Below are positions 1 to 64,000 of a stretch of DNA of 64,000 nucleotides, piece after piece; positions within the stretch are counted from its first letter, which is position 1; every line of letters starts with the position of its first letter. The notes below the pieces were generated by a model that searched no databases, was not told where the DNA came from, and worked only from the letters and a program-made list of their open reading frames with translations. The position numbers and the translations under genes are program-made. The DNA comes from Streptomyces sp. NBC_01723 (lineage in GTDB: Bacteria; Actinomycetota; Actinomycetes; Streptomycetales; Streptomycetaceae): assembly GCF_036246005.1 (NCBI RefSeq), contig NZ_CP109171.1, positions 4,142,001-4,206,000 on the forward strand. Direction: 5' to 3'.

Positions 1-72
1 CACCGGATGGTCTTCGACGCGAAGGCCGTCGAACAGATGGTCGATTTCGCGATGCGCCGGATGTACGGCTAG
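1..72 (+). CDS. 3' end of an unidentified CDS
   Basis: An open frame enters from the left edge and ends at TAG 70-72, giving a 23-residue tail ending FAMRRMYG. GC-rich third positions and a terminator-like hairpin 47 bp downstream indicate a real gene end. The fragment is too short to name a family. Confidence 0.6.
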   Translation, partial: HRMVFDAKAVEQMVDFAMRRMYG

Positions 73-118
73 ACGCCATTGCTTCGCAGGCGGCCGGCCG
101 TCGTCGCCGCCATGGAGC

Positions 119-146
119 GAGCCCGGAGGGAATGCCCTCCGGGCTC
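119..146 (+). terminator. Hairpin terminator after the left-edge gene
   Basis: A 12-bp perfect stem (119-130 with 135-146) closes on the loop AATG. It has no strong T tract, which is usual in Streptomyces. It separates the left-edge gene from pirin. Confidence 0.6.
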
Positions 147-212
147 TCGTGGTTTGGAGTGGCAAGAAGTTCAACGCTCAACTAAAGTGGGCGTACCCGA
201 GGAGGTACCGAC

Positions 213-1184
213 ATGCCCGCAGTGACCGTCGAGAACCCGTTGACGCTGCCCCGTGTATCCGCGTCCGCCGACGCCGTCGCACGCCCCGTACTGACCGTCA
301 CGACCGCTCCCAGCGGTTTCGAGGGGGAGGGCTTCCCGGTGCGCCGCGCGTTCGCCGGGATCAACTACCGCCATCTCGACCCGTTCATCATGATGGACCA
401 GATGGGCGAGGTGGAGTACGCGCCCGGCGAGCCCAAGGGCACGCCCTGGCACCCGCACCGCGGCTTCGAGACCGTCACCTACATCATCGACGGGATCTTC
501 GACCACCAGGACAGCCAGGGCGGTGGCGGCACCATCACCAACGGCGACACCCAGTGGATGACGGCGGGCTCCGGACTGCTGCACATCGAGGCGCCGCCGG
601 AGCAGCTGGTGATGTCCGGCGGCCTCTTCCACGGGCTCCAGCTGTGGGTGAACCTGCCGGCCCGGGACAAGATGATGGCCCCGAGGTACCAGGACATCCG
701 CAGTGGCAGCGTCCAGCTGCTCACCTCCCCCGACGGCGGCGCGCTGCTGCGCGTCATCGCCGGTGAGCTGGACGGTCACGACGGCCCCGGGATCACGCAC
801 ACGCCGATCACCATGGTCCACGCCACGCTCGCCCCGGGCGCCGAGGTCACCCTGCCCTGGCGGGAGGAGTTCAACGGCCTGGCCTACGTGCTGGCGGGAC
901 GCGGCTCCGTGGGCGCCGAGCGGCGGCCGGTGCGCCTCGGGCAGACCGCGGTCTTCGGGGCGGGCGGTTCGCTGACCGTCCGGGCGGACGAGAAGCAGGA
1001 CGCGCACACCCCGGACCTGGAGGTCGTGCTGCTCGGCGGGCGGCCGATCCGGGAGCCGATGGCGCACTACGGGCCGTTCGTGATGAACACGCGCGACGAG
1101 CTCCAGCAGGCCTTCGAGGACTTCCAGAAGGGCCGGCTGGGGACGGTCCCGGCGGTGCACGGGATGACCGAGGACGGTCTGTAG
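213..1184 (+). CDS. Pirin family protein
   Basis: A 323-aa bicupin protein of the pirin family. The N-terminal cupin carries the metal-site pattern H80-x-H82 (in HPHRGFETVTY) and H124-x-E126 (in LLHIE), which match the iron ligands of characterised pirins. The C-terminal pirin domain follows to about residue 290. Bacterial pirins are cytosolic; some have quercetinase activity and others modulate metabolic enzymes, so the substrate here is unknown. The ATG at 213 has an AGGAGGT ribosome site 7 bases upstream, which fixes the start. It is monocistronic, between a terminator and a convergent ankyrin gene. Confidence 0.93.
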   Translation: MPAVTVENPLTLPRVSASADAVARPVLTVTTAPSGFEGEGFPVRRAFAGINYRHLDPFIMMDQMGEVEYAPGEPKGTPWHPHRGFETVTYIIDGIFDHQDSQGGGGTITNGDTQWMTAGSGLLHIEAPPEQLVMSGGLFHGLQLWVNLPARDKMMAPRYQDIRSGSVQLLTSPDGGALLRVIAGELDGHDGPGITHTPITMVHATLAPGAEVTLPWREEFNGLAYVLAGRGSVGAERRPVRLGQTAVFGAGGSLTVRADEKQDAHTPDLEVVLLGGRPIREPMAHYGPFVMNTRDELQQAFEDFQKGRLGTVPAVHGMTEDGL

Positions 1185-1222
1185 GTCCTCCGGCGCCGAC
1201 GGCGCCCGGCCGGGGGCGGTTG

Positions 1223-1657
1223 CTACACGGTTTTAGTGCGGGGCGCCGCCCCCGCCGCGATCAGGAGCGCGGCGGTCTCCGGGTGGGGGCCGTCGTTCGC
1301 CCAGTCCAGGGGGGAGCGGCCGGCTCCGTGGTCCTCCCGGAGCCCCGGATCGGCGCCGTGCGCCAACAGTTCCCGCACGGTTTCCGCGTGCCCCCAGCAC
1401 GCCGCCGCGCACAACGGGGTGCCCTCCGCGCCGACTCCGCTGCTCTCGGTGTCGGGAGAGGCGCCCGCCTCCAGCAGCAGCCGCACGATCTCGGTCCTGC
1501 CGCTCACCGCCGCCTCGTACAGGGGGAGCGTGCCCTCGCCGTCGCCCCGCTCGGGGTCGGCACCGGCCCGCAGCACCGTCCGCACACGAGCGGCGTCCCC
1601 CAGCAGTATCGCTTCGAAGAGGTGGCGGGAAAGTTTCTTCTGCTGCCGCTGCTTCAT
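1223..1657 (-). CDS. Ankyrin-repeat protein
   Basis: A 144-aa protein if translation starts at the ATG at 1657 (MKQRQQKKLSRHLFEA). It is built from about four ankyrin repeats: GDAARVRTVLRAGADPE, then TLPLYEAAVSGRTEIVRLLLEAGASPD, then TPLCAAACWGHAETVRELLAHGADPG, then SPLDWANDGPHPETAALLIAAGA. It has no signal peptide or membrane segment and is presumably a small cytosolic protein-binding module with unknown partner. Upstream in-frame starts exist and no candidate has a strong ribosome site, so the start is uncertain. It converges with pirin and diverges from the bacteriocin cassette. Confidence 0.85.
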   Translation of the reverse strand: MKQRQQKKLSRHLFEAILLGDAARVRTVLRAGADPERGDGEGTLPLYEAAVSGRTEIVRLLLEAGASPDTESSGVGAEGTPLCAAACWGHAETVRELLAHGADPGLREDHGAGRSPLDWANDGPHPETAALLIAAGAAPRTKTV

Positions 1658-1731
1658 GGGTGTGGAGGTTAGCGGAGACGAAGTGGCGCGAGCCATCCGG
1701 AGCGGGTGTCCTGCGCGTTCCATCAATGTGC

Positions 1732-1747
1732 AGTGATCATGGTCACT
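1732..1747. promoter_or_regulatory. Imperfect palindrome (operator candidate)
   Basis: AGTGATCATGGTCACT is a dyad centred on CATG with a single broken pair (T/G inside the arms). It lies between the ankyrin gene and the bacteriocin cassette, and TTGACT, a possible -35 element, follows at 1753-1758. It is inferred to be a repressor site for either gene. Confidence 0.35.
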
Positions 1748-1858
1748 CCGTATTGACTGGATAAACTCCGTCCCCGCCGCGTAACTTCTGGCACGTCCAC
1801 TCACCCGGCCGACCACCGGGGACGAGTGGCTTTCACGGGGGCGAGAGCAAGACTCACA

Positions 1859-1888
1859 TCCCGCATTGGCCTTCGGGCCAAGGCGGGA
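1859..1888 (+). promoter_or_regulatory. Leader hairpin with TTCG tetraloop
   Basis: TCCCGC-A-TTGGCC closes on TTCG and pairs with GGCCAA-G-GCGGGA: two 6-bp helices separated by one A/G mismatch. It ends 39 bases before the GTG of the small secreted peptide. It would form in the leader RNA of the cassette and could be an attenuator or an mRNA-stabilising stem. Confidence 0.5.
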
Positions 1889-1927
1889 TTCGGTGTGCCC
1901 CCACACATTCAAGGGGGATCAACACTC

Positions 1928-2212
1928 GTGCGCAAAATGCTTGTCATCGGCCCACTCCTCACCACTGCCATGGCGGTCGTGATTCCACTGAGCGTCGCCG
2001 CTCCCGCCGAAGCGGCGCGGGGCTGGACGGCGCACTTCCAGTGCACCAAGAAGCGCATTTCGGATGACACCGCCCATGGGTTCGTGCAGGGGCACGGCAC
2101 CGGAAAGACGGCGTCGGACGCCAAGAAGGCGGCCAAGAAGAACGCCAACGACCAGATGCCCCGCGGCTATCGCGCCAATCACTGCACCCAGAAGTCGGTC
2201 AAGCAGCTCTGA
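1928..2212 (+). CDS. Small secreted cationic peptide, possible bacteriocin-cassette member
   Basis: A 94-aa protein starting at GTG 1928 behind an AAGGGGG ribosome site. Residues 1-30 form a Sec signal peptide ending near PAEAA, leaving a lysine-rich mature domain of about 64 residues with two cysteines (FQC and NHC) that could form a disulfide. The stretch GKTASDAKKAAKKNA looks like an amphipathic helix. I do not recognise the family. It lies 121 bp upstream of the lactococcin-972-like gene on the same strand; a role as second antimicrobial peptide, accessory factor or exported immunity peptide is inference from position only. Confidence 0.75.
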   Translation: MRKMLVIGPLLTTAMAVVIPLSVAAPAEAARGWTAHFQCTKKRISDDTAHGFVQGHGTGKTASDAKKAAKKNANDQMPRGYRANHCTQKSVKQL

Positions 2213-2239
2213 CCCGAGGCCGGCCGGTCTCTTCTTCCG

Positions 2240-2307
2240 CCCGTCAGGGCACACCCATCCCTCCGGGCACACCCATGCCCGTCAAGGCACACCTATGCCC
2301 GTTTCAG
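2240..2307 (+). repeat. Short tandem repeat between the two secreted peptides
   Basis: Three imperfect 18-20-bp units (2240-2258, 2259-2276, 2277-2296) share GGCACACCCAT, written GGCACACCTAT in the third, and a partial fourth GCCCGTTTCAG follows. It fills most of the 121-bp gap and may be replication slippage or a spacer element. Confidence 0.6.
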
Positions 2308-2333
2308 CAGGCAAGAACGAAAGTGAGTGACAC

Positions 2334-2627
2334 ATGCGTATGAAGAACGGACTCAAGGCCGCAGCCGCCGCCGGTGCCATCGTCATGGCCGTCGCCACCC
2401 CCGCGCTGGCCAAGTCGGTCGACGTCAGTGGCGGCCGGTGGAGCTACGACGTGGGCGCGAACTACGCCTACTCGAACTTCTACCACAGCGTCAATTACCA
2501 CGCTTCCTCCGTTCACGGAAGGAGCTGGGCGTACAGCGGCTGCACCGCCAACAAGAAGTGGTCCAAGGCCTCGGTGGAGAAGTCGAGCATCCACCCCAAC
2601 AGTGCCCATTACGACGCGTCCTGCTGA
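2334..2627 (+). CDS. Lactococcin 972 family bacteriocin precursor
   Basis: A 97-aa precursor. A Sec signal of about 26 residues ends at ALA, leaving a mature domain of about 71 residues beginning KSVDVSGGRWSYDVG with an aromatic-rich YAYSNFYHSVNYH run, typical of the lactococcin 972 family. Lactococcin 972 is a Sec-exported peptide that binds lipid II and blocks septum formation in lactococci. This version has two cysteines, one being the last residue. ATG 2334 is preceded by a weak AAGTGAG; ATG 2340 is an alternative. The family call is strengthened by the DUF1430-like protein and ABC ATPase that follow, the classic immunity/export partners. Its GC content looks lower than that of the neighbours. 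Confidence 0.9.
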   Translation: MRMKNGLKAAAAAGAIVMAVATPALAKSVDVSGGRWSYDVGANYAYSNFYHSVNYHASSVHGRSWAYSGCTANKKWSKASVEKSSIHPNSAHYDASC

Positions 2628-2680
2628 CATTCCGCCGTACGCCACCGCTCACTGATCGAATACCCGGACCCAGGTGACCG

Positions 2681-4798
2681 ATGCTGCACCGAGGTATCAA
2701 ATACGTCCATGCCGCCGTGCTGGCCACCTCCGCGATGATGGCCTTTCTCTTCGTGCGGGGGCTGGACGAGCAACTGGTACTGGGAAATTCGGCCCAGGTC
2801 TGGGTGTTCGAGTCCGACGATTCCGTGAGCGGTGCCCGGGTGGGCCGCGAGATCGCCGAGTTCTCGGAAGAACACGAGGTCTCGGTGGCTCGTGAGGCCC
2901 CCGACATCCGGAATCCCGACGGAATTCGGCACCTTTATCTGACGTCGGGCGCCCCGCGTTCCGACGCCGCTTCGTGGCTGCGTGACGCGTACCCGGGCTT
3001 CAGCGCCCACGTCGAGACGCGAGTGCATCCCCTCGCCGAGATCGGGCAGCGGGATCCGCGAGGCTTCTACTACGTGTTCGGACCGTCCGAGGCCGCTGAC
3101 GCGTTGGTGGCCGAGTTCAGCGGGCTCGGACTGCGCGCGAGCGTGCAGCACCCGCTCTCGGCCGGTGAACTGGCCCTGTTCTTCTCGGGCGACGACCTCT
3201 TCTGGACCTTCTGGGTCGTGGCTCTCGCCGCGGCGGCGACGACCGGCGCGAGCGTACTGCTGAGTGCCAAGGCGTACGGGGTGCTGCGCCTCCAGGGCAA
3301 TTCCCTCCGGGACGTCCTCGCGCGTGACCTCCGGCAACTGGCGGGGTTCTGGGCGGCCGCCGTCTGCGCGGTGGCGGCCGTGACACTCGCCTTCCTCGGC
3401 TACTACAACGGTCTCGCCTGGCTGGGGCTGTTCGCGTCGGTGGCCGTCGCCCTGGCCGGACCGCTGGTTCTCCTGGTCCTGGCCACCCACGCGGCCGCCC
3501 TCGTCCTGATCTCCAAGGTGGCGCTGCCACGCGCCCTCAAGGGCGAACTGCCGGGGCGGGCGGCGCTCGTCGCCACCTACCTGGTGCGTGTCCCGGCGCT
3601 GCTCCTCGCTCTCGCCGTCGCCATGGACGTGGCCCTGGCCGGGCAGCACGTCATGGCGCGGCAGGACACCCGGAGCGCCTACGCCCGGGCGGGCGACGCC
3701 GTCGCCATCCGCCTCAACGGCAGCCTGGTGGGTGAGCAGAGGAAGGTCATCGCCCAGGTCGGCGGGTGGCTGCGCCGGTCCGACACCGCGGGCGAGATCG
3801 TCGTCGCCGGGCGCCGGGACCTCCGGGACGCCTCCTCCGAAGTCCGTCTCCCACCGGGCGAGATGCTCGTCGTCAACGAGACCTTCCTCGCCCGGCAGCC
3901 GGTCCTCGACCCGGCCGGACGCCGGTACTCGGCACGGCCCCCGGACGGGAGGGGCCCGGACGCCCACGGCGTGCGGCTCATCGTCCCCGACTCCCTCGCC
4001 GGCCACACCGCGGACATCCGCGCCGGGCTCCCCGACATGTTCGGGCGGCTCGCACCCGAGGTCCGGCGCGGGCTCGAGGTGACGTCGCTGCGGGCGAAGG
4101 ACGGTCAGCGCCTGTTCGGCTACAACTCCGGCGCTCTGAGCCCCAACACGGCCCACCGCCCGGACGACGACCGGTCCCTGGTGCGCGACCCGGTTCTCGT
4201 CGTGGTGCCCAACGGCTCCCGGATCCTCTCCGACGACACCTACACCGCGTTCGCCAGTCAGGAAGGCATCGTCTTCCCCGACCCGGAGGACGCCCTGGGC
4301 GCGATCACGGCGGACCCGAACGGACTGGGGACCTACGTCACCTCCGTGCGTCCGGTCGGACAGAGCGCCGCGCTGAAACTGCGGGACGCGGTGCACGAAT
4401 TCAGGCTGCAGCTCTTCAATCTCGCCGCGGCGGTGGCCGTCCTGGTCATCACCGGCGTCGGTGTCTGCATGATCCACGCGCGCCGACGTGCCCAGACCGT
4501 TTTCGCCCGGCACGTCAGCGGCTGGCGATTCACGGCGAACCACCGGCTCGTCCTCGCCTCGGAGGGGGTTCTGGCCGTGTTCCTCGCCTGCTGGGTTCCC
4601 GTCCAGGCCTGGCGGCAGAACCAGGAACTGGCGGAGTTCACCGACCGCGGCATCCCCGCTCCGTTCCCGGCGGTCGAGACGACCACGTCGGACCTCGCCG
4701 CCATCGCCGGTCTCGTCGCCGTCCAGGTGTGCGCCGTGCTCATCGCACTCGGCGTCTTCCACCGCCGCGTCGTCAAGGAGGGGGCGGCCGACTCATGA
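2681..4798 (+). CDS. Bacteriocin-associated integral membrane protein (DUF1430-like)
   Basis: A 705-aa membrane protein with the layout of the permease-like protein in lactococcin 972 cassettes: one N-terminal helix (about 10-28), an extracytoplasmic domain to about 165, a cluster of four helices (about 170-325), a second large outer domain (to about 570) and a C-terminal cluster (about 575-695). This resembles FtsX/MacB-type type VII ABC proteins. With the next gene it probably forms the membrane half of an ABC complex for immunity or peptide handling rather than primary export, since the bacteriocin has its own Sec signal. Its stop is 43 bp before the ATPase start. Confidence 0.85.
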   Translation: MLHRGIKYVHAAVLATSAMMAFLFVRGLDEQLVLGNSAQVWVFESDDSVSGARVGREIAEFSEEHEVSVAREAPDIRNPDGIRHLYLTSGAPRSDAASWLRDAYPGFSAHVETRVHPLAEIGQRDPRGFYYVFGPSEAADALVAEFSGLGLRASVQHPLSAGELALFFSGDDLFWTFWVVALAAAATTGASVLLSAKAYGVLRLQGNSLRDVLARDLRQLAGFWAAAVCAVAAVTLAFLGYYNGLAWLGLFASVAVALAGPLVLLVLATHAAALVLISKVALPRALKGELPGRAALVATYLVRVPALLLALAVAMDVALAGQHVMARQDTRSAYARAGDAVAIRLNGSLVGEQRKVIAQVGGWLRRSDTAGEIVVAGRRDLRDASSEVRLPPGEMLVVNETFLARQPVLDPAGRRYSARPPDGRGPDAHGVRLIVPDSLAGHTADIRAGLPDMFGRLAPEVRRGLEVTSLRAKDGQRLFGYNSGALSPNTAHRPDDDRSLVRDPVLVVVPNGSRILSDDTYTAFASQEGIVFPDPEDALGAITADPNGLGTYVTSVRPVGQSAALKLRDAVHEFRLQLFNLAAAVAVLVITGVGVCMIHARRRAQTVFARHVSGWRFTANHRLVLASEGVLAVFLACWVPVQAWRQNQELAEFTDRGIPAPFPAVETTTSDLAAIAGLVAVQVCAVLIALGVFHRRVVKEGAADS

Positions 4799-4841
4799 GC
4801 CTCTCGCGGACGAGAACCCCCCACCCGGCAGGAGCACCTTT

Positions 4842-5522
4842 GTGATCGAGATCGTGAAACTGGCGAAGACCTTCGGCAGCCGCACCCTGTGGTCCGACGT
4901 CACCGTCGACATCGACCGCGGCCGCATGCTGGCCCTCGCCGGCCCCAGCGGATCGGGCAAGTCGACCCTCCTCAACTGCCTCGGCCTCCTCGACCGGCCG
5001 ACCGCGGGCGGAATACTCCACGACGGCGTCGACATCACCCGCTTCGGCAGGCAGGAGGCCCGGCGCTTCCGCCGCGACGTCCTCGGCTACCTCTTCCAGA
5101 ACTACGCCCTGATCGACAACGCCACCGTCGCCGACAACCTGGAGGTCGCGCGCACGAAGCGGCGGGGCCGGCGGGCCCACACCGGCGTCGGTGTCGCGGG
5201 CGCCCTGGACCGCGTCGGCCTGGCGGGCCGGGAGCAGGAGAAGGTCCACCGGCTCAGCGGCGGGGAACAGCAGCGGGTGGCGCTCGCCCGGCTCATCGTC
5301 AAGGAACCCTCCCTGGTGCTGGCCGACGAGCCGACCGGCGCCCTCGACCACGCCAACGCCGACGTCGTCATCGACGTTCTCCGCGAAATGAGCGACGCGG
5401 GATGCGCCGTGGTCATCGCCACGCACGACGACCGTGTCCGTGACCGGTGCGACTCCGTCTTCGCCGTCCACGAGAACGCGCACCACCACCTTCGGGGTGC
5501 TGAACGGTCCGCTGCGTCATGA
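4842..5522 (+). CDS. ABC transporter ATPase of the bacteriocin cassette
   Basis: A 226-aa ATPase of the MacB/LolD-like type found in lactococcin 972 cassettes. It shows Walker A GPSGSGKST (about 31-39), Q-loop FQNYALI (about 86), signature LSGGEQQR (about 138), Walker B VLADEPTGALD (about 160) and an H-loop ATHDD. GTG 4842 with AGGAG at 4830-4834 is preferred. It should energise the DUF1430-like membrane protein. Its stop overlaps the start of the following glycosyltransferase as ATGA, implying translational coupling. Confidence 0.93.
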   Translation: MIEIVKLAKTFGSRTLWSDVTVDIDRGRMLALAGPSGSGKSTLLNCLGLLDRPTAGGILHDGVDITRFGRQEARRFRRDVLGYLFQNYALIDNATVADNLEVARTKRRGRRAHTGVGVAGALDRVGLAGREQEKVHRLSGGEQQRVALARLIVKEPSLVLADEPTGALDHANADVVIDVLREMSDAGCAVVIATHDDRVRDRCDSVFAVHENAHHHLRGAERSAAS

Positions 5523-6994
5523 ATCCCCTGAAAGCCGCCGCCGTCGCCTTCCTCCGACGGCGCCCGCCGCTCTGGTCGATCCCGGTCGTGTGGACCCTCG
5601 CCCTCGGGCTGTGGGGACTCTCCCGGCAGGACAGCGTGTGGCGGGACGAGGCCGCGACCTGGCAGGTGGCCCTCCGGTCGGCCGCCGACATAGGGCACAT
5701 GCTGGGCCGGGTCGACGTCGTGCACGGTCTCTACTACCTGCTGATGCACGGCCTCTTCACGTGCTTCGGGCCCGGCACGACGACCCTGCGGCTGCCCTCC
5801 GTGCTGGCCATGGCGGTGGCGGCCGCCTGTGTGACGGTCATCGGGCACCGGCTGGCCGGAGTCCGGGCGGGCCTGGTCGGCGGGCTGGCGCTGGGGCTGG
5901 TCCCGGCCGTGCAGTTCTATCTGCAGGAGGGCCGCCCGTACGCGCTGATCACGGCCGGAGCGGGCCTCTCGACGCTGCTGCTGGTGACCCTGCTCCAGGG
6001 CCGCGGCCGGACACCGCACTGGGCGGCCTACGCCGCCGCGCTCCTGGTGTGCGGGCTGCTGAACTGGCTGTCGCTGCTGATCCTGCCCGCGCACGCGGCG
6101 ACGCTGGTGTGGGCGCGGGCGACGCAGGCCGTCCTCAGACGCTGGGCGGCGGCCTCGGCGGTCGCCGTGGCCGGTGTTCTGCCGTTGATCCTCTTCAGCC
6201 GGCGGCAGTCCGGCCAGGTCTCCTGGATACCGCCGCTGACCTGGCACATGATGATCGGCCCCGCCGTCCTGCTGGCGATCGGCGCTCTCTGCGCCCTGCT
6301 GAGCCGGCAGAGGGCGGGACGGCTGTCGGTGGCGGCCGTCGGACTGCCGCTGCTGGCGGTGCCGCAACTCGCCCTGGCCGCGCTCTCCCTGGTCCGTCCC
6401 CTGTTCCTGGACCGCTACGTCCTGTTCAGCATGCTCGGTCTGGCCCTGCTGATCGGGGCGGGTCTGAGCGTCGCCACCGCGGCCCTCGGGTCGCGGTTCC
6501 CCAGAGCGTCGTCGTGGCTCGTGCCGGTGGTGGTCACCGCCGCCGTGGTCGCGCTGCTGCCGCAGGCGCTGGCCAAGCGGTCCCCGGCCAGCCGGGTCGA
6601 CGACGTCCTCGCGGCGGCGGCGGACGTACGCAGGGTGAAGCGGCCCGGCGACGCGGTGGTCTTCATACCGGCGGCCCGCCGCGACACCGCGCTGGTCTCC
6701 CCCGACGCCTTCGCGGGACTGCGGGACGTCGCGCTGCGAAAGACGCCCGTGGAGTCCCGGACGTTGAAGGGCGAGGAGGCCGACCCGGCCGGCATACGGT
6801 CCGCGATGCTCGCGCAGCGGCGCATCCTGTTGATCACCGACGCGCCCGGCGTGGCCCGCCCGCTCTCGGCGGAGCGGGACAAGGCGAAGACCGCGGTGCT
6901 GGAGGAGTACTTCACCGTGGCGGGGGACGAGCAGGTCCGCGGACGGCGTCTGACCGTGTACGAGCGGCTTCGGCCGGCGGGCGCCGCGGTCTGA
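5519..6994 (+). CDS. GT-C fold membrane glycosyltransferase, coupled to the bacteriocin cassette
   Basis: A 491-aa polytopic protein with about ten or more membrane helices. The first outer loop contains WRDEAATW, the acidic motif typical of GT39/ArnT-like enzymes that use polyprenyl-phosphate sugars, and a C-terminal extracytoplasmic domain starts near residue 365. Likely role: transfer of a lipid-linked sugar to a lipid, polymer or protein outside the membrane; the acceptor is unknown. ATG 5519 overlaps the ATPase stop, so it belongs to the same transcript. Such an enzyme is not a standard part of lactococcin 972 loci as far as I know. Confidence 0.8.
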   Translation: MNPLKAAAVAFLRRRPPLWSIPVVWTLALGLWGLSRQDSVWRDEAATWQVALRSAADIGHMLGRVDVVHGLYYLLMHGLFTCFGPGTTTLRLPSVLAMAVAAACVTVIGHRLAGVRAGLVGGLALGLVPAVQFYLQEGRPYALITAGAGLSTLLLVTLLQGRGRTPHWAAYAAALLVCGLLNWLSLLILPAHAATLVWARATQAVLRRWAAASAVAVAGVLPLILFSRRQSGQVSWIPPLTWHMMIGPAVLLAIGALCALLSRQRAGRLSVAAVGLPLLAVPQLALAALSLVRPLFLDRYVLFSMLGLALLIGAGLSVATAALGSRFPRASSWLVPVVVTAAVVALLPQALAKRSPASRVDDVLAAAADVRRVKRPGDAVVFIPAARRDTALVSPDAFAGLRDVALRKTPVESRTLKGEEADPAGIRSAMLAQRRILLITDAPGVARPLSAERDKAKTAVLEEYFTVAGDEQVRGRRLTVYERLRPAGAAV

Positions 6995-7020
6995 GAGCGG
7001 CCGGTCCTGACGCCGTGTCA

Positions 7021-7057
7021 CCCGGGCGGGCCGTCCGCGCAGGACACCCCGCCCGGG
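7021..7057 (+). terminator. Hairpin after the bacteriocin/glycosyltransferase operon
   Basis: CCCGGGCGGG (7021-7030) pairs with CCCGCCCGGG (7048-7057) across a 17-base loop. It lies 26 bp after the glycosyltransferase stop and just before the next gene. Confidence 0.5.
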
Positions 7058-7075
7058 GCGTGATCGGCTGGGGAC

Positions 7076-8146
7076 GTGCAGCTGCTTCCCGGCCCGGTCC
7101 GTCGGCTCGCCGCCTGGTGCGCCGTCATCCTGCTCGCCAGCGGTGTCGCCTACGTCGCGATCCGGCTCTGCGTCGAGCTGCGCACCGCGGTGACGCCGGC
7201 GCTGCTCGCGCTGCTCGGCACCGCGCTGCTCAGACCGCTGCACCGACGGCTGGTCAAGGCGCACGTGCAGCGCTCGCTGGCGGCCGGGCTGACCTGCGTC
7301 GCCGTCGTCGCCGTGGTCGGCGGCGCCATGTACATCGTGGTGTCCGCGCTCATCGAGACCGGCGACCAGATCGTCGCCTCCGTCCGGGACGCGGCCCGGG
7401 GCATCGCCGACCACTTCGGGGCGGCCGGGACCTCGCTGGACGACCTGGCGTCCAACGCACGTGACCTGCTGGGCAAGTTCGGCGGGACGGCCGCCTCCGG
7501 TGTGGTCACCGGGCTCAGCGTCGTCGGCGAGATGCTGGCCATGGCCGTACTCGCCCTGCTGCTGGTCTTCTTCTTCCTGCGCGACTCCGACCGGGCCGTC
7601 GGCACCGTGCGCGCCCTCGCCCCGCCCGGCGCCGCCGACACCGTCGAGGCGATGGGCCGGCGCGCCTTCGGGGCCGTCGAGGGTTTCATGCGCGGCACCA
7701 CCCTCATCGCCCTCATCGACGCGCTCTGCATCACCGTCGGGCTGCTGATCCTGCGCGTCCCCGGCGCGGTGGGGCTCGGCGCGCTGGTCTTCGTCGGCGC
7801 CTACATCCCGTATCTGGGGGCGTTCATCTCCGGCACCGTCGCCGTGCTGGTCGCCCTGGCGGACCGGGGGTTCGTCATCGCGCTCTGGGCCCTCGGGGTG
7901 GTCCTGGCCGTGCAGGTCCTCGAAGGGCACGTCCTCCAGCCGATGATCCAGAGCCGGACCGTCCAGATGCACCCGGCGGTCGTGCTGCTCGCGCTGACCG
8001 CGGGGGCGTCGGTGGCCGGCATCCTCGGGCTGCTCCTCGCCGTACCGCTGACCGCGGCGGCGTTCGGAATCGTCCACGAGCTGCAGAAGCGCTACGCCGC
8101 CGCCGAGCCGTCGGCGGGACCGTCCTCCGGGTCCGCGGACTCGTAG
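7076..8146 (+). CDS. AI-2E family transporter (UPF0118)
   Basis: A 356-aa membrane protein with the pattern of the AI-2E exporter/UPF0118 family: two N-terminal helices, a helix near residue 80, a soluble periplasmic segment (about 105-140), then four or five helices with the conserved GALVFVGAYIPYLGAFISG region near residue 235. Characterised relatives include autoinducer-2 exporters and ion antiporters; the substrate is not readable here. GTG 7076 is the only reasonable start but its ribosome site is weak (TGGGGA). Its last 55 bp overlap the end of the convergent SpoIIE-type gene. Confidence 0.87.
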   Translation: MQLLPGPVRRLAAWCAVILLASGVAYVAIRLCVELRTAVTPALLALLGTALLRPLHRRLVKAHVQRSLAAGLTCVAVVAVVGGAMYIVVSALIETGDQIVASVRDAARGIADHFGAAGTSLDDLASNARDLLGKFGGTAASGVVTGLSVVGEMLAMAVLALLLVFFFLRDSDRAVGTVRALAPPGAADTVEAMGRRAFGAVEGFMRGTTLIALIDALCITVGLLILRVPGAVGLGALVFVGAYIPYLGAFISGTVAVLVALADRGFVIALWALGVVLAVQVLEGHVLQPMIQSRTVQMHPAVVLLALTAGASVAGILGLLLAVPLTAAAFGIVHELQKRYAAAEPSAGPSSGSADS

Positions 8147-10242
8147 ACCTCGTACCAGATGCTCTTGCCCTTGCCGCGCGGGGCGACGCCCCAGGCGTCG
8201 GCGAGCAGCTCGATCAGCATCAGGCCGCGGCCCGAGGAGGCCATCTCCCCCGGCCGCCGCTTGTGCGGCAGGTCGTCGCCGTTGTCGGTGACCTCCACCC
8301 GGATCCGCCGTTCGCCGGGCTCGCCGGCCACTTCGGCGACCAGCAGGGCGTCGGTGTCGGTGTGCACCAGGACGTTGGTCAGCATCTCGGAGAGCAGGAG
8401 CACCGCGGCGTCCCGCTGGTCGTCGTCGGGCCAGTCGTGCAGCAGGTCGCGCAGGTGCTGCCGGGCGGTGGCGATCCGGGCGGGCTCGGCCTGCGCGACC
8501 GAGAGCATGGTGCGGCGCACCGTCGGCCGGGCCACGGTGCTGTCGCCGCAGCCGCAGCCCTCGCCCTGCCGGCACAGCAGCAGCAGGGCGATGTCGTCCT
8601 CCCGCCGGTCGGCCAGCGGACCGGTGGTGTGGTGCGAGGAGGGGCCGTGCACGGCCTGGACCAGGGCGTCGGCGAGGTCCTCCAGGCCGCCCTCGTGGTC
8701 CTCCAGGACCACCCGGAGGCGGTGCCAGCCGGTCTGCAGGTCGTGGCCGCCGGTCTCCACCAGGCCGTCCGTGCACAGCATCAGGGTGTCCCCCGGCTCC
8801 AGGGCGAGCCGGGTGGTCGGGTAGTCGGTGTCCGGGTCGATGCCGAGGGGGAGCCCGCCCGCCGTGGCAAGGATCAGCGCCGTCCCGTCCGCCATGCGCA
8901 CGACCGGGTCCAGATGCCCGGCGCGGGCGCTCTCCACGGTGCCGGTCGCGGGGTCGACCTCGGCGTAGTAGCAGGTCGCGAAGCGCAGGTCGCCGGGGTC
9001 CTGGTCGGACTGGGTCAGGCCGTGGAAGAAGTGCGAGGCGCGGGAGAGCACCGCGTCCGGGCGGTGGCCCTCGGAGGCGTAGGCGCGCAGCGCGATGCGC
9101 AGCTGGCCCATCAGCGCGGCCGCCCGTACGTCGTGTCCCTGGACGTCGCCGATGACGATGGCGAAGCGCTCGCCGGGCAGCGGGATCATGTCGTACCAGT
9201 CGCCGCCGACCTGGAGTCCGCCGCCGGTGGGGACGTAGCGGGCGGCGATGTCCATGCCGGGGATCTCCGGGCCCAGCACGGGCAGCATGGCGCGCTGGAC
9301 CCCGTCGGTCAGCTCCCGCTGGGTCTCGGCGGCGCCCGCCCGGGACAGGGCCTGCGCCAGCATCCGCGCCACGGTGGTCAGCACGGACCGCTCGTCCGGG
9401 GTGAACGTGACCGGGTACGCGAAGGCCGCCAGCCAGGCGCCCATGGTGCGGCCGGCCACGGTCAGCGGCAGGTAGGCCCAGGAGCGGCGGCCGAGGCGCT
9501 CGGCGAGCGGCCAGGTCATGGGGTAGCGGGACCGGTACTGCTGGGGGGAGGAGAGGTAGACGGCGCGGCCGGTGCGGGCCACCTCGGCGGCCGGGTAGTC
9601 GGTGTCCAGGGACATGTCCACGAACGGGTTGACCTCGTTCTCGGGCTGCCCGTGGTGGCCGATGACGGTGAGGCGGTCGCCGGAGACCCCGAAGACCGCG
9701 AGGCCGTCCGGCGAGAACCCCGGCATCGACAGGGCCGCGGCGACCCGCAGCACCTCCTCCGTGGAGCGCGCCTCGGCCAGGGCCCTTCCCGCGTCCAGCA
9801 GGAAGGCCTCGCGCGAGCGGCGCCAGTCGCCGGTGACCGCGCTGCGCCCGGCGGGGGTGCCCGGGGTGGGCTCGGTGACCTCCTGGAGGGTGCCGGTCAG
9901 CTCGTACGCCTTGCGCAGGGGGTCGAAGGAGGGCTTGGAGCGGCTGCGGACCACGCGGACGACATGGCCCCGCTCGTCCATGATCCGGATCCGGACCTCG
10001 GCGAGGGTGCCCTCCGCGACGGCGAGCTGGACCACGCCGGTGATCTCGTTCCAGTCGACCGGATGCAGCCGGGCCCGTACCTGTGCCTCGGTGAGGCACG
10101 CCCGTTCCGGGGGCAGCCCCAGCAGGCGGGCGGCCTCCGCGTCCACCGTGACCTCACCCGTGGCGGTGTCCCAGTGCCACAGACCGGTCGCCAGGGCGGC
10201 CAGGACGTCCCCCACGTCGGGCAGGGGCTCACCAGTGCGCAT
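8092..10242 (-). CDS. PAS-GAF-SpoIIE phosphatase with C-terminal anti-sigma-type ATPase domain
   Basis: A 716-aa cytosolic signalling protein. Order: PAS-like domain (about 1-125, GLWHWDTATGEV), GAF (about 150-315), PP2C/SpoIIE phosphatase (about 330-560, with GGDWYDMIPL, IGDVQGHDVRAAALMGQ and TDGLVETG), then a HATPase_c domain of the RsbW type (about 590-705, with LSEMLTNVLVHT and SSGRGLMLIELL). Streptomyces has many such proteins that control anti-sigma/anti-anti-sigma switches; one chain here can both phosphorylate and dephosphorylate partners. No adjacent STAS protein is present, so the partner is elsewhere. It is divergent from aspS, with parS between. Confidence 0.93.
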   Translation of the reverse strand: MRTGEPLPDVGDVLAALATGLWHWDTATGEVTVDAEAARLLGLPPERACLTEAQVRARLHPVDWNEITGVVQLAVAEGTLAEVRIRIMDERGHVVRVVRSRSKPSFDPLRKAYELTGTLQEVTEPTPGTPAGRSAVTGDWRRSREAFLLDAGRALAEARSTEEVLRVAAALSMPGFSPDGLAVFGVSGDRLTVIGHHGQPENEVNPFVDMSLDTDYPAAEVARTGRAVYLSSPQQYRSRYPMTWPLAERLGRRSWAYLPLTVAGRTMGAWLAAFAYPVTFTPDERSVLTTVARMLAQALSRAGAAETQRELTDGVQRAMLPVLGPEIPGMDIAARYVPTGGGLQVGGDWYDMIPLPGERFAIVIGDVQGHDVRAAALMGQLRIALRAYASEGHRPDAVLSRASHFFHGLTQSDQDPGDLRFATCYYAEVDPATGTVESARAGHLDPVVRMADGTALILATAGGLPLGIDPDTDYPTTRLALEPGDTLMLCTDGLVETGGHDLQTGWHRLRVVLEDHEGGLEDLADALVQAVHGPSSHHTTGPLADRREDDIALLLLCRQGEGCGCGDSTVARPTVRRTMLSVAQAEPARIATARQHLRDLLHDWPDDDQRDAAVLLLSEMLTNVLVHTDTDALLVAEVAGEPGERRIRVEVTDNGDDLPHKRRPGEMASSGRGLMLIELLADAWGVAPRGKGKSIWYEVYESADPEDGPADGSAAA

Positions 10243-10346
10243 GGGCCCACTGTAAGAAGAGGTGTTCGCAGGCTGCCACCGCTCGCGGCGGGGCCCCGGC
10301 GGTCAAAGGGGAGGAGGGCAGCCTTGGGTGCCCGGTACGCTGGGGT

Positions 10347-10362
10347 TGTTTCACGTGAAACG
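10347..10362. promoter_or_regulatory. parS site (ParB binding)
   Basis: TGTTTCACGTGAAACG contains the perfect 14-bp palindrome GTTTCACGTGAAAC, the core of bacterial parS, and 15 of 16 bases of the full consensus. It lies 42 bp upstream of aspS. In Streptomyces such sites cluster around oriC and nucleate ParB for segregation into spores. I noticed no second copy in this window. Confidence 0.93.
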
Positions 10363-10403
10363 CGAAACACCATCCCCGATCCGCGAAGGCTGGATGAACG
10401 ACG

Positions 10404-12167
10404 ATGCATCGGTACAGGTCCCACACCTGCGGCGAGCTCCGCTCCTCTGACGTCGGTACCGACGTCCGGCTGAGTGGCTGGCTGCACAATCGGCGCGACC
10501 TGGGCGGCATCCTCTTCATCGATCTGCGCGATCACCACGGCATCACGCAGCTCGTCGCCCGTCCGGGCACCGAGGCGTACGAAGCCCTGGACAAGCTGAC
10601 CAAGGAATCGACCGTTCGGGTCGACGGCAAGGTCGTCTCCCGCGGTGCCGACAACATCAACCCCGACCTGCCCACCGGCGAGGTCGAGGTCGAGGTGGGC
10701 GAGGTCGAGCTGCTCGGCGCCGCGCAGCCGCTGCCCTTCACGATCAACACCGAGGACGGGGTCAACGAGGAGCGGCGGCTGGAGTACCGCTTCCTCGACC
10801 TGCGGCGCGAGCGCATGCACCGCAACATCATGCTGCGCACGTCGGTCATCTCCTCGATCCGCAGCAAGATGGTGGCCCTCGGCTTCAACGAGATGGCGAC
10901 GCCGATCCTCACCGCGACCTCCCCCGAGGGCGCCCGCGACTTCGTCGTCCCGTCCCGCCTCCACGCGGGCCGGTTCTACGCCCTGCCCCAGGCGCCGCAG
11001 CAGTTCAAGCAGCTGCTGATGATCTCCGGCTTCGACCGGTACTTCCAGATCGCGCCCTGCTTCCGTGACGAGGACGCCCGCGCGGACCGCTCGCCGGGCG
11101 AGTTCTACCAGCTCGACGTCGAGATGAGCTTCGTCGAGCAGGAGGACGTCTTCCGTCCGATCGAGCAGCTGATGACGGAGCTGTTCGAGGAGTTCGGCAA
11201 CGGCCGGCACGTGACCTCGCCGTTCCCGCGCATCCCGTTCCGCGAGGCGATGCTGAAGTACGGCTCCGACAAGCCGGACCTGCGGGCCCAGCTGGAGCTG
11301 GTCGACATCACCGATGTCTTCGAGGGCTCGGAGTTCAAGGCCTTCGCCGGCAAGCACGTCCGCGCACTGCCGGTGCCGGACGTCTCCGGCCAGCCGCGCA
11401 AGTTCTTCGACCAGCTCGGCGACTACGCGGTGGAGCAGGGCGCCAAGGGCCTGGCCTGGGTCCGCGTCGCCGAGGACGGCTCGCTGACCGGCCCGATCGC
11501 CAAGTTCCTCACCGAGGCGAACGTCGCCGAGCTGACCAAGCGCCTCTCGCTGGCCGCCGGGCACGCGGTGTTCTTCGGCGCTGGCGAGTTCGACGAGGTC
11601 TCCAAGATCATGGGCGCGGTGCGGGTCGAGGCCGCCAAGCGCGCCGGGCACTTCGAGGAGAACGTCTTCCGGTTCTGCTGGATCGTCGACTTCCCGATGT
11701 ACGAGAAGGACGAGGAGACGGGGAAGATCGACTTCTCCCACAACCCCTTCTCGATGCCGCAGGGCGGCATGGACGCGCTGGAGAACCAGGACCCGCTGGA
11801 CATCCTGGCCTGGCAGTACGACATCGTCTGCAACGGCGTGGAGCTGTCCTCGGGCGCGATCCGGAACCACGAGCCGGAGATCATGCTCAAGGCCTTCGGG
11901 ATCGCGGGCTACGACGCGGAGACCGTCGAGCGCGAGTTCGCCGGCATGCTGCGCGCCTTCCGCTTCGGCGCCCCGCCGCACGGCGGCATCGCCCCGGGCG
12001 TCGACCGCATCGTGATGCTGCTGGCCGACGAGCCCAACATCCGCGAGACCATCGCCTTCCCGCTCAACGGCAACGCCCAGGACCTGATGATGGGCGCGCC
12101 GACGGAGCTGGACGAGTCCCGGCTGAGGGAGCTGCACCTTTCGGTGCGCAAGCCGCAGCCGAAGTAG
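10404..12167 (+). CDS. aspS: Aspartyl-tRNA synthetase
   Basis: A 587-aa class IIb synthetase that charges tRNA with aspartate. Residues about 10-105 form the anticodon-binding OB fold ([13 protein letters not shown]). The catalytic domain has motif 2 [10 protein letters not shown] near 215 and motif 3 [14 protein letters not shown] near 527-540, interrupted by the bacterial GAD insertion (about 290-415). Length is normal for the bacterial type. ATG 10404 lacks an obvious strong ribosome site. A parS site lies in the promoter region and an 18-bp hairpin terminator follows. Confidence 0.97.
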
Positions 12168-12185
12168 GCGGCGACAGTCTTACCG

Positions 12186-12226
12186 GCGAAGGGCCCGGAA
12201 CCGTGTGCCGGTTCCGGGCCCTTCGC
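12186..12226. terminator. Strong bidirectional terminator
   Basis: A 17-bp perfect stem (12186-12202 with 12210-12226), extendable by one G-C pair, between aspS and the convergent Uma2 gene. It can serve both strands. Confidence 0.85.
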
Positions 12227-12231
12227 TGTCG

Positions 12232-12837
12232 TCACGCCTGATCCTCGTCGCGGTAGACCGGCAGGTCGTGGGTCGAGATGGCCCACTCGGCGATGGTGAC
12301 GTCCTCGCCGTAGACGAAATCCTTGCGGGTGGCGTAGCGGGGGCCGCCGGGAGTGGCGTGGATGTCGCTGAGCACGGCGCCGGTCGCGGTGCGGGGGTCG
12401 AAGATCGCGTAGACCGGGATGCCGATCAGAGGGTAGTCGCGCAGCTTGGTGACCCAGTCGTTGTCCGGATTGGAGCGGGAGACGATCTCGACGGCGGCGA
12501 TGATCGTACGCGGGTCGAACGGCCCCTCTCCTTCCATGTCCGCCTCGGCGATGACCATGATGTCGGGGCGGCGCAGGATCCCCTCCGGCTCCATCTCGAC
12601 GTCGGGCTCGCCGGTGTGCGCCACGATCTCCTCGGGCATGACCTTCTCCAGGCGTTTGCGGAGCCGGAGCGCGGTGAGCTCGTGTGGCCGCACGGGCGAC
12701 ATCATGTCGAGGACGATTCCTTCTTTGGTGATCTCGAACTTGCCGGGGAGCGTGCCGTCCGTGGACTCCACGAAGTCGCGCATGACCCTGTACAGGTGGG
12801 ATGCACCCTGCCGTGCGTCGTCCGGGGCGATGGTCAT
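12232..12837 (-). CDS. Uma2 family (DUF820) restriction-endonuclease-like protein
   Basis: A 201-aa protein of the Uma2 family, common in Streptomyces and cyanobacteria and built on the PD-(D/E)xK nuclease fold. Candidate catalytic residues appear in order: EPDVEMEPEGILRRPDIMVIAE (about 95-115), AVEIVSRSNPDND (about 132-144), then a lysine in VTKLRDY (about 147). Function is not established; no substrate or neighbouring methylase is evident. ATG 12837 has GAGGAG about 9 bases upstream. It converges on aspS across the shared terminator. Confidence 0.9.
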   Translation of the reverse strand: MTIAPDDARQGASHLYRVMRDFVESTDGTLPGKFEITKEGIVLDMMSPVRPHELTALRLRKRLEKVMPEEIVAHTGEPDVEMEPEGILRRPDIMVIAEADMEGEGPFDPRTIIAAVEIVSRSNPDNDWVTKLRDYPLIGIPVYAIFDPRTATGAVLSDIHATPGGPRYATRKDFVYGEDVTIAEWAISTHDLPVYRDEDQA

Positions 12838-12884
12838 GGCGCTCGCTCCTCGTCGTCTGTGCCCAGGGGCAAGGATCGTCGCTC

Positions 12885-13766
12885 TCATGCTAGGCGGCCT
12901 CCGGGGGGCACCTCGGATCGGCAGTCGCGGCACCTGCCCGGTTCGGGCGCCCGGAAGGCGCGGTCGCAGGCGTCGCAGGTCTGGAGTGGGTGGCGGGGCT
13001 CGTGGGCCGGTGAGGCCGGTGGCCTGAACGGCGGTGGGGGCGGCAACCGGGCGGTCAGGCGGTGGGCGAGGAGGGCGGCCGGGCGGATCAGGTCGTCGTC
13101 CGGCAGGTTCGCGGTCAGGGCGTGGCGTACGGCGGTCGGGGTGACCTCGCGTTCGAGCCAGGCGGCGACGCCCGGGGCCAGGTGTTCGGCGTCCGTGGCG
13201 GACAGCAGGAGGCGGGGGTCGCGGCGGCGCAGGCCGGTGAGGACTTCGGCCGCCGCCTGGAGGAGGGCGGGAGCGGTGCACGAGGGCTGCGGGACGGCGG
13301 GGAGGCGCTTGCGTGGCGTGGCCTCGTCGGGGTCCGTGCGTCGCCGGGCGGGCCTGCGCGGTGCCGTGTCCCGCGTGGCGCTGCGGTGGCCGGGCCTGTT
13401 GCAGGAGACGGTGCGGGTGACGATGCGGCCGGTGGCCGTGCGCTCCCTGCTGCGGATCAGGTAGCCGTGGGCTTCGAGTTCGTTCAGCGCGGCGGCGATG
13501 CGCGTGGGGCCTTCGGGGAAGCGGGCGGCAAGGGTCTTGATGTCGACGGCGGTGCCCGGCCGCACGGACTGGATGTAGCAGGCCAGTCCGATGGCGAGCC
13601 CCGACAGCTCCGGGTGCTGCACCAGGTCGTTGCCGACCACCGTGAAGTTCTCGGTGTGGCGGACGTGGTCGTGGGTGACGCCGGCGAACGGCTTTTCGGC
13701 GGGGTGATTTTTGCGCGGGATACGGGACTGGGCGCGCAGGGGGGCACTAGGGTTTTCGGTATCCAT
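12885..13766 (-). CDS. Helix-turn-helix protein with C-terminal zinc ribbon
   Basis: A 293-aa protein. Residues about 25-125 form a winged-helix-like region (HPELSGLAIGLACYIQ through VDIKTLAARFPEGPTRIAAALNELEAHGYL), resembling replication-initiator or GntR-like DNA-binding folds. A basic linker and a helical region follow, and the chain ends with a Cys4 zinc ribbon (CDACDRAF then CRDC). This architecture recurs in Streptomyces accessory loci next to XRE/DUF397 genes. ATG 13766 is chosen over upstream starts because an AAGG lies about 8 bases before it. Confidence 0.8.
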   Translation of the reverse strand: MDTENPSAPLRAQSRIPRKNHPAEKPFAGVTHDHVRHTENFTVVGNDLVQHPELSGLAIGLACYIQSVRPGTAVDIKTLAARFPEGPTRIAAALNELEAHGYLIRSRERTATGRIVTRTVSCNRPGHRSATRDTAPRRPARRRTDPDEATPRKRLPAVPQPSCTAPALLQAAAEVLTGLRRRDPRLLLSATDAEHLAPGVAAWLEREVTPTAVRHALTANLPDDDLIRPAALLAHRLTARLPPPPPFRPPASPAHEPRHPLQTCDACDRAFRAPEPGRCRDCRSEVPPGGRLA

Positions 13767-14152
13767 CGAGAAGCCTTGATCTTCTTCGGTGGTCAGGCCC
13801 TCGCATTGGGATGCCAGTCCCGGCGGGGGCCGTCGCATGTCCGGGGTGTCTGCGGTGTGCTGCTGTCGCTGAGAGTGGAGCAGGCAACCGGTGGCATATC
13901 CAGCCCAGTTGGGCATATTCACTCGCGGGGGTGACCTGGCCCGACGGGAGGGAGGGGTGGGGCTTGGTGGGGTTCTTTCTCTCCAGTGAGTAGTTCATAG
14001 GGGTCGCAGGTGGGACCGGAGCTTGAGGCGTCAGGTTTCGGTGGATGCGGGAGTGGGCCGGGTGGGATCTGTCCGGGCGTGTCCAGGCTTGTCGGGGCGT
14101 CGTTCACGGGTAGGGCGTGGCTGGTACGGGGCAGTACGACGGAGGGGCGCGC
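13767..14152. promoter_or_regulatory. 386-bp divergent intergenic region with a 12-bp palindrome
   Basis: The gap between the HTH/zinc-ribbon gene and the XRE gene contains no convincing CDS. The dyad GCCCAGTTGGGC (13903-13914, arms GCCCA/TGGGC) is flanked by direct GCATAT repeats at 13894 and 13913. AGTAGTTCATAG near 13988 is less GC-rich. The gap probably holds both promoters; the dyad is the best operator candidate. Confidence 0.4.
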
Positions 14153-15028
14153 ATGTCGGTGGACGGCGAGGTTCGGCAGCTCAGGACCGAGGCTGACGAG
14201 CCGGGGTGGGAGGTCGACCCGGACGACGAGTGGGGCGTGGCGGTGATCGCCACGGTGGGGCGGCAGTTGAAGCTGCGGCGCGAGGCCGTGGGGATGCGGG
14301 CAGGCGACTTCGGCCGGGCCGTGGGGTACGGCGAGGATCTCGTCTACAAGATCGAGGGCGGGAAGCGGATCCCCAGGCCGGAGTACCTGGAGCGGGCGGA
14401 CGAGGTGCTCGGGGCGGGCGGGCTGCTCGCGGCGATGCGGGAGGACGTGGCCAAGGTCCGCTATCCCAAGAAGGTGCGGGATCTGGCGCAGATGGAGGCG
14501 CGGGCGGTCGAGATCGGGGTGTACGAGAACAGCAACGTCGCGGGTCTGTTGCAGACCCCGGAATACGCCAGGGCGCTGCTTGGGTCGTGGCAGCCCGCCT
14601 ACACCCCGGAGGATCTGGAGCGCCTGGTCGCCGCCCGCGTCGCTCGGCAGGCCGTCTACGAGAGGTCTCCCGCACCCGCGCTGAGCTTCGTCCTGGAAGA
14701 GGGGACGCTTCGGCGGAAGGTCGGAGGCACAATGGTCCGGCGACAGCAATTCGAACGCCTGCTGGAGGTGGGGAGGTTGAGCAGTGTCACGCTCCAGGTG
14801 ATGCCGATGGACAGTGCGGCGCACCCCGGCATGAGCGGCAGGATCGAGTTGCTGAAGTTCGAGGACGGCACCGCTGTGGGGCGCTCCGAGGGGGCGTTCA
14901 ACGGCCGCCCCGTCACTGACCTGCGACAGCTCCGGATCCTTGAGCTGCGGTATGGCACCATCCGGGCGCAGGCTCTCCCACCAGGGGAGTCGTTGGCCTT
15001 CATCGATCAACTGCTGGGAGAAACATGA
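14153..15028 (+). CDS. XRE family regulator with DUF5753 (Scr1 type)
   Basis: A 291-aa protein. An N-terminal helix-turn-helix (about 38-92, GRQLKLRREAVGMRAGDFGRAVGYGEDLVYKIEGGKR) precedes a DUF5753 domain (about 110-285, AVEIGVYENSNVAGLLQTPEYARALL), the layout of the Scr1 regulators that are numerous in Streptomyces. ATG 14153 follows a GGAGGGG ribosome site. Its stop overlaps the DUF397 gene start (ATGA). Such pairs have been compared to toxin-antitoxin modules and affect development when overexpressed; the specific target is unknown. Confidence 0.93.
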   Translation: MSVDGEVRQLRTEADEPGWEVDPDDEWGVAVIATVGRQLKLRREAVGMRAGDFGRAVGYGEDLVYKIEGGKRIPRPEYLERADEVLGAGGLLAAMREDVAKVRYPKKVRDLAQMEARAVEIGVYENSNVAGLLQTPEYARALLGSWQPAYTPEDLERLVAARVARQAVYERSPAPALSFVLEEGTLRRKVGGTMVRRQQFERLLEVGRLSSVTLQVMPMDSAAHPGMSGRIELLKFEDGTAVGRSEGAFNGRPVTDLRQLRILELRYGTIRAQALPPGESLAFIDQLLGET

Positions 15029-15237
15029 TCCGCAAGGCCCCCGCCGGTGATGCCGCTGAACTGGCGTGGTTCAAGAGCAGTTACAGCAGTGGTCCTGACG
15101 GGGATTCCTGCGTCGAGATCGCCCTAGCCCCCCGCACCACCCACGTCCGCGACTCCAAGTACCGCGACGCCGGTCCGCGCCTCGCGCTCGACGCGGACGC
15201 GTGGGCGGACTTCGTGGCGTACGCGTCCGGGGGCTGA
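15025..15237 (+). CDS. DUF397 partner protein
   Basis: A 70-aa protein with the DUF397 signature: WFKSSYSSGPDGDSCVEIA near the N terminus, VRDSKYRDAGPRL in the middle and WADFVAYASGG at the end. DUF397 proteins are the small partners of Scr1-type XRE regulators and are proposed to bind them. It is translationally coupled to the XRE gene by a 4-bp overlap. Confidence 0.93.
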   Translation: MIRKAPAGDAAELAWFKSSYSSGPDGDSCVEIALAPRTTHVRDSKYRDAGPRLALDADAWADFVAYASGG

Positions 15238-15246
15238 CCTCTTCGG

Positions 15247-15612
15247 CTACCGGGCCACGAACTGGGTCAGGATGGCCTGGACCTCGTAGATGTCGACGCC
15301 CTTGGTGAAGGTCTTCTGGATGGGGACCTGGGAGCCGGAGAGCCAGATCTTCAGTTCCGCGTCGAGGTCGAAGGTGCCGGCCGTCTCGACCGCGAAGTGC
15401 GTGATGCTGCGGTACGGGACCGAGTGGTACTCCGTCTTCTTGCCGGTGATGCCCTGCTTGTCGATCAGGATCAGGCGCCGGTCGGTGAACAGGATGGTGT
15501 CGCGGATCAGCAGGTACGCGGCGTACACCTGCTCACCCTGGCCGAGCAGGCGCGCGTACTCCTGCTGCGCCTGGGCCGGGTCGATGCTGTGGGCGTTGCC
15601 GAACAGTGCCAT
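15247..15612 (-). CDS. Bacterial PH-domain protein
   Basis: A 121-aa protein matching the bacterial PH-domain family (bPH_1): EQVYAAYLLIRDTILFTDRRLILIDKQGITGKKTEYHSVPYRSITHFAVETAG is the characteristic beta-rich stretch, followed by FDLDAELKIWLSG and a terminal helix. It has no membrane segment. Cellular role is unknown. ATG 15612 is preceded by GAGGGGGGA. It lies downstream of metG but is separated from it by a strong hairpin, so it is probably transcribed from its own promoter. Confidence 0.9.
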   Translation of the reverse strand: MALFGNAHSIDPAQAQQEYARLLGQGEQVYAAYLLIRDTILFTDRRLILIDKQGITGKKTEYHSVPYRSITHFAVETAGTFDLDAELKIWLSGSQVPIQKTFTKGVDIYEVQAILTQFVAR

Positions 15613-15662
15613 GGACTGGTCCCCCCTCGTGTACTCGCAGTGCACCGATCTTCGCAAAGCGA

Positions 15663-15697
15663 GGGGCCCGGGAGAAGGTCTGATCCTCCCGGGCCCC
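15663..15697 (-). terminator. metG terminator
   Basis: GGGGCCCGGGAG (15663-15674) pairs with CTCCCGGGCCCC (15686-15697) over an 11-base loop. It lies 18 bp beyond the metG stop on the minus strand. Confidence 0.8.
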
Positions 15698-15714
15698 AGG
15701 CTGTAGCGAGCGCG

Positions 15715-17331
15715 TTACGCGGTCGGCTTCTCCTCGAGACGGGGGAAGAGCACCGCGCCCTTGGTGACCGTCGCGCCGGCGGGCAGGCGGCCCCAGTCCG
15801 CGGCGTCCTGGACCTTCTGGTCCGCGAGGGTGCCCAGGAGGGCTTCGGCGCCGAGGGAGTCCCAGAGCTTCTGCGAGGTGTCCGGCATGATCGGGTTCAG
15901 CAGGACGGCCACCGCGCGGAGCGACTCCGCGGCCGTGTAGAGGATCGTCGCCAGGCGGGCCCTGCCCTCCGGCGAATCGTCCTTCGCGACCTTCCAGGGC
16001 TCCTGCTCCGTGATGTAGCCGTTGACCTGCTTCACGAAGTCGAAGACCGCCAGGATGCCGCCCTGGAAGTCCAGCTCCTCGCCGATCTTGCGGTCCGCCT
16101 CCGTGACCGCCTTGGTCAGGCCGTCGTGGATGGCCCTCTCGGCGTCCCCGTCGGCCGTCGCGGCCGGCAGTTCGCCGCCGAAGTACTTGCCGATCATGGC
16201 CGCTACGCGGGAGGCGAGGTTGCCGTAGTCGTTGGCCAGCTCGCTGGTGTAGCGGGCGGAGAAATCCTCCCAGGAGAACGAGCCGTCCTGGCCGAACGCG
16301 ATCGCGCGCAGGAAGTACCAGCGGTACGCGTCCACGCCGAAGTGCGAGGTCAGGTCCTGCGGCTTGATGCCCGTCAGGTTGGACTTGCTCATCTTCTCGC
16401 CGCCGACCATCAGCCAGCCGTTCGCGGCGATCTTCCCGGGCAGCGGGAGGCCCTGGGCCATCAGCATCGCCGGCCAGATGATCGCGTGGAAGCGGAGGAT
16501 GTCCTTGCCGACCAGGTGCACGTCGGCGGGGAAGGTGGCCTCGAACTTCTCCGGGTTCTCGTTGTAGCCGACCGCGGTGGCGTAGTTCAGCAGGGCGTCG
16601 ACCCACACGTAGATGACGTGCTTGTCGTCCCAGGGGACCGGGACGCCCCAGTCGAAGGTCGAGCGGGAGATGGAGAGGTCCTGGAGGCCCTGGCGGACGA
16701 AGTTCACAACCTCGTTGCGCGCGGACTCGGGCTGGATGAAGCCCGGGTTGGCCTCGTAGTGGGCCAGGAGCTTCTCGCTGTACTCGCTCAGCTTGAAGAA
16801 GTAGTTCTCCTCGCTGAGGATCTCCACCGGCTTCTTGTGGATCGGGCAGAGCTTCTGGCCCGCGTACTCGCCCTCGCCGTCGAGCAGCTCGCCGGGGAGC
16901 TTGTACTCCTCGCAGCCGACGCAGTACGGGCCCTCGTAGCCGCCCTTGTAGATCTCGTCCTTGTCGTACAGGTCCTGCACGAACTCCTGGACGCGGTCGG
17001 TGTGCCGCTTCTGCGTGGTGCGGATGAAGTCGTCGTTCGCGATCTCCAGGTGCTCCCACAGGGGCTTCCAGGCCTCGGTGACGAGCTTGTCGGCCCAGGC
17101 CTGCGGGGTGACCCCGTTCGCCTCGGCCGTGCGCATGATCTTCTGACCGTGCTCGTCCGTGCCGGTGAGGTACCACACCTTCTCGCCGCGCTGGCGGTGC
17201 CAGCGGGTGAGCACGTCGCCTGCGACGGTCGTATAGGCGTGGCCCAGGTGAGGAGCGTCGTTGACGTAGTAAATGGGGGTCGAGACGTAGAACGCCTTCG
17301 ACCCCTGCTTCTCGTTTCCAGTGGCCGCCAT
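15715..17331 (-). CDS. metG: Methionyl-tRNA synthetase
   Basis: A 538-aa class I synthetase. The HIGH-type motif is HLGH near residue 28 (PIYYVNDAPHLGHAYTT) and the second signature KMSKS lies near residue 312. One zinc knuckle (YCVGC then CPIH, about 134-162) sits in the connective domain. The C-terminal helical anticodon domain ends near residue 535; there is no appended tRNA-binding EMAP domain, so it is a short form. ATG 17331 starts MAATGNEKQGSK. It charges initiator and elongator tRNA with methionine. Confidence 0.97.
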   Translation of the reverse strand: MAATGNEKQGSKAFYVSTPIYYVNDAPHLGHAYTTVAGDVLTRWHRQRGEKVWYLTGTDEHGQKIMRTAEANGVTPQAWADKLVTEAWKPLWEHLEIANDDFIRTTQKRHTDRVQEFVQDLYDKDEIYKGGYEGPYCVGCEEYKLPGELLDGEGEYAGQKLCPIHKKPVEILSEENYFFKLSEYSEKLLAHYEANPGFIQPESARNEVVNFVRQGLQDLSISRSTFDWGVPVPWDDKHVIYVWVDALLNYATAVGYNENPEKFEATFPADVHLVGKDILRFHAIIWPAMLMAQGLPLPGKIAANGWLMVGGEKMSKSNLTGIKPQDLTSHFGVDAYRWYFLRAIAFGQDGSFSWEDFSARYTSELANDYGNLASRVAAMIGKYFGGELPAATADGDAERAIHDGLTKAVTEADRKIGEELDFQGGILAVFDFVKQVNGYITEQEPWKVAKDDSPEGRARLATILYTAAESLRAVAVLLNPIMPDTSQKLWDSLGAEALLGTLADQKVQDAADWGRLPAGATVTKGAVLFPRLEEKPTA

Positions 17332-17379
17332 GGGCGAAATCCTACTGGTCCGTCGTAGATCGACTCACACGCGTTTCGG

Positions 17380-17420
17380 GGGGTGGACGGGGGTGTGTTC
17401 GTTGTACTCCCGTCCACCCC
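17380..17420 (-). terminator. Terminator of the VWA gene
   Basis: GGGGTGGACGGG (17380-17391) pairs with CCCGTCCACCCC (17409-17420), a 12-bp perfect stem in the gap between the VWA stop and the metG start. Confidence 0.7.
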
Positions 17421-17440
17421 TCCGGCGGGTGGGGCAGCGG

Positions 17441-18784
17441 CTACGGGCGCCAGTCGGCCAGTACGCCCTCGTACAGCTCCTCGTCGGTCAGCTCCTTGGG
17501 AGTCTCGCCGGCGAGGAAGTGGGACGTGTTGCCCGTCTTCAGCTTGCGGAGGTAGTCGAAGGCCTTGTTCTCCGGGTCGCCGAAGGCGACGAAGGAGAAG
17601 TGGACGTTCGGGTGGTTCTTGGCGGCGTCCGTGAGGGCCTGGGTGGCCGGGGTCTTGGCGTCCGGGGCGCCGTCGGTCTGGAAGACCACCAGGGCGGGGG
17701 TGCCGGGGGCTTCCTTCTCGTGGTGGGCGAGGACGGCCTCGACGGCGGCGTGGTAGCTGGTGCGGCCCATACGGCCGAGCGCTGCGTGCAGCTCGTCGAT
17801 CTTGTTCTCGTGGTCGGTGAGGGTGAGGTCGCCGGTGCCGTCCAGCTCCGTGGAGAAGAACGTGACGTGGACCGTGGCCTCGGGGTCGAGGTGGGCGGCG
17901 AGGGCGAGGGTCTGCTCGGCGAGGGCCTGGGCGGAGCCGTCCTTGAAGTACGGGCGCATGGAGGCGGAGCGGTCCAGGACGAGGTGGACCTTGGCGCGGG
18001 TGCCGGTGAGGTTGTGGGTCTTGAGGGTGGTGGCGGCGGCCTTGTAGGCGGTGGTGAGGGCGGGGGCGCGGGTGCGGAGGCGGGCGGCTGTCGTCGCCGG
18101 CTTCGGGGTCTCCTCGGCGGGGGCCTCCGGCTCGGGGCGCGTGGTCTCCTCGGCGGGGGCCTCCGGCTCGGGGCGCGTGGTCTCCTCGGCGGGGGCCTCC
18201 GGCTCGGGGCGCGTGGTCTCCTCGGCTTCGCCTTCGGAGTCCTCGTTCCCACCCGCACCACCCGTGCTGCTTTCGTTGTCGGGTGCGGGTGGCCCCTGTG
18301 GGGCGTCCTCGCCGTCGGCGGCTGCGGCGGTCGAGGGCTCGGGCTTCGCCTCCGCCTCCGGCTCGGGCTTCGGCTCCGCCTGCGGTTCGGGCTCCGGCTC
18401 CGGGGTCGCCTCTGCCTTCGGGGCGGGCTCCGGCTCCGGGGTCGCCTCTGCCTTCGGGGCGGGCTTCGCCTCCGGCTCCGGGGTTGCCTTCGCCTTCGGG
18501 GCGGGCTCCGGCTCCGGCTCCGGGGTCGGCGTCGGGACGTTGACGTTGGTGAAGGCTGCCCTCACGAGGTCGTGTTCGTCAGGGGTGGATTCCGAGCGGG
18601 GCTCGGGGACCTGGGTGGACTCCGGCTGGACCGGGGTCTTCGGGGGTGCGGTGGGCTGGGACGGGAGCTTCGGCTCCGGCGCGGTGACCGGCGGTGCCGT
18701 CTCCTGCGTCGCACCCTCCGCAGGGGCGGTCTGTTCCTTGCGTGACCGGCCGAACGCGTTCCGCAGGAGAGTGAGAATGCCCAT
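17441..18784 (-). CDS. VWA domain protein, TerF-like, with repetitive Pro/Glu linker
   Basis: A 447-aa protein. Residues 1-15 are basic ([13 protein letters not shown]). A low-complexity Pro/Glu/Ala region (about 20-225) includes three exact 12-residue repeats ([12 protein letters not shown]). A von Willebrand A domain follows (about 255-445) with the metal motif DRSASM near 270, [11 protein letters not shown] and FQTDGAPD, most like the VWA domain of TerF-type tellurium/stress proteins. A terB-family gene occurs at 41 kb. No signal peptide or membrane helix is seen. ATG 18784 is chosen with GAAGGG upstream. It probably works as a metal-dependent scaffold. Confidence 0.87.
18110..18226 (-). 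repeat. 36-bp tandem repeat inside the VWA gene
   Basis: Three identical in-frame 36-bp units start at 18110, 18146 and 18182, with a 9-bp partial fourth. Each encodes 12 residues of the Pro/Glu linker. Identity at DNA level suggests recent expansion. A looser PEPEP-type repeat continues at about 18340-18540. Confidence 0.9.
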
Positions 18785-18948
18785 GTGCGCAACCCTTCGG
18801 GTGAGTTGATGCCCGTCAATCCCTGGCCAGGACGGACACGTAAGGTTAGCGGTCCCGACTTGTGATCTTGTGCAGGGTCTGCCACGAAAGCACGGGCGCG
18901 TCAAGGTGGGATCGAGACGGCGCGGCAATTCCCCGCCGGCTGCCACGG

Positions 18949-18970
18949 GTTCACCCGCCGTTCACCGCGG
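18949..18970 (+). promoter_or_regulatory. PHO box (PhoP-binding direct repeats)
   Basis: GTTCACCCGCC and GTTCACCGCGG are two adjacent 11-bp direct repeat units with the GTTCA core that Streptomyces PhoP recognises. They lie 79 bp upstream of the phoX start. This predicts induction under phosphate limitation. Confidence 0.85.
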
Positions 18971-19049
18971 CGCCCGGCTCCCGCACGTATGTGCACCTAC
19001 GGTCGCGCTGACACCAAGGGCATCCAAGGGCTTCTCAGGGGAGAACACT

Positions 19050-21128
19050 GTGCGCAAGCTGCTGCCGTTGATCGGGACGCCGTCCGGTTCGCACCCGGGC
19101 GGCCGGTCCGCCATGACCTGTCGTTTCCGGTGTGGTGACGCCTGCTTCCACGAGGTGCCCAACACCAGCTCCAACGAGTACGTCGGTGACGTGATCGCCG
19201 GTGCGCTCAGCCGCCGTTCCATGATGCGTGCCGCGGCCGTCGTCACGGTCGCCGCGGCGGGTGCCGGGGCCGTGGGCGTGGCCGGGGCGCCGTCGGCGCA
19301 GGCCGCGCCGGCGGCCGGCCGGGGGCACGGGCACCACCCGAAACCGCAGGGTGCGCGCGGGCTGCGGTTCACGCCCGTCGCACCCAACACGGACGACACC
19401 GTCACCGTTCCGGAGGGTTACCGGCAGGACGTCGTGATCCGTTGGGGTGAACCCATTCTGCGCGGGGCGCCCGCCTTCGACCCGGAGAAGCAGACCGCCA
19501 AGGCCCAGGCCGGTCAGTTCGGGTACAACAACGACTTCCTGGCGCTGCTGCCGCTGCACGGCGAGCGCGACCGGCAGGTCCTCGTCGCCAACCACGAGTA
19601 CACCGACGAGATCCTCATGTTCCGGGGCTACGACCCCGAGAACCCGACGCGCGAGCAGGTCGAGATCGCCTGGGCCGCGCACGGGCTGTCCGTCGTCGCC
19701 GTGGAGGAAGAGCGCAGGAGCGGGCGGCTGACGCCCGTCTCGCGGCACCGGCTCAACCGGCGGGTCACCGCCACCACCGAGTTCCGGCTGACCGGGCCCG
19801 CCGCCGGGTCCGACCTGGTGAAGACCTCCGTCGACCGGTCCGGGCGCAAGGTGCTCGGCACCCTCAACAACTGCTCCGGCGGCACCACCCCGTGGGGCAC
19901 GACGCTGCACGGCGAGGAGAACTTCAACCAGTACTTCGCCAACAGCAGCCGCGCGACGGACAAGCGGTACGGCATCGGCACCGGGGCCACCGAGCGCAAG
20001 TGGGAGCGGTTCGACAAGCGGTTCGACGTCGCCCAGGAGCCGAACGAGGTGCACCGCTTCGGGTACGTCGTCGAGCTGGACCCGTACGACCCCGAGTCCA
20101 CGCCGCGCAAGCACACGCTCCTCGGCCGCTTCAAGCACGAGGCCGCCACCGTGCGGCTGACCTGGGACGGCCGCCCGGTCGTCTACACCGGCGACGACGA
20201 GCGGTTCGACTACTTCTACAAGTTCGTCGGCAGCAAGCGGATGCGGCACGGCAGCAGCCGCTCGGCGCGCGAGCACAACCTGTCGCTGCTCGACGAGGGC
20301 ACCCTGTACGTCGCCAAGCTCAGCGGCGACTCCCCGGCGATCGAGATCGACGGGACGGGCAAGCTGCCGCGCGACGGCGAGTTCGACGGCAGCGGCCGCT
20401 GGATCCCGCTGGTCACCGCGACCGAGGACGGCGCCGTCTCGCACGTCGAGGGCATGAGCGCCGAGGAGGTGTGCGTCTTCACGCGGCTCGCCGGGGACAA
20501 GGTCGGCGCGACGAAGATGGACCGGCCCGAGGACATCGAGCCGTCGCCGGCGACCGGCAAGGTGTACGTCGCCCTCACCAACAACTCCAACCGCGGGGTC
20601 GGCTCCAACGCCAAGCCCGACGAGGCCAACCCGCGCAACGCCAACAAGCACGGGCACGTCCTGGAGCTGACCGAGCGCTGGAACCGGGCCGACGCCACCA
20701 GCTTCGCCTGGTCGCTGTTCCTGGTCGCGGGCGACCCGGAGGACCCGGCGACCTACTTCGCGGGCTTCCCGAAGGACCGCGTCAGCCCGATCTCCTGCCC
20801 GGACAACGTGGCCTTCGACGACCACGGCAACCTGTGGATCTCCACCGACGGCAACGCGCTCGGCACCCACGACGGCCTCTTCGGCGTCGCGACCAAGGGT
20901 GACCGGCGCGGCGAGCTGAAGCAGTTCCTGACCGTGCCGACCGGCGCGGAGACCTGCGGTCCGCTCATTCAGGACCGGCGTGTGCTGGTCGCCGTGCAGC
21001 ACCCGGGCGAGGTGGACGGCGCCTCCGTGGAGGAGCCCGCCAGCACCTGGCCCGACGGGCCGGGGAAGATCGTGCGCCCGGCGGTCGTGGCGGTGTGGCG
21101 CGCGGACGGCGAGGACATCGGCGTCTGA
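19050..21128 (+). CDS. phoX: PhoX-type alkaline phosphatase (DUF839), Tat exported
   Basis: A 692-aa protein of the PhoX/DUF839 family of calcium/iron phosphatases. The leader is long: MTCRFRCGDACFHEVPNTSSNEYVGDVI precedes a twin-arginine motif LSRRSMMR near residue 54 and a hydrophobic stretch ending AQAAPA, as in other actinobacterial PhoX proteins, so folded export by Tat is expected. Inside are NHEYTDE, NNCSGGTTPWGT (about 270), RPEDIEPSPATGKVYVALTNNS and SCPDNVAFDDHGNLWISTDGN (about 575-600). GTG 19050 follows AGGGGAGA. A PHO box lies upstream. It should release phosphate from organic esters outside the cell. Confidence 0.93.
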   Translation: MRKLLPLIGTPSGSHPGGRSAMTCRFRCGDACFHEVPNTSSNEYVGDVIAGALSRRSMMRAAAVVTVAAAGAGAVGVAGAPSAQAAPAAGRGHGHHPKPQGARGLRFTPVAPNTDDTVTVPEGYRQDVVIRWGEPILRGAPAFDPEKQTAKAQAGQFGYNNDFLALLPLHGERDRQVLVANHEYTDEILMFRGYDPENPTREQVEIAWAAHGLSVVAVEEERRSGRLTPVSRHRLNRRVTATTEFRLTGPAAGSDLVKTSVDRSGRKVLGTLNNCSGGTTPWGTTLHGEENFNQYFANSSRATDKRYGIGTGATERKWERFDKRFDVAQEPNEVHRFGYVVELDPYDPESTPRKHTLLGRFKHEAATVRLTWDGRPVVYTGDDERFDYFYKFVGSKRMRHGSSRSAREHNLSLLDEGTLYVAKLSGDSPAIEIDGTGKLPRDGEFDGSGRWIPLVTATEDGAVSHVEGMSAEEVCVFTRLAGDKVGATKMDRPEDIEPSPATGKVYVALTNNSNRGVGSNAKPDEANPRNANKHGHVLELTERWNRADATSFAWSLFLVAGDPEDPATYFAGFPKDRVSPISCPDNVAFDDHGNLWISTDGNALGTHDGLFGVATKGDRRGELKQFLTVPTGAETCGPLIQDRRVLVAVQHPGEVDGASVEEPASTWPDGPGKIVRPAVVAVWRADGEDIGV

Positions 21129-21149
21129 TCCCCGCCGTTCACGCCGTGC

Positions 21150-21171
21150 GGGGCCGGTGTCAGCCGGCCCC
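21150..21171. terminator. Bidirectional terminator between phoX and the EEP gene
   Basis: GGGGCCGG (21150-21157) pairs with CCGGCCCC (21164-21171) over a 6-base loop. It overlaps the last codons of the convergent EEP gene. Confidence 0.55.
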
Positions 21172-22173
21172 GTGCAGCGTGAGGTCGACGACCAGCGCGC
21201 GGTGGTCGGTGTCGGCCAGGTCCAGGAACCGGGCGCCGCGCGCGGCGAAGTCCTCCGACACGAGGACGTGGTCGATCTGCACGCCGAACGCCGGGGCGGT
21301 CCGGGCCGGCCAGCTGGCCGTACGGTCGGCCCCGGCCAGCCGGGCGGCGTCGCGCAGCCCCGTGTCGAGGATGCGGCGGAAGGCGGCGTGGTCCTGGGAG
21401 GCGTTGAAGTCCCCGGCCACGACGGCGGGCGTGGAGCGGTCCCCGGCGACCGCGTCCCGCAGCGCGTCCAGCTCGTCGCGCCACAGGCCCACCTGGTCCG
21501 GCAGCGGCGGCATGGGGTGGGCGAGCTGGAGCCGTACGGCGTGGCCGCGCACGTCGGCGACGGCGCCCGGCATGCCCATGGTGGCGGGGACGCCGGCGGT
21601 GGCCTCGAGCGGGTAGGTGCTCAGGATGACCGACCCCTCGGAGCCGCCGCCCTCGACCGCCTGTCGGTGGGGGTAGTCGGCGGCGAGGTCGCGGCGCAGT
21701 GCCGCGTCGCACGTGTATTCGCACTCCTGTACGAACACCAGGTCGGGCTTCTCCTCGCGGACGGCCGCGACGAGCGCGTCGGTGCCCTGGCCGAACTCGA
21801 CGTTCGAGGTCATCACCCGCAGCTCGGCGAGGGGCGGTCCGGCGGGGTCGACGGACTTGCCGTACGGCTCGATGAACCAGGCCAGCAGGCCGAGCAGGGC
21901 GACGCCCCACACCGCGCCGGTCCACCACCGCGCGAGCAGCGTCAGCAGCAGTCCGGCGCCGGTCGGCAGGAGCAGCCAGGGCAGGAAGGCGAGCAGCTGC
22001 GGTACGGGGGTGACGCCGTCGGTGTCCGCGACGCGGCAGCCGACGACGACGCTCACCAGGGCGAAGAGCAGCGCCGCGCACCAGGCTCCGAAACGCCGTC
22101 CGGTGCGGCGGCCGGCCGGCCGGTCGGGGGAGTCGGTCCACTCACCGGTCGCCGTGTCGGTGTCCGTGTCCAC
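21160..22173 (-). CDS. Membrane-anchored endonuclease/exonuclease/phosphatase family protein
   Basis: A 337-aa protein with three N-terminal membrane helices (about 28-48, 56-80, 85-103) and a C-terminal EEP domain (about 115-333). Visible EEP motifs: MTSNVEFG, FVQECEYTC (metal Glu), VAGDFNASQDH, IDHVLVSEDF and DTDHRALVVDL (catalytic His). The catalytic domain probably lies outside the membrane. EEP enzymes cleave phosphodiesters of nucleic acids, lipids or nucleotides; the substrate is not predictable. It lies tail to tail with phoX, so a phosphate-scavenging role is possible. Confidence 0.88.
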   Translation of the reverse strand: MDTDTDTATGEWTDSPDRPAGRRTGRRFGAWCAALLFALVSVVVGCRVADTDGVTPVPQLLAFLPWLLLPTGAGLLLTLLARWWTGAVWGVALLGLLAWFIEPYGKSVDPAGPPLAELRVMTSNVEFGQGTDALVAAVREEKPDLVFVQECEYTCDAALRRDLAADYPHRQAVEGGGSEGSVILSTYPLEATAGVPATMGMPGAVADVRGHAVRLQLAHPMPPLPDQVGLWRDELDALRDAVAGDRSTPAVVAGDFNASQDHAAFRRILDTGLRDAARLAGADRTASWPARTAPAFGVQIDHVLVSEDFAARGARFLDLADTDHRALVVDLTLHGAG

Positions 22174-22256
22174 GTACCGGCCCTTCGCTCGCGGATGCGA
22201 TGCCCGAATCCTCCCTCAAAGACGGAAGCCGGGGGCCGGAAGTTGCGCGCCGGGCC

Positions 22257-22610
22257 CTACGCCGGTGCGTGGAACTCCCGCACGACCTGGATACGGCCGA
22301 CGATGTGCCGGTTGAACTCCGGCAACTCCTCCGCCGGGACCCACAACTCCAGGATCGTCTCTCCGCCGGCCTGGCGCACGGGGTAGCGCTCCAGGAAGGC
22401 CGTGTCGACCTCGAAGCGGGTGACGTAGCCGGAGCCGGAGGCGTGGACGTTCCAGTCGCGGGCGATGCGGACCGCGTAGTCCTCGTTGAGGACGGGGTAG
22501 AAGATCGGCTGCTCGGGCAGGCGCGGTGGCCAGGCCGTCCAGCCGGCCGCCTCGACCAGGGCCAGCTCCTCGGGGCCCGTGGGGCGCCACAGGGTCGTCG
22601 TCTCGGGCAT
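22257..22610 (-). CDS. Conserved 117-aa protein (sometimes labelled ADP-ribosylation/crystallin J1)
   Basis: A 117-aa soluble protein starting MPETTTLWRPTGPEELALVE with conserved-looking LPEQPIFYPVLNEDYAVRIARDWNVHASGSGYVTRFEVD and LWVPAEELPEFNRHIVGRIQVVREF. I recall close homologues across Actinobacteria carrying the label above, but no catalytic motif supports it, so function is unknown. ATG 22610 has no strong ribosome site and a GTG/ATG further upstream is possible. It may be cotranscribed with the EEP gene downstream. Confidence 0.75.
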   Translation of the reverse strand: MPETTTLWRPTGPEELALVEAAGWTAWPPRLPEQPIFYPVLNEDYAVRIARDWNVHASGSGYVTRFEVDTAFLERYPVRQAGGETILELWVPAEELPEFNRHIVGRIQVVREFHAPA

Positions 22611-22655
22611 GAGCGGTGACGGTAGCCGACCGCGGGCGGGCGCCGCCAAGCGATT

Positions 22656-23570
22656 TCAGAGCCTCGTACGGGTCGGCGCGGGGGCCGTGGGATCCGCGGC
22701 GGGTGGTGTGGGGGGTCGGCGGCGGTGCAGGAGGGGGCGGAGGCGGCCGGTGAGCCAGGAGGTCAGGGCCACCGTGAGGCCGAGGGCGACGAGGAGCCAG
22801 GAGGCCGTGCGCAGGGTCTCGGTGAGGGCGTCGTACACGGCGCCCGCGGCGGGGCCGTCCACCGGGCCGGGGAGGTCGGCGACGGTGAGCCGGCGGCCGA
22901 GTACGACGGCGAGGGCGAGCAGCGCCCCGCCCAGGGCGGTGCCGATCCCGGCGGCCGTGAGCGCGTGGCGGCGGCAGGCGGCGACCGCGATGCCGGTGAG
23001 CGCGAAGACGACCGCCGCGAGCGGCAGCCAGAAGGCGGCGACGTCGAGCACGTGGTAGCCCTTCCTGAGCCGGTCCACCTCGTGGGCCGGGAGCACGGTG
23101 ACCGCGGTGTGCCGGACCGGGATGCGCCGCGCGAACGACACGTGGTCCTCGGCCAGCCGCTCCCGTACGCGTGCGGTGACGGGCGCCAGGTCGACGGTGA
23201 CCGGGCGGCCCCGTGCCCGGTTGTCCCGCAGGGCGCGCAGCACGGCGACGTGGACGGCGCGGTTGGCCGCGTCCCAGCCCACGCGGAAGGCTTCGGTCCG
23301 GGCGAAGGAACGGGCCGCGTCCCGCACGAAGAGCCGCACGGCGCCGTTGCCGGGGCCGGCCGCGACCTCGTCGGCCACTCCGGCACCCAGGGTGTCGGCG
23401 ACCGTGTCCCGTACGTCCGGGTCGTCGGCGAGCGGCGCCATGGCCGCGACGTACCGCCCGGTGTCGGCCAGCCCGTACGTGACCCAGCCCGCCAGCGTGC
23501 CGCACGGTGCGAGCAGGCAGGCGAGCGAGATCAGTACGGCCGACAGGCCGCTCCGGAGTCGCGGGGCCAC
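22656..23570 (-). CDS. Integral membrane protein with large outer domain
   Basis: A protein of about 304 residues: one N-terminal helix (SAVLISLACLLAPCGTLAGWV), an extracytoplasmic alpha-rich domain of about 140 residues (DDPDVRDTVADTLGAGVADEV onward) and three helices near 175-195, 203-225 and 262-282, ending in a basic Pro/Arg tail. The layout resembles actinobacterial proteins of unknown function. The start is uncertain between GTG 23570 and TTG 23582. No functional motif is recognised. Confidence 0.7.
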   Translation of the reverse strand: MAPRLRSGLSAVLISLACLLAPCGTLAGWVTYGLADTGRYVAAMAPLADDPDVRDTVADTLGAGVADEVAAGPGNGAVRLFVRDAARSFARTEAFRVGWDAANRAVHVAVLRALRDNRARGRPVTVDLAPVTARVRERLAEDHVSFARRIPVRHTAVTVLPAHEVDRLRKGYHVLDVAAFWLPLAAVVFALTGIAVAACRRHALTAAGIGTALGGALLALAVVLGRRLTVADLPGPVDGPAAGAVYDALTETLRTASWLLVALGLTVALTSWLTGRLRPLLHRRRPPTPPAADPTAPAPTRTRL

Positions 23571-23627
23571 CGTCCCAGGCAAGCCCGTGCAGCCACCCGC
23601 GGCGACCGGGGTGACTGCATATGGCCC

Positions 23628-24053
23628 CTAGGTACGCGCCGTCCGCGCCTTCTCGGCGTCCTCGTGGGTGTAGTAGCGGTAGAACAGCGACGCCGCCACC
23701 GCCGCCGCCAGCAGCAGGGACACCAGGATGGACGTGAACATGGCCACGCCGCTGCCGGAGTACAGGAACCCCAGCGCGCTGCCCGCGAACGCGCCCCACA
23801 GCACCGCGTGCCCCTCCCGCGGCAGCCGCGCCGCCACCGCGCGGACCGCGACGAAGAGCACGAAGAACACGAGGACGCTCAGGAAGCCGACCAGCAGGTT
23901 CCAGCCGGTGACGGGCCCGCCGTGGCGGCGGACGGACGCGACCCAGTAGCCGTAGACCAGCGCGATGCCCAGCGGCATCGCCCATTTCGCCAGCAGGTGG
24001 GTCCGCGCGCCGAAGACGTCCGGCGGCGTGTGTGTCGGTGCCGCGTGAGCCAT
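23628..24053 (-). CDS. Small integral membrane protein
   Basis: A 141-aa protein with four predicted helices (about 20-38, 48-66, 78-96, 98-122) and a charged C-terminal tail YYTHEDAEKART. ATG 24053 is preceded by GAGAGGAG. The family is not recognised. It is divergent from the SpoIIE-type phosphatase gene, 116 bp away, and upstream of two other envelope proteins on the same strand. Confidence 0.75.
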   Translation of the reverse strand: MAHAAPTHTPPDVFGARTHLLAKWAMPLGIALVYGYWVASVRRHGGPVTGWNLLVGFLSVLVFFVLFVAVRAVAARLPREGHAVLWGAFAGSALGFLYSGSGVAMFTSILVSLLLAAAVAASLFYRYYTHEDAEKARTART

Positions 24054-24169
24054 GGGAGCACTCCTCTCGCCTCGCCCCGACTTCCAGGGCACACCTGGGC
24101 GGGCCGGGCGGCAAGTCAGGATGCGGGGCGCCGGGGGGCGTGTTTGGCTTGCTGCTTGTGAGGGGTCGC

Positions 24170-25360
24170 GTGCGCAGGCCGGCGCGTGGCCGGTGGAAGT
24201 GGGGACGGCTGGTCCAGGCGGCCGGCCGCGGTGATGTCGTGTCCCGGCACGAACTGCTCAGCGTGCGCGGGCACAGCGTCGGCTGGCTGATCCCGGCGGC
24301 GCTGCTCGCCGGCATCGCCCTGGCCGACGTCACCACCGACGTGTTCCAGATCATCTCCTGGACCGTCCTCGTCCCCGGTGTCGCCGCCGCGATCTGCGGA
24401 GTGCGGGCCACGGCCGTGTTCTCGTTGCTGGCGGTGGTCGTCTACCTCCTCGCCGACCTGGTCTGGAAGCACCGGGAGGAGACCGGGCTGCCCGGCTTGA
24501 TGCTCGTCGTCATCGGCGGCGCGATCGCGGTGGTGGTGGCCGCGGTCCGGGTCGGCGGCGAGCAGCGCATGCTGCACATGCGGGACATCGCGGAGACCAC
24601 GCGCCGCACCGTGCTGCGCCCGCTCCCGACGGGATTCGGCGGCCTGGAGCACGCCGCCGTCTACCTCGCCGCGGACAGCGAGGCCCGCGTCGGCGGGGAC
24701 TTCTACGACATCCAGCCCGGGCCGCACGGCACCCGCGTCCTCCTCGGTGACGTGCAGGGCAAGGGCCTGGGCGCGGTGGACGCGGCCGCCGCGCTGCTCG
24801 GCACCTTCCGGGACGCCGCGTACCACGAGCCGGACCTCGCCGTGGTCGCCCGGCATCTGGAGATCCGCATGCTGCGCCACCGGGCGCACACGGCGGCCCT
24901 CGGCCGATCCGACGGCGACCGGTTCGCCACGGCCGTGCTGGTGGGCTTCCGCCTCGACCTGCCCGACGCCGTGGAGATCGTCGTCTTCGGCCACGAGCCG
25001 CCCCTGGCGGTCAGCCCCGGCGGCGTACGCGCCCTTCCGGTCGCCAGCGGGCTGCCCCTGGGCATGAGCGATCTCATCTCCCGCCCCCTGATGTCGGTGA
25101 GCCGCGTGACGCTCGCCGACGACGAGGCGCTGCTGCTGGTCACCGACGGGGTCACCGAGGCCCGCGATCTCCACGGGCGGTTCTTCCCGCACGGTGAGGC
25201 CGTCACCCGCGCCGTCGCCGCCGACCCCGCGAACGCCGCGCCGCAGCGGCTGGTGAACCTGGTGCGGGACGGCACGCTGCGGCACTGCCGGGGGCGGCTG
25301 GCCGACGACACCACGGTCTTCGCGGTACGGCGGGTGGGGCGGCTCCCGAAGTGGCCCTGA
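24170..25360 (+). CDS. Membrane-anchored PP2C (SpoIIE-type) serine phosphatase
   Basis: A protein of 396 residues if it starts at GTG 24170, which has GAGGGG 5-6 bases upstream; GTG 24239 is an alternative with a poorer site. Three helices (about 37-120) anchor a linker (QRMLHMRDIAETTRRTVLRPLP) and a PP2C domain (about 150-395) with RVGGDFYDIQPG, LGDVQGKGLGAVDAAAALLG and LLVTDGVTEARD, the metal-binding aspartate motifs. It would dephosphorylate an anti-anti-sigma factor or similar partner at the membrane. There is no sensory domain beyond the membrane segments. Confidence 0.9.
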   Translation: MRRPARGRWKWGRLVQAAGRGDVVSRHELLSVRGHSVGWLIPAALLAGIALADVTTDVFQIISWTVLVPGVAAAICGVRATAVFSLLAVVVYLLADLVWKHREETGLPGLMLVVIGGAIAVVVAAVRVGGEQRMLHMRDIAETTRRTVLRPLPTGFGGLEHAAVYLAADSEARVGGDFYDIQPGPHGTRVLLGDVQGKGLGAVDAAAALLGTFRDAAYHEPDLAVVARHLEIRMLRHRAHTAALGRSDGDRFATAVLVGFRLDLPDAVEIVVFGHEPPLAVSPGGVRALPVASGLPLGMSDLISRPLMSVSRVTLADDEALLLVTDGVTEARDLHGRFFPHGEAVTRAVAADPANAAPQRLVNLVRDGTLRHCRGRLADDTTVFAVRRVGRLPKWP

Positions 25361-25424
25361 GCGCCCCGCTTTGCAGCCGCAGCGGTTACGGTGCTGCCGT
25401 ACGTGATCGACAGGGGGAGGGGAC

Positions 25425-26522
25425 ATGCCCGGAACCGTGCTGCTGCTCGCGGCGTCGCCGGTGGGCAGGGGATGCCTGGTGGACGCCGCCTCCGTGCTCC
25501 CCGTGCTCGCGGCCGTGCCGCCCGCCGTGCTGTCCGGCACCGACACGGCGAACGTCGTCGAACTCGCCGACCCGCTGGAGCCGCAGGCCGTGCTCACCCG
25601 GCTGCGCGCCGCGGCGGCCGCCCCGGGGCCGCTGACCGTCTACGTCGTCGGGCAGCTCCAGCTGGACCGGCGCCAGCGCCTGCCGCACCTGGCCCTGGCC
25701 CGCACCACCCCGGCCACCGTCCGCTACACGGCCCTGCCCTGGCACTGGATCCGCGAGGAGCTGCGGCTGCGGCCGAGCGGTGCGACGACGCTGCTGCTCG
25801 ACCTGCACGCCGACCAGGAGACCTGGCAGTGGCTGCGGGCGAACGCACCGGATCCGCTGGACGCGCTGGACTGCGGGCGCAACAACGCCGTATACGGTCG
25901 CGTCGCGCCGCCGCCCGCGCGGCGCACGCTGGCCGCCCCCACGTACATGCGGGCCCTCGCCACGATCCTGCGCAGCGGGCACCGGCCGCCCCTCGACGCG
26001 TTGCACCAGCAGGCGCTGGCCCGCACGGCGGCCGAGGCGGCGGACAGCGGCGCGGCGGTCGGCGCGGACCTGGTGCTGACGGGGCCGGGGCCGGCCGCGG
26101 GCGACCCGCACGCCGTCATCGCCGCCGCCGTGCAGGCCGGCCGGCACCCGGACGCGGACGCCCTCGCCGCCCGGCACGAGGGGGCCGCCGCGCACGCGTA
26201 CGGGCCGGCCTCCGAGGAGGCGCTGCACTGGACGGAGGTCCGGGCCGACCTGGCGATGTTCGCGGGCGACCCGGTGCGCAGCTGCCGGGCCTGGCTGACG
26301 GTGGCGGAGGCCCGCCTCGGCGCCGGCCAGCCCCCGCAGTCACCCGCCGTGGAGGCTGCCGTCGACCGGGCCCACCACCAGTGGGGCCGGGTGCGCGACA
26401 CCGTGCCGGCCCGGGAACTGGGCGCGGCCCTCGCCGCGCTGCGCGGCCGCGTACCGGGGCGCCGCGAGGGCGCCCTGGACCACGTGCGGCGCGAGCTGAG
26501 CCGGTTGCAGACCCAGGGCTGA
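25425..26522 (+). CDS. Hypothetical protein, weak caspase-fold resemblance
   Basis: A 365-aa soluble protein behind a clear GGGGAGGGG ribosome site. The N-terminal half (to about 190) alternates hydrophobic strands and helices, with VYVVGQL near 71-77, LLLDLHADQ near 122-130 and YMRALATILRSGHRPP near 172-187, an arrangement reminiscent of caspase-like folds although no His/Cys dyad can be assigned. The C-terminal half is alpha-helical and alanine-rich, perhaps TPR-like. I do not recognise the family. Its 3' end is overlapped on the other strand by a degraded toxin-like gene. Confidence 0.75.
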   Translation: MPGTVLLLAASPVGRGCLVDAASVLPVLAAVPPAVLSGTDTANVVELADPLEPQAVLTRLRAAAAAPGPLTVYVVGQLQLDRRQRLPHLALARTTPATVRYTALPWHWIREELRLRPSGATTLLLDLHADQETWQWLRANAPDPLDALDCGRNNAVYGRVAPPPARRTLAAPTYMRALATILRSGHRPPLDALHQQALARTAAEAADSGAAVGADLVLTGPGPAAGDPHAVIAAAVQAGRHPDADALAARHEGAAAHAYGPASEEALHWTEVRADLAMFAGDPVRSCRAWLTVAEARLGAGQPPQSPAVEAAVDRAHHQWGRVRDTVPARELGAALAALRGRVPGRREGALDHVRRELSRLQTQG

Positions 26523-26539
26523 GCGGGGCGACACCTCCT

Positions 26540-26942
26540 CAGCGCGTCCGGCTTTGGCCCTGGTGCGGCGGCCCGTCTCCAGGATGCCGTTGATGATCTG
26601 GGTGTGCCGGCCCTTGAGCGCCGTGACGGGGATCTCGATCTTCTGGTGCACCTCGTGCTCGCTCTGGCGTTCCTTCACGCTGTCCTTCTCGTGCCAGCGC
26701 AGGTTCTGCCCGCCGGCCTCGATGTAGTCGATGTCCGGGACCGTCTGGAGCACGACGCGCTTGCCGGTGCTCGGATCGGGAAGCCCGATCCTTGTAAGCG
26801 ATTCCGCGACGGCGTCGTTGCCCGCGCTCTCCTGGAGACCCGGCATCCGGGCGTCTCTCGGGTCCTGCGCGGGGCGGCGGAGCGCCTGCCGCTGGACGGT
26901 GGCAGCCTCCCGGTCGGTGTCTCGGTCGCGGTGTGCCCGCAC
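26540..26942 (-). pseudogene. Relic with DUF4157/injection-system-like leader, truncated 3' end
   Basis: From GTG 26942 (GGGAG 6 bases upstream) the frame reads about 130 plausible residues. The N terminus has VQRQALRRP followed by MPGLQESAGNDAVAESL, close to the leader in Streptomyces proteins carrying DUF4157 or toxin domains linked to contractile injection systems (ALQ..AGNAAV). A middle domain (VLQTVPDIDYIEAGGQNLRWHEKDSVKERQ) is not recognised. Beyond about 26540 the open frame continues only as antisense of the upstream gene, to 26340, so the original C terminus is probably lost. A short intact protein cannot be excluded. Confidence 0.45.
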
Positions 26943-27084
26943 GCCGGCTCCCGCCCTGACCCGGACCCCGTCCGGGCTTGACCCATCCGTCTATCGGCGC
27001 GCGGCCGCGGAGGGGAGCGGTGGACGGGCACGGTCCGTGGCTGCCGGGGCGGTGTGCGGCGCCCCTGGGGTTGCCGGACGTCCG

Positions 27085-27261
27085 TCAGCGGTTCACGGAC
27101 GCCACGTCCGCCGGCTTCGGGGCGGTCTCCCCGGCGGGGGCCGGGGAGCCGGCCGTGGACGTCGGGCCGGCGTTCGCGGCCAGCAGGAGGCAGGCCACGG
27201 CGGCGAGGGCGGCGGCGACGGCTCTGGCGTAGCGTTCGGCGGTGCGGGTGGGTGCGGGCAC
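27085..27261 (-). CDS. Small single-span membrane protein
   Basis: A 58-aa product from GTG 27261 (AGAGGA about 5 bases upstream; TTG 27294 is an alternative giving 69 aa). It has one hydrophobic helix (ARAVAAALAAVACLLLAANAG) and a short Pro/Ala tail. No family is recognised. It is divergent from the XRE-TPR regulator and shares its 113-bp control region. Confidence 0.5.
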   Translation of the reverse strand: MPAPTRTAERYARAVAAALAAVACLLLAANAGPTSTAGSPAPAGETAPKPADVASVNR

Positions 27262-27300
27262 GGCGTCCTCTGCGGGATCCGGGGATTGTGTCAAGCGCTG

Positions 27301-27314
27301 TTAAGCACGCTTAA
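27301..27314. promoter_or_regulatory. Inverted repeat, likely XRE operator
   Basis: TTAAGC-AC-GCTTAA is a perfect 6-2-6 dyad, striking in GC-rich DNA. It lies 60 bp before the XRE gene and 39 bp before the divergent small membrane gene. TTTAACC at 27322 may be a further half site. A role as autoregulatory site is inferred. Confidence 0.6.
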
Positions 27315-27374
27315 TACGCGGTTTAACCTAGAGCCGTCCGAGTCGAACGGCAAGAGCCTCAAGGGGAGTTGGCA

Positions 27375-28724
27375 GTGGGGGACCGTGACGACCGAGGTGC
27401 CATCGGACGCCGGGTGCAACGACTGCGGGCCGAGCGCGGGATGACCCAGCGCCAGCTCGCGGAACCCGCGTACACACCCGCCTACATCTCCACCCTGGAG
27501 GCCGGCCGCGTCCGCCCCTCCGACGACGCGCTGCGGCACCTCGCCGAGCGGCTGGGCGTCGGCTACGAGGAGCTGGCCACCGGGCGTCCGGCACGGCTCG
27601 CCACCGACCTGCGGCTCAGGCTCACCGAGGCGCAGCGCACCCTCGCCACCGAGGGCGCGGAACAGGCCGCCGGGCAGTACACCGCGCTGCTCGCCGAGGC
27701 CGAGGCGCACGAGCTGCCCGAGGAACGCGCCGCCGCGCTGCTCGGGCTCGGCGAGTGCGCCCTGGAGACCGGCGAACTGGCCGCCGGCCGACAGTACTTC
27801 GAACGGGCCGAGCGGTGCCTCGCCGACGCCGGCGCCCCGCTGCCCGGCCGGGTGCCCGCCCTGCGCGGACGCGCCGTCGCGCACTACCTCGCCGGTGAAC
27901 TGCGGTACGCCGTCTACCTCCTGGAGTCCACCCTCGACGAGCTGAACCGGGGCGGCCTGCACGACCCCGACGCGCTGCTGCTGCTCTACGCCAGCGCGAT
28001 CGGCCCGTACATGGACATGGGCGCCCACGCGCGCGCCGCCCAGGCCGCCGAACTGGCGCTCTCCCTCGCCCCCAGCGCCGGCGACCCCACGCTGGTCGCC
28101 CGGATGCACCGTTCGGTCGCCCGCACCCTGCTCGCCGAGGGCCGCCTGGCCGAGGCGGACGCGTCGCTCGCCAAGGCCGCCGAGCTGTACCGCACGCTGC
28201 ATCTGCGCACCGAGCTTGCCAACTGCCACTGGATGCGCGGGTACGTCTACGCCCAGAACGGCGAACTCCCGCGCGCCGAGGAGGAGATGCGCGAGGCGCT
28301 GAGCATGCTCTCCGCCACCCGTGCCGCCCTCTACAGCAGCCAGGTCGCCGTCGAGCTGGCCGACGTACTGCACCGGCGCGGCAAGTCCGAGGAGGCCGCC
28401 GAACTGCTGCACGGGGTGCTGGACGACCTCTCCTCCGAGCGCGGGGCCGTGCACTCGGCGGGCGCGCACCGGCTGCTCGGCATCATCGCCGAGGACGCCC
28501 GGGACACCGAGGCCGCGGAGGAGCACTACGTCCGCGCGCTGAGCCTGCTGGAGCGGGCGGGCGCGGCCGGTGACCTGGCCGACCTGTGCCGGCTCCTCGG
28601 CGACCTGCTGCGCCGCACCGGCCGCGTGGAGGCGGCCCTCGACGCGTACCGCACCGGCCTGGGACACCGCACCGCGCCGGGCACGACGACGCTGGGACCG
28701 GCGCCCGCCCAGCCGCCGCTGTAG
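27375..28724 (+). CDS. XRE family regulator with TPR domain
   Basis: A 449-aa protein. An N-terminal helix-turn-helix (about 8-70: GRRVQRLRAERGMTQRQLAEPAYTPAYISTLEAGRVRPS) is followed by tetratricopeptide-like repeats covering about 90-440, as in peptide- or protein-sensing XRE/TPR regulators of Streptomyces. GTG 27375 is chosen because AAGGGGAG ends 6 bases before it. The TTAAGC dyad upstream suggests autoregulation; the ligand is unknown. Confidence 0.92.
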   Translation: MGDRDDRGAIGRRVQRLRAERGMTQRQLAEPAYTPAYISTLEAGRVRPSDDALRHLAERLGVGYEELATGRPARLATDLRLRLTEAQRTLATEGAEQAAGQYTALLAEAEAHELPEERAAALLGLGECALETGELAAGRQYFERAERCLADAGAPLPGRVPALRGRAVAHYLAGELRYAVYLLESTLDELNRGGLHDPDALLLLYASAIGPYMDMGAHARAAQAAELALSLAPSAGDPTLVARMHRSVARTLLAEGRLAEADASLAKAAELYRTLHLRTELANCHWMRGYVYAQNGELPRAEEEMREALSMLSATRAALYSSQVAVELADVLHRRGKSEEAAELLHGVLDDLSSERGAVHSAGAHRLLGIIAEDARDTEAAEEHYVRALSLLERAGAAGDLADLCRLLGDLLRRTGRVEAALDAYRTGLGHRTAPGTTTLGPAPAQPPL

Positions 28725-28810
28725 TCGCGCCGGGATCCCGGCCGCCGGTTTCCGCCGGTCGGGCACGGGTAGTCGGCCCTCGGCCGCCGTACGGGAAGGA
28801 AGTGGTGCGC

Positions 28811-29521
28811 ATGCCGCCCACCGACGAACCCTCGGCCGCCGAGCTGATCGCGGCGGAGGTGCGGGACACCCCGCCGGCCGAGGTGCCGGGCCGGATGTGC
28901 GAGGTGGCCGTACGGCTGCTGCCGGTGACCGGGGCGAGCGCGTCGCTGCGCGGCGAGGGCGTGCCGGTGCGGCTGTGCGCGAGCGGGTCCCGGGCGTCGT
29001 ACCTGGCGGAGATCCAGGCCACGCTGGGCACCGGCCCCTGTGTGACGGCCGTCGACGAGGGTGTGCCGGTGCTCGCCTGCGACCTGACGTCCGCCGCGGA
29101 GGCCGGGCGGTGGCCGTTCTTCGCCCAGCAGGCCACGGCGGTCGGTGTCCGGGCGGTCTACGCGCTGCCGCTGGGCACCGACGAGGCGTGCCTGGGCACC
29201 CTCGACCTCTACCGCGACACCCCCGGCGGGCTGAGCGCGCCGCAGTTGCGCACGGCGCGGCTGGTGGCCGGGGTCATCACGGTGGCCCTGATGGTCCTGC
29301 CGCGCCGGCAGGACGCCTGGCTGGACGAGGTGGCCGGCGACCACGACGAGGTCTACCGGGCCGTCGGCATGATCATGGCCCAGCTGCGCATCGGCGCCGA
29401 CGAGGCCCTGGCCCGGCTGCGTGCCGACGCCTTCGCCCGCGACCGCACGGCCCAAGCCGTGGCCCGCGAGGTACTGACCCACCGCAGACACTTCGGCCAC
29501 GACGCGGACCCCGGCCCGTAG
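28811..29521 (+). CDS. GAF-ANTAR domain protein
   Basis: A 236-aa protein with a GAF sensor domain (about 20-165, LGTGPCVTAVDEGVPVLACDL) and a C-terminal ANTAR helical domain (about 180-230, VYRAVGMIMAQLRIGADEALARLRADAFARDRTAQAVAREVL). ANTAR domains bind paired RNA hairpins and prevent transcription termination, so this is a candidate antiterminator responding to a small molecule or redox signal. AAGGA lies 10 bases before ATG 28811; GTG 28805 is an alternative. No dual hairpin target is evident nearby. Confidence 0.9.
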   Translation: MPPTDEPSAAELIAAEVRDTPPAEVPGRMCEVAVRLLPVTGASASLRGEGVPVRLCASGSRASYLAEIQATLGTGPCVTAVDEGVPVLACDLTSAAEAGRWPFFAQQATAVGVRAVYALPLGTDEACLGTLDLYRDTPGGLSAPQLRTARLVAGVITVALMVLPRRQDAWLDEVAGDHDEVYRAVGMIMAQLRIGADEALARLRADAFARDRTAQAVAREVLTHRRHFGHDADPGP

Positions 29522-29549
29522 ACCGCCGCCGGCCCTCCCCTGCACCCGC

Positions 29550-30308
29550 CTACACCTGCGCCCGCCCCTGTAGGCGGACCTCCGCCAGGCGCTGGGCGCC
29601 CGTTTCGGTGGCTGTCCACGTGGGGGCGTCGGACGGTTCGGTGAGGGTGCCGATGGTCAGGCTGGCGGCGTCGTCGCCCACGCGGACGGCGACGAGGTCC
29701 ACGGTGAGGACGGATTCCCCGGCGTTCAGCGTGACCCGGACGCCCTGTCGGGCCTCGCCCGCCTCCGGCAGCGGCACGGCGGTGACCCGGACGTCCCGGG
29801 CGGGGCCGTGGGCGGCGTGGGACGTGAAGTGTCCGCAGCTGTCCGGCAGGGTGCCGAGCCAGGTCAGTGTCCGGTCGAGGTCGGCGGCGCGGTGCGAGGT
29901 GACCCGGTAGTGCAGCTGGGCCCCGCCGTCCGTGTCGTCCAGGGCGGCCGTGGCGCGCGGTGCGGTGGCGGTGCCGAAGAGGTCCTCGGTGTACAGGACG
30001 TCCAGCAGGCGACGGCAGTCCGGCCGCTCGGCGGTGGCCTTGAGCAGCTCGTCCCGCCAGGTCGCGGCGCCCCGCGTCGGCTCCCACGTCTCCCCCAGGT
30101 CGTCCTCGGTGATCAGGGCCGCCCGCGCCTGGCCCTCGGTGAGCACGGGCGGCACGGCGGCCGGTGTCGGCGCGGCCGGGGCCGTCGGTGCGGGCGTGGC
30201 GGGGTGCTCCGCCGTCCGCCCGCCGCCGGCACAGGCGGCCGCCGTGAGCGCCAGGACCGCCGACAGCAGGGCGGCGAGCGGGGGACGGGCGGCGGGGGCG
30301 TGCTGCAT
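29550..30308 (-). CDS. Secreted lipoprotein
   Basis: A 252-aa protein with a lipoprotein signal (LLSAVLALTAAAC, Cys26 as lipidation site) and a Pro/Ala linker (about 32-55). The C-terminal domain (about 58-250) contains LTEDDLGETWEP, a motif seen in actinobacterial sensor-like lipoprotein domains (PknH extracellular type), and two cysteines (RPDCRR, DSCGHF) that may pair. AGGAGG precedes ATG 30308. Ligand unknown. Confidence 0.83.
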   Translation of the reverse strand: MQHAPAARPPLAALLSAVLALTAAACAGGGRTAEHPATPAPTAPAAPTPAAVPPVLTEGQARAALITEDDLGETWEPTRGAATWRDELLKATAERPDCRRLLDVLYTEDLFGTATAPRATAALDDTDGGAQLHYRVTSHRAADLDRTLTWLGTLPDSCGHFTSHAAHGPARDVRVTAVPLPEAGEARQGVRVTLNAGESVLTVDLVAVRVGDDAASLTIGTLTEPSDAPTWTATETGAQRLAEVRLQGRAQV

Positions 30309-30437
30309 CGGTGCCTCCTGGAGGGCCGGTGCGGCCGGCGCCGCTCCGGGCCCGGCCGCACCCCCCAGGCCACCACCGTCCCCGCCCCGTCACCAGCGCG
30401 CGCGGCCGTCCGGGTGAGGGGCGGGGCGGGTGTGCGG

Positions 30438-32108
30438 TTACAGCCCCAGCCAGACCGTCGTGTCCGGGCCCAGGCGGCCGTCGTCCAGAGGGCTGCTGCT
30501 CAGCAGTACCTCGCCGGCCGGGAGGTCGACCGTGGCACCGGTGAGGTTGGTGACACAGCGCCAGCGGTCCGTGCGGTCGAACTGCAGGACCCCGGCCGGG
30601 ACGTCGTCGGACCAGGTCAGCGACTCGCCGTCGAGCAGCTTGCGGCGCAGGCGCAGCGCCGTGCGGTACAGCTCCAGGGTCGAGTCCGCCACCCCGTCCT
30701 GGGCCTGGACGGAGTACGCCGAGAAGACCGGCGGCTGCGGCAGCCACGCCGCGCCCGCGCCGAAGCCGTGCGACGGCCCCTCCGTCGTCCACGGCAGCGG
30801 CACCCGGCATCCGTCGCGGCCCTTGCGGACGTGTCCGGTCTGCTCCCAGATCGGGTCCTGGAGGACTTCGGTGGGCAGGTCGGCCACCTCGGGCAGCCCC
30901 AGCTCCTCGCCCTGGTAGACGTACGCCGAACCGGGCAGCGCCAGCATGAGCAGCGTCGCCGCGCGGGCCCGGCGCAGTCCGGCCGCCGCGTCGACGGCCG
31001 GGGCGTGGCCGCCGGACAGCAGCCAGGCGTCGGTGTCGGTGCCCGGCGGCAGCACCAGGCGGGTGGCGTGCCGGACCACGTCGTGGTTGGAGAGCACCCA
31101 GGTCGCCGAGGCACCGGCGGCGTGTGCGTCGGCCAGCGAGCCGGTGATGATCGCGCGCAGCTCCGCCGCGTCCCAGCCGCCCTGGAGGTACTCGAAGTTG
31201 AAGGCCTGGCCCAGTTCGTCCGGGCGGGCGTACAGCGCGCGCCGGGCGCCCGGGACCCACGCCTCGGCCACCGCCATGCGGGGCGGGGTGTAGGTGTCGA
31301 AGATCTTGCGCCAGTCGCGGTAGACCTCGTGGACGTCGTCGCGGTCGTAGAGCGGGTGGGTGCCCGGAGCGAACTGTGCGAGCGCCGCCTCGCCGCTCAG
31401 CTCGGGGGAGCCGAGGTCCCGCAGCGGCTCGGCCAGGTCCTTGACCAGGGCGTGCGCGACGTCGACGCGGAAGCCGTCGACGCCCCGGTCCGACCAGAAC
31501 TTCAGCGTGGTGCGGAAGTCGGCGCGGATCTGCTCGTTCTCCCAGTTCAGGTCGGGCTGTTCGGGGGTGAACAGGTGCAGATACCACTGCCCGTCGGGCA
31601 CCCGTTTCCAGGCGCTGCCGCCGAAGACCGACTGCCAGTCGGTGGGTGGGAGTTCGCCCTGTGTGCCGCGGCCGTCGCGGAAGACGTAGCGGTCGCGGGC
31701 CGCGGAGCCGGGGCCCGCCTCCAGGGCTTCCAGGAACCAGGCGTGGCGGTGCGAGGTGTGGTTGGGGACCAGGTCGACGATCACCTTGAGGCCCAGCCGG
31801 TGCGCCTCGGCGGCCATCGCGTCGAAGTCGTCCAGGGTGCCCAGGCGCGGGTCGACGTCGCGGTAGTCGTCGACGTCGTAGCCGCCGTCGGCGAGTTCGG
31901 AGGGGTAGAACGGGCTGAGCCACAGGGCGTCGACGCCCAGGGCGGCCAGGTGGGTCAGGCGCTGGGTGATGCCGCGCAGGTCACCGAGCCCGTCGCCGTC
32001 GGCGTCGGCGAAACTGCGGGGGTAGACCTGGTAGATGACGGCCTGCCGCCACCAGTTGGGGTCCTTGGACGACAGGTCGGGCTTGGCGGCGGTGCTGCGT
32101 ACGGTCAC
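30438..32108 (-). CDS. GH13 alpha-glucosidase / oligo-1,6-glucosidase family enzyme
   Basis: A 556-aa (beta/alpha)8 glycoside hydrolase: WWRQAVIYQVYPRSFADADGDGLGDL at the N terminus, DLVPNHTSHRH near 120, nucleophile D216 in GFRVDVAH, acid/base E282 in VAEAWV and D343 in SNHD, then a C-terminal beta domain. There is no signal peptide, so it should cleave imported maltose, isomaltose or similar glucosides in the cytosol. GTG 32108 follows AAGGAG. No sugar ABC transporter is adjacent. Confidence 0.93.
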   Translation of the reverse strand: MTVRSTAAKPDLSSKDPNWWRQAVIYQVYPRSFADADGDGLGDLRGITQRLTHLAALGVDALWLSPFYPSELADGGYDVDDYRDVDPRLGTLDDFDAMAAEAHRLGLKVIVDLVPNHTSHRHAWFLEALEAGPGSAARDRYVFRDGRGTQGELPPTDWQSVFGGSAWKRVPDGQWYLHLFTPEQPDLNWENEQIRADFRTTLKFWSDRGVDGFRVDVAHALVKDLAEPLRDLGSPELSGEAALAQFAPGTHPLYDRDDVHEVYRDWRKIFDTYTPPRMAVAEAWVPGARRALYARPDELGQAFNFEYLQGGWDAAELRAIITGSLADAHAAGASATWVLSNHDVVRHATRLVLPPGTDTDAWLLSGGHAPAVDAAAGLRRARAATLLMLALPGSAYVYQGEELGLPEVADLPTEVLQDPIWEQTGHVRKGRDGCRVPLPWTTEGPSHGFGAGAAWLPQPPVFSAYSVQAQDGVADSTLELYRTALRLRRKLLDGESLTWSDDVPAGVLQFDRTDRWRCVTNLTGATVDLPAGEVLLSSSPLDDGRLGPDTTVWLGL

Positions 32109-32198
32109 GCGGTCTCCTTCGCGAGCGTGCGGGCGACACGAATAGATCTGTCCACATCACCCGAAAAGCGAACCCGCGTGCCCGCGACGCGCCGAGGG

Positions 32199-33179
32199 CT
32201 ACGGAGTCCGGCGCTCGACCGCCGAGAGATACAGCTCCACGTAGCGGTCCACGTCCACGTCCAGGGCCACGTCCACCAGGGGCTGCTCGCGGGTCCCGTC
32301 ATGGAGTTCGGCCTCGCCGGGGCGGACGCGGCGGTCGACGACGGTCTGCCCGCGGGCCGGACCGGGGGCCAGGGAGACCTCGACGGGCAGCCGGTGCGTG
32401 GTCAGGCCCGCCGGGTCGAGCACCGCGCAGACCGCGCCCGCGTCGCCGAGGCCGCCGCCGGGGTCCGACTCGTCGGTGGCGGGGCCGCGGTGGGCGAGCA
32501 GCTCACCGGCGAGCCGGGTGCCGGGCTCGCCGCTCGCGCGCAGGCGGCGCACGTCCGGGCCCGGGACGATCACCCGCTGGAAGACGTCGAGGCCGTACAT
32601 CGTGATCGGCACCCCGGCGCCGAGCAGGATCGCGGCGGCCTCCGGGTCGTGCCAGACGTTGAACTCGGCGACCGGCGTCGCGTTCCCGGTGGTCACCGCG
32701 CCGCCCATGAACACGATCCGCTCGATGTTCCCGGTGACCTCCGGGTGGGTGCGCAGCAGCAGCGCGATGTTGGTCGCCGGAGCGGTGGGGATCAGGGTGA
32801 CCGGGCGCGGGGAGGCGAGGATCTCCCGGCGCAGCAGGGTCACCGCGTCCACGTCGGCGGCGGTGCGGGTGGGCGCGGGCAGTCCGAGGTCGCCCATGCC
32901 GTCGTGGCCGTGCACGTGCCGGGCGGTGCGCACGCCCTCGATCAGCGGGCGCTCGGCGCCCCGGGCGACGGGAATGTCGGCGGCGCCGGCCTGCTCCAGC
33001 ACGGTCAGGGTGTTCCGTACGACGCCCGCCACGTCGGTGTTCCCGGCCACGCAGGTGACCGCGCGCAGGTCGAGTCCGGGGTGGCGGACCGCCAGCAGCA
33101 GAGCGAGGGCGTCGTCGACGCCGGTGTCGCAGTCGATGATCACGGGAACGGGCTGCGGCTGGCCGGGGGCGGTCGTCAC
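32199..33179 (-). CDS. Nucleoside hydrolase
   Basis: A 326-aa member of the inosine-uridine nucleoside hydrolase family. The N terminus has the calcium/ribose motif IIDCDTGVDDALALLLA (about 14-30). ATNIALLLR and IVFMGGAVTTGNATPVAEFNVWHDPEAA (about 145-175) match the family's active-site loop, and a His-Asp-Gly-Met motif lies near 92. It hydrolyses N-glycosidic bonds of ribonucleosides for salvage; preference for purines or pyrimidines cannot be read. GTG 33179 follows AAGGAG. It is upstream of the GH13 gene by 90 bp and may be cotranscribed. Confidence 0.93.
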   Translation of the reverse strand: MTTAPGQPQPVPVIIDCDTGVDDALALLLAVRHPGLDLRAVTCVAGNTDVAGVVRNTLTVLEQAGAADIPVARGAERPLIEGVRTARHVHGHDGMGDLGLPAPTRTAADVDAVTLLRREILASPRPVTLIPTAPATNIALLLRTHPEVTGNIERIVFMGGAVTTGNATPVAEFNVWHDPEAAAILLGAGVPITMYGLDVFQRVIVPGPDVRRLRASGEPGTRLAGELLAHRGPATDESDPGGGLGDAGAVCAVLDPAGLTTHRLPVEVSLAPGPARGQTVVDRRVRPGEAELHDGTREQPLVDVALDVDVDRYVELYLSAVERRTP

Positions 33180-33238
33180 GGCGGGGGCTCCTTGGGCTGC
33201 GGGGGGCCGGTGCCGGTGACCCTACGCGCGCTCGGCGA

Positions 33239-33400
33239 CGTCCCCGCGGCCCGGGGCCGATCTGCCGCATCCCGCCCCGCGATCCGCCCGTCGCTGGGTG
33301 CGCGGTGGCGCCAGGGGCGGGTGCCGGGTGGCTCCGGGTGCGGTCGGTCGCGTCCCCGCGGCCCTGGGCCGCTCCGCCGTAACCAGCCCGGTGGTCCGCC
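33239..33400. repeat. Imperfect direct repeat in noncoding gap
   Basis: CGTCCCCGCGGCCC(G/T)GGGCCG starts at 33239 and again at 33351, each followed by similar GC-rich text ending near GATCCGCCCG and GGTCCGCCCG. It lies in the 235-bp gap upstream of the nucleoside hydrolase, where I see no CDS. Possible decayed duplication. Confidence 0.4.
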
Positions 33401-33414
33401 CGCCGCCGGACCGC

Positions 33415-33783
33415 TCAGTGGTGCCCGGAGCCGCCGCTGCCGAAGGCTCCGCTGGAACCGGGGAGCCAGCGGCGGCGTCTCTGGTCCTCGCCCCGGCGGC
33501 TGCCCGAGTGGTGCAGCTCGTAGGGCATGAGCCGTGGGCTGCCGTCCTGGTTCAGCGGGATCTCGTCGGGTTCCCGCATCTCCCGCTCCTCGTGGACGGC
33601 GCCGCCCGCGGGGAGGTGGGGCTGCTCGTCGGCGCGCGGGCGGTCCGACTCCCGGTCCATGACCCGCATGCCGATCCGTACGGCGCCGATGAGCGCGCCG
33701 GCGACCACCAGTCCGATGACGAAGGCCACTGTCACGTTGACCGCGTCGGGCGCGGCCAGCAGTTCATACGTTGCCGTACTCAT
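33415..33783 (-). CDS. DUF6479 family membrane protein
   Basis: A 122-aa protein with one N-terminal helix (about 16-40, VTVAFVIGLVVAGALIGAVRIGMRV) followed by a charged, disordered tail containing EQPHLPAGGAVHEEREMREPDEIPLNQDG and ending in a Gly/Ser/His stretch. This matches the DUF6479 family that is widespread in Streptomyces; function is unknown. ATG 33783. Confidence 0.85.
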   Translation of the reverse strand: MSTATYELLAAPDAVNVTVAFVIGLVVAGALIGAVRIGMRVMDRESDRPRADEQPHLPAGGAVHEEREMREPDEIPLNQDGSPRLMPYELHHSGSRRGEDQRRRRWLPGSSGAFGSGGSGHH

Positions 33784-33853
33784 GTTCCGATTATGTACCC
33801 CCGAATGGGATAAAGCGCCCGGTATGCCCCTTTTGCCTTCCGGGCTCAGCGGT

Positions 33854-34732
33854 TCACGGCGCCCGCAGCGCGTCCACCGCGATCCGGGCCGCCGTGCCGA
33901 TGACCGCGTCCGCGGCCGGGAGGGTGGCGGCGGTGTGGGCGGTGCGGGTGAAGACCGCGACGGCGTAGCGGCCCCCGTCGGGGTACTCGACGACGCCGAC
34001 CTCGTTGCGCAGGGTCGGCAGGCTGCCGGTCTTGCCCGCCACGTGGACGTCGTCGAAGGGGAAGCCCGAGGCCAGGCGGTGCGGCCAGACCTGGAGGCCC
34101 ATGATCCGGCGCATGGCGGCGCCGTACTCGGGCGGGCAGGCCTCGTCCCGCCAGACCGCGGTGAGCAGCCGGGTCATGTCCCGGGGGGTGCTGCGGTTGG
34201 TGCGGGCGGGGTCCAGGGCGCGCAGCCGGGTGATGACGTGCGGGTCGGCCAGGGCCTGGGCGCCGGCCGGCCCGGCGTCCTCCCGCATGGTGCCCAGCAT
34301 CTCGCCGAAGCCGTACACGGCCCGCGTACGGGTCAGGCCGAGCCGCTCGGCGGTCCGGTTGACGGCGTCCAGACCGACCCGGCGCAGCAGCAGGTCGGCG
34401 GCGGTGTTGTCGCTGACGGACATCATCCAGAAGGCGGCGTCGCGCAGCGACAGCCGGACCGGGTCCAGCATCGCCGACAGGCCGGTGGGCCCCGGGGTGC
34501 GCCCGTCGGCCGGGCACTCGACCTGCTCGGCGAGGTCGAGCATCCCGGCCGCCGCCTGCTCGTGCAGCGTCACCAGCACGCACACCTTGTGGACGCTCGC
34601 CGTGCACACCGCCTGGTCCGCACCGGCCTCCACCTGCGCACCGGAGTCCACGTCCACGGCGTGCAGCCACCCGGTGACCCCGGCCTCGGCAAAGGCCGCG
34701 CCCAGCCGGGCCGCGGTGGCGGTGTCGGTCAT
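33854..34732 (-). CDS. Class A beta-lactamase-fold serine hydrolase, no signal peptide
   Basis: A 292-aa protein with the serine beta-lactamase/PBP-type motifs: S46-V-H-K49 (SxxK), S107-D-N109 (SDN) and K234-T-G236 (KTG). The region where class A enzymes carry the Glu166 loop reads RALDPARTNRSTPRDM, without an obvious ELN motif. There is no signal sequence, so the protein would stay in the cytosol unless the start is misplaced. ATG 34732 overlaps the LysR stop (ATGA), coupling the two. It may be an esterase or unusual beta-lactamase. Confidence 0.85.
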   Translation of the reverse strand: MTDTATAARLGAAFAEAGVTGWLHAVDVDSGAQVEAGADQAVCTASVHKVCVLVTLHEQAAAGMLDLAEQVECPADGRTPGPTGLSAMLDPVRLSLRDAAFWMMSVSDNTAADLLLRRVGLDAVNRTAERLGLTRTRAVYGFGEMLGTMREDAGPAGAQALADPHVITRLRALDPARTNRSTPRDMTRLLTAVWRDEACPPEYGAAMRRIMGLQVWPHRLASGFPFDDVHVAGKTGSLPTLRNEVGVVEYPDGGRYAVAVFTRTAHTAATLPAADAVIGTAARIAVDALRAP

Positions 34733-35691
34733 AGCCAGTACTCCGATGCCGGGCGAAGGTGCAGGGGCCGGGCGGGGGCCTCCGAGTGGGCGTCGGCCGT
34801 GGTGCGCAGGGCGTGGGTGGCCGCGTCCGTGAAGGCGCCGACGGCGGCGTCGCCGCGCCCCTTCGGCCAGGCCACGGAGTGCCGCCAGGCGGGCGCGGCC
34901 CCGGCCAGCGGGCGCCAGACCAGGTCCTGGTCGCCGGGCGTCACCAGCCGGGTGTCGCGCGGGCACAGGGCGACGGCCCCGGACGACAGCACCAGGCCGC
35001 GGACGAAGCTGGCGCCCTGGCCGTGCCGTACGGCACCGGGCGTCCAGCCGCCCCGGGCGCACGAGGTGAGCAGGTCGTCGTAGACCGCGGGCGCGTCGGC
35101 GCGCGGGAAGAGGACCAGGTCGTAGCCGGTCAGGGCGGCGAGCGGCACCTCCGCCCGGTCCGCCTGGGGGGCGCCGCGCGGCAGCAGGACGCCGAGGTCG
35201 CGGCGGAGCACCGGACCCAGCTCCAGCCCGGCGACGTCGCAGGGGTGGTGGATCAGGCCGACGTCCAGCTCGTGCGCGGCGAACCCGGCGAGCTGCTGGG
35301 CGGTGGACAGCTCGTGCAGCTCCAGCTCCAGTCCCGCGTGTCGGCGCCGGAAGTCCGCCAGCAGCGCGGCGACGGTCTCGCCGGAGATGTCGGGGGACAG
35401 GGCGGCGCGCAGCAGACCGGTCTCGCCGTCGCGGACCCGGCGCGCGGTGGCCCGCAGGGACTCGGCGCGGGCCAGCAGTTCACGGGCCTCGGCGAGCAGC
35501 AGCGTGCCCGCCTCGGTGATGGTCACCTGGCGGCTGGTGCGCTCGAAGAGCCGGACGCCCAACTCCTTCTCCAGCCGCTGGATGCGCTGCGACAGGGGCG
35601 GCTGGGCCATGCCCAGCCGGGTGGCGGCACGCCCGAAGTGTGACTCTTCTGCAACAGCCACGAAGCACTCCAGGTGCCGCACCAGGTCCAC
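34729..35691 (-). CDS. LysR family regulator
   Basis: A 320-aa regulator: N-terminal winged helix-turn-helix (about 1-60, HLECFVAVAEESHFGRAATRLGMAQPPLSQRIQRLEKELGVRLFER) and a LysR substrate-binding domain (about 90-300). It starts at GTG 35691 with no ribosome site, but TATGAT lies 8 bases upstream as a -10 element, so the mRNA is probably leaderless. It is in one operon with the beta-lactamase-fold gene, unlike the divergent ampR/ampC layout, and is divergent from the esterase lipoprotein, its other likely target. Confidence 0.93.
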   Translation of the reverse strand: MDLVRHLECFVAVAEESHFGRAATRLGMAQPPLSQRIQRLEKELGVRLFERTSRQVTITEAGTLLLAEARELLARAESLRATARRVRDGETGLLRAALSPDISGETVAALLADFRRRHAGLELELHELSTAQQLAGFAAHELDVGLIHHPCDVAGLELGPVLRRDLGVLLPRGAPQADRAEVPLAALTGYDLVLFPRADAPAVYDDLLTSCARGGWTPGAVRHGQGASFVRGLVLSSGAVALCPRDTRLVTPGDQDLVWRPLAGAAPAWRHSVAWPKGRGDAAVGAFTDAATHALRTTADAHSEAPARPLHLRPASEYWL

Positions 35692-35776
35692 GAGCAGTAA
35701 TCATATCGGGGATTGATCGATCCGACATCCATATGAATCTTGGACAAGGGCCCGGCGGGGTTGCTCTCCTCGGGAC

Positions 35777-36775
35777 ATGCGCTCCTTCCGCGACCTCGCA
35801 CCCCGCCTCCGCCGGTGGCCCGGTGCGCTCGCCCTCGTCCTCGTGCTCCCCCTGGCCGGCTGCTCGGCCGACTCCTCCCGCCCGGACGCCGCGCCGCCGG
35901 CGAGCGGCGCGTCCGGCACCGGCGGTACGGCCACGGCGGCGCCGGAGGCCCCCGGTCGGCTGCGGGTGGACGGCCACACCCGCCGCTACCTCCTGCACCG
36001 GCCCGCCGCCGACGGCCGCAGGCCCCTCGTCATCGCCTTCCACGGCCGCGGTGAGGGCGCCGCCGACCTGCGGGAGAAGAGCAGGCTGCAACGGGCCGCC
36101 CAGCAGCGCGGCATGCTCGTCGCCTTCCCCGAGGGCCTCGACCGGGGCTGGGGCGCGGGCGCGAAGGCGACCGAGCAGCGTCCCGACCCCGGGCGCGACG
36201 TGCGGTTCACCGAGGCGCTGATCAAGCACCTGGTCGGCACCGAGCACGCCGACCCGCGGCGGGTCTACGTCGCCGGGTTCTCCAACGGCGGCTCGATGGC
36301 CCTGCGCATGGCCGCCGAACGCCCCGGCCTGCTGGCGGGTGCGGCCTCGGTCTCCGGCCAGCTGGCCGCGGGTGACGGCGCGGTGAAGCCCACCGGGCCC
36401 GTCCCGGTCCTGGTCGTCTACGGCGCCGACGACCCCGTACGGCCCCTGGCCGGCCTGCCCTCCCCGCCGCCGAACCCCGAGGAACCGATCCTGCCGAGCC
36501 TGTCGGCACGGGACACCGCGGAGGCGTTCGCGGACGCCGGGGGCGCGGGCGAGCCGGTCACGCGGGAGCGGAAGCGCTACGACGAGACCGTCTGGCGGCC
36601 GAAGGACGGCCGAGACGGCCCGGACGCCGACACCGTGCGGCTCCTCGTCGTCCACGACGCCGGTCACACCTGGCCGGGGACGACGGCCCCTCCGCCCGAG
36701 GGGTTCGGCCCCGTCAGCAAGGACCTGGACGCCACCGGCACGATCCTCGACTTCTTCACCGCCTCGGACCGCTGA
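35777..36775 (+). CDS. Secreted PHB-depolymerase/feruloyl-esterase-like lipoprotein
   Basis: A 332-aa protein with a lipoprotein signal (LPLAGCSAD, Cys29) and an alpha/beta-hydrolase domain of the CE1 / LpqC-type esterase family: FHGRGEGAADL (oxyanion region), nucleophile S169 in GFSNGGSM, VYGADDPV (Asp) and HDAGHTWPG (catalytic His). It should hydrolyse polyester or feruloyl-type esters at the cell surface. The ATG has only a weak ribosome site. Divergent LysR gene 85 bp away is a plausible regulator. Confidence 0.9.
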   Translation: MRSFRDLAPRLRRWPGALALVLVLPLAGCSADSSRPDAAPPASGASGTGGTATAAPEAPGRLRVDGHTRRYLLHRPAADGRRPLVIAFHGRGEGAADLREKSRLQRAAQQRGMLVAFPEGLDRGWGAGAKATEQRPDPGRDVRFTEALIKHLVGTEHADPRRVYVAGFSNGGSMALRMAAERPGLLAGAASVSGQLAAGDGAVKPTGPVPVLVVYGADDPVRPLAGLPSPPPNPEEPILPSLSARDTAEAFADAGGAGEPVTRERKRYDETVWRPKDGRDGPDADTVRLLVVHDAGHTWPGTTAPPPEGFGPVSKDLDATGTILDFFTASDR

Positions 36776-36830
36776 CCCGACGCCACGCGACGCGCCGCCT
36801 GGCCGCTGACCCGACGCCACGCGACGCGCC
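36769..36830. repeat. 28-bp direct repeat at the esterase stop
   Basis: The 28 bases at 36769-36796 recur exactly at 36803-36830, period 34. The first copy contains the esterase TGA stop, so the second places another TGA downstream. The rest of the 166-bp gap before the PBP gene shows no CDS. Confidence 0.75.
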
Positions 36831-36941
36831 CGCCGGCCCGACGCCGCCGACGTACCGATCCGATGCACCGAACAGAAGCCCCCCGATGCCACCACCCCGC
36901 CACCCGGCCGGCCCACCGCCCCGACAGACAGGGAACCTCCG

Positions 36942-38585
36942 ATGCCCGACGCCTCATACCTCACCTCCCCCCGCCGCCGCGGCCCCCGCAACGGCGTGCG
37001 GGCCGTCGCCGCGGTGGCGGTCGTGCTCGCGATCGCCGCGGGCGGCTCCTACGCCGCCGGGCTCGGACCCTTCGCGCGCGGCGACGACGGCCCGGACCCC
37101 GCCGCGATGGAACAGGCGCGCGCGTTCCTCGCCGACTGGTCGGCCGGGCGCCTGCCGAACGCGGCGGGCCGCACCACCAGACCCGGCCCGGCCGAGGAGG
37201 TGCTGCAGAGCTTCACCGCCGGGCTCGACATCGAGAAACCGACGCTGACGGCTGCGAAGGACGCGAAAGAGGCCGAGGACGGCACCCTCGGCGTCCCGTT
37301 CACCGCCCGGATGCCGATCAGCGGCCTCGGCACCTGGACGTACGAGTCGGAGCTGCCACTGCGTGAACAGGACGGCGCCTGGAAGGTGGACTGGCGGCTG
37401 TCCCTGGTGCACCCGCGGCTGAGCGACACGGAGAAGTTCCGGCTGGAGCGCGCCGAGACCACCCCGCCGAAGGTCACCGACCGCGAGGGGACCTCCCTCA
37501 ACGGCGCGCGGTACCCCTCCCTGGCACCGCTCCTGGGCCGGCTCGCCGGCGACTCGGGCGGCGGTGGTCCGCGCGGCGCGGTCGAGCTGGTCGACCGCGC
37601 CAGCGGCGAGACCGTGCGCACCGAGGCGTTCTTCGGCAAGAAGCCCGACCCGGCGACGGCGGGCCGGCCCGTGCGCACCACCCTGGACGCCACCTGGCAG
37701 TCCGCCGCCGAGCAGGCCCTCGAGAAGGCCGACGGCAAGAACGCCGCGCTCGTCGCCCTGCGCGTCGACAACGGCGAGGTCCTGGCCTTCGCCAACTCCC
37801 CCTCCAGCGGCTTCAACCGCGCCGCCTCCGGCACCTACGCGCCCGGCTCCACCTGGAAGATCGTCACCAGCAGCGCCCTGCTGCTCAAGGGCGCGGTCGC
37901 CCCCGACGACGTCGTGGACTGTCCCAAGTACCTGACGGTCGGGAAGGAGTTCCACAACGTCGAGACGTCGGAGCACCCGGGCGCCACGTTCCGCAAGGAC
38001 TTCATGGAGTCGTGCAACACGGCCTTCATCAGCCTGCGCGGCAAGCTCGACGAGGGGGAGCTGGGCCGGGTCGCCCGCACCTACTTCGGCGTCGGCCAGG
38101 AGTGGCACGTGGGCATCCCGACGTACGACGGCTCGGTGCCGGTGCCCAAGGACGAGACCGAGAAGGCCGCGTCGATGATCGGGCAGGGACGGATCCAGGC
38201 CAACCCCCTGATCATGGCGTCGGTGACGGCGACCGCGGTCTCCGGCGAGTTCCACCAGCCGTCCGTCACCACCGGGACCTCCGGGAAGACGGACGGCACC
38301 CGCACCGAGCCGCTGCCCGGCAAGGTCGTCACCCAGCTGCGCGGGCTGATGCGGGACACCGTCACCGACGGCACCGCGCGCGTCCTTGCCGACCTGCCCG
38401 GCGAGGTCGGCGCGAAGACCGGCACCGCCGAGGTCTCCGACGACCAGGACAACAACGGCTGGCTCGTCGCCCACCGCGGCAACGTGGCCGTCGCCGTGGT
38501 CGTCGAGGAGGGCGTCACCGGCGGCGGCTCGGCGGGACCGGTCGTCCACAGCCTGCTGTCCGCCGTACCGGAGGACCCGTCCTGA
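36942..38585 (+). CDS. Class B penicillin-binding protein (MecA_N type transpeptidase)
   Basis: A 547-aa bitopic protein: cytosolic basic N terminus, one helix (about 22-45), an NTF2-like MecA_N domain (about 55-170), a short linker where a PBP dimer domain would be, and a transpeptidase domain (about 245-540). Active-site motifs: S303-T-W-K306, S357-C-N359 and K492-T-G494. It crosslinks peptidoglycan outside the membrane; small MecA_N-type PBPs of this kind are multiple in Streptomyces. It ends 9 bp before the convergent P450. Confidence 0.93.
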   Translation: MPDASYLTSPRRRGPRNGVRAVAAVAVVLAIAAGGSYAAGLGPFARGDDGPDPAAMEQARAFLADWSAGRLPNAAGRTTRPGPAEEVLQSFTAGLDIEKPTLTAAKDAKEAEDGTLGVPFTARMPISGLGTWTYESELPLREQDGAWKVDWRLSLVHPRLSDTEKFRLERAETTPPKVTDREGTSLNGARYPSLAPLLGRLAGDSGGGGPRGAVELVDRASGETVRTEAFFGKKPDPATAGRPVRTTLDATWQSAAEQALEKADGKNAALVALRVDNGEVLAFANSPSSGFNRAASGTYAPGSTWKIVTSSALLLKGAVAPDDVVDCPKYLTVGKEFHNVETSEHPGATFRKDFMESCNTAFISLRGKLDEGELGRVARTYFGVGQEWHVGIPTYDGSVPVPKDETEKAASMIGQGRIQANPLIMASVTATAVSGEFHQPSVTTGTSGKTDGTRTEPLPGKVVTQLRGLMRDTVTDGTARVLADLPGEVGAKTGTAEVSDDQDNNGWLVAHRGNVAVAVVVEEGVTGGGSAGPVVHSLLSAVPEDPS

Positions 38586-38594
38586 CGCTCCCGG

Positions 38595-39734
38595 TCAGCC
38601 CAGGCGCAGCGGCAGTTCCGCCAGCCCCCGCAGCAGGGTGCTCGTGCGCCAGGTGAGCGTCACCGGGTCGGTGGCGAACGCGAGCGCGGGGTACCGCTCG
38701 AGGAGCAGGCGTACGGCGACGGTGGCCTCCACCCGGGCCAGCGGGGCGCCCAGGCAGTGGTGGATGCCGTGGCCGAAGCCGAGGTGGCCGCGGGGCGCAC
38801 GGCCGATGTCGAAGCGGTCGGGGTCGGGGAAGTGGCCGGGATCGCGGGAGGCGGCGGCGAGGGAGACGAGCACCGGGTCGCCGGCCGCGATCGGTGTGCC
38901 CGCCAGCTCCAGCGGCTCGGCCGCGAAACGGAACGCGGAGGCGTGCACGGGGGAGTTGAACCGCAGCGACTCCTCCACCGCTCCCCCGGCCAGGTCCGGC
39001 TCGGCGCGCAGGCGGTCGAGCTGGCCGGGGTGGGTGAGGAGGCTGTGGACGGTCGCGGAGATCAGATTGACCGTCGTCTCGTGGCCGGCGACCAGGATCA
39101 GGAAGGCCATGCCGAGCAGTTCCTCGGCGGTGAGATCCCCGGCGTCCGCGGCGGCGGCCAGGTCGCCGAGGAGGGTGCCGTCCGGGGCGTCGCGCTTGGC
39201 GCCGGTCAGGTCGGTGAGACAGCCGGTCAGCGCGCCGGCCGCGGCCTCCGCCGCCCCCGGCGAGGTGGGCATGACCAGCTCGTTCGACCAGGTGTGGAAG
39301 ACCTCGCGGTCGGCCCCGGGCACACCGAGGAGTTCGCAGATCAACGTCACCGGAAGGGGCAGCGCGTACCGGGCGACCAGGTCCGCCGTGCCCCGGCGCG
39401 GGAGCGCGTCCAGCAGATCCCCCGCGACGCGCTCCACGCGGGGGCGCAGGGCGGCGATCCGGCCCGGTGTGAAGTGGCCGGCCACCAGGTGGCGGAGGCG
39501 GGTGTGCTGCGGCGGGTCGCTCTGGAGCATGTTGTGGCCGATGGCGTGCCCGCCGTCGGAGTCCCAGGACGCGGAGTGCCGGATGTCGTTGCGCAGCCGC
39601 GGGTCGGTGAGCGCGGCCCGCGCCGCGTCGCGCGTGACGACCAGCCAGCTCTCCCCGCTCCCCGGCACCGACACCCGGTGGACGGCGCCCGCGGCCCGGA
39701 GGGCGGCCAGTTCGTCGAGGGTGGGAGCGGCCAT
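38595..39734 (-). CDS. Cytochrome P450
   Basis: A 379-aa soluble P450. Motifs: I-helix LILVAGHETTVNLI (about 215-228), K-helix ESLRF (ExxR), and heme loop FGHGIHHCLGAPLARVE with the cysteine ligand near 330. The start at ATG 39734 is decided by a perfect AGGAGGT; an upstream in-frame ATG is less likely. No ferredoxin or reductase gene adjoins it. It is divergent from a TetR regulator with two shared operators between, so inducible oxidation of a toxic or exogenous compound is more likely than a biosynthetic role. Confidence 0.95.
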   Translation of the reverse strand: MAAPTLDELAALRAAGAVHRVSVPGSGESWLVVTRDAARAALTDPRLRNDIRHSASWDSDGGHAIGHNMLQSDPPQHTRLRHLVAGHFTPGRIAALRPRVERVAGDLLDALPRRGTADLVARYALPLPVTLICELLGVPGADREVFHTWSNELVMPTSPGAAEAAAGALTGCLTDLTGAKRDAPDGTLLGDLAAAADAGDLTAEELLGMAFLILVAGHETTVNLISATVHSLLTHPGQLDRLRAEPDLAGGAVEESLRFNSPVHASAFRFAAEPLELAGTPIAAGDPVLVSLAAASRDPGHFPDPDRFDIGRAPRGHLGFGHGIHHCLGAPLARVEATVAVRLLLERYPALAFATDPVTLTWRTSTLLRGLAELPLRLG

Positions 39735-39769
39735 GGGACCTCCTGGGACACCGGGGACGGCAAACAAAC

Positions 39770-39783
39770 GGGGAGCGCTCCCC
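39770..39783. promoter_or_regulatory. TetR operator 1
   Basis: GGGGAGCGCTCCCC is a perfect 14-bp palindrome, 35 bp upstream of the P450 start. A near-identical site lies about 52 bp away, centre to centre. Confidence 0.75.
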
Positions 39784-39819
39784 ATTTACCCGGCCGACGA
39801 TAGCATCGGCACCGAGGGC

Positions 39820-39837
39820 CCGGGGAGCACTCCCCGG
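39820..39837. promoter_or_regulatory. TetR operator 2
   Basis: CCGGGGAGCACTCCCCGG is an 18-bp dyad with only the central CA unpaired, sharing GGGGAG..CTCCCC with operator 1. It lies 23 bp before the tetR start, so binding should repress tetR itself; TAGCAT at 39801 may be its -10 element. Confidence 0.75.
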
Positions 39838-39860
39838 TTCGTACGATCCGGAGGGCGAGG

Positions 39861-40556
39861 ATGACCGTCGGCGCACGTGAGGGAGCGCCCCGGCAGCGAC
39901 GCGACGCGCGACGCAACCGGGAGCTTCTGCTGGAGGCGGCCCATGAGGTGTTCACCGAGCAGGGGCTGGACGCGCCGCTGGACGTGATCGCGCGCCGGGC
40001 GGGGGTCGGCAACGCGACGCTCTACCGCCACTTCCCCACCCGCGCCGCGCTCGTGGACGCCGTGTTCCGCAACTCGCTGACCGGCACGATGGAGGCGGGT
40101 GAGCGGGCCCGGCGGGCGCCGGACGCATGGGCGGGCCTCACCGGCTATCTGGCCGTCGTCTTCGCGGCCCTGGCCGCCGACCGCGGCTCCAACGACCTGA
40201 TGACCACGCATCTGCGGGGCGTGGACAGTCTGGAGGCCGTGCACGAGCACAACCGCCGGACCGTGGACGCGCTGCTGGTCCGCTGCCGGGACGAGGGTGC
40301 CGTGCGGGCCGACGTCACCACCGAGGACGTCCTGTTCGGGCTCGCGGCGCTGGGCCGCGCGGTCCCGGCGCTGACCGCCGCGACCACGCCGGACGCCTGG
40401 CGCCGTCCGCTCGCCCTGTTCCTCGCCGGCCTGCGGGCCGCGCCGGCCGCACCGCCCCTGCCGGTGCCCGCGCTCACCGCCGCCGACCTCGGCGAGGTCC
40501 TGCGCGAGCTGGGCCCGCACCGCACCCGCCCGGGCGGACGCGACCCCGGCGTGTGA
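39861..40556 (+). CDS. TetR family repressor
   Basis: A 231-aa regulator: N-terminal helix-turn-helix (about 15-62, RRNRELLLEAAHEVFTEQGLDAPLDVIARRAGVGNATLYRHFPTRAALVDAVF) and an alpha-helical ligand domain. It is divergent from the P450 gene, and paired GGGGAG..CTCCCC palindromes between the starts fit autoregulation plus control of the P450. Four bases separate its stop from the convergent terB gene. Confidence 0.94.
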   Translation: MTVGAREGAPRQRRDARRNRELLLEAAHEVFTEQGLDAPLDVIARRAGVGNATLYRHFPTRAALVDAVFRNSLTGTMEAGERARRAPDAWAGLTGYLAVVFAALAADRGSNDLMTTHLRGVDSLEAVHEHNRRTVDALLVRCRDEGAVRADVTTEDVLFGLAALGRAVPALTAATTPDAWRRPLALFLAGLRAAPAAPPLPVPALTAADLGEVLRELGPHRTRPGGRDPGV

Positions 40557-40560
40557 GACC

Positions 40561-41016
40561 TCAGAGGTCGAACTCGTGCGGCGGCAGGTCCAGCGCGTAG
40601 CAGGCCTCCCGCACCACCGCCCGCTCGTCCTTGTCGAAGTCCCCGTCGGCGCCGCCGATCACGATGCCGATCTGCACCACGGCGCGCGCCTCGGCGGGCT
40701 TCTTCCTGGCCTTGGCGATCTCCTGGAGGATGCCGACCTTGCCGAAGGCGAAGTCGGCGGTGAGCTTGTCCAGGTTCTCCTCGAAGCGGCGGCGCAGGTC
40801 GTCGGCGGGGAAGTTCTGCAGCACCTCGTTGGCCGAGATCAGCTGGGCGACCCGCTGCCGCTCCGACGGGTCGACGGTGCCGTCGGCCGCCGCCACCAGC
40901 GCGCACATCGCCATGCTCGCGTCGCGGAAGGCGCCGCTCTTGAGGTCGTTCTTCTTCGCCACGAGCTGCGTCTGCATCTGCGACGCGGACTCCTTGAAGC
41001 GGTCCCACAGGGCCAT
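40561..41016 (-). CDS. terB: TerB family tellurite-resistance protein
   Basis: A 151-aa all-helical protein of the TerB family. It has the two acidic repeats typical of the fold: MCALVAAADGTVDPSERQRVAQLI (about 37-60) and IVIGGADGDFDKDERAVVREACYAL (about 117-142), probably metal-binding. Ter proteins form membrane-linked stress complexes giving tellurite and phage tolerance; other ter genes are not adjacent, though a TerF-like VWA gene is 22 kb away. ATG 41016 follows ACGGAG. Confidence 0.92.
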   Translation of the reverse strand: MALWDRFKESASQMQTQLVAKKNDLKSGAFRDASMAMCALVAAADGTVDPSERQRVAQLISANEVLQNFPADDLRRRFEENLDKLTADFAFGKVGILQEIAKARKKPAEARAVVQIGIVIGGADGDFDKDERAVVREACYALDLPPHEFDL

Positions 41017-41043
41017 GAGAACTCCGTACGGGTCGGGGTCTTG

Positions 41044-41063
41044 CTTCTACAGTCTTGTAGAAG
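41044..41063. promoter_or_regulatory. Inverted repeat upstream of terB
   Basis: CTTCTACA-GTCT-TGTAGAAG is a perfect 8-4-8 dyad 27 bp before the terB start on its coding side. Its AT content stands out. It is a candidate repressor operator covering the terB promoter. Confidence 0.65.
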
Positions 41064-41126
41064 CTATCAGGCTCCCACGCCCGCGCCGCTCCGGCGCCGT
41101 GGGGAACAACCGGAACCGTGCGCCCG

Positions 41127-41147
41127 TTCTCTACAGGCGAGTAGAAG
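41127..41147. promoter_or_regulatory. Second, imperfect copy of the terB inverted repeat
   Basis: TTCTCTACA-GGCGA-GTAGAAG shares CTACAG and GTAGAAGC with the 41044-41063 dyad. Two sites about 83 bp apart suggest cooperative binding, or separate control of the divergent corC operon. Confidence 0.45.
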
Positions 41148-41206
41148 CGCAGGGCGTGAGCCCTCCCCTTCTCTTTGCAGGTCCTTTACCATGTGAGGGA
41201 AAACCT

Positions 41207-41341
41207 CGGGCGCCCGGCTGGTACCGGCGCCCGCCGACCCCGTTAAGGAGTCCCGTTCCGTAATGGAGCCTCCCAGTACCGGCCGTGCCACGGCCGGCCC
41301 GCCAGTGCCCCCGTATGCGCGTGAAGGAAGCGGGGTGGCAC
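41207..41341 (+). ncRNA. Structured 5' leader of the corC operon (riboswitch candidate)
   Basis: Three consecutive hairpins: CGGGCGCC/GGCGCCCG (41207-41214 with 41226-41233), CCGGCCG/CGGCCGG (41279-41285 with 41291-41297), and GTGCC-CCCG with CGGGG-T-GGCAC (41305-41313 with 41331-41341). The last ends one base before the GTG, and its loop holds AAGGAAG, so it could hide the ribosome site. The rest of the 326-bp terB-corC gap holds the two dyads. I cannot match it to a named riboswitch class; the function of CorC/CNNM proteins makes a divalent-cation sensor plausible. Confidence 0.3.
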
Positions 41342-41342
41342 G

Positions 41343-42692
41343 GTGACCGAGGTCCTGCTGCTCCTGCTGGCCCTCCTGCTCACCCTGGCCTGCGCGCTCT
41401 TCGTCGCGGCCGAGTTCTCCCTCACCACCGTCGAGCGCGGTGACCTGGAGCGTGCCGCCGAGTCCGGCGAGCGCGGTGCCGAGGGAGCCCTGAAGGCCGT
41501 ACGTTCCCTGACCCTTCAGCTCTCCGGCGCCCAGCTCGGCATCACGGTGACCTCGCTGGTCATCGGCATGCTGGCCGAGCCGTCGATCGCGGTGCTGCTG
41601 CGCGGCCCGCTGACGGCGATCGGCCTGGGCGCCGCCGCCTCGACGGTGGCGACCCTGCTCGGTGTGGTGCTCTCCACCGTCGTCCTGATGGTCGTCGGCG
41701 AGCTGGTCCCCAAGAACTGGGCGATCTCCCGCCCGATGGCCGTCGCGAAGGTCGTCGCGGGTCCGCAGCGCGGATTCACCACCGCCTTCGGCCCGTTCAT
41801 CCGGCACCTGAACAACACGGCGAACCGTTTCGTGCGCCGCTTCGGCCTGGAACCGGCCGAGGAGCTGGCGTCCGTCCGCAGCGCCGAGGAACTGGTCGCC
41901 CTCGCCCAGCACTCGGCCGCCGAGGGCGCCCTGGAGGCGGACTCGGCCGAGCTGTTCGTCCGCACCCTGCACCTGAGCGAGCTGACCGCGGAGAACGTCA
42001 TGACCCCGCGCGTGGACGTCAAGGCCCTGGAGGCCCACGCCACCGCGGCCGACGCCGCCAACCTCTCGCACGCCACCGGCCTGTCCCGCTTCCCGGTCTA
42101 CCGGGACAGCCTGGACGAGGTCATCGGCACCGTCCACATCCGCGACGTACTGGCCCTGGAGCCGGAGCGCCGGGCGGTCACCCCCGTCACCGAGCTGGCC
42201 GCCGCGCCGCTCCTGGTGCCGGACAGCCTGCCCGCCGACCGCCTCCTGGAGCGCATGCGCCGGGCCCGCACCATGGCCGTCGTCATCGACGAGTACGGCG
42301 GTACGGCGGGCGTGGCCACCGTCGAGGACATCGTCGAAGAGGTCGTCGGCGAGGTGCGCGACGAGCACGACCCGGTCGAGGTACCGGACCTGCTGCCCGC
42401 CCCCGCGCGGGCGGACGGCCGGGCGGCCTGGGAGGCCGACGGCTCGCTGCGCCTGGACCACCTGGAGCGCATCGGCCTGACCGCGCCGGAGGGGCCGTAC
42501 GAGACCCTGGCCGGTCTGGTCGCCACCCACCTCGCGCGCATCCCCGTCAAGGGCGACGTCGTCGACCTGGACGGCTGGCACCTCGACGTCCTCGACGTCG
42601 ACCACCACCGCGCGGACCGCCTCCGCGTCATCGCGCCCGCGCCCCTGGTGGGCGGGCAGCCGGAGCACGAGCAGCGGGAGATGGCCCGATGA
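41343..42692 (+). CDS. CNNM/CorC (HlyC) family transporter, first of a pair
   Basis: A 449-aa membrane protein: DUF21/CNNM transmembrane domain (about 1-190, with FVAAEFSLTTVERGDLERAA and SAQLGITVTSLVIGMLAEPS), tandem CBS domains (about 215-335, MTPRVDVKALEAHATAADAA and MRRARTMAVVIDEYGGTAGVATVEDIVEEVVGE) and a CorC_HlyC C-terminal domain (about 355-440). Relatives are Mg2+/Co2+ exporters gated through nucleotide-binding CBS domains. GTG 41343 sits just after a structured leader. The last four bases overlap the second CNNM gene. Confidence 0.93.
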   Translation: MTEVLLLLLALLLTLACALFVAAEFSLTTVERGDLERAAESGERGAEGALKAVRSLTLQLSGAQLGITVTSLVIGMLAEPSIAVLLRGPLTAIGLGAAASTVATLLGVVLSTVVLMVVGELVPKNWAISRPMAVAKVVAGPQRGFTTAFGPFIRHLNNTANRFVRRFGLEPAEELASVRSAEELVALAQHSAAEGALEADSAELFVRTLHLSELTAENVMTPRVDVKALEAHATAADAANLSHATGLSRFPVYRDSLDEVIGTVHIRDVLALEPERRAVTPVTELAAAPLLVPDSLPADRLLERMRRARTMAVVIDEYGGTAGVATVEDIVEEVVGEVRDEHDPVEVPDLLPAPARADGRAAWEADGSLRLDHLERIGLTAPEGPYETLAGLVATHLARIPVKGDVVDLDGWHLDVLDVDHHRADRLRVIAPAPLVGGQPEHEQREMAR

Positions 42693-43711
42693 CCGCCGTA
42701 CAGCTCTTCATCGGCGCGCTGACGCTGCTGACCAACGCGTTCTTCGTGGGCGCCGAGTTCGCCCTGATCTCGGTGCGCCGCAGCCAGATCGAGCCGCGCG
42801 CGAAGGCGGGCGACAAACGCGCCCGGATGACGCTGTGGGGCCTGGAGCACATCTCCCAGATGATGGCCACGGCCCAGCTCGGCATCACCGTCTCCTCGCT
42901 GGTGCTCGGCGCGGTCGCGGAGCCGGCCATCGCGCACCTGATGGAGCCGGTGTTCGAGGCGATCCACATGCCGCACGCGCTGGTCCACCCCGTCGCCTTC
43001 GCGATCGCCCTGACCCTCGCCACGTATCTGCACATGCTGATCGGCGAGATGATCCCGAAGAACATCGCGCTGGCCGCCCCGGCGAGCACCGCCCTGTTCC
43101 TCGGTCCCGCGCTGGTCGCCCTCACCCGGGCCCTGAAGCCGTTCGTCTTCGGCATCAACGCCTTCGCCAACGCCCTGCTCAAGCTGCTCAGGGTGGAGCC
43201 GAAGGACGAGGTCGAGGCCGTCTTCACGGACGACCAGCTGGCCCGCATGGTGGTCGACGCCAGCGAGGCCGGGCTGCTCACCCCGGCCGACGGCGAGCGC
43301 CTGCGCGACGCACTGGAGCTGGGCACCCGCCCGGTCGGCGAGATCCTGGTCCCGTCGCAGAAGATGCGCACGGTCCCCCACACGGTCACCCCGGCCGAGC
43401 TGGAACGCATGGCCGCCGAGGCGGGCTACTCGCGCTTCCCGGTCACCGGCCCCGGCGGTACGGTCCTGGGCTACCTGCACATCAAGGACACCCTGGGCCG
43501 CACCGACCGCGACCGCCCGTTCCCGCGCTCGGCCCTGCACCGCGTCACCCGCGTCCGCATCGACACCCCGCTCGACGACACCCTCACCGCGCTGCGCACC
43601 GAGGACAGCCACCTCGCCGCGGTCACCGGCGAGACGGGCGCCGTCCTGGGCTTCGTGACGATGGAGGACGTCCTGACGGAGCTGGTCGGACCGGCACCGG
43701 TGGGCACGTGA
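42689..43711 (+). CDS. CNNM/CorC family transporter, second of a pair
   Basis: A 340-aa protein with the DUF21 domain (about 1-185, FVGAEFALISVRRSQIEPRAKAG and ATAQLGITVSSLVLGAVAEPAI) and two CBS domains (about 205-330), but no CorC_HlyC C-terminal domain, so it is the shorter partner. Paired genes are common in actinobacteria and probably form a heteromeric Mg2+/Co2+ transporter. ATG 42689 overlaps the previous stop and follows GGGAGATGG. Confidence 0.93.
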   Translation: MTAVQLFIGALTLLTNAFFVGAEFALISVRRSQIEPRAKAGDKRARMTLWGLEHISQMMATAQLGITVSSLVLGAVAEPAIAHLMEPVFEAIHMPHALVHPVAFAIALTLATYLHMLIGEMIPKNIALAAPASTALFLGPALVALTRALKPFVFGINAFANALLKLLRVEPKDEVEAVFTDDQLARMVVDASEAGLLTPADGERLRDALELGTRPVGEILVPSQKMRTVPHTVTPAELERMAAEAGYSRFPVTGPGGTVLGYLHIKDTLGRTDRDRPFPRSALHRVTRVRIDTPLDDTLTALRTEDSHLAAVTGETGAVLGFVTMEDVLTELVGPAPVGT

Positions 43712-43783
43712 CCTGACGGCGGCCGCCCCACCCGCGTCCGCGGCGTGATCCCCCGAACGGGCCCTGGCCGGGCCCCCACCCGC

Positions 43784-46309
43784 TCACGCCCGCAGCGCCT
43801 CCGCCGGAGGTGTGCGCAGGGCGTGGCGGGTGGGGAGTTCGACGGTGAGCCAGGCCGTCGCGATCACCGTGGCCGCGGCGGCGGGGAGCAGCCAGGCGGG
43901 ACCCGCCGGCCACGGGCGGCCGAGGAAGCCCTGGCCCAGGAGGGCGAGCGGGGCGGCCGACAGGAGCAGCCCGCAGACCAGCGCCGACGCGGCGATCACC
44001 GCGGCCTCGCGGCGCATCATCGCGCGGATCTGCCGCGGTGTCGTACCGACCAGCCGCAGGGCGGCGATCTCGGCGCGGCGCTGCGCGGTGGCCGCGACCA
44101 GCTTGTTGGCGATGCTCAGCAGCAGGTAGCCGAGGAGCACCACGATCACCGCCAGGTTGACCCACACCTCGGGCGGGGCCTTCGCGCCGGTGGCGTCCGC
44201 GGCCGTGTCCGCCACGGTCAGGCCGGGGCGGCCGGCCGCCAGCGCGGCGAGCCCCTGCCCGGCCCGGGACGTGCCGTCGGTGCGGACCAGGACGCTCCGG
44301 TCGAGGCCGGACGTGGTGTGTCCGGCGGCCAGTTGCCGGGACAGGACGACCGGTCCGAACCCCAGCCCCCGCTCGTACACGGCGACGACCCGGGCGTCGA
44401 CGCGCGCCCCGTCGCCGAGCACGAGGCGGACCCGCTTCCCGAGCCCGGCGTCGCGGGTGCGGGCGGCCTCCGCGCTGACGGCGACCGTCGCCCCGGTCAG
44501 CCGGTCGAGGCCGCCGTCCGTCACGCCGAGGTCGAGGACGTGCCGGGCGTCCGGCCCGACGACCGTCGCCGGGGCCGACTCGGCGGCCGGCTCGCCGAAC
44601 TCCTCGTACTCCCACACCACCGTGGTCGTGCGCACCGGCGCCGCCGCCCGTACGCCGGGCACCTCCCGTACGGCGGACAGGGTGCCGGCGGGCACCCCGC
44701 CCAGGGCCGGGGCGCTCACCTCGTACCGGGCGGCCGTGCCGGCGCGGGTGTCGTCCGAGGTGGCGGCGAGCACCGTGGTCTGCGCGAAGGTGTACGTCAG
44801 GACGAACACGACCGCCATCGCCAGCGGGCTGACCACGCCCGCCAGCCGCAGCGCGTAGGCGTGGACGTTGGACAGCGCCAGCCACGTCGGCGCCGCGACC
44901 CCGGGCCGCAGCCGCCGTACGACCGCCCCGCCCGCCCTCCGCACGAGGGCCGGGCCGGACAGCGCCAGGCCGATCGCGGCGACGATGCCCGCGAGGGAGG
45001 TCGCCGAGGCTCCGACGACGGTGCGGGACCACAGCGGCGCCGCCGACAGCACGCACGCGCCGAGGATCAGCAGCAGACCGGCGTACGTCCGGCCGGGCGA
45101 CGGGGAACGCGGCTCGCTGCGCGACTCGGCGACCGCCTCGGTGGCCGGTCTGCGGGAGGTGCGCCAGGCCGCGCACCGGGCGGACAGCCGCACGGCCGCC
45201 GCCACCAGGAGCAGCGTGGCCAGTGCGGGCAACGGGCCGAAGGTGAGGGGGAGTTCACCGGGGAGGACGCCGCGGTCGGCCAGCAGCCCCCGGAACCGGT
45301 CCGCCAGCAGGTAGCCCAGCGCGACGCCCGGCACCAGCGCCACCGCCGCGACCGCGGTCGACTGGGCGGCGGCGAGCCGGCGGATCTGCCGCGGCGTGGC
45401 GCCGACGGCCCGCATCAGCGCCAGGTCCCGGCGCTGCCCGGCGATCGTCACGCCGAGGGCGCCCGCGACGACGAACCCGGTGATCAGCAGCACGATCCCG
45501 GCGAGCGACCCGGCGAGCAGGATCAGCAGCGAGCGCGCCGAACCCACGCCGGGGGCGACCGCCTCGCCCCGCTCCGCGCCGGTGACGACCTCCAGCCCGG
45601 TGCCCGCCACCTCGTCCCGGACTGCGGCGGCGACCCGTTCCCCGGCGCCGGACTCGACCCGCAGGCCGACCAGGTCGACGGTCCCGGCGCGTGGTCCGGT
45701 GCCGTCCCGTCCGGCCAGCCGCAGGGCGGTGCCGTCCGCGAAGTACACGCCGGTGTCCGGCGCGTGGACCACGGCGGAGACCCGGTAGGCGGCGGCGGGG
45801 CGGCCGTTCGCCACGACCTCGGCCGTGTCTCCCACGGCGAGGCCCGCCCCCGCGCCCACGGCGACCTCGCCCGCGCCCGACGGTGCCCGGCCCTCGACGC
45901 GCGGCCCGGCCAGCAGCGTGGTCGAGGACCAGCCGTGGCCCGCCGTCCCGGGGTCCTCGTCCGCCGGGACCACCCCTCCGCCGGCGTCGACGAGCGCGGC
46001 CGGGAAGCCGATGTCGCCGACGGCCGCGGTGACGCCGGGCAGGGCGGCCAGCCGGGCGACGAGCCCGCCCGGGACCGTGGCGCGTTCGGGCAGCGCGATC
46101 GGGAGGTCGCCGCCCGGGTGGAACTCCTGGTCGGCGGCGACCACGACGTCCGCGCCGCCGAGCCGCCCGGGCGGCAGGTGCGAACGGAGCCCGGACTCGG
46201 CGAGGACGCCGGTGGCGGTCAGGAGGGCCGCGCCGCCCAGCACCGCGCACGCGACGGCGAGCAGGGCGGTGATCCGGTGCGCGGCCATGCGCAGGGCGAG
46301 ACGCAGCAC
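43784..46309 (-). CDS. FtsX/MacB-type ABC transporter permease
   Basis: An 841-aa permease with two FtsX halves: one N-terminal helix, a large outer domain, three helices with PRQIRRLAAAQSTAVAAVALVPGVALGYLL (about 305-350), further helices, a second outer domain and a C-terminal three-helix FtsX block with TPRQIRAMMRREAAVIAASALVCG (about 755-780). GTG 46309 lies 2 bases after the ATPase stop. It probably transports a lipid or peptide, or transmits force, rather than importing. It is the last gene of a three-gene operon. Confidence 0.92.
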   Translation of the reverse strand: MLRLALRMAAHRITALLAVACAVLGGAALLTATGVLAESGLRSHLPPGRLGGADVVVAADQEFHPGGDLPIALPERATVPGGLVARLAALPGVTAAVGDIGFPAALVDAGGGVVPADEDPGTAGHGWSSTTLLAGPRVEGRAPSGAGEVAVGAGAGLAVGDTAEVVANGRPAAAYRVSAVVHAPDTGVYFADGTALRLAGRDGTGPRAGTVDLVGLRVESGAGERVAAAVRDEVAGTGLEVVTGAERGEAVAPGVGSARSLLILLAGSLAGIVLLITGFVVAGALGVTIAGQRRDLALMRAVGATPRQIRRLAAAQSTAVAAVALVPGVALGYLLADRFRGLLADRGVLPGELPLTFGPLPALATLLLVAAAVRLSARCAAWRTSRRPATEAVAESRSEPRSPSPGRTYAGLLLILGACVLSAAPLWSRTVVGASATSLAGIVAAIGLALSGPALVRRAGGAVVRRLRPGVAAPTWLALSNVHAYALRLAGVVSPLAMAVVFVLTYTFAQTTVLAATSDDTRAGTAARYEVSAPALGGVPAGTLSAVREVPGVRAAAPVRTTTVVWEYEEFGEPAAESAPATVVGPDARHVLDLGVTDGGLDRLTGATVAVSAEAARTRDAGLGKRVRLVLGDGARVDARVVAVYERGLGFGPVVLSRQLAAGHTTSGLDRSVLVRTDGTSRAGQGLAALAAGRPGLTVADTAADATGAKAPPEVWVNLAVIVVLLGYLLLSIANKLVAATAQRRAEIAALRLVGTTPRQIRAMMRREAAVIAASALVCGLLLSAAPLALLGQGFLGRPWPAGPAWLLPAAAATVIATAWLTVELPTRHALRTPPAEALRA

Positions 46310-46311
46310 GG

Positions 46312-47067
46312 CTACCGCTCCCCCAACGCGACCAGGCGGTCGGCCAATCGCGGTGCCGTCGGGTGCTCCAGCGCCTCGACCACCCGGCCGTCGGCCATCA
46401 CCAGCGCCCGGTGGGCGCGGGCCGCCGCGGCCGGGTCGTGGGTGACCATCACCACGGTCTGGCCCAGGTCGTCGACGAGTCCGCGCAGCAGGTCCAGGAC
46501 CTGGTGGGCGCTGCGCAGGTCCAGCGCGCCGGTCGGCTCGTCCGCGAACACCACGGCGGGCTTCGCCGCCAGCGCCCGTACGACGGCGGCCCGTTGCTGC
46601 TGGCCACCGGAGAGTTCGGCGGGTCGGTGCGCGAGCCGGTCCGCCAGGCCCACCCGCTCGGTCAGGGTGCGCAGCCACTCCCGGTCCGGGCGCCGGCCGG
46701 CCAGCCGCAGCGGGAGCGTGATGTTGTCCTCGACGCTGAGCGAGGGGATCAGGTTGTACGCCTGGAAGACGAAGCCGACCCGCTCACGGCGGAGTTCGGT
46801 GCGGCGGGTCTCGTTCAGCCCGGAGATCTCCAGGCCGTCGATGCGGACGCTGCCCGCCGTGGGGGAGTCCAGTCCGGCCGCGCAGTGCATCAGGGTGCTC
46901 TTGCCGGAGCCCGAGGGACCCATCACGGCGAGGAACGTGCCGTGTTCCACGGTGAGCGACACGTCGTCGAGGGCCCGTACGCCGCCCGGGTAGGCCCTGG
47001 CCACGTGCGCGAGCGCGATGGCGGGCGCCCGGCGCGCGGTGGCCGTGGTCGTGAGGGCGCCGCTCAT
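46312..47067 (-). CDS. ABC transporter ATPase (MacB/LolD type)
   Basis: A 251-aa ATPase: Walker A GPSGSGKST (about 50-58), Q-loop FQAYNLIPSLS (about 104), signature LSGGQQQRAAVVRAL (about 156), Walker B VVFADEPTGALDL (about 178) and H-loop VTHD. It energises the FtsX-like permease that follows. ATG 47067 overlaps the stop of a small membrane protein gene. Confidence 0.95.
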   Translation of the reverse strand: MSGALTTTATARRAPAIALAHVARAYPGGVRALDDVSLTVEHGTFLAVMGPSGSGKSTLMHCAAGLDSPTAGSVRIDGLEISGLNETRRTELRRERVGFVFQAYNLIPSLSVEDNITLPLRLAGRRPDREWLRTLTERVGLADRLAHRPAELSGGQQQRAAVVRALAAKPAVVFADEPTGALDLRSAHQVLDLLRGLVDDLGQTVVMVTHDPAAAARAHRALVMADGRVVEALEHPTAPRLADRLVALGER

Positions 47068-47303
47068 CGCCGCCCCCGCAGACCGCGCACGACGAGGGCG
47101 CCGGCCGCGAGCACCGTGACCACGCCGCAGGCCAGGTGCACCCAGGTGTGCGCACCGCCGTAGGAGGCGGCCATGTTGGTGACCGCGCTGAGCACGACGA
47201 CGGCCCACAGCAGGGTGCGCAGGACGTCGCCGCGGGAAACGGTGCTCTCGGGGGTGCGGGGCGGGGTGGTGCCCAGTCGGTAGGGGTCCTGGGGTTGCGT
47301 CAT
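47064..47303 (-). CDS. Small two-helix membrane protein of the ABC operon
   Basis: A 79-aa protein with two helices (about 27-45 and 52-72) and a basic C terminus. ATG 47303 follows GGAGG, and its stop overlaps the ATPase start as ATGA, so it is the first gene of the operon. It may be a small subunit or sensor for the transporter; the family is not recognised. Confidence 0.75.
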   Translation of the reverse strand: MTQPQDPYRLGTTPPRTPESTVSRGDVLRTLLWAVVVLSAVTNMAASYGGAHTWVHLACGVVTVLAAGALVVRGLRGRR

Positions 47304-47395
47304 GGCTGTGGCCTCCGTCGGCGTCGCTCTCGGTCGGCTTCGACGCTAGGGACGGGGGCCCCTTCGGGCCGATCCCGTGGGCCACCCGGTCCGGG

Positions 47396-47411
47396 GTACA
47401 GCAGGCTGTAC
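47396..47411. promoter_or_regulatory. GTACAG inverted repeat (operator candidate)
   Basis: GTACAG-CAGG-CTGTAC is a perfect 6-4-6 dyad in the 193-bp region between the ABC operon and the divergent histidine kinase, 86 bp before the kinase start. This geometry fits a NarL/LuxR-type response regulator dimer. Confidence 0.55.
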
Positions 47412-47496
47412 TTTCCGGCTCCGCACCCGGCGTCGGGCCGTGCGGCGGCATAGGGTCGGCCACGCCCGGTCGGGGCGCACGGAGGGAGGCAGGCGG

Positions 47497-48747
47497 ATGA
47501 CGGTTCCGGTCACGTCCGTGCGGGAGGCCGCCGTACAAACCCTGCGCGCCGCCGGTGCGGCGACCGGGCAGCTCGTCGGCGGGCTCGGTACGGCCTTCCT
47601 GGCGCTCGGCGTGCTGGTGCTGCTGGCCGTGGCCGCGGTGACCGCGCCGGTGGGCGTGGGCCTGCTGCTCGCGCCGGTCGCGCTGCGCGCCCTGCACGCG
47701 CTCGCCCGCCGGGAGCGCGAACGCCTGTCCCGCCGGGGCCCCGAGATCGTCCCGCCCGACCCGCCGCCCGCCCGGCTCCGGGCCGCGCTGCCCGACGCCA
47801 CCACCCGGCGCGAGCTGGGCTGGCTGGTCCGGCACGCCACCCTGGGCTTTCTGCTCGGGCTGTGCGGTCTCCTGCTGCCCGTCTGTGCCGTACGGGACAC
47901 CACCTTTCCCCTGTGGTGGGGGCTGGTGCCCGAGGGCGGCACCAGTACGTCGATCGGGATCGGGACCGCCGAGTCCTGGTGGGGCGCCGTCGCGGTGGGC
48001 CTGCTGGGCCTGGGCTGGACCGCGATCCTCCTGGGCCTGGGGCCGGGCATGGCGCGCCTCCAGGCCGCCCCGGCCCGGCGGCTGCTCGCGGCGGGCCCGG
48101 ACACGGACCTGACGCTGCGGGTGGCCGAACTGACCGCCACGCGGGCGGCCGCGCTGGACGCGCACGCGACGGAACTGCGCCGCATCGAGCGGTCCTTGCA
48201 CGACGGCGCGCAGAACCGGCTGGTGTCCGTGACGGTGCTGGTGGGCGCGGCCCGGCGGATGGCGGCGCGTGATCCCGCGGGTGCCGACGAGCTGCTGGAG
48301 CGGGCCCAGTCGGCGGCGGAGCAGGCGCTGGCGGAGCTGCGGTCGGTGGCGCGGGGCATCCTGCCGCCGGTGCTGGCCGACCGGGGGCTCGCGGGGGCGC
48401 TGTCGGGGCTGGCGGCGGACTGCGGGGTGCCGTGCCGGGTCGAGGCGGACGTGCCCCGGCGGTGTGCGGCGTCGGTGGAGGCGACGGCGTACTTCGTGGT
48501 GGCCGAGGCGCTGACGAACATCGCGAAGCACAGCGGCGCCGGGCGGGCCTGGGTCACGGCCGGCGTACGCGGCGACCGGCTGCGCGTGGTCGTCGGCGAC
48601 GACGGCCGCGGCGGCGCCGACGAGACCGACGGCTCGGGCCTGAGCGGCATCCGCCGCCGCGTCGCGGCCCTGGACGGCACCTTCGACCTGACCAGCCCAC
48701 GGGGCGGCCCCACGGTCCTGACCGTGACCCTCCCCTGCGGCGGCTGA
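47497..48747 (+). CDS. Sensor histidine kinase (NarX/DesK type), no adjacent response regulator
   Basis: A 416-aa kinase: four membrane helices (about 28-68 and 112-190), dimerisation/phosphoacceptor HisKA_3 segment with H235 in RSLHDGAQNR, and a HATPase_c domain (about 325-415, AEALTNIAKHS, GDDGRGG, GSGLSGIRRRV). ATG 47497 follows GGAGGGAGG. Kinases of this class normally have a NarL-type regulator next door, frequently with an FtsX-type ABC operon as target, but here the next gene is a convergent glycosyltransferase. Confidence 0.93.
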   Translation: MTVPVTSVREAAVQTLRAAGAATGQLVGGLGTAFLALGVLVLLAVAAVTAPVGVGLLLAPVALRALHALARRERERLSRRGPEIVPPDPPPARLRAALPDATTRRELGWLVRHATLGFLLGLCGLLLPVCAVRDTTFPLWWGLVPEGGTSTSIGIGTAESWWGAVAVGLLGLGWTAILLGLGPGMARLQAAPARRLLAAGPDTDLTLRVAELTATRAAALDAHATELRRIERSLHDGAQNRLVSVTVLVGAARRMAARDPAGADELLERAQSAAEQALAELRSVARGILPPVLADRGLAGALSGLAADCGVPCRVEADVPRRCAASVEATAYFVVAEALTNIAKHSGAGRAWVTAGVRGDRLRVVVGDDGRGGADETDGSGLSGIRRRVAALDGTFDLTSPRGGPTVLTVTLPCGG

Positions 48748-48916
48748 CCGCTCCGGCCGATTGCCCTGCGCCCGCGGCGGGCGGACCCGCCGTCCGGCTC
48801 AGGTCCGCCGTGCGTGGCGAGGGCGCCGGCCGGCTCAGGCCGGCCGTCCAGCTGCCGCCTGCCGTGCGCGGAGGCGAGGCCCTGATCGGACCCGCTGCGC
48901 GGATGCGGGCGCGCTC
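48748..48916. terminator. Convergent gap with GC-rich hairpins
   Basis: The 169-bp gap between the kinase and GT-C stops has no CDS. The best stem is CGGCCGG/CCGGCCG (48827-48833 with 48840-48846). GGCTCAGG(T/C)CCG-like text repeats at 48796 and 48832. It probably terminates both genes. Confidence 0.35.
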
Positions 48917-50260
48917 CTACCAGCCGGTCGCCAGCAGGTGGTTGAGGAGCAGGGCCAGGACCGCCTGTGCCGTCAGCCACGCCCGCGGGCGCGGGAGGAA
49001 CGCGCACGCGGGCAGGAGCCACAGGGCGAAGGGGAGCCAGATGCGCTCCGTCTCCGCCTTGCTCATGCCGGACAGGTCGGCGACCAGCAGGGCGAGCAGG
49101 GCGGCGGCCACGAGGAACGCGAGGCGGAGGTCCTCCGTCCGCGCGTCCCCCTCGCCCCGCCGCCGGATCAGCACGACGCCCGCCCGCCGCAGCCCCGCCA
49201 CCGTGGCCAGGCCCGTGATGAGGACCGTGCAGGCGAGGTTGGCCCACACCCAGTACGCGTAGGGGCGGACGCCGGCCGCGCCCTCGTAGTACCGCTCGAC
49301 GAGCAGGTGGTAGGCCTCCCACCAGTCGAAGCCGATCACGGTGAAGACGACCGGCACCACCGCCGTGCCCGCCAGCAGCGGCACGAACATCACCGGGCGC
49401 TCGCGGACCCCCCGCCGCCCGAGCAGCAGCACCGCCGCCCCGATCACGGCGAAGAGCGTGAGGCCGTACGAGAGGTAGAAGGTCAGTCCGGAGAGGAGCC
49501 CCGCGCCCGCCGTCCACCACAGGGAGCGTCCGGTGACCGTGAGGGCCAGCAGCGCCACGGCCCACGCGGCGACCGCCGCGAAGTAGCCGTCGGCGGACGT
49601 GCCCATCCACACCGCGGCCGGTGCCAGCGCCAGGAAGGGCGCCGCCCGCCGGGCGAGCCGCTCGCCGCACAGGGCCCGCACCGCCACCAGCACCGCCACG
49701 CACGCCGTCGCGCCCACGGTGATGGTCCAGACCCCGGCCCAGCCCCCGCCGCCCAGCCCGATCCGGTCGAGCAGCACGTAGGTGAGCGTGGCTCCCGGCG
49801 GGTGGCCGGCGACGTGGGCGGGCCAGTTGTCGGGGGAGTGCAGCAGGATGTGCCCGTTGAAGTCGCGCAGGGTCGCTGGGATGTCGCGCCAGCGGTCGAT
49901 GACGGACAGGTACTCCTGGCCGGTGGTCAGCCGCCCGGCGACGCCCCGCTCCCAGCCGTCGATCAGGGCCAGCGACCAGGTCCACGCCATCGCCGCGCCC
50001 CACGCCGCGGGGAGCAGCGCGCGCCACGGCAGCCGGGCGGCGACGGCCGGCCCGTACACCACGGTCGCCGCCGCCACCAGGACGGCCGCCGGGGTGCCGG
50101 GGCCCAGGTGCGGGTCCCAGCGGCCCAGCAGGGGTGGCCAGCCGACGATCAGGTCGTCGTAGGTGTACACGTGGCGGCCGACCAGGATGGCGGCCGCCAC
50201 GAGCAGCACGGCCGCCGCGGCGGCGTACAGGTCGCGGGGGACGGAGCGGAGGCGGGTCAC
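48917..50260 (-). CDS. Polytopic GT-C-like membrane protein (putative mannosyltransferase)
   Basis: A protein of about 447 residues with roughly eleven helices. An early outer loop carries TYDDLIVGWPPLLGRWDPH and a later one VAGHPPGATLTYVLLDRIG, a P-rich loop seen in actinobacterial GT-C proteins. It probably transfers a polyprenyl-linked sugar at the membrane, but a catalytic DXD/DE motif is only tentatively TYDD. The start is uncertain: GTG 50260 (VTRLRSVPRDLY) or GTG 50302. It heads the glycan-like gene group and is divergent from the molybdopterin enzyme. Confidence 0.75.
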   Translation of the reverse strand: MTRLRSVPRDLYAAAAAVLLVAAAILVGRHVYTYDDLIVGWPPLLGRWDPHLGPGTPAAVLVAAATVVYGPAVAARLPWRALLPAAWGAAMAWTWSLALIDGWERGVAGRLTTGQEYLSVIDRWRDIPATLRDFNGHILLHSPDNWPAHVAGHPPGATLTYVLLDRIGLGGGGWAGVWTITVGATACVAVLVAVRALCGERLARRAAPFLALAPAAVWMGTSADGYFAAVAAWAVALLALTVTGRSLWWTAGAGLLSGLTFYLSYGLTLFAVIGAAVLLLGRRGVRERPVMFVPLLAGTAVVPVVFTVIGFDWWEAYHLLVERYYEGAAGVRPYAYWVWANLACTVLITGLATVAGLRRAGVVLIRRRGEGDARTEDLRLAFLVAAALLALLVADLSGMSKAETERIWLPFALWLLPACAFLPRPRAWLTAQAVLALLLNHLLATGW

Positions 50261-50373
50261 ACCGGCACCGTAGGGCGGAGGATCGCGGGTCGGACGGCGC
50301 ACACGGCGGACGTCAGCGTTTCGTCATGGGTCGTGCACCGCTTTCGGGGCCTCCCGCTGCCTACGGTCGGGAC

Positions 50374-51612
50374 ATGCGAGACCTCGCCCCACGGCTTCCC
50401 TCCTCCCCGGGCTTCTGGCGCAGCCCCCTGCGCGGCCCCCGGTTCACGTCCATGCTCGGCATCGTGCTGCTCGTCGGCATCACCGTGCTGTTCGTGACCG
50501 GCCTGCTCTCGTACGCCGCCTACAACCCCGACCTGGCGCCGGTCAACGACAAGACCCCGGACAAGGGGCTCCTCGGCTTCTACCTCTTCGCGTGGCCGAC
50601 CGACCCCACATGGCTGTACCGCCTCACCCAGGGTGTCCACGTCACCCTCGGGCTCACCCTGATCCCGGTGCTGCTGGCCAAGCTGTGGTCGGTGGTGCCG
50701 AGGCTGTTCACCCTGCCGCCGGCCCGCTCGGTCGCGCACGCGCTGGAGCGGATCTCGCTGCTGCTGCTGGTCGGGGGCGCGCTGTTCCAGTTCGTGACCG
50801 GGGTGCTCAACATCCAGTTGGACTACCTCTTCCCCGGCTCCTTCTACCCGCTGCACTTCTACGGCGCGTGGGTCTTCTTCGCCGCGTTCCTCGCGCACGC
50901 CGTGCTGAAGATGCCGCTGGCGCTGCGCAACCTCCGGGCGATGCGCGAAGAGCGCGACGACCTGGTGTCCCCGCGGCCCGCCGCGCCCACCGTCTCGCGG
51001 CGCGGTGCCCTGTGGTTCGTCGGCGGCGGCTCGCTGCTGATGTTCGCCACGAACGCGGGCCGCAGCTTCGACAGTCCGCTGCGGGCCACGGCGGTGCTCT
51101 CCCCGCACGGCGGGCCCGAGCCGGGGAACGGGCCCAACGGCTTCCAGATCAACAAGACGGCCGCGCACGTCGGCATCGTCCCGGCCGAGACCCGCGACGA
51201 CGCCTGGCGGCTCGTTCTCAAGGGCCGCTCCGGGACCGTCCGGCTCAGCCGGGCCGACCTGCTCGCCATGGAGCAGCACAGCGAGGCCCTGCCCATCGCC
51301 TGCGTCGAGGGCTGGTCGACGTCCGACCAGTGGTGGCGCGGGGTGCGGCTGCGGGACCTCGCCGCGCGCGTAGGCCACGAGGACGACCCGCCCGACGTGT
51401 TCGTCGAGTCCCTCCAGCGGCGCGGCGCCTTCCGCAGCGGCGCCCTGCGCGCCAACCAGGTCGCCGACCCGCGCTCCCTGCTCGCCCTGTACGTCAACGG
51501 CGAGGCGCTGAGCCCGGACCACGGCTACCCGGCGCGGATCATCGTGCCCGCCGCGCCCGGCGTGCTGAACACCAAGTGGGTGGCCCGGATGACGTTCGGA
51601 GACCTGGGATGA
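50374..51612 (+). CDS. Membrane-anchored molybdopterin-dependent oxidoreductase (sulfite-oxidase fold)
   Basis: A 412-aa protein. The N-terminal half has four or five helices (about 25-50, 85-110, 130-160, 170-190) with histidines (GVHVTLGL, HFYGAWVFFAAFLAHAV) that could bind heme b. The C-terminal half (about 265-410) is the oxidoreductase molybdopterin-binding domain, with the conserved cysteine in IACVEGWS (about 310), RGVRLRDL and DHGYPARIIVPAAPGVLNTKWV. It resembles a fused YedY/YedZ-like redox pair; the substrate is unknown. Its stop overlaps the next gene by ATGA. Confidence 0.9.
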   Translation: MRDLAPRLPSSPGFWRSPLRGPRFTSMLGIVLLVGITVLFVTGLLSYAAYNPDLAPVNDKTPDKGLLGFYLFAWPTDPTWLYRLTQGVHVTLGLTLIPVLLAKLWSVVPRLFTLPPARSVAHALERISLLLLVGGALFQFVTGVLNIQLDYLFPGSFYPLHFYGAWVFFAAFLAHAVLKMPLALRNLRAMREERDDLVSPRPAAPTVSRRGALWFVGGGSLLMFATNAGRSFDSPLRATAVLSPHGGPEPGNGPNGFQINKTAAHVGIVPAETRDDAWRLVLKGRSGTVRLSRADLLAMEQHSEALPIACVEGWSTSDQWWRGVRLRDLAARVGHEDDPPDVFVESLQRRGAFRSGALRANQVADPRSLLALYVNGEALSPDHGYPARIIVPAAPGVLNTKWVARMTFGDLG

Positions 51613-52112
51613 ACCGTGTACGCGAGTCACGCGGGCCGGGCAGGCCGGGCGGCCGGCTCCGGGCCGTGATCGGCAGCCCCCTCCAGATCCTCCTGCTGGC
51701 CTGCTCCTTCGCGCTCGCGGGCTACGCGGGGGTGCGGCTGCTCGCCGACGACTGGCTCGGCGTGGCCCTGTGGTTCGTGGGGGCGGCGCTGCTGCACGAC
51801 CTGGTGCTGCTGCCGCTGTACTCGGCGGCGGACCGGGCGGTCACCGGCGCGCTCGGCGCGGTCGACCGCCGTCGGTGGGCGATGTACGTGCGCGTCCCGG
51901 CCGCCTTCTCCGGGCTGCTCCTGCTGGTGTGGTTCCCGCTGATCGCCGGCCGGGTCGACGCGGGGTACCGGGGGGTCACCGGGCTGTCGGCGGACGGCTA
52001 CCTCGCCCGCTGGCTGCTGATCACGGCCGTGCTGTTCGGCGGCTCGGCGCTGCTGCTGGCGCTGCGGTCGCTGCGCAGCGCGACGAAGGGGCGTTCCCCC
52101 GACGTCCACTGA
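51609..52112 (+). CDS. Integral membrane protein coupled to the molybdopterin enzyme
   Basis: A 167-aa protein with four helices (about 22-42, 48-68, 90-112, 132-155). ATG 51609 overlaps the oxidoreductase stop. The tail is charged (RSATKGRSPDVH). No family is recognised; it is probably a partner subunit. Its last 115 bp overlap the end of the convergent methyltransferase reading frame. Confidence 0.8.
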   Translation: MNRVRESRGPGRPGGRLRAVIGSPLQILLLACSFALAGYAGVRLLADDWLGVALWFVGAALLHDLVLLPLYSAADRAVTGALGAVDRRRWAMYVRVPAAFSGLLLLVWFPLIAGRVDAGYRGVTGLSADGYLARWLLITAVLFGGSALLLALRSLRSATKGRSPDVH

Positions 52113-52843
52113 GCGACGGTCCGCCAGCCCCCGGCGGCCGCGCGGTCGAGCAGGGCGCGGGTGCCGATCCGCGCCCAGGGGAAGGGGCTGCCGGACGCGT
52201 GGCCATCGGTGACGTCGACGAGTTGCACGTGGGCGCGCTCGTCGACGTCCACCCGCGCGGTCTCGGCGATCAGCAGGCCGCCGGGGGCGAGCAGGGCGGC
52301 GACGCGGTCGAGCAGGGCGCGGGGATCGCCGCCGATGCCGACGTTGCCGTCCATGAGGAGCACGGTGTCCCAGCGGCCCTCGCCGGGCAGCGGCTCGAAG
52401 ACGGAGCGCCGCAGCGACTGGCCGCCGGACCGCACGGTGTGGGCCACCGCGGCCTCGCTGACGTCGATGCCGAGGACGGTCCGGCCCCGGGCGGCGAGTT
52501 CCGCGACCAGCCGGCCGGGTCCGCAGCCCACGTCGAGGACGGCCCCCTCGCACCGGTCCAGCACCTCCAGGTCGACGGTGTCGGCCCCGGCGCACCACCG
52601 CTCCACCTCCAACGGCAGCAGCCATCCGTCGGTACGCCGCAGAAACAACGGCCCGCGACCGGCCCGCAGCGCGGCGGCGTAGGGATCGGACACGGCCCAG
52701 GGCGCCTGCCCCGCCAGGGGGAACGCCGATTCCGCCAGGCGGCCGGGACCGACGGCCGCCCAGTCGCCGGACGGCCGCTCCACCGGCCCGTTCCCCACGG
52801 CGCGATCCGCCCCGTCGCCCGACCCGCTCACCGGCTCACTCAT
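51998..52843 (-). CDS. Class I SAM-dependent methyltransferase
   Basis: A protein of about 281 residues from ATG 52843. The SAM motif VLDVGCGPGRLVAELAARG lies near 103-121, followed by VLGIDVSEAAVAH, VLLMDGNVGIGGDP and LLAPGGLLIAETA. The N-terminal region (APWAVSDPYAAALRAGRGPLFLRRTDGWLLPLEVERWCAGAD) is typical of this actinobacterial family. The acceptor is unknown; the neighbours suggest a sugar or lipid. The last 38 codons lie antisense to the membrane protein gene, so the C terminus may be extended by loss of an earlier stop. Confidence 0.87.
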   Translation of the reverse strand: MSEPVSGSGDGADRAVGNGPVERPSGDWAAVGPGRLAESAFPLAGQAPWAVSDPYAAALRAGRGPLFLRRTDGWLLPLEVERWCAGADTVDLEVLDRCEGAVLDVGCGPGRLVAELAARGRTVLGIDVSEAAVAHTVRSGGQSLRRSVFEPLPGEGRWDTVLLMDGNVGIGGDPRALLDRVAALLAPGGLLIAETARVDVDERAHVQLVDVTDGHASGSPFPWARIGTRALLDRAAAGGWRTVAQWTSGERPFVALRSDRSASSSAEPPNSTAVISSQRAR

Positions 52844-52848
52844 CGGCC

Positions 52849-53059
52849 GCCCACCCGAGCGCCCGTGGCCGCTCATCGGCCCACCCGCGCGTCCGCGCCC
52901 GCCGTACCCGCCGTGCACCGGCCGTGCGGCCGGTCCGCCGGTGGGAGTGCCGGTCCGTTCTCGGCGGCGCGGGGCGCCTCGCGGGTCGATCCGCTCATCG
53001 GGTGCCCACCCGCGCGCCCGTGGCCGCTCATCGGCCCACCCGCGTGTCCGCGCCCGTCG
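52849..53059. repeat. Pair of ~56-bp direct repeats in a noncoding gap
   Basis: Bases 52849-52905 recur with few changes at 53004-53059 (offset 155). The 184-bp gap between the methyltransferase and the DUF2064 gene is mostly this duplication; the second copy runs into the 3' end of the DUF2064 gene. No other gene is seen in the gap. Confidence 0.6.
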
Positions 53060-53666
53060 TGCACTCCGCCAGCCGGGCGGCGAAACGGCTGTGCGGGGCC
53101 AGTGCGGCGACGGCCCGGGCGTCGGCGGCGGTGTCGACGTCGCGCAGGGGCGGCAGGTCCCGTACCCGCAGTCCCGCCGCCAGCAGGCGCTCGCGCTGCG
53201 CGGCCCCCGTCACCGGCGTCGACATCGGCACGCCCCGCAGCAGGGCCGGGTCGGGGCGGGCCAGGCCCAGCGCCCAGAAGCCGCCGTCCTCCGCCGGACC
53301 GAAGTACGCGTCGCAGCCCGCGAAGTCGACGTCGAGCAGCTCCGGCGTCACCTGCGGGGTGTCCATCCCGATCAGCAGGGCGGGCCCCGCGCACCCGGCG
53401 AACGCGTCCGCGAGCCGTGCGTCGAGGCCGCCCGCGCACTGCGGTACGACGTCGAAGCCGGGCGGCAGCCAGGGCCCCGGGGCACCGGCGAGGACCAGCA
53501 CCCGGCGCCGGGCGGGCGTCGCGGCGACCGCGCGCAGGGTGTCGGCGAGGGACGCCTCGGCCAGCGCGGCCGCCTCGTGCGGGGTGAACGGCGGGGTGAG
53601 GCGGGTCTTGACCCGGCCGGGGCGGGGCTCCTTCGCGATGACGAGGAGGGTGCTCATCATGCTCAC
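53028..53666 (-). CDS. DUF2064 family nucleotidyl/glycosyl transferase
   Basis: A 212-aa cytosolic protein with a GT-A-like fold: LLVIAKEPRPGRVKTRLTPPF at the N terminus (about 7-27), LLIGMDTPQVTPELL (about 96-110) and DAYFGPAEDGGFWALGLARP (about 118-138), all diagnostic of DUF2064 (rSAM/selenodomain-associated transferase 1). Probably sugar-nucleotide dependent. GTG 53666 follows GAGGGGA and overlaps the GT2 stop as GTGA, so it is cotranscribed with the GT2 gene. Confidence 0.92.
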   Translation of the reverse strand: MSMMSTLLVIAKEPRPGRVKTRLTPPFTPHEAAALAEASLADTLRAVAATPARRRVLVLAGAPGPWLPPGFDVVPQCAGGLDARLADAFAGCAGPALLIGMDTPQVTPELLDVDFAGCDAYFGPAEDGGFWALGLARPDPALLRGVPMSTPVTGAAQRERLLAAGLRVRDLPPLRDVDTAADARAVAALAPHSRFAARLAECTTGADTRVGR

Positions 53667-54382
53667 CGTGTGTTCCCCTCGCGGGCCGCGTCACGCGGAA
53701 CCATGCGCTCCGGTTGCTCGGCGAGCACGCCGCGCATGTCCCGTACCGCGTGCCAGGTACCGCGCCAGGTCCCGGTGACCTTCGACGCCCCGGTGCGGGG
53801 CAGGTACGGCACGTCGTGCTCGGTGACCCGCCAGCCCGCGTCGGCGGCCCGCACCACCATCTGGAGCGGGTAGCCGCTGCGCCGGTCGGTGAGGCCGAGG
53901 CCGAGCAGCGCCTCGCGGCGGGCGGCGCGCAGCGGGCCGAGGTCGTGCAGCCGCAGGCCGGTGCGGCGGCGCAACATCCGGGCGAGCGCGAGGTTCCCGG
54001 CCCGGGCGTGCGGGGGCCAGGCGCCGCGCCCCCGCGGTCGTCGGCGGCCGAGCACCAGGTCGGCGGTGCCGTCCCGGATCTCGCGCACGAAGGGCGTCAG
54101 CAGGCCCGGGTCGAGGGAGGCGTCGCAGTCGCAGAAGCAGACGATGTCGGCCGTGGCGGCGGTCAGCCCGGCGTGGCAGGCGGCGCCGAAGCCGCGGCGC
54201 GGCTCGGTCACGACCGTGGCGCCGAGCGCGCGGGCGACGTCCGCCGAGCCGTCGGTGGAACCGTTGTCGACGACGAGCGCGCGCCAGCCGTCCGGGATGC
54301 GGGCCAGGACCCAGGGCAGGGCACCGGCCTCGTCCAGACAGGGGAGTACGACGTCGACGTCGGGAGCGGGCGAGGTGGTCAC
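53663..54382 (-). CDS. Family 2 glycosyltransferase
   Basis: A 239-aa GT-A enzyme: VDVVLPCLDEAGALPWVL, VVDNGSTDGSADVARALGA, RGFGAACHAGLTAATADIVCFCDCDASLDPG (DxD-like) and LVLGRRRPRGRGAWP. It belongs to the dolichyl-phosphate-mannose-synthase-like group but lacks a C-terminal membrane domain. It probably makes a polyprenyl-phosphate sugar for the GT-C enzyme upstream. GTG 54382 (AGGGTGAG before it) is preferred over GTG 54391. Followed by the coupled DUF2064 gene. Confidence 0.92.
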   Translation of the reverse strand: MTTSPAPDVDVVLPCLDEAGALPWVLARIPDGWRALVVDNGSTDGSADVARALGATVVTEPRRGFGAACHAGLTAATADIVCFCDCDASLDPGLLTPFVREIRDGTADLVLGRRRPRGRGAWPPHARAGNLALARMLRRRTGLRLHDLGPLRAARREALLGLGLTDRRSGYPLQMVVRAADAGWRVTEHDVPYLPRTGASKVTGTWRGTWHAVRDMRGVLAEQPERMVPRDAAREGNTR

Positions 54383-54505
54383 GGCTCTCACCCTACGAGC
54401 CGAAATCGGGTGAAACGGACTCCCGCTCCTTACGAAACACGGACGTCGCGGCCCGGACGGCCCTCGGGCACGTCGTCCGCGTGCGCGCGATGCGAGGCTG
54501 GGCGC

Positions 54506-55279
54506 ATGCAGCAGCCGCACGAGCCCGCCCCCGCACAGGCGTCCCCGGACGCAGCCCCTGCCGGATCGCCCGCCGGGGCCCCCGCCGTCCCCGCCCGGAT
54601 CCTGGTCGTCGACGACGACCCCACGGTCGCGGAGGTCGTCGCCGGCTACCTGGAGCGCGCCGGGCACGTCGTGGACCGCGCCGACGACGGCCCGGCCGCG
54701 CTCACCCGGGCCGCCGCGCACCGGCCGGACCTGGTGGTGCTGGACCTGATGCTGCCCGGCATGGACGGTCTCGAGGTCTGCCGACGGCTGCGCGCCACGG
54801 GCCCCGTGCCGGTCGTCATGCTGACCGCCCGCGGCGACGAGGACGACCGCATCCTCGGCCTGGAGGTCGGGGCGGACGACTACGTGACCAAGCCGTTCAG
54901 CCCCCGCGAACTGGTGCTGCGGGTGGAGTCGGTACTGCGCCGTACCCGGCCCGCCGCCGGTCTGGTGCCGCCGTCCGCGGCCGGCCTCACCGTCGACCCC
55001 GGCGCCCGGCGGGCCACGAAGGAGGGCGCCGAGCTGGCCCTCACCCTGCGCGAGTTCGACCTGCTGGCCTTCTTCCTGCGGCACCCGGGGCGGGCCTTCG
55101 CCCGGGAGGAGCTGATGCGGGAGGTGTGGGGCTGGGACTTCGGCGACCTGTCCACCGTCACCGTCCACGTGCGGCGGCTGCGCGGCAAGGTCGAGGACGA
55201 CCCGGCCCGGCCGCGGCTGATCCAGACCGTGTGGGGCGTGGGCTACCGCTTCGACCCGACGGGGCGGGAGACGGACTGA
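54506..55279 (+). CDS. OmpR family response regulator
   Basis: A 257-aa regulator. A Pro/Ala-rich N-terminal extension (about 1-30) precedes the receiver domain (about 31-145) with phosphoacceptor D80 in VVLDLMLPGMDG and K129 in YVTKPF. A winged-helix domain (about 160-255) ends RLIQTVWGVGYRFDP. One base separates it from the histidine kinase. It is divergent from the GT2/DUF2064 pair, its obvious candidate targets. Confidence 0.95.
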   Translation: MQQPHEPAPAQASPDAAPAGSPAGAPAVPARILVVDDDPTVAEVVAGYLERAGHVVDRADDGPAALTRAAAHRPDLVVLDLMLPGMDGLEVCRRLRATGPVPVVMLTARGDEDDRILGLEVGADDYVTKPFSPRELVLRVESVLRRTRPAAGLVPPSAAGLTVDPGARRATKEGAELALTLREFDLLAFFLRHPGRAFAREELMREVWGWDFGDLSTVTVHVRRLRGKVEDDPARPRLIQTVWGVGYRFDPTGRETD

Positions 55280-55280
55280 C

Positions 55281-56393
55281 ATGCACGACACCCTCCTCAT
55301 CGCCCTGTACGCCTTCGCCGGCGCCGCCGTCACCGGGCTGGCCGGCGCGGCCGTGCTGCGGCTGATCCGGCGGCGCTCGCTGACCGCGTCGCTCGCGGTG
55401 GTGGCGGCGGTCGCCGTCCTCGCGATGCTCGCGGGCACGCTCGCCGTCGCCTGGGCGATGTTCCTGTCCCCGCACGACCTGTCCGTGGTCACCACCGTCG
55501 CGGCGATGGCGGCCGTGGTGTCGCTGGCCACCGCGCTGCTGCTGGGCCGCTGGGTGGTCGCCCGCAGCCGAGAACTGACCGCCGCCGCACGCTCGTTCGG
55601 CGACGACGGCGACTACGCGGCCCCCACCGTCCCGGCGACCGCCGAACTCGACGCCCTCAGCCGTGAACTGGCCGCCACCAGCGCCCGCCTCGCCGAGTCC
55701 CGGGAACGCGAGCGCGCCCTGGAGACCTCCCGGCGCGAACTGGTCGCCTGGATCTCGCACGACCTGCGCACGCCGCTGGCCGGCCTGCGGGCCATGTCCG
55801 AGGCCCTGGAGGACGGCGTCGCCGCGGACCCCGACCGCTACCTCCGCCAGATCCGCACCGAGGTGGAACGCCTCAACGACATGGTCGGCGACCTGTTCGA
55901 ACTCTCCCGCATCCACGCCGGTGCGCTCGCCCTCGCCCCCGCCCGGATCTCGCTCTACGACCTGGTCGGCGACGCCCTCGCGGGCGCGGACCCGCTCGCG
56001 CGGGAGCACGGCGTACGGCTGGTGGGCGACGCGGTGGCGGCGGTGCCGGTCGAGGTGGACGGCAAGGAGATGAGCCGCGTCCTCGGCAACCTCCTGGTCA
56101 ACGCCATCCGCCGCACCCCCGCCGACGGCACGGTCGCCGTCGCCGCCGAACCCTCGCCCGAGGGCGTGGTGCTCTCCGTCTCCGACGGCTGCGGCGGCAT
56201 CCCCGAGGACGACCTGCCGCGCGTCTTCGACACCGGCTGGCGCGGCACCCACGCCCGTACCCCTCCGGCCGGCGCGGGTCTGGGCCTGGCCATCGTCCGC
56301 GGCATCGTGGAAGCCCACCGCGGCCGCACCACGGTCCACAACATCCCCGGCGGCTGCCGCTTCGAGGTGACCCTCCCCCTGGCCGACGCCTGA
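55281..56393 (+). CDS. Sensor histidine kinase, partner of the OmpR regulator
   Basis: A 370-aa kinase with three N-terminal helices (about 5-27, 33-58, 65-88) and almost no outer loop, a HAMP-like linker, a HisKA domain with H160 in WISHDLRTPLAGL, and HATPase_c (about 255-368, GNLLVNAIRRT, DGCGGIP, GAGLGLAIVRGIVE). The lack of an extracellular domain suggests sensing within the membrane. It ends 9 bp before the convergent epimerase. Confidence 0.95.
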   Translation: MHDTLLIALYAFAGAAVTGLAGAAVLRLIRRRSLTASLAVVAAVAVLAMLAGTLAVAWAMFLSPHDLSVVTTVAAMAAVVSLATALLLGRWVVARSRELTAAARSFGDDGDYAAPTVPATAELDALSRELAATSARLAESRERERALETSRRELVAWISHDLRTPLAGLRAMSEALEDGVAADPDRYLRQIRTEVERLNDMVGDLFELSRIHAGALALAPARISLYDLVGDALAGADPLAREHGVRLVGDAVAAVPVEVDGKEMSRVLGNLLVNAIRRTPADGTVAVAAEPSPEGVVLSVSDGCGGIPEDDLPRVFDTGWRGTHARTPPAGAGLGLAIVRGIVEAHRGRTTVHNIPGGCRFEVTLPLADA

Positions 56394-56402
56394 GCCCCGA
56401 CG

Positions 56403-57404
56403 TCAATCCCCCCGCAGACCCGCCCGGGCGAACTCCCGCATGCCCTCCCGGAAGTCGACCCGGGGGTGCCAGGACAGGTCGGTGCGCAGGCGGGTGGAGT
56501 CGGCGGTGATGTGGCGTACGTCGCCCAGGCGGTACTCGCCGGTGACGACCGGTTCGGGGCCGCCGTACGCCTCGGCGAGGGCGGTGGCCATCTCGCCCAC
56601 CGTGTGCGGGTCGCCGCTGCCGGCGTTGTAGGCGGTGAGCGTGCCGTACGGGCGGTCGGCCGTCAGCGCCGCGACGTTGGCCGCGGCCACGTCCCGTACG
56701 TGCACGAAGTCCCGGCGCTGGCCGCCGTCCTCGAAGACCCGGGGGGCCTCGCCGCGGGCGAGCGCGGAGCGGAAGAAGGAGGCGACCCCGGCGTACGGGG
56801 TGTCGCGGGGCATCCCGGGGCCGTACACGTTGTGGTAGCGCAGCGACACCGCCGTTGCGCCGGCCGACCGCGCCCAGGCGGCGGCCAGATGCTCCTGGGC
56901 CAGCTTGGTCGTCGCGTACACGTTGCGCGGGTCGGTGGGCGCGTCCTCGCCGACCAGCCCCGGGGACAGGGCCGCGCCGCACACCGGGCACGGCGGCTCG
57001 AACCGGCCCGCGTCCAGGTCGGCGACGGCACGCGGGCCGGGCCGCACCACGCCGTGCCGTGCGCACTCGTAGCGCCCCTCGCCGTACACGACCATCGACC
57101 CGGCGAGCACGAGCCGCCCCACGCCCGCCTCCGCCATCGCGGCGAGCAGGACGGCGGTGCCGAGGTCGTTGCGCGAGACGTACTCCGCCGCGTCGGCGAA
57201 CCCGTTGCCGAGCCCCACCATCGCCGCCTGGTGGCACACGGCGTCCACCCCGGTGAGCGCCTTGGCGACCGCCGAGGGGTCGCGCACGTCGGCGGCGGGA
57301 TCCTCGCGGACGTCGTATCCGACGGGCTCGTGCCCGTGCTCCCGCAGTGCCGCCACGACATGGGACCCGATGAACCCGGCATGGCCGGTGACCAGTACGC
57401 GCAT
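56403..57404 (-). CDS. NAD-dependent sugar epimerase/dehydratase (extended SDR)
   Basis: A 333-aa protein: Rossmann motif GHAGFIGSH (about 7-15), active-site YATTK (Tyr/Lys near 177-181), LRYHNVYGPGMPRD and RDFVHVRDVAAANVAAL. An insertion near 136-140 contains CPVCG, unusual in the family and possibly metal-binding. It likely interconverts UDP- or GDP-sugars to feed the glycosyltransferases nearby. Confidence 0.93.
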   Translation of the reverse strand: MRVLVTGHAGFIGSHVVAALREHGHEPVGYDVREDPAADVRDPSAVAKALTGVDAVCHQAAMVGLGNGFADAAEYVSRNDLGTAVLLAAMAEAGVGRLVLAGSMVVYGEGRYECARHGVVRPGPRAVADLDAGRFEPPCPVCGAALSPGLVGEDAPTDPRNVYATTKLAQEHLAAAWARSAGATAVSLRYHNVYGPGMPRDTPYAGVASFFRSALARGEAPRVFEDGGQRRDFVHVRDVAAANVAALTADRPYGTLTAYNAGSGDPHTVGEMATALAEAYGGPEPVVTGEYRLGDVRHITADSTRLRTDLSWHPRVDFREGMREFARAGLRGD

Positions 57405-57587
57405 GCGTCCACGCTAGGGGCGTGGGGCCCTCGCGCCGGGCGTCCGGCGCGGCACGTCACGGGTCCGTAAGAAGGGCATGCGTCCGCCCCCACCACGACT
57501 TTGCCATCCCTTTACAACCCGCCGGGTCGCCGCCTCGTCTCTCCGTCCGATCCACCTCACCACCCCCCACCGAGAGAGAGCGACCCG

Positions 57588-57974
57588 ATGCGCCGCACCA
57601 TCCTCAGCGCCGTGGCCCTGGCCTGCACCGCCGTACTGGCCGGCACCGCCCCCGCGTTCGCCGACGACCCCAGCCCCGCGCCCACCAAGGTCCCGGCCCA
57701 GAGCACCCCGAGCCCCGTGCCGAGCGAGGCCCCGACCAAGGCTGCGACCCCCTCGCCCAGCGAGCCGGGCACGGCGGACGAGGCGCCCACCCCCGCCCCG
57801 GCCGACGGCCAGGTCTCCGCCGTGCCCGAGGGCGCCCCCGACACCGGCGTCGCGACCCCGGAGCCGGGCGGGACCGACGAGGGGCTGGTCGGCGCGGGCG
57901 CCGGTGCCGTGCTCGTCGCGGGCGGCGCGGTCCTCTTCGTCGTACGGCGTCGGCGGGCGGCGACCGGGGCATGA
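57588..57974 (+). CDS. LPXTG-like wall-anchored protein
   Basis: A 128-aa protein: signal peptide (about 1-25, ending AFA), a Pro/Ser/Thr-rich wall-spanning region (about 26-85), the sorting motif APDTG near 84, a hydrophobic helix (GLVGAGAGAVLVAGGAVLFVV) and a basic RRRR tail. It overlaps the class F sortase start by ATGA and is its obvious substrate. The exposed part is only a low-complexity stalk, so it may be a spacer or carry glycans. Confidence 0.85.
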   Translation: MRRTILSAVALACTAVLAGTAPAFADDPSPAPTKVPAQSTPSPVPSEAPTKAATPSPSEPGTADEAPTPAPADGQVSAVPEGAPDTGVATPEPGGTDEGLVGAGAGAVLVAGGAVLFVVRRRRAATGA

Positions 57975-58609
57975 GCCGGCCTGCCGGTCGCGCCCTCGCC
58001 GCCGCGGCGCTCGCCGTGCTGCTCGCCGGCTGCGGCGGCGGCGCCGGGGACGCGGGGAACGCGGGGAACGACGTGGCCGCGTCCGACCGCCCCGGCACCA
58101 CCGCGCCTCCGTCGCCCGGGGCCAAGTCCGCGCGTCCACTGGAGCGTTCGGTGCCGGTCGGCCTGCGCATCCCGGCCGTCGGCGTCGACACCCCGGTGAT
58201 GCGGCTGGGGCTCGCGGCGGACGGCACGGTGCAGGTCCCGCCCGTCACGGACGACGACCGGGCGGGCTGGTACCGGCACTCGCCGACCCCGGGCCAGGTG
58301 GGACCGTCGGTCCTCCTCGGCCACGTCACGGTCGGCACCCACGGCGACGGCGTCTTCCGGCACCTGGCGCGGCTGCACCGGGGCGACCGGATCGAGACGC
58401 GCCTGGAGAACGGCGCGGCGGCCGAGTTCACGGTCACCGCCGTACGGACGGTGCGGAAGGCCGAGTTCCCGACGGACGACGTCTACGGGGACGTGAACCG
58501 GCCGGAGTTGCGGCTCATCACCTGCGGTGGCCCGCGCGTCGGCGAGGAGTACCGGGACAACGTCATCGTCTTCGCCGCGCTGAGCGCGACGCGTCCCGCG
58601 GCCTCCTGA
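57971..58609 (+). CDS. Class F sortase with lipoprotein-type signal
   Basis: A 212-aa sortase. The N terminus has a lipobox (VLLAGCGGG, Cys21), a short linker, and the catalytic domain (about 55-210) with H118 in LLGHVT, C185 in LITCGG and R195 in EEYRDN. Class F is the actinobacterial sortase class. It attaches the preceding protein to the peptidoglycan. ATG 57971 overlaps the previous stop. Confidence 0.92.
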   Translation: MSRPAGRALAAAALAVLLAGCGGGAGDAGNAGNDVAASDRPGTTAPPSPGAKSARPLERSVPVGLRIPAVGVDTPVMRLGLAADGTVQVPPVTDDDRAGWYRHSPTPGQVGPSVLLGHVTVGTHGDGVFRHLARLHRGDRIETRLENGAAAEFTVTAVRTVRKAEFPTDDVYGDVNRPELRLITCGGPRVGEEYRDNVIVFAALSATRPAAS

Positions 58610-58650
58610 CCGGCCGTGCGCACGGCATACCCTCACGACCATGGAGAGCG

Positions 58651-59142
58651 TTGAAACGGTCCCGTGACAGGGCGGCGTCCGAGCTGTTCGCCGCCCTGTA
58701 TCCGCGCCTCGCCGGCTGGTGCCGCCGGCTCGTCGACGACGACGAGACGGCCCACGAGATCGCCTCGGAGGCGTTCACCCGGCTCTGGGCCCGCTGGACG
58801 TCCGTGGAGGAGCCACGCGGGTTCCTCTACGTGACCGCCGCCAACCTCGTCCGGGATCACTGGCGCAAGCTGGAGCGCGAACGCCGGGCCGTGCGCCGGG
58901 TCACCGCGGAGGTCGCCGTACGCCCGCACCCCGAGCAGACCGACCCCTCGGTACGGCTGCTCGTGCAGTCCCTGCCGGAGCGACTGCGGGTGCCGATCCT
59001 GCTCCACTACTACGCTGACATGCCGATCCGGGAGGTGTCCGCGCTGACCGGGCGCAAGGAAGGAACCGTCAAGGCCGACCTCCACGCGGCCCGCGAACTG
59101 CTCCGCGTCCATCTGAGGAGAAGCCTTGACCACACGCCTTGA
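58651..59142 (+). CDS. ECF-type RNA polymerase sigma factor
   Basis: A protein of 163 residues from TTG 58651 (GGAGAG just upstream). Region 2: LFAALYPRLAGWCRRLVDDDETAHEIASEAFTRLWARW (about 11-48), then FLYVTAANLVRDHWRK; region 4: LPERLRVPILLHYYADMPIREVSALTGRKEGTVKADLHAARELLRVHL (about 108-156). It directs polymerase to an unknown regulon. Its end overlaps the next gene by 17 bp; that membrane protein is the likely anti-sigma factor. Confidence 0.9.
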   Translation: MKRSRDRAASELFAALYPRLAGWCRRLVDDDETAHEIASEAFTRLWARWTSVEEPRGFLYVTAANLVRDHWRKLERERRAVRRVTAEVAVRPHPEQTDPSVRLLVQSLPERLRVPILLHYYADMPIREVSALTGRKEGTVKADLHAARELLRVHLRRSLDHTP

Positions 59143-59596
59143 GGACGACCCCGGGTCCGGACGGGACGAGGACGATCCGCTGCTGGTCGTGCTCCGCCCG
59201 GAGACCGCGTACCTGGGCCCGCCGCCCGGCCGCTACGAGGCGATCCGCAAGGCCGCTTCCCGCCGGCGTCTGCTGCGTGCCGCCGCCGGTGCCGCAGCGA
59301 CCGCTGCCGCCGCCGCCCTGATCGCGCTGCCGCTGAACTGGGCCTCCCCCGCCCCGCCCCCGCGTCCGACGGCCCCGCTGGCCCCGGCCCCCGCCGACCC
59401 GCCCGCGACGACCGCACCGACCCCGGCCCCGCCGCGTGACGCCTCACAGGCGCCGAGTCCGGTCCCCGACGCATCCACCGGGACCGCGCCGACCCCGTCG
59501 GCCCCCTCGCCCTCGGCGTCCGCGCCGCCGTCCGCCCCGGACTCCGTGCCCACGCCCTCGGAGCCCGGCGGCCCGGCTGTTAAAACGGAACGATGA
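59126..59596 (+). CDS. Single-span protein with Pro-rich outer region, putative anti-sigma partner
   Basis: A 156-aa protein from TTG 59126, with GAGGAG 5 bases upstream. The cytosolic part (about 1-48) is charged and contains ETAYLGPPPGRYEAIRKAASRRR; one helix (about 50-70) follows, then an 85-residue Pro/Ala/Ser/Thr stalk. There is no zinc anti-sigma motif. Its position after an ECF gene, with a 17-bp overlap, suggests it restrains the sigma factor. Confidence 0.75.
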   Translation: MTTRLEDDPGSGRDEDDPLLVVLRPETAYLGPPPGRYEAIRKAASRRRLLRAAAGAAATAAAAALIALPLNWASPAPPPRPTAPLAPAPADPPATTAPTPAPPRDASQAPSPVPDASTGTAPTPSAPSPSASAPPSAPDSVPTPSEPGGPAVKTER

Positions 59597-59946
59597 TCTA
59601 CCACGTGGTACCGCTCGCCGAGTGGAACGCCGAACCCGGCCGGCCCTACGCCCCCGCCTCCCTCGCCGAGGACGGGTTCGTGCACTGCTCGCCCGACGAG
59701 GCGACCACGCTCGCCGTCGTCAACGCCTACTACCGCGCCGCGCCCCGTCCACTGCTGGCGGTGCTCCTCGACGAGGACCGGCTCACCGCGCGGTGCGTGT
59801 GGGAGGCGGCGGCGCCCGCACCGCCGCCCGGGGTCGCCGAGGGCACCCTCTTCCCGCACGTCTTCGGCCCGCTCGACCGCGACGCCGTCCGGCGCGTGAG
59901 CGAGGTGCGCTGGGACGGCGCGGGCCGGGCCACGGGACTGTCCTGA
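59593..59946 (+). CDS. DUF952 family protein
   Basis: A 117-aa protein with the DUF952 pattern: IYHVVPLAEWNA at the start, LAEDGFVHCSPDEATTLAVVNAYY (about 25-48), LLAVLLDEDRL and FPHVFGPLDRDAVRRV. The fold resembles ADP-ribosyltransferase/Tpt1-like domains, but activity is unproven. ATG 59593 overlaps the preceding stop (ATGA), so the three genes form one operon. Confidence 0.92.
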   Translation: MIYHVVPLAEWNAEPGRPYAPASLAEDGFVHCSPDEATTLAVVNAYYRAAPRPLLAVLLDEDRLTARCVWEAAAPAPPPGVAEGTLFPHVFGPLDRDAVRRVSEVRWDGAGRATGLS

Positions 59947-59962
59947 CGGAGGAGGTCCGACC

Positions 59963-60283
59963 TCACTCCTGCGGCTGGGCCGGTCCTCCGAGCATCGCCG
60001 ACGCGGTCTGGACCGGCGTGGCGGCGGGCGCCGGGGCGGGCTCGGCACCGGGAGCCGGGTGGCAGGTGAAGCCGAGGCGCGTCATGGCCCGGGTGACCTC
60101 CGCGCCGGAGAAGTCGCGGCTGTCCTGCCGGGTGACGACCTCGCCCACCTGCTTGACCGGGTAGCGGCGGCGGCCGATGGTCACGGACTCACCCGTGACG
60201 GGCAGGGGCGTGACGCCCTTCATCGAGTCCAGCACCCCTTGCTTGGTGAGGTCGAACGGGTACCGGGCGATGACACAGCGCAT
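59963..60283 (-). CDS. Conserved Streptomyces protein of the csp/helicase locus
   Basis: A 106-aa protein: MRCVIARYPFDLTKQGVLDSMKGVTPLPVTGESVTIGRRRYPVKQVGEVVTRQDSRDFSGAEVTRAMTRLGFTC in its first 74 residues is a block I recall from small Streptomyces proteins encoded beside cold-shock genes. It is followed by an Ala/Pro tail. Function unknown. ATG 60283 lies 47 bp after the helicase stop, so it is probably cotranscribed with it and may act in cold or RNA metabolism. Confidence 0.82.
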   Translation of the reverse strand: MRCVIARYPFDLTKQGVLDSMKGVTPLPVTGESVTIGRRRYPVKQVGEVVTRQDSRDFSGAEVTRAMTRLGFTCHPAPGAEPAPAPAATPVQTASAMLGGPAQPQE

Positions 60284-60329
60284 GATGCCTCCAACAAGGG
60301 GGGACGGAGCGGATGGGCTTGCGGTTCGT

Positions 60330-61889
60330 CTAGGCCGCCGAACCACCGGCGGACTGGCGGCGCGGCCTGCGCCGCGGGGCTTCGCCGGCGGAGCGGCTCT
60401 GACCGCCGCCGCGGCCCTGACCGGTGCGGGTCTGCGGGACGGACGCGGCCTGGCCGGAGCGGGCCTGGCCGGAGCGGCCGCGCCGACCGCGGGACGAGGA
60501 GCCGGTGCCGGACGCGGCACGCCGCGGGCGCTCCACGACCGGTGCGGTGATGACGACGGGGACGCCGGAGGGAGCCTGCGCACCGGTGATGCGGGACAGC
60601 TCCGCCTCGCCCGAGCGGACCGGGGTGACCTGCGGGGTGATGCCGGCCGAGATCATCAGCCGCGTCATGTCGCGCCGCTGGTCGGGCGTGACCAGGGTGA
60701 CGACGCTGCCCGACTCGCCGGCGCGGGCCGTACGGCCGCCGCGGTGCAGGTAGTCCTTGTGGTCGCCGGGCGGGTCCACGTTGACGACCAGGTCGAGGTT
60801 GTCGACGTGGATGCCGCGGGCCGCGACGTTGGTCGCCACCAGCGCCGTCACGTGCCCGTCCTTGAACTGGGCGAGGGTGCGGGTGCGCTGCGGCTGGGAC
60901 TTGCCGCCGTGCAGCCCGGCCGCCCGCACGCCGCTCTTCAGCAGGTGCTTGACCAGCCGGTCCACCCGGTGCTTGGTGTCCAGGAACATGATGACCCGGC
61001 CGTCGCGCGCCGCGATCTCGACGGTCGTGGCCTGCTTGTCCGCCTCGTGCACGTGCAGCACGTGGTGCTCCATCGTGGTGACGGCGCCGGCCGACGGGTC
61101 GACGGAGTGGACCACCGGGTCCGACAGGTAGCGGCGGACCAGCCGGTCGACGTTGCGGTCCAGGGTGGCGGAGAACAGCATCCGCTGCCCGTCCGGCCGC
61201 ACCTGGTCGAGGAGGGCGGTGACCTGCGGCATGAAGCCCATGTCGGTCATCTGGTCGGCCTCGTCGAGCACGGTGATGCCGACGTCGCCGAGGTGGCAGT
61301 CGCCCCGGTCGATGAGGTCCTTGAGCCGTCCCGGCGTCGCCACGACGACCTCGGCGCCGCCCCGCAGCGCACTGGCCTGCCGGCCGATCGACATGCCGCC
61401 GACCACGGTGGCCGACCGCAGGCCCACGGCGCGGGCGTACGGGGCGAGCGCGTCGGTGACCTGCTGGGCCAGCTCACGGGTGGGGACGAGGACCAGGGCG
61501 CGCGGCCTGCGCGGCTCGGCGCGCAGGCCGGCCGTGCGGGCCAGCAGGGCGAGGCCGAAGGCGAGGGTCTTGCCCGAGCCGGTGCGGCCCCGGCCGAGTA
61601 CGTCGCGCCCGGCCAGCGAGTTCGGCAGGGTCGCCGCCTGGATCGGGAACGGCACGCTCACGCCCTCGCCGCTCAGCGCGGCCAGCATGCGCTCCGGCAG
61701 GTCGAGCTCGGCGAACGAGTCGACGGCGGGCAGCGCCGGAGTGATCGTCTTCGGGGGCGCGAACTCGCCCTGGGGAGCGGCGGCCGGACGGCGGCCGGGG
61801 CTCTGGGAGCGGCCGGCCGTCCGGGAGGGGCGGCGGGGGCCGCCGCCGGAGCGGCTGCGGTCATTGGTGCGTGTGCGTGCGCGGTCCAT
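60330..61889 (-). CDS. DEAD-box ATP-dependent RNA helicase
   Basis: A 519-aa helicase. A basic N-terminal tail (about 1-55) precedes the two RecA domains (about 60-430): Q motif FPIQAATLP, motif I GRTGSGKT, Ia PTRELAQQV, II LDEADQM, III FSATLD, and VI HRGGRTARAG. The C-terminal 85 residues are Arg/Gly/Ser/Gln-rich (an RGG-like RNA-binding tail). ATG 61889 follows GAGGAAGG. It is downstream of the cold-shock gene, which points to unwinding of structured RNA at low temperature. Confidence 0.95.
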   Translation of the reverse strand: MDRARTRTNDRSRSGGGPRRPSRTAGRSQSPGRRPAAAPQGEFAPPKTITPALPAVDSFAELDLPERMLAALSGEGVSVPFPIQAATLPNSLAGRDVLGRGRTGSGKTLAFGLALLARTAGLRAEPRRPRALVLVPTRELAQQVTDALAPYARAVGLRSATVVGGMSIGRQASALRGGAEVVVATPGRLKDLIDRGDCHLGDVGITVLDEADQMTDMGFMPQVTALLDQVRPDGQRMLFSATLDRNVDRLVRRYLSDPVVHSVDPSAGAVTTMEHHVLHVHEADKQATTVEIAARDGRVIMFLDTKHRVDRLVKHLLKSGVRAAGLHGGKSQPQRTRTLAQFKDGHVTALVATNVAARGIHVDNLDLVVNVDPPGDHKDYLHRGGRTARAGESGSVVTLVTPDQRRDMTRLMISAGITPQVTPVRSGEAELSRITGAQAPSGVPVVITAPVVERPRRAASGTGSSSRGRRGRSGQARSGQAASVPQTRTGQGRGGGQSRSAGEAPRRRPRRQSAGGSAA

Positions 61890-62051
61890 ACGGAACCTTC
61901 CTCGATACGGCACGTATCAAGGGAGTCCCGCAGCGGTGGTACGGCGCGGGGAATCGCAAGAACGAGCCGGGTCCGGTCACTGTCGGCGCATCGGGGCGCG
62001 GGACCGGAGAATGGAGAAGAAAACGAGAAGAAAAACAAAGAAACGCGAGCG

Positions 62052-62078
62052 GGGGCCCGCACCCAAGGTGCGGGCCCC
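62052..62078 (-). terminator. Rho-independent terminator of the cold-shock gene
   Basis: GGGGCCCGCACC (62052-62063) pairs with GGTGCGGGCCCC (62067-62078) across CAA. On the minus strand it is followed within about 8 bases by a T-rich tract (complement of 62010-62046), unusual for Streptomyces. The remaining 61890-62051 leader shows no CDS. Confidence 0.85.
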
Positions 62079-62109
62079 GACTGCGAAGTAACGCGATTGC
62101 GTCGTGAGG

Positions 62110-62313
62110 TCAGGCGACCACGATGTTCTCGGCGGTCGGGCCCTTCTGGCCCTGCGCGATGTCGAAGGTCACCTTCTGGCCCTCGAGCAGCTCACGGAAG
62201 CCCTGGGCGGCGATGTTCGAGTAGTGGGCGAAGACGTCGGGGCCGCCGCCGTCCTGCTCGATGAAGCCGAAGCCCTTTTCCGAGTTGAACCACTTCACGG
62301 TGCCGGATGCCAT
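62110..62313 (-). CDS. Cold-shock domain protein
   Basis: A 67-aa Csp: [31 protein letters not shown] contains both RNP motifs (KGFGFI and DVFAHY), followed by [24 protein letters not shown]. It is an RNA/ssDNA chaperone. ATG 62313 follows AAGGAG and a run of A. The 197-bp gap upstream may hold a long 5' leader, as is common for csp genes. A strong terminator separates it from the helicase. Confidence 0.97.
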
Positions 62314-62510
62314 TTTTTTCTCCTTCGGTACGGTGCTCGGCGTTCACCCTGTGTGAGCGCCGGTCGCCGTGATGATCACCCCGTCGGAAAAACCTTCAGG
62401 CAACCACAACTGCAACTTCCATCGACAGTAGCACGCCGTGACCGTGTGGACGCTCGTGATAATCCCGTCGCACCTGTGATCCCGGGCCGGCGTCCGGGCG
62501 TGGCCCGGGG

Positions 62511-62700
62511 TCAGCCGAGGTCGGCCAGATCCCGCGGGGTGAGGACGACCGACCCGGCGGCGGTGTTCTCCTCCAGATGGGACAGGGAGCCCGTGCCGGG
62601 GATGGCGAGGGTGACGGGGGAGGACGCGAGCAGCCAGGCCGGGGCGATCTGCGGGACGGTGGCGCCGTGCCGGGCCGCGACCTCGGCGATCCGGGCCCCG
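62511..62700 (-). pseudogene. C-terminal remnant of an aldo/keto reductase
   Basis: On the minus strand the last 60 codons before the stop at 62511-62513 read RIAEVAARHGATVPQIAPAW, then SSPVTLAIPGTGSLSHLEEN and LTPRDLADLG. This is the conserved C-terminal block of aldo/keto reductases (cofactor 2'-phosphate region). Upstream of about 62700 the frame loses similarity, so the catalytic Asp/Tyr/Lys/His half is missing. It abuts a second gene remnant. Confidence 0.8.
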
Positions 62701-62897
62701 CCGAGGTCGCTGAGGCCGCCGCCCAGCGGGTCCTGCGCGCCCTCGGCTCGGGCGCCACCGACGCGGCCGCCGCCCGCGAACTGGGCATGTCGCTGCGCAC
62801 CTACCGGCGCCGGGTCGCCGAACTGCTCGACGCCCTCGACGCCGGCTCCCGCCTCCAGGCGGGGGTGCGGGCGGGTGAACTCGGCCTGAGCGGCTGA
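62700..62897 (+). pseudogene. C-terminal remnant of a LuxR-type (HTH) regulator
   Basis: From about 62700 to TGA 62895-62897 the plus strand encodes VAEAAAQRVLRALGSGATDAAAARELGMSLRTYRRRVAELLDALDAGSRLQAG, a GerE/LuxR-like DNA-binding helix-turn-helix as found at the C terminus of TrmB/LuxR-type Streptomyces regulators. No native N-terminal part or plausible start exists; upstream sequence is antisense aldo/keto reductase. Confidence 0.75.
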
Positions 62898-62963
62898 GAC
62901 ACGCGGCAGCATGGTCAGTTTTCGAGAAGCATCGCCGACCCCGCCGCCCATACCTTCGTGGAC

Positions 62964-63578
62964 ATGAACTCCATCGACGCCATCACCCTGGAAGTGGCCG
63001 ACACCGAGGCCGCCACCCGCTTCTACTCCGACGCCTTCGGACTGGACCCGAAGCAGGTCCGCGTCGGCGCCTCCGACTCCCCGACGACCGGCTTCCGCGG
63101 CTTCACCCTGTCCCTCGTGGTGTCCCAGCCGGGCAACGTCGACGCGCTGCTCGCCGCCGCCGTGGACGCCGGCGCCACCGTCGTCAAGCCCGCGGCGAAG
63201 TCCCTGTGGGGCTACGGCGGCGTCGTCCAGGCACCGGACGGCACGATCTGGCAGCTCGCCACCTCGAAGAAGAAGGACACCGGCCCGGTCACGCGCGAGT
63301 TCGACGAGATCGTGCTCCTGCTCGGAGTCGAGGACGTGAAGGCCAGCAAGCAGTTCTACGTCGAGCGCGGGCTCGCCGTCGGCAAGAGCTTCGGGAGCAA
63401 GTACGTCGAGTTCGCCACCGAACCGGGCACGGTCAAGCTCTCCCTCTACAAGCGGCGCGGCCTCGCCAAGGTCGCGGGCGTCGACGCCGACGGCAGCGGC
63501 TCGCACCGCCTCGTCATCGCCGCGGAGACCGCGCCGTTCGAGGACCCCGACGGCTTCGCCTGGCAACCCGCGCAGTAA
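62964..63578 (+). CDS. VOC/glyoxalase superfamily protein
   Basis: A 204-aa protein with two vicinal-oxygen-chelate modules: residues about 5-105 (IDAITLEVADTEAATRFYSDAFGL through WGYGGVVQAPDGTIWQLA) and about 113-202 (FDEIVLLLGVEDVKASKQFYVERGLAVG through FEDPDGFAWQPA). Enzyme activity is not predictable. ATG 62964 lacks a ribosome site but TACCTT (62951-62956) is a fair -10 element seven bases upstream, so the mRNA may be leaderless. Confidence 0.88.
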   Translation: MNSIDAITLEVADTEAATRFYSDAFGLDPKQVRVGASDSPTTGFRGFTLSLVVSQPGNVDALLAAAVDAGATVVKPAAKSLWGYGGVVQAPDGTIWQLATSKKKDTGPVTREFDEIVLLLGVEDVKASKQFYVERGLAVGKSFGSKYVEFATEPGTVKLSLYKRRGLAKVAGVDADGSGSHRLVIAAETAPFEDPDGFAWQPAQ

Positions 63579-63635
63579 TACATTCGTCTTCTTGGGCTGA
63601 CGGGTTGGTAACCCTCCCGTCGCCGAAAGGTCGTT

Positions 63636-63647
63636 ATTTGCGCAAAT
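63636..63647. promoter_or_regulatory. AT-rich palindrome before the last gene
   Basis: ATTTGCGCAAAT is a perfect 12-bp palindrome in the 106-bp, unusually AT-rich gap (63579-63684). GGGTTGGTAACCC (63603-63615) upstream is a further small dyad that may end the VOC transcript. Confidence 0.4.
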
Positions 63648-63684
63648 CAGTAAAAAGACGCAAACAGAATAAAGATTGAGATAC

Positions 63685-64000
63685 ATGCCATCACGGATAC
63701 CCTCGCGAATACGTTGGCGTCAGCCGCGCGCAAGACTCTGGGCCGTGGCGGGTGTGGCGGCTCTCGCGTTCCTCGTCGCGCTGGAGATCGCCGCGCGCCG
63801 CTACGGCCTCCCGGGGCCGATCACCAACCAGGCGAAAGAGGTGGTGTTCGCCCCCGTCTCGGGACCGCTGCTCTACGCCGGCCTGGCGCTGACGATGGTG
63901 GTCCTGACCCGGCGTCAGCGTTTCGTGGCGGCCGCCTGCGCGGTCGGTGTCGACCTCGTCTTCGCGCTGGTGCGCTGGGCGGCGGGCGCCACGGTGTCCG
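63685..64000 (+). CDS. N-terminal part of an integral membrane protein (possibly PAP2 family)
   Basis: From ATG 63685 the frame stays open to the window edge (105 codons): a basic N terminus (PSRIPSRIRWRQPRARLW), a helix (AVAGVAALAFLVALEIAA), RRYGLPGPITNQAKEVVFAPVSG, and two more helices (PLLYAGLALTMVVL and AAACAVGVDLVFALVRWA). From memory this resembles the start of Streptomyces PAP2-like phosphatases, whose catalytic motifs would lie beyond the edge. The ribosome site (GATTGAG) is weak. Confidence 0.65.
   Translation, partial: MPSRIPSRIRWRQPRARLWAVAGVAALAFLVALEIAARRYGLPGPITNQAKEVVFAPVSGPLLYAGLALTMVVLTRRQRFVAAACAVGVDLVFALVRWAAGATVS

Follow-up and report, generated by a model that had tools for sequence, protein, structure and literature searches.

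A variant of the lactococcin 972 bacteriocin cassette was found in Streptomyces in which a membrane glycosyltransferase of predicted GT-C fold (GT) is a fourth standing member, next to the bacteriocin precursor, a membrane protein and an ABC transporter ATPase. The window, which is the whole 64,000-nucleotide stretch of Streptomyces sp. NBC_01723 that was analysed, carries this enlarged cassette as five genes on one strand (+), in the order PEP1, L972, D1430, ABC ATPase and GT. All five genes of the preliminary description were recovered at the same positions. PEP1 (1928 to 2212, GTG start) encodes 94 aa with two cysteines, L972 (2334 to 2627) a lactococcin-972-family precursor of 97 aa, D1430 (2681 to 4798) a DUF1430/TIGR01654-like polytopic membrane protein of 705 aa, and the ATPase gene (4842 to 5522, GTG start) a protein of 226 aa. 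The GT gene (5519 to 6994) encodes 491 aa, and its ATG overlaps the TGA of the ATPase gene, forming ATGA. Scans for sigma-70 promoters (none found, compared to 0.2 in shuffles) and for terminators (one found, compared to 1.8) were uninformative for Streptomyces.

The precursor scored 31.2 bits against PF09683, above the cut-off of 22, which places it in that family; against TIGR01653 it fell slightly under the cut-off (30.0 and 32.1 bits, respectively). It represents the one PF09683 locus in the window's genome. A profile of the Streptomyces L972 proteins matched the Lcn972 structure 2lgn (E 3.7e-10); PDB entry 9hkj, named 'Lactococcin 972 family bacteriocin', also matched this profile (E 1.6e-7). 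D1430 had no Pfam match, and although TIGR01654 was its best named match and the gene stands in the right order, the score of 35.6 bits is far under the cut-off of 189.35, so the earlier label of DUF1430-like holds as a remote match only. The best NCBIfam match of the ATPase was TIGR03608 ('L_ocin_972_ABC'; 221.3 bits, cut-off 254.85). Since the best family matches of both proteins were below their cut-offs, these two genes are recognised by gene order and best match. In two Nocardiopsis loci (L120 and L123) a second D1430-like gene was present 3' of the ATPase gene.

The cassette resembles the lactococcin 972 operon (lcn972-orf2-orf3, on pBL1) and the streptococcin B operon (scbABC) in the order precursor, membrane protein, ATPase, in its PF09683 precursor, in the best families of both transporter-like genes and in the 2lgn match. 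It differs from them in the linked GT-C gene, in PEP1 and the leader found in the window, in D1430 and ATPase scores under the curated cut-offs, and in its two-cysteine type-2 peptide. For S. albus J1074, a table entry in PMC3992020 names a bacteriocin of the lactococcin 972 family. Searches of the open-access literature found neither a pairing of lactococcin 972 with a mannosyltransferase nor one of bacteriocin immunity with polyprenyl phosphate in Streptomyces.

The last gene had been described as encoding a GT-C enzyme, and structure prediction agreed. An AlphaFold2 model of GT (mean pLDDT 79, pTM 0.79; alignment of 25 of the 44 GT sequences) gave 23 Foldseek matches at E values up to 0.001 (TMq 0.42 to 0.59), all of them GT-C enzymes or complexes containing one, among them oligosaccharyltransferases and their complexes, ALG9, ArnT, AftA, PglB and DPY19. 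These predictions support a GT-C fold. The only family matches were to the MT1671-type mannosyltransferases (NF052499; 139 bits, cut-off 900) and to PMT_2 (PF13231; 22.2 bits, cut-off 26.1); as both scores are under the cut-off, GT is not a member of either family by that measure. Some close relatives of GT carry PF13231, and the close relatives include an S. parvulus protein of 96% identity. The acidic motif W41-R42-D43-E44, in what we take to be the first outer loop, was invariant in 25 aligned sequences and is presumably catalytic.

D1430 was detected in 22 of 392 Streptomyces genomes, and 34 D1430 loci, 30 from Streptomyces and four from Nocardiopsis, were picked up in a scan of named genome contigs. 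Removal of 11 near-duplicates, including a broken second copy (L088, in G196), reduced 58 D1430 loci to 47 distinct ones. One clade of 28 loci in the D1430 tree (SH-aLRT 100) contained every GT-linked locus; GT lay within 2.5 kb in 25 of these 28, compared to none of the 19 outside, one of which (L113) has a flank of only about 1 kb per side. The same clade split was recovered at 100/100 in a careful tree of 23 loci. Presence of GT beside the cassette is therefore not a peculiarity of this genome, as 25 of the 47 distinct loci were linked. GT and the cassette could have been chance neighbours here, and the exact ATGA overlap, which among the eight loci with a downstream GT was seen only in the window and the conspecific G277, fits such an accident; the survey refuted this explanation, which is now extremely improbable.

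Linkage was retained through changes of place and orientation. In 17 loci the linked GT was upstream and divergent; the gene is truncated in one of these (L080) and cut by the contig end in another (L081). In the other eight it was downstream, in the same orientation as the cassette; one of these, L111, is nested in the divergent group. The preliminary description had the cassette and GT in one transcript, but as a general rule this failed, since GT is divergent in most of the linked loci (17 of 25). The spacing between ATPase and GT in the eight downstream loci was -4, -4, 183, 394, -64, 0, 38 and 212 (starts being our own calls). In one GT-linked locus (L079) a family-2 glycosyltransferase gene (11782 to 12738) follows the ATPase gene.

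Three loci of the clade had no linked GT. The contig of L095 stops 74 bp upstream. L108 has neither L972 nor GT, and since both positions are upstream a single deletion explains both losses, which were not counted as independent evidence. In L077 an unrelated PMT_2-like membrane protein (12026 to 13447; 26.0 bits, cut-off 26.1) occupies the downstream place of GT; a BLASTP comparison with GT gave no meaningful similarity, and this protein may be a functional replacement or may be there by chance.

PEP1 had been read as a Sec-exported cationic peptide, and this was borne out by a signal peptide, identified by eye and ending in AEA, and by a strongly basic mature part (about +9, by our own count). 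No Pfam or NCBIfam family scored above its cut-off. The predicted mature fold was beta-beta-alpha-beta, in a model that was confident in the mature part only (blocks 86-93), and its best PDB match fell short of significance (E 0.55); PEP1 thus matched no known family or fold. A database search returned only Streptomyces proteins, six in number, of which four were named. PEP1 was present in eight of the 47 distinct loci, so it too is found beside the cassette in other genomes, within a single sub-clade in which GT is downstream (or, in L077, the other PMT_2-like protein). PEP1 may take some part in the system.

The bacteriocin peptides fell into two types along the same division. All 25 typed peptides of the GT-linked D1430 clade were type 2, with a cysteine in SGC and a C-terminal cysteine, and all 15 typed peptides outside it were type 1, with the cysteine in CHGS or CHTS and a C-terminal cysteine. 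Seven of the 47 loci were untyped, including L090, although a separate profile search gave an L972 fragment there (44.3 bits); L118, in which the L972 reading contains a stop, was assigned its type from the motif without correction. The cysteine pattern is common to the GT-linked bacteriocins and absent from the others, which is a single evolutionary event, a pattern rather than a test. Some loci have two lactococcin-972 genes: in L023 they are divergent (6946 to 7242, -, and about 7894 to 8190, +), and in L097 the second lies beyond GT.

The main rival to an immunity function is that GT glycosylates (mannosylates) the bacteriocin or PEP1 after export, by analogy with the action of Ram29 on a lipid II-binding lipopeptide. 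As described in excerpts of PMC4635501, Ram29 is a GT-C polyprenyl-phosphomannose enzyme that mannosylates enduracidin in vivo, MppH/I, Tcp15 and Dbv20 are proposed as its relatives, and the ramoplanin class binds lipid II. GT resembles these mannosyltransferases of the ramoplanin, mannopeptimycin, teicoplanin and A40926 clusters, as they are portrayed there, in being a GT-C membrane enzyme that adjoins antibacterial-peptide genes; unlike GT, those enzymes act on nonribosomal peptides, the likeness drawn here is one of description, and many GT copies in Streptomyces stand alone. Besides this precedent, the rival is favoured by the tie of GT to one peptide type and by a Ser or Thr after the conserved Trp in 17 of 17 aligned type-2 peptides, compared to one of 13 type-1 peptides. 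We regard it as somewhat unlikely, given the evidence from co-divergence, solo GT genes and one decaying locus that is set out below.

D1430 distances correlated with GT distances (r 0.77) about as strongly as with ATPase distances (r 0.79), each value being reached in none of 5000 permutations; 22 of the 25 linked loci were used, without L020, L080 and L081. When the species marker PP2C was partialled out the values were 0.78 and 0.76, respectively (again 0 of 5000), in 18 loci, the set excluding L092, L099, L103 and L111, in which the PP2C match was absent, partial or split. GT is therefore bound to the cassette as tightly as the ATPase. The correlation of GT with L972 (0.61) was lower than that with the ATPase (0.74), which argues against glycosylation of the peptide, though short peptides are noisy.

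Copies of GT also occur without the cassette. A single full-length match of at least 67% identity, linked or solo, was present in 32 of 150 Streptomyces genomes, which were mostly cassette-free; G127 has a split GT and G077 a GT fragment. D1430 was found in nine of the 150 genomes. Five of the 32 GT genomes have D1430, adjacent to GT in four and on a separate contig in G102. The cassette-free GT genes occur in many gene contexts, and a group of nine sits in a conserved gene order and so looks vertically inherited. No match to L972, D1430 or PEP1 was found at E 0.05 beside 32 solo GT loci, a further point against a peptide substrate. Small secreted peptides around GT genes were mostly shadow frames and, among the matches listed, none was repeated except L972.

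The abundance of cassette-free copies and the nine that look vertically inherited would also suit a gene of general envelope or stress function that moves together with the cassette and is not directly involved in how the bacteriocin acts. We consider this unlikely, since linkage survives changes of place and orientation and the co-divergence of GT equals that of the ATPase. In the GT tree solo and linked copies were interleaved, with 13 changes in 53 rows (L080 and L054 to L056 left out), at least eight of them forced by the starred branches of this quick tree; shuffles had 17.7 to 17.8 changes, and values as low were seen in 6 to 11 of 500 shuffles. In another GT tree there were nine changes; shuffles averaged 9.9, and 150 to 157 of 500 gave about as few. 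Both trees are unrooted and many of their forks are weak. In the pairs compared, the window and G108 excepted, a linked GT locus and that of its closest solo counterpart had in common the gene and at most about 170 bp upstream. Random capture of resident GT genes by cassettes was not favoured, because GT distances track the cassette as closely as those of the ATPase; for this reason repeated shedding of solo GT genes is the better reading of the interleaving, with the direction unproven. The solo genes could be the older state, which the cassette joined later.

At the window's chromosomal site an AI-2E gene lay between the pirin and PP2C genes in 14 of 15 genomes taken, and neither GT nor the cassette was present there in any of the 15, which indicates that the window carries the ankyrin gene, the cassette and GT as an insertion. 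This small ankyrin-repeat gene (1223 to 1657, -) has counterparts at or near the cassette in the conspecific L076, in L102 (4383 to 4766) and in L078 (14186 to 14569), and one adjoins a type-1 cassette in L089 (7083 to 7436); identity was 64 to 97%. At the same site G108 has pirin, the leader, GT and PP2C but no cassette, and no AI-2E match was found at its version of the site. G108 represents either loss of the cassette with GT kept or a stage preceding cassette entry.

The leader is new: it is a covarying element 5' of this operon and of some bacteriocin-less solo GT genes. Positions 1779 to 1898 (+) of the window, 5' of PEP1, are modelled as two covarying hairpins (model R1) and align with DNA 5' of PEP1 in other loci and 5' of solo GT genes. 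In ten sequences only, both-side changes were found in eight of 22 pairs, compared to 3.3 in shuffles, and sliding of the partners abolished pairing. Against action as RNA, the RNAalifold covariation term was slightly unfavourable (0.13) and further pair types were not in excess (17, compared to 17.9 in shuffles). The leader could act either as RNA or as DNA, and may have a role in the system. No known RNA family was found at E 1 in positions 1000 to 8000 of the window.

Model R1 scored at least 53 bits in 14 of 52 loci searched, a set without type-1 loci; these were seven PEP1 operons and seven solo GT genes with no cassette, including G108. Four of the 14 (L033, L036, L076 and L099) are outside the model's own sequences, and weak matches were seen at two more solo GT genes (L034 and L038). 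There was no match in L077, which has PEP1 and the other PMT_2-like protein, and nothing above 18 bits in the 15 divergent-type loci given. In 81 whole genomes four strong matches (the window and three solo GT genes) and two weak ones elsewhere were found, with filters that lose weak matches; the listing of nearby open reading frames at the weak pair (G039 and G067, 28 bits) identified nothing. The leader thus marks one GT lineage and not all solo GT genes.

Two loci showed decay in opposite parts of the cassette. G075 (L020) keeps GT and the ATPase with D1430 shortened to 460 aa, and no L972 was found there. G281 (L080) has the cassette with an intact L972 and a GT reduced to 145 aa, with relatives of only 41% elsewhere, so GT is not indispensable; retention of L972 beside a truncated GT also counts against glycosylation of the bacteriocin.

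The reading that we tentatively favour, at a little under an even chance, is that GT is an immunity or target-modification enzyme of the cassette that also persists alone. The L972 peptide would exit via Sec, fold outside the cell with one disulfide and block wall synthesis in sensitive relatives; lipid II binding and a block of septum formation are established for Lcn972 only, as stated in excerpts of PMC9964109. D1430 and the ATPase would form a protective transporter. On the outer side of the membrane, GT would use a polyprenyl-phosphate sugar (probably mannose) to glycosylate an envelope acceptor, making the producer less sensitive, and the solo genes would be copies retained for immunity or resistance after the bacteriocin is gone. 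The existence of bacteriocin-less solo GT genes (32 loci) favours immunity, as do the linkage of 25 of 28 compared to 0 of 19 loci, the co-divergence, the linkage that survives changes of place and orientation, the leader with GT but no cassette, and G075. Further support comes from S. coelicolor, in which loss of polyprenol-phosphate mannose synthase or of Pmt makes mutants more sensitive to antibiotics that act on the wall, according to the abstract of PMC5882110. Against immunity stand G281, the type-1 loci that have no GT, Lcn972 itself, which lacks a gene of this kind, the fact that the clade pattern is one event, and the type-2-specific Ser or Thr, which fits peptide glycosylation. There is a parallel in excerpts of PMC11796350, where scbBC occurs without the bacteriocin in 27.5% of pneumococcal genomes; there, as here, non-bacteriocin genes are retained, but as described the transporter pair is kept, whereas the solo loci keep GT.

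With a fourth gene co-diverging with the cassette, immunity or maturation can be approached genetically. It is possible, if more doubtful than the immunity reading itself, that this mobile GT-C gene represents a class of bacteriocin self-protection by outer-face envelope glycosylation. The gene would travel with type-2 cassettes and, in many Streptomyces, remain by itself to confer resistance; in one lineage it would stand under a structured leader of its own. If GT protects, it would tie polyprenyl-phosphate sugar chemistry to how sensitive cells are to a protein bacteriocin, and its numerous solo copies would be among the factors that determine which bacteria in soil withstand that bacteriocin.
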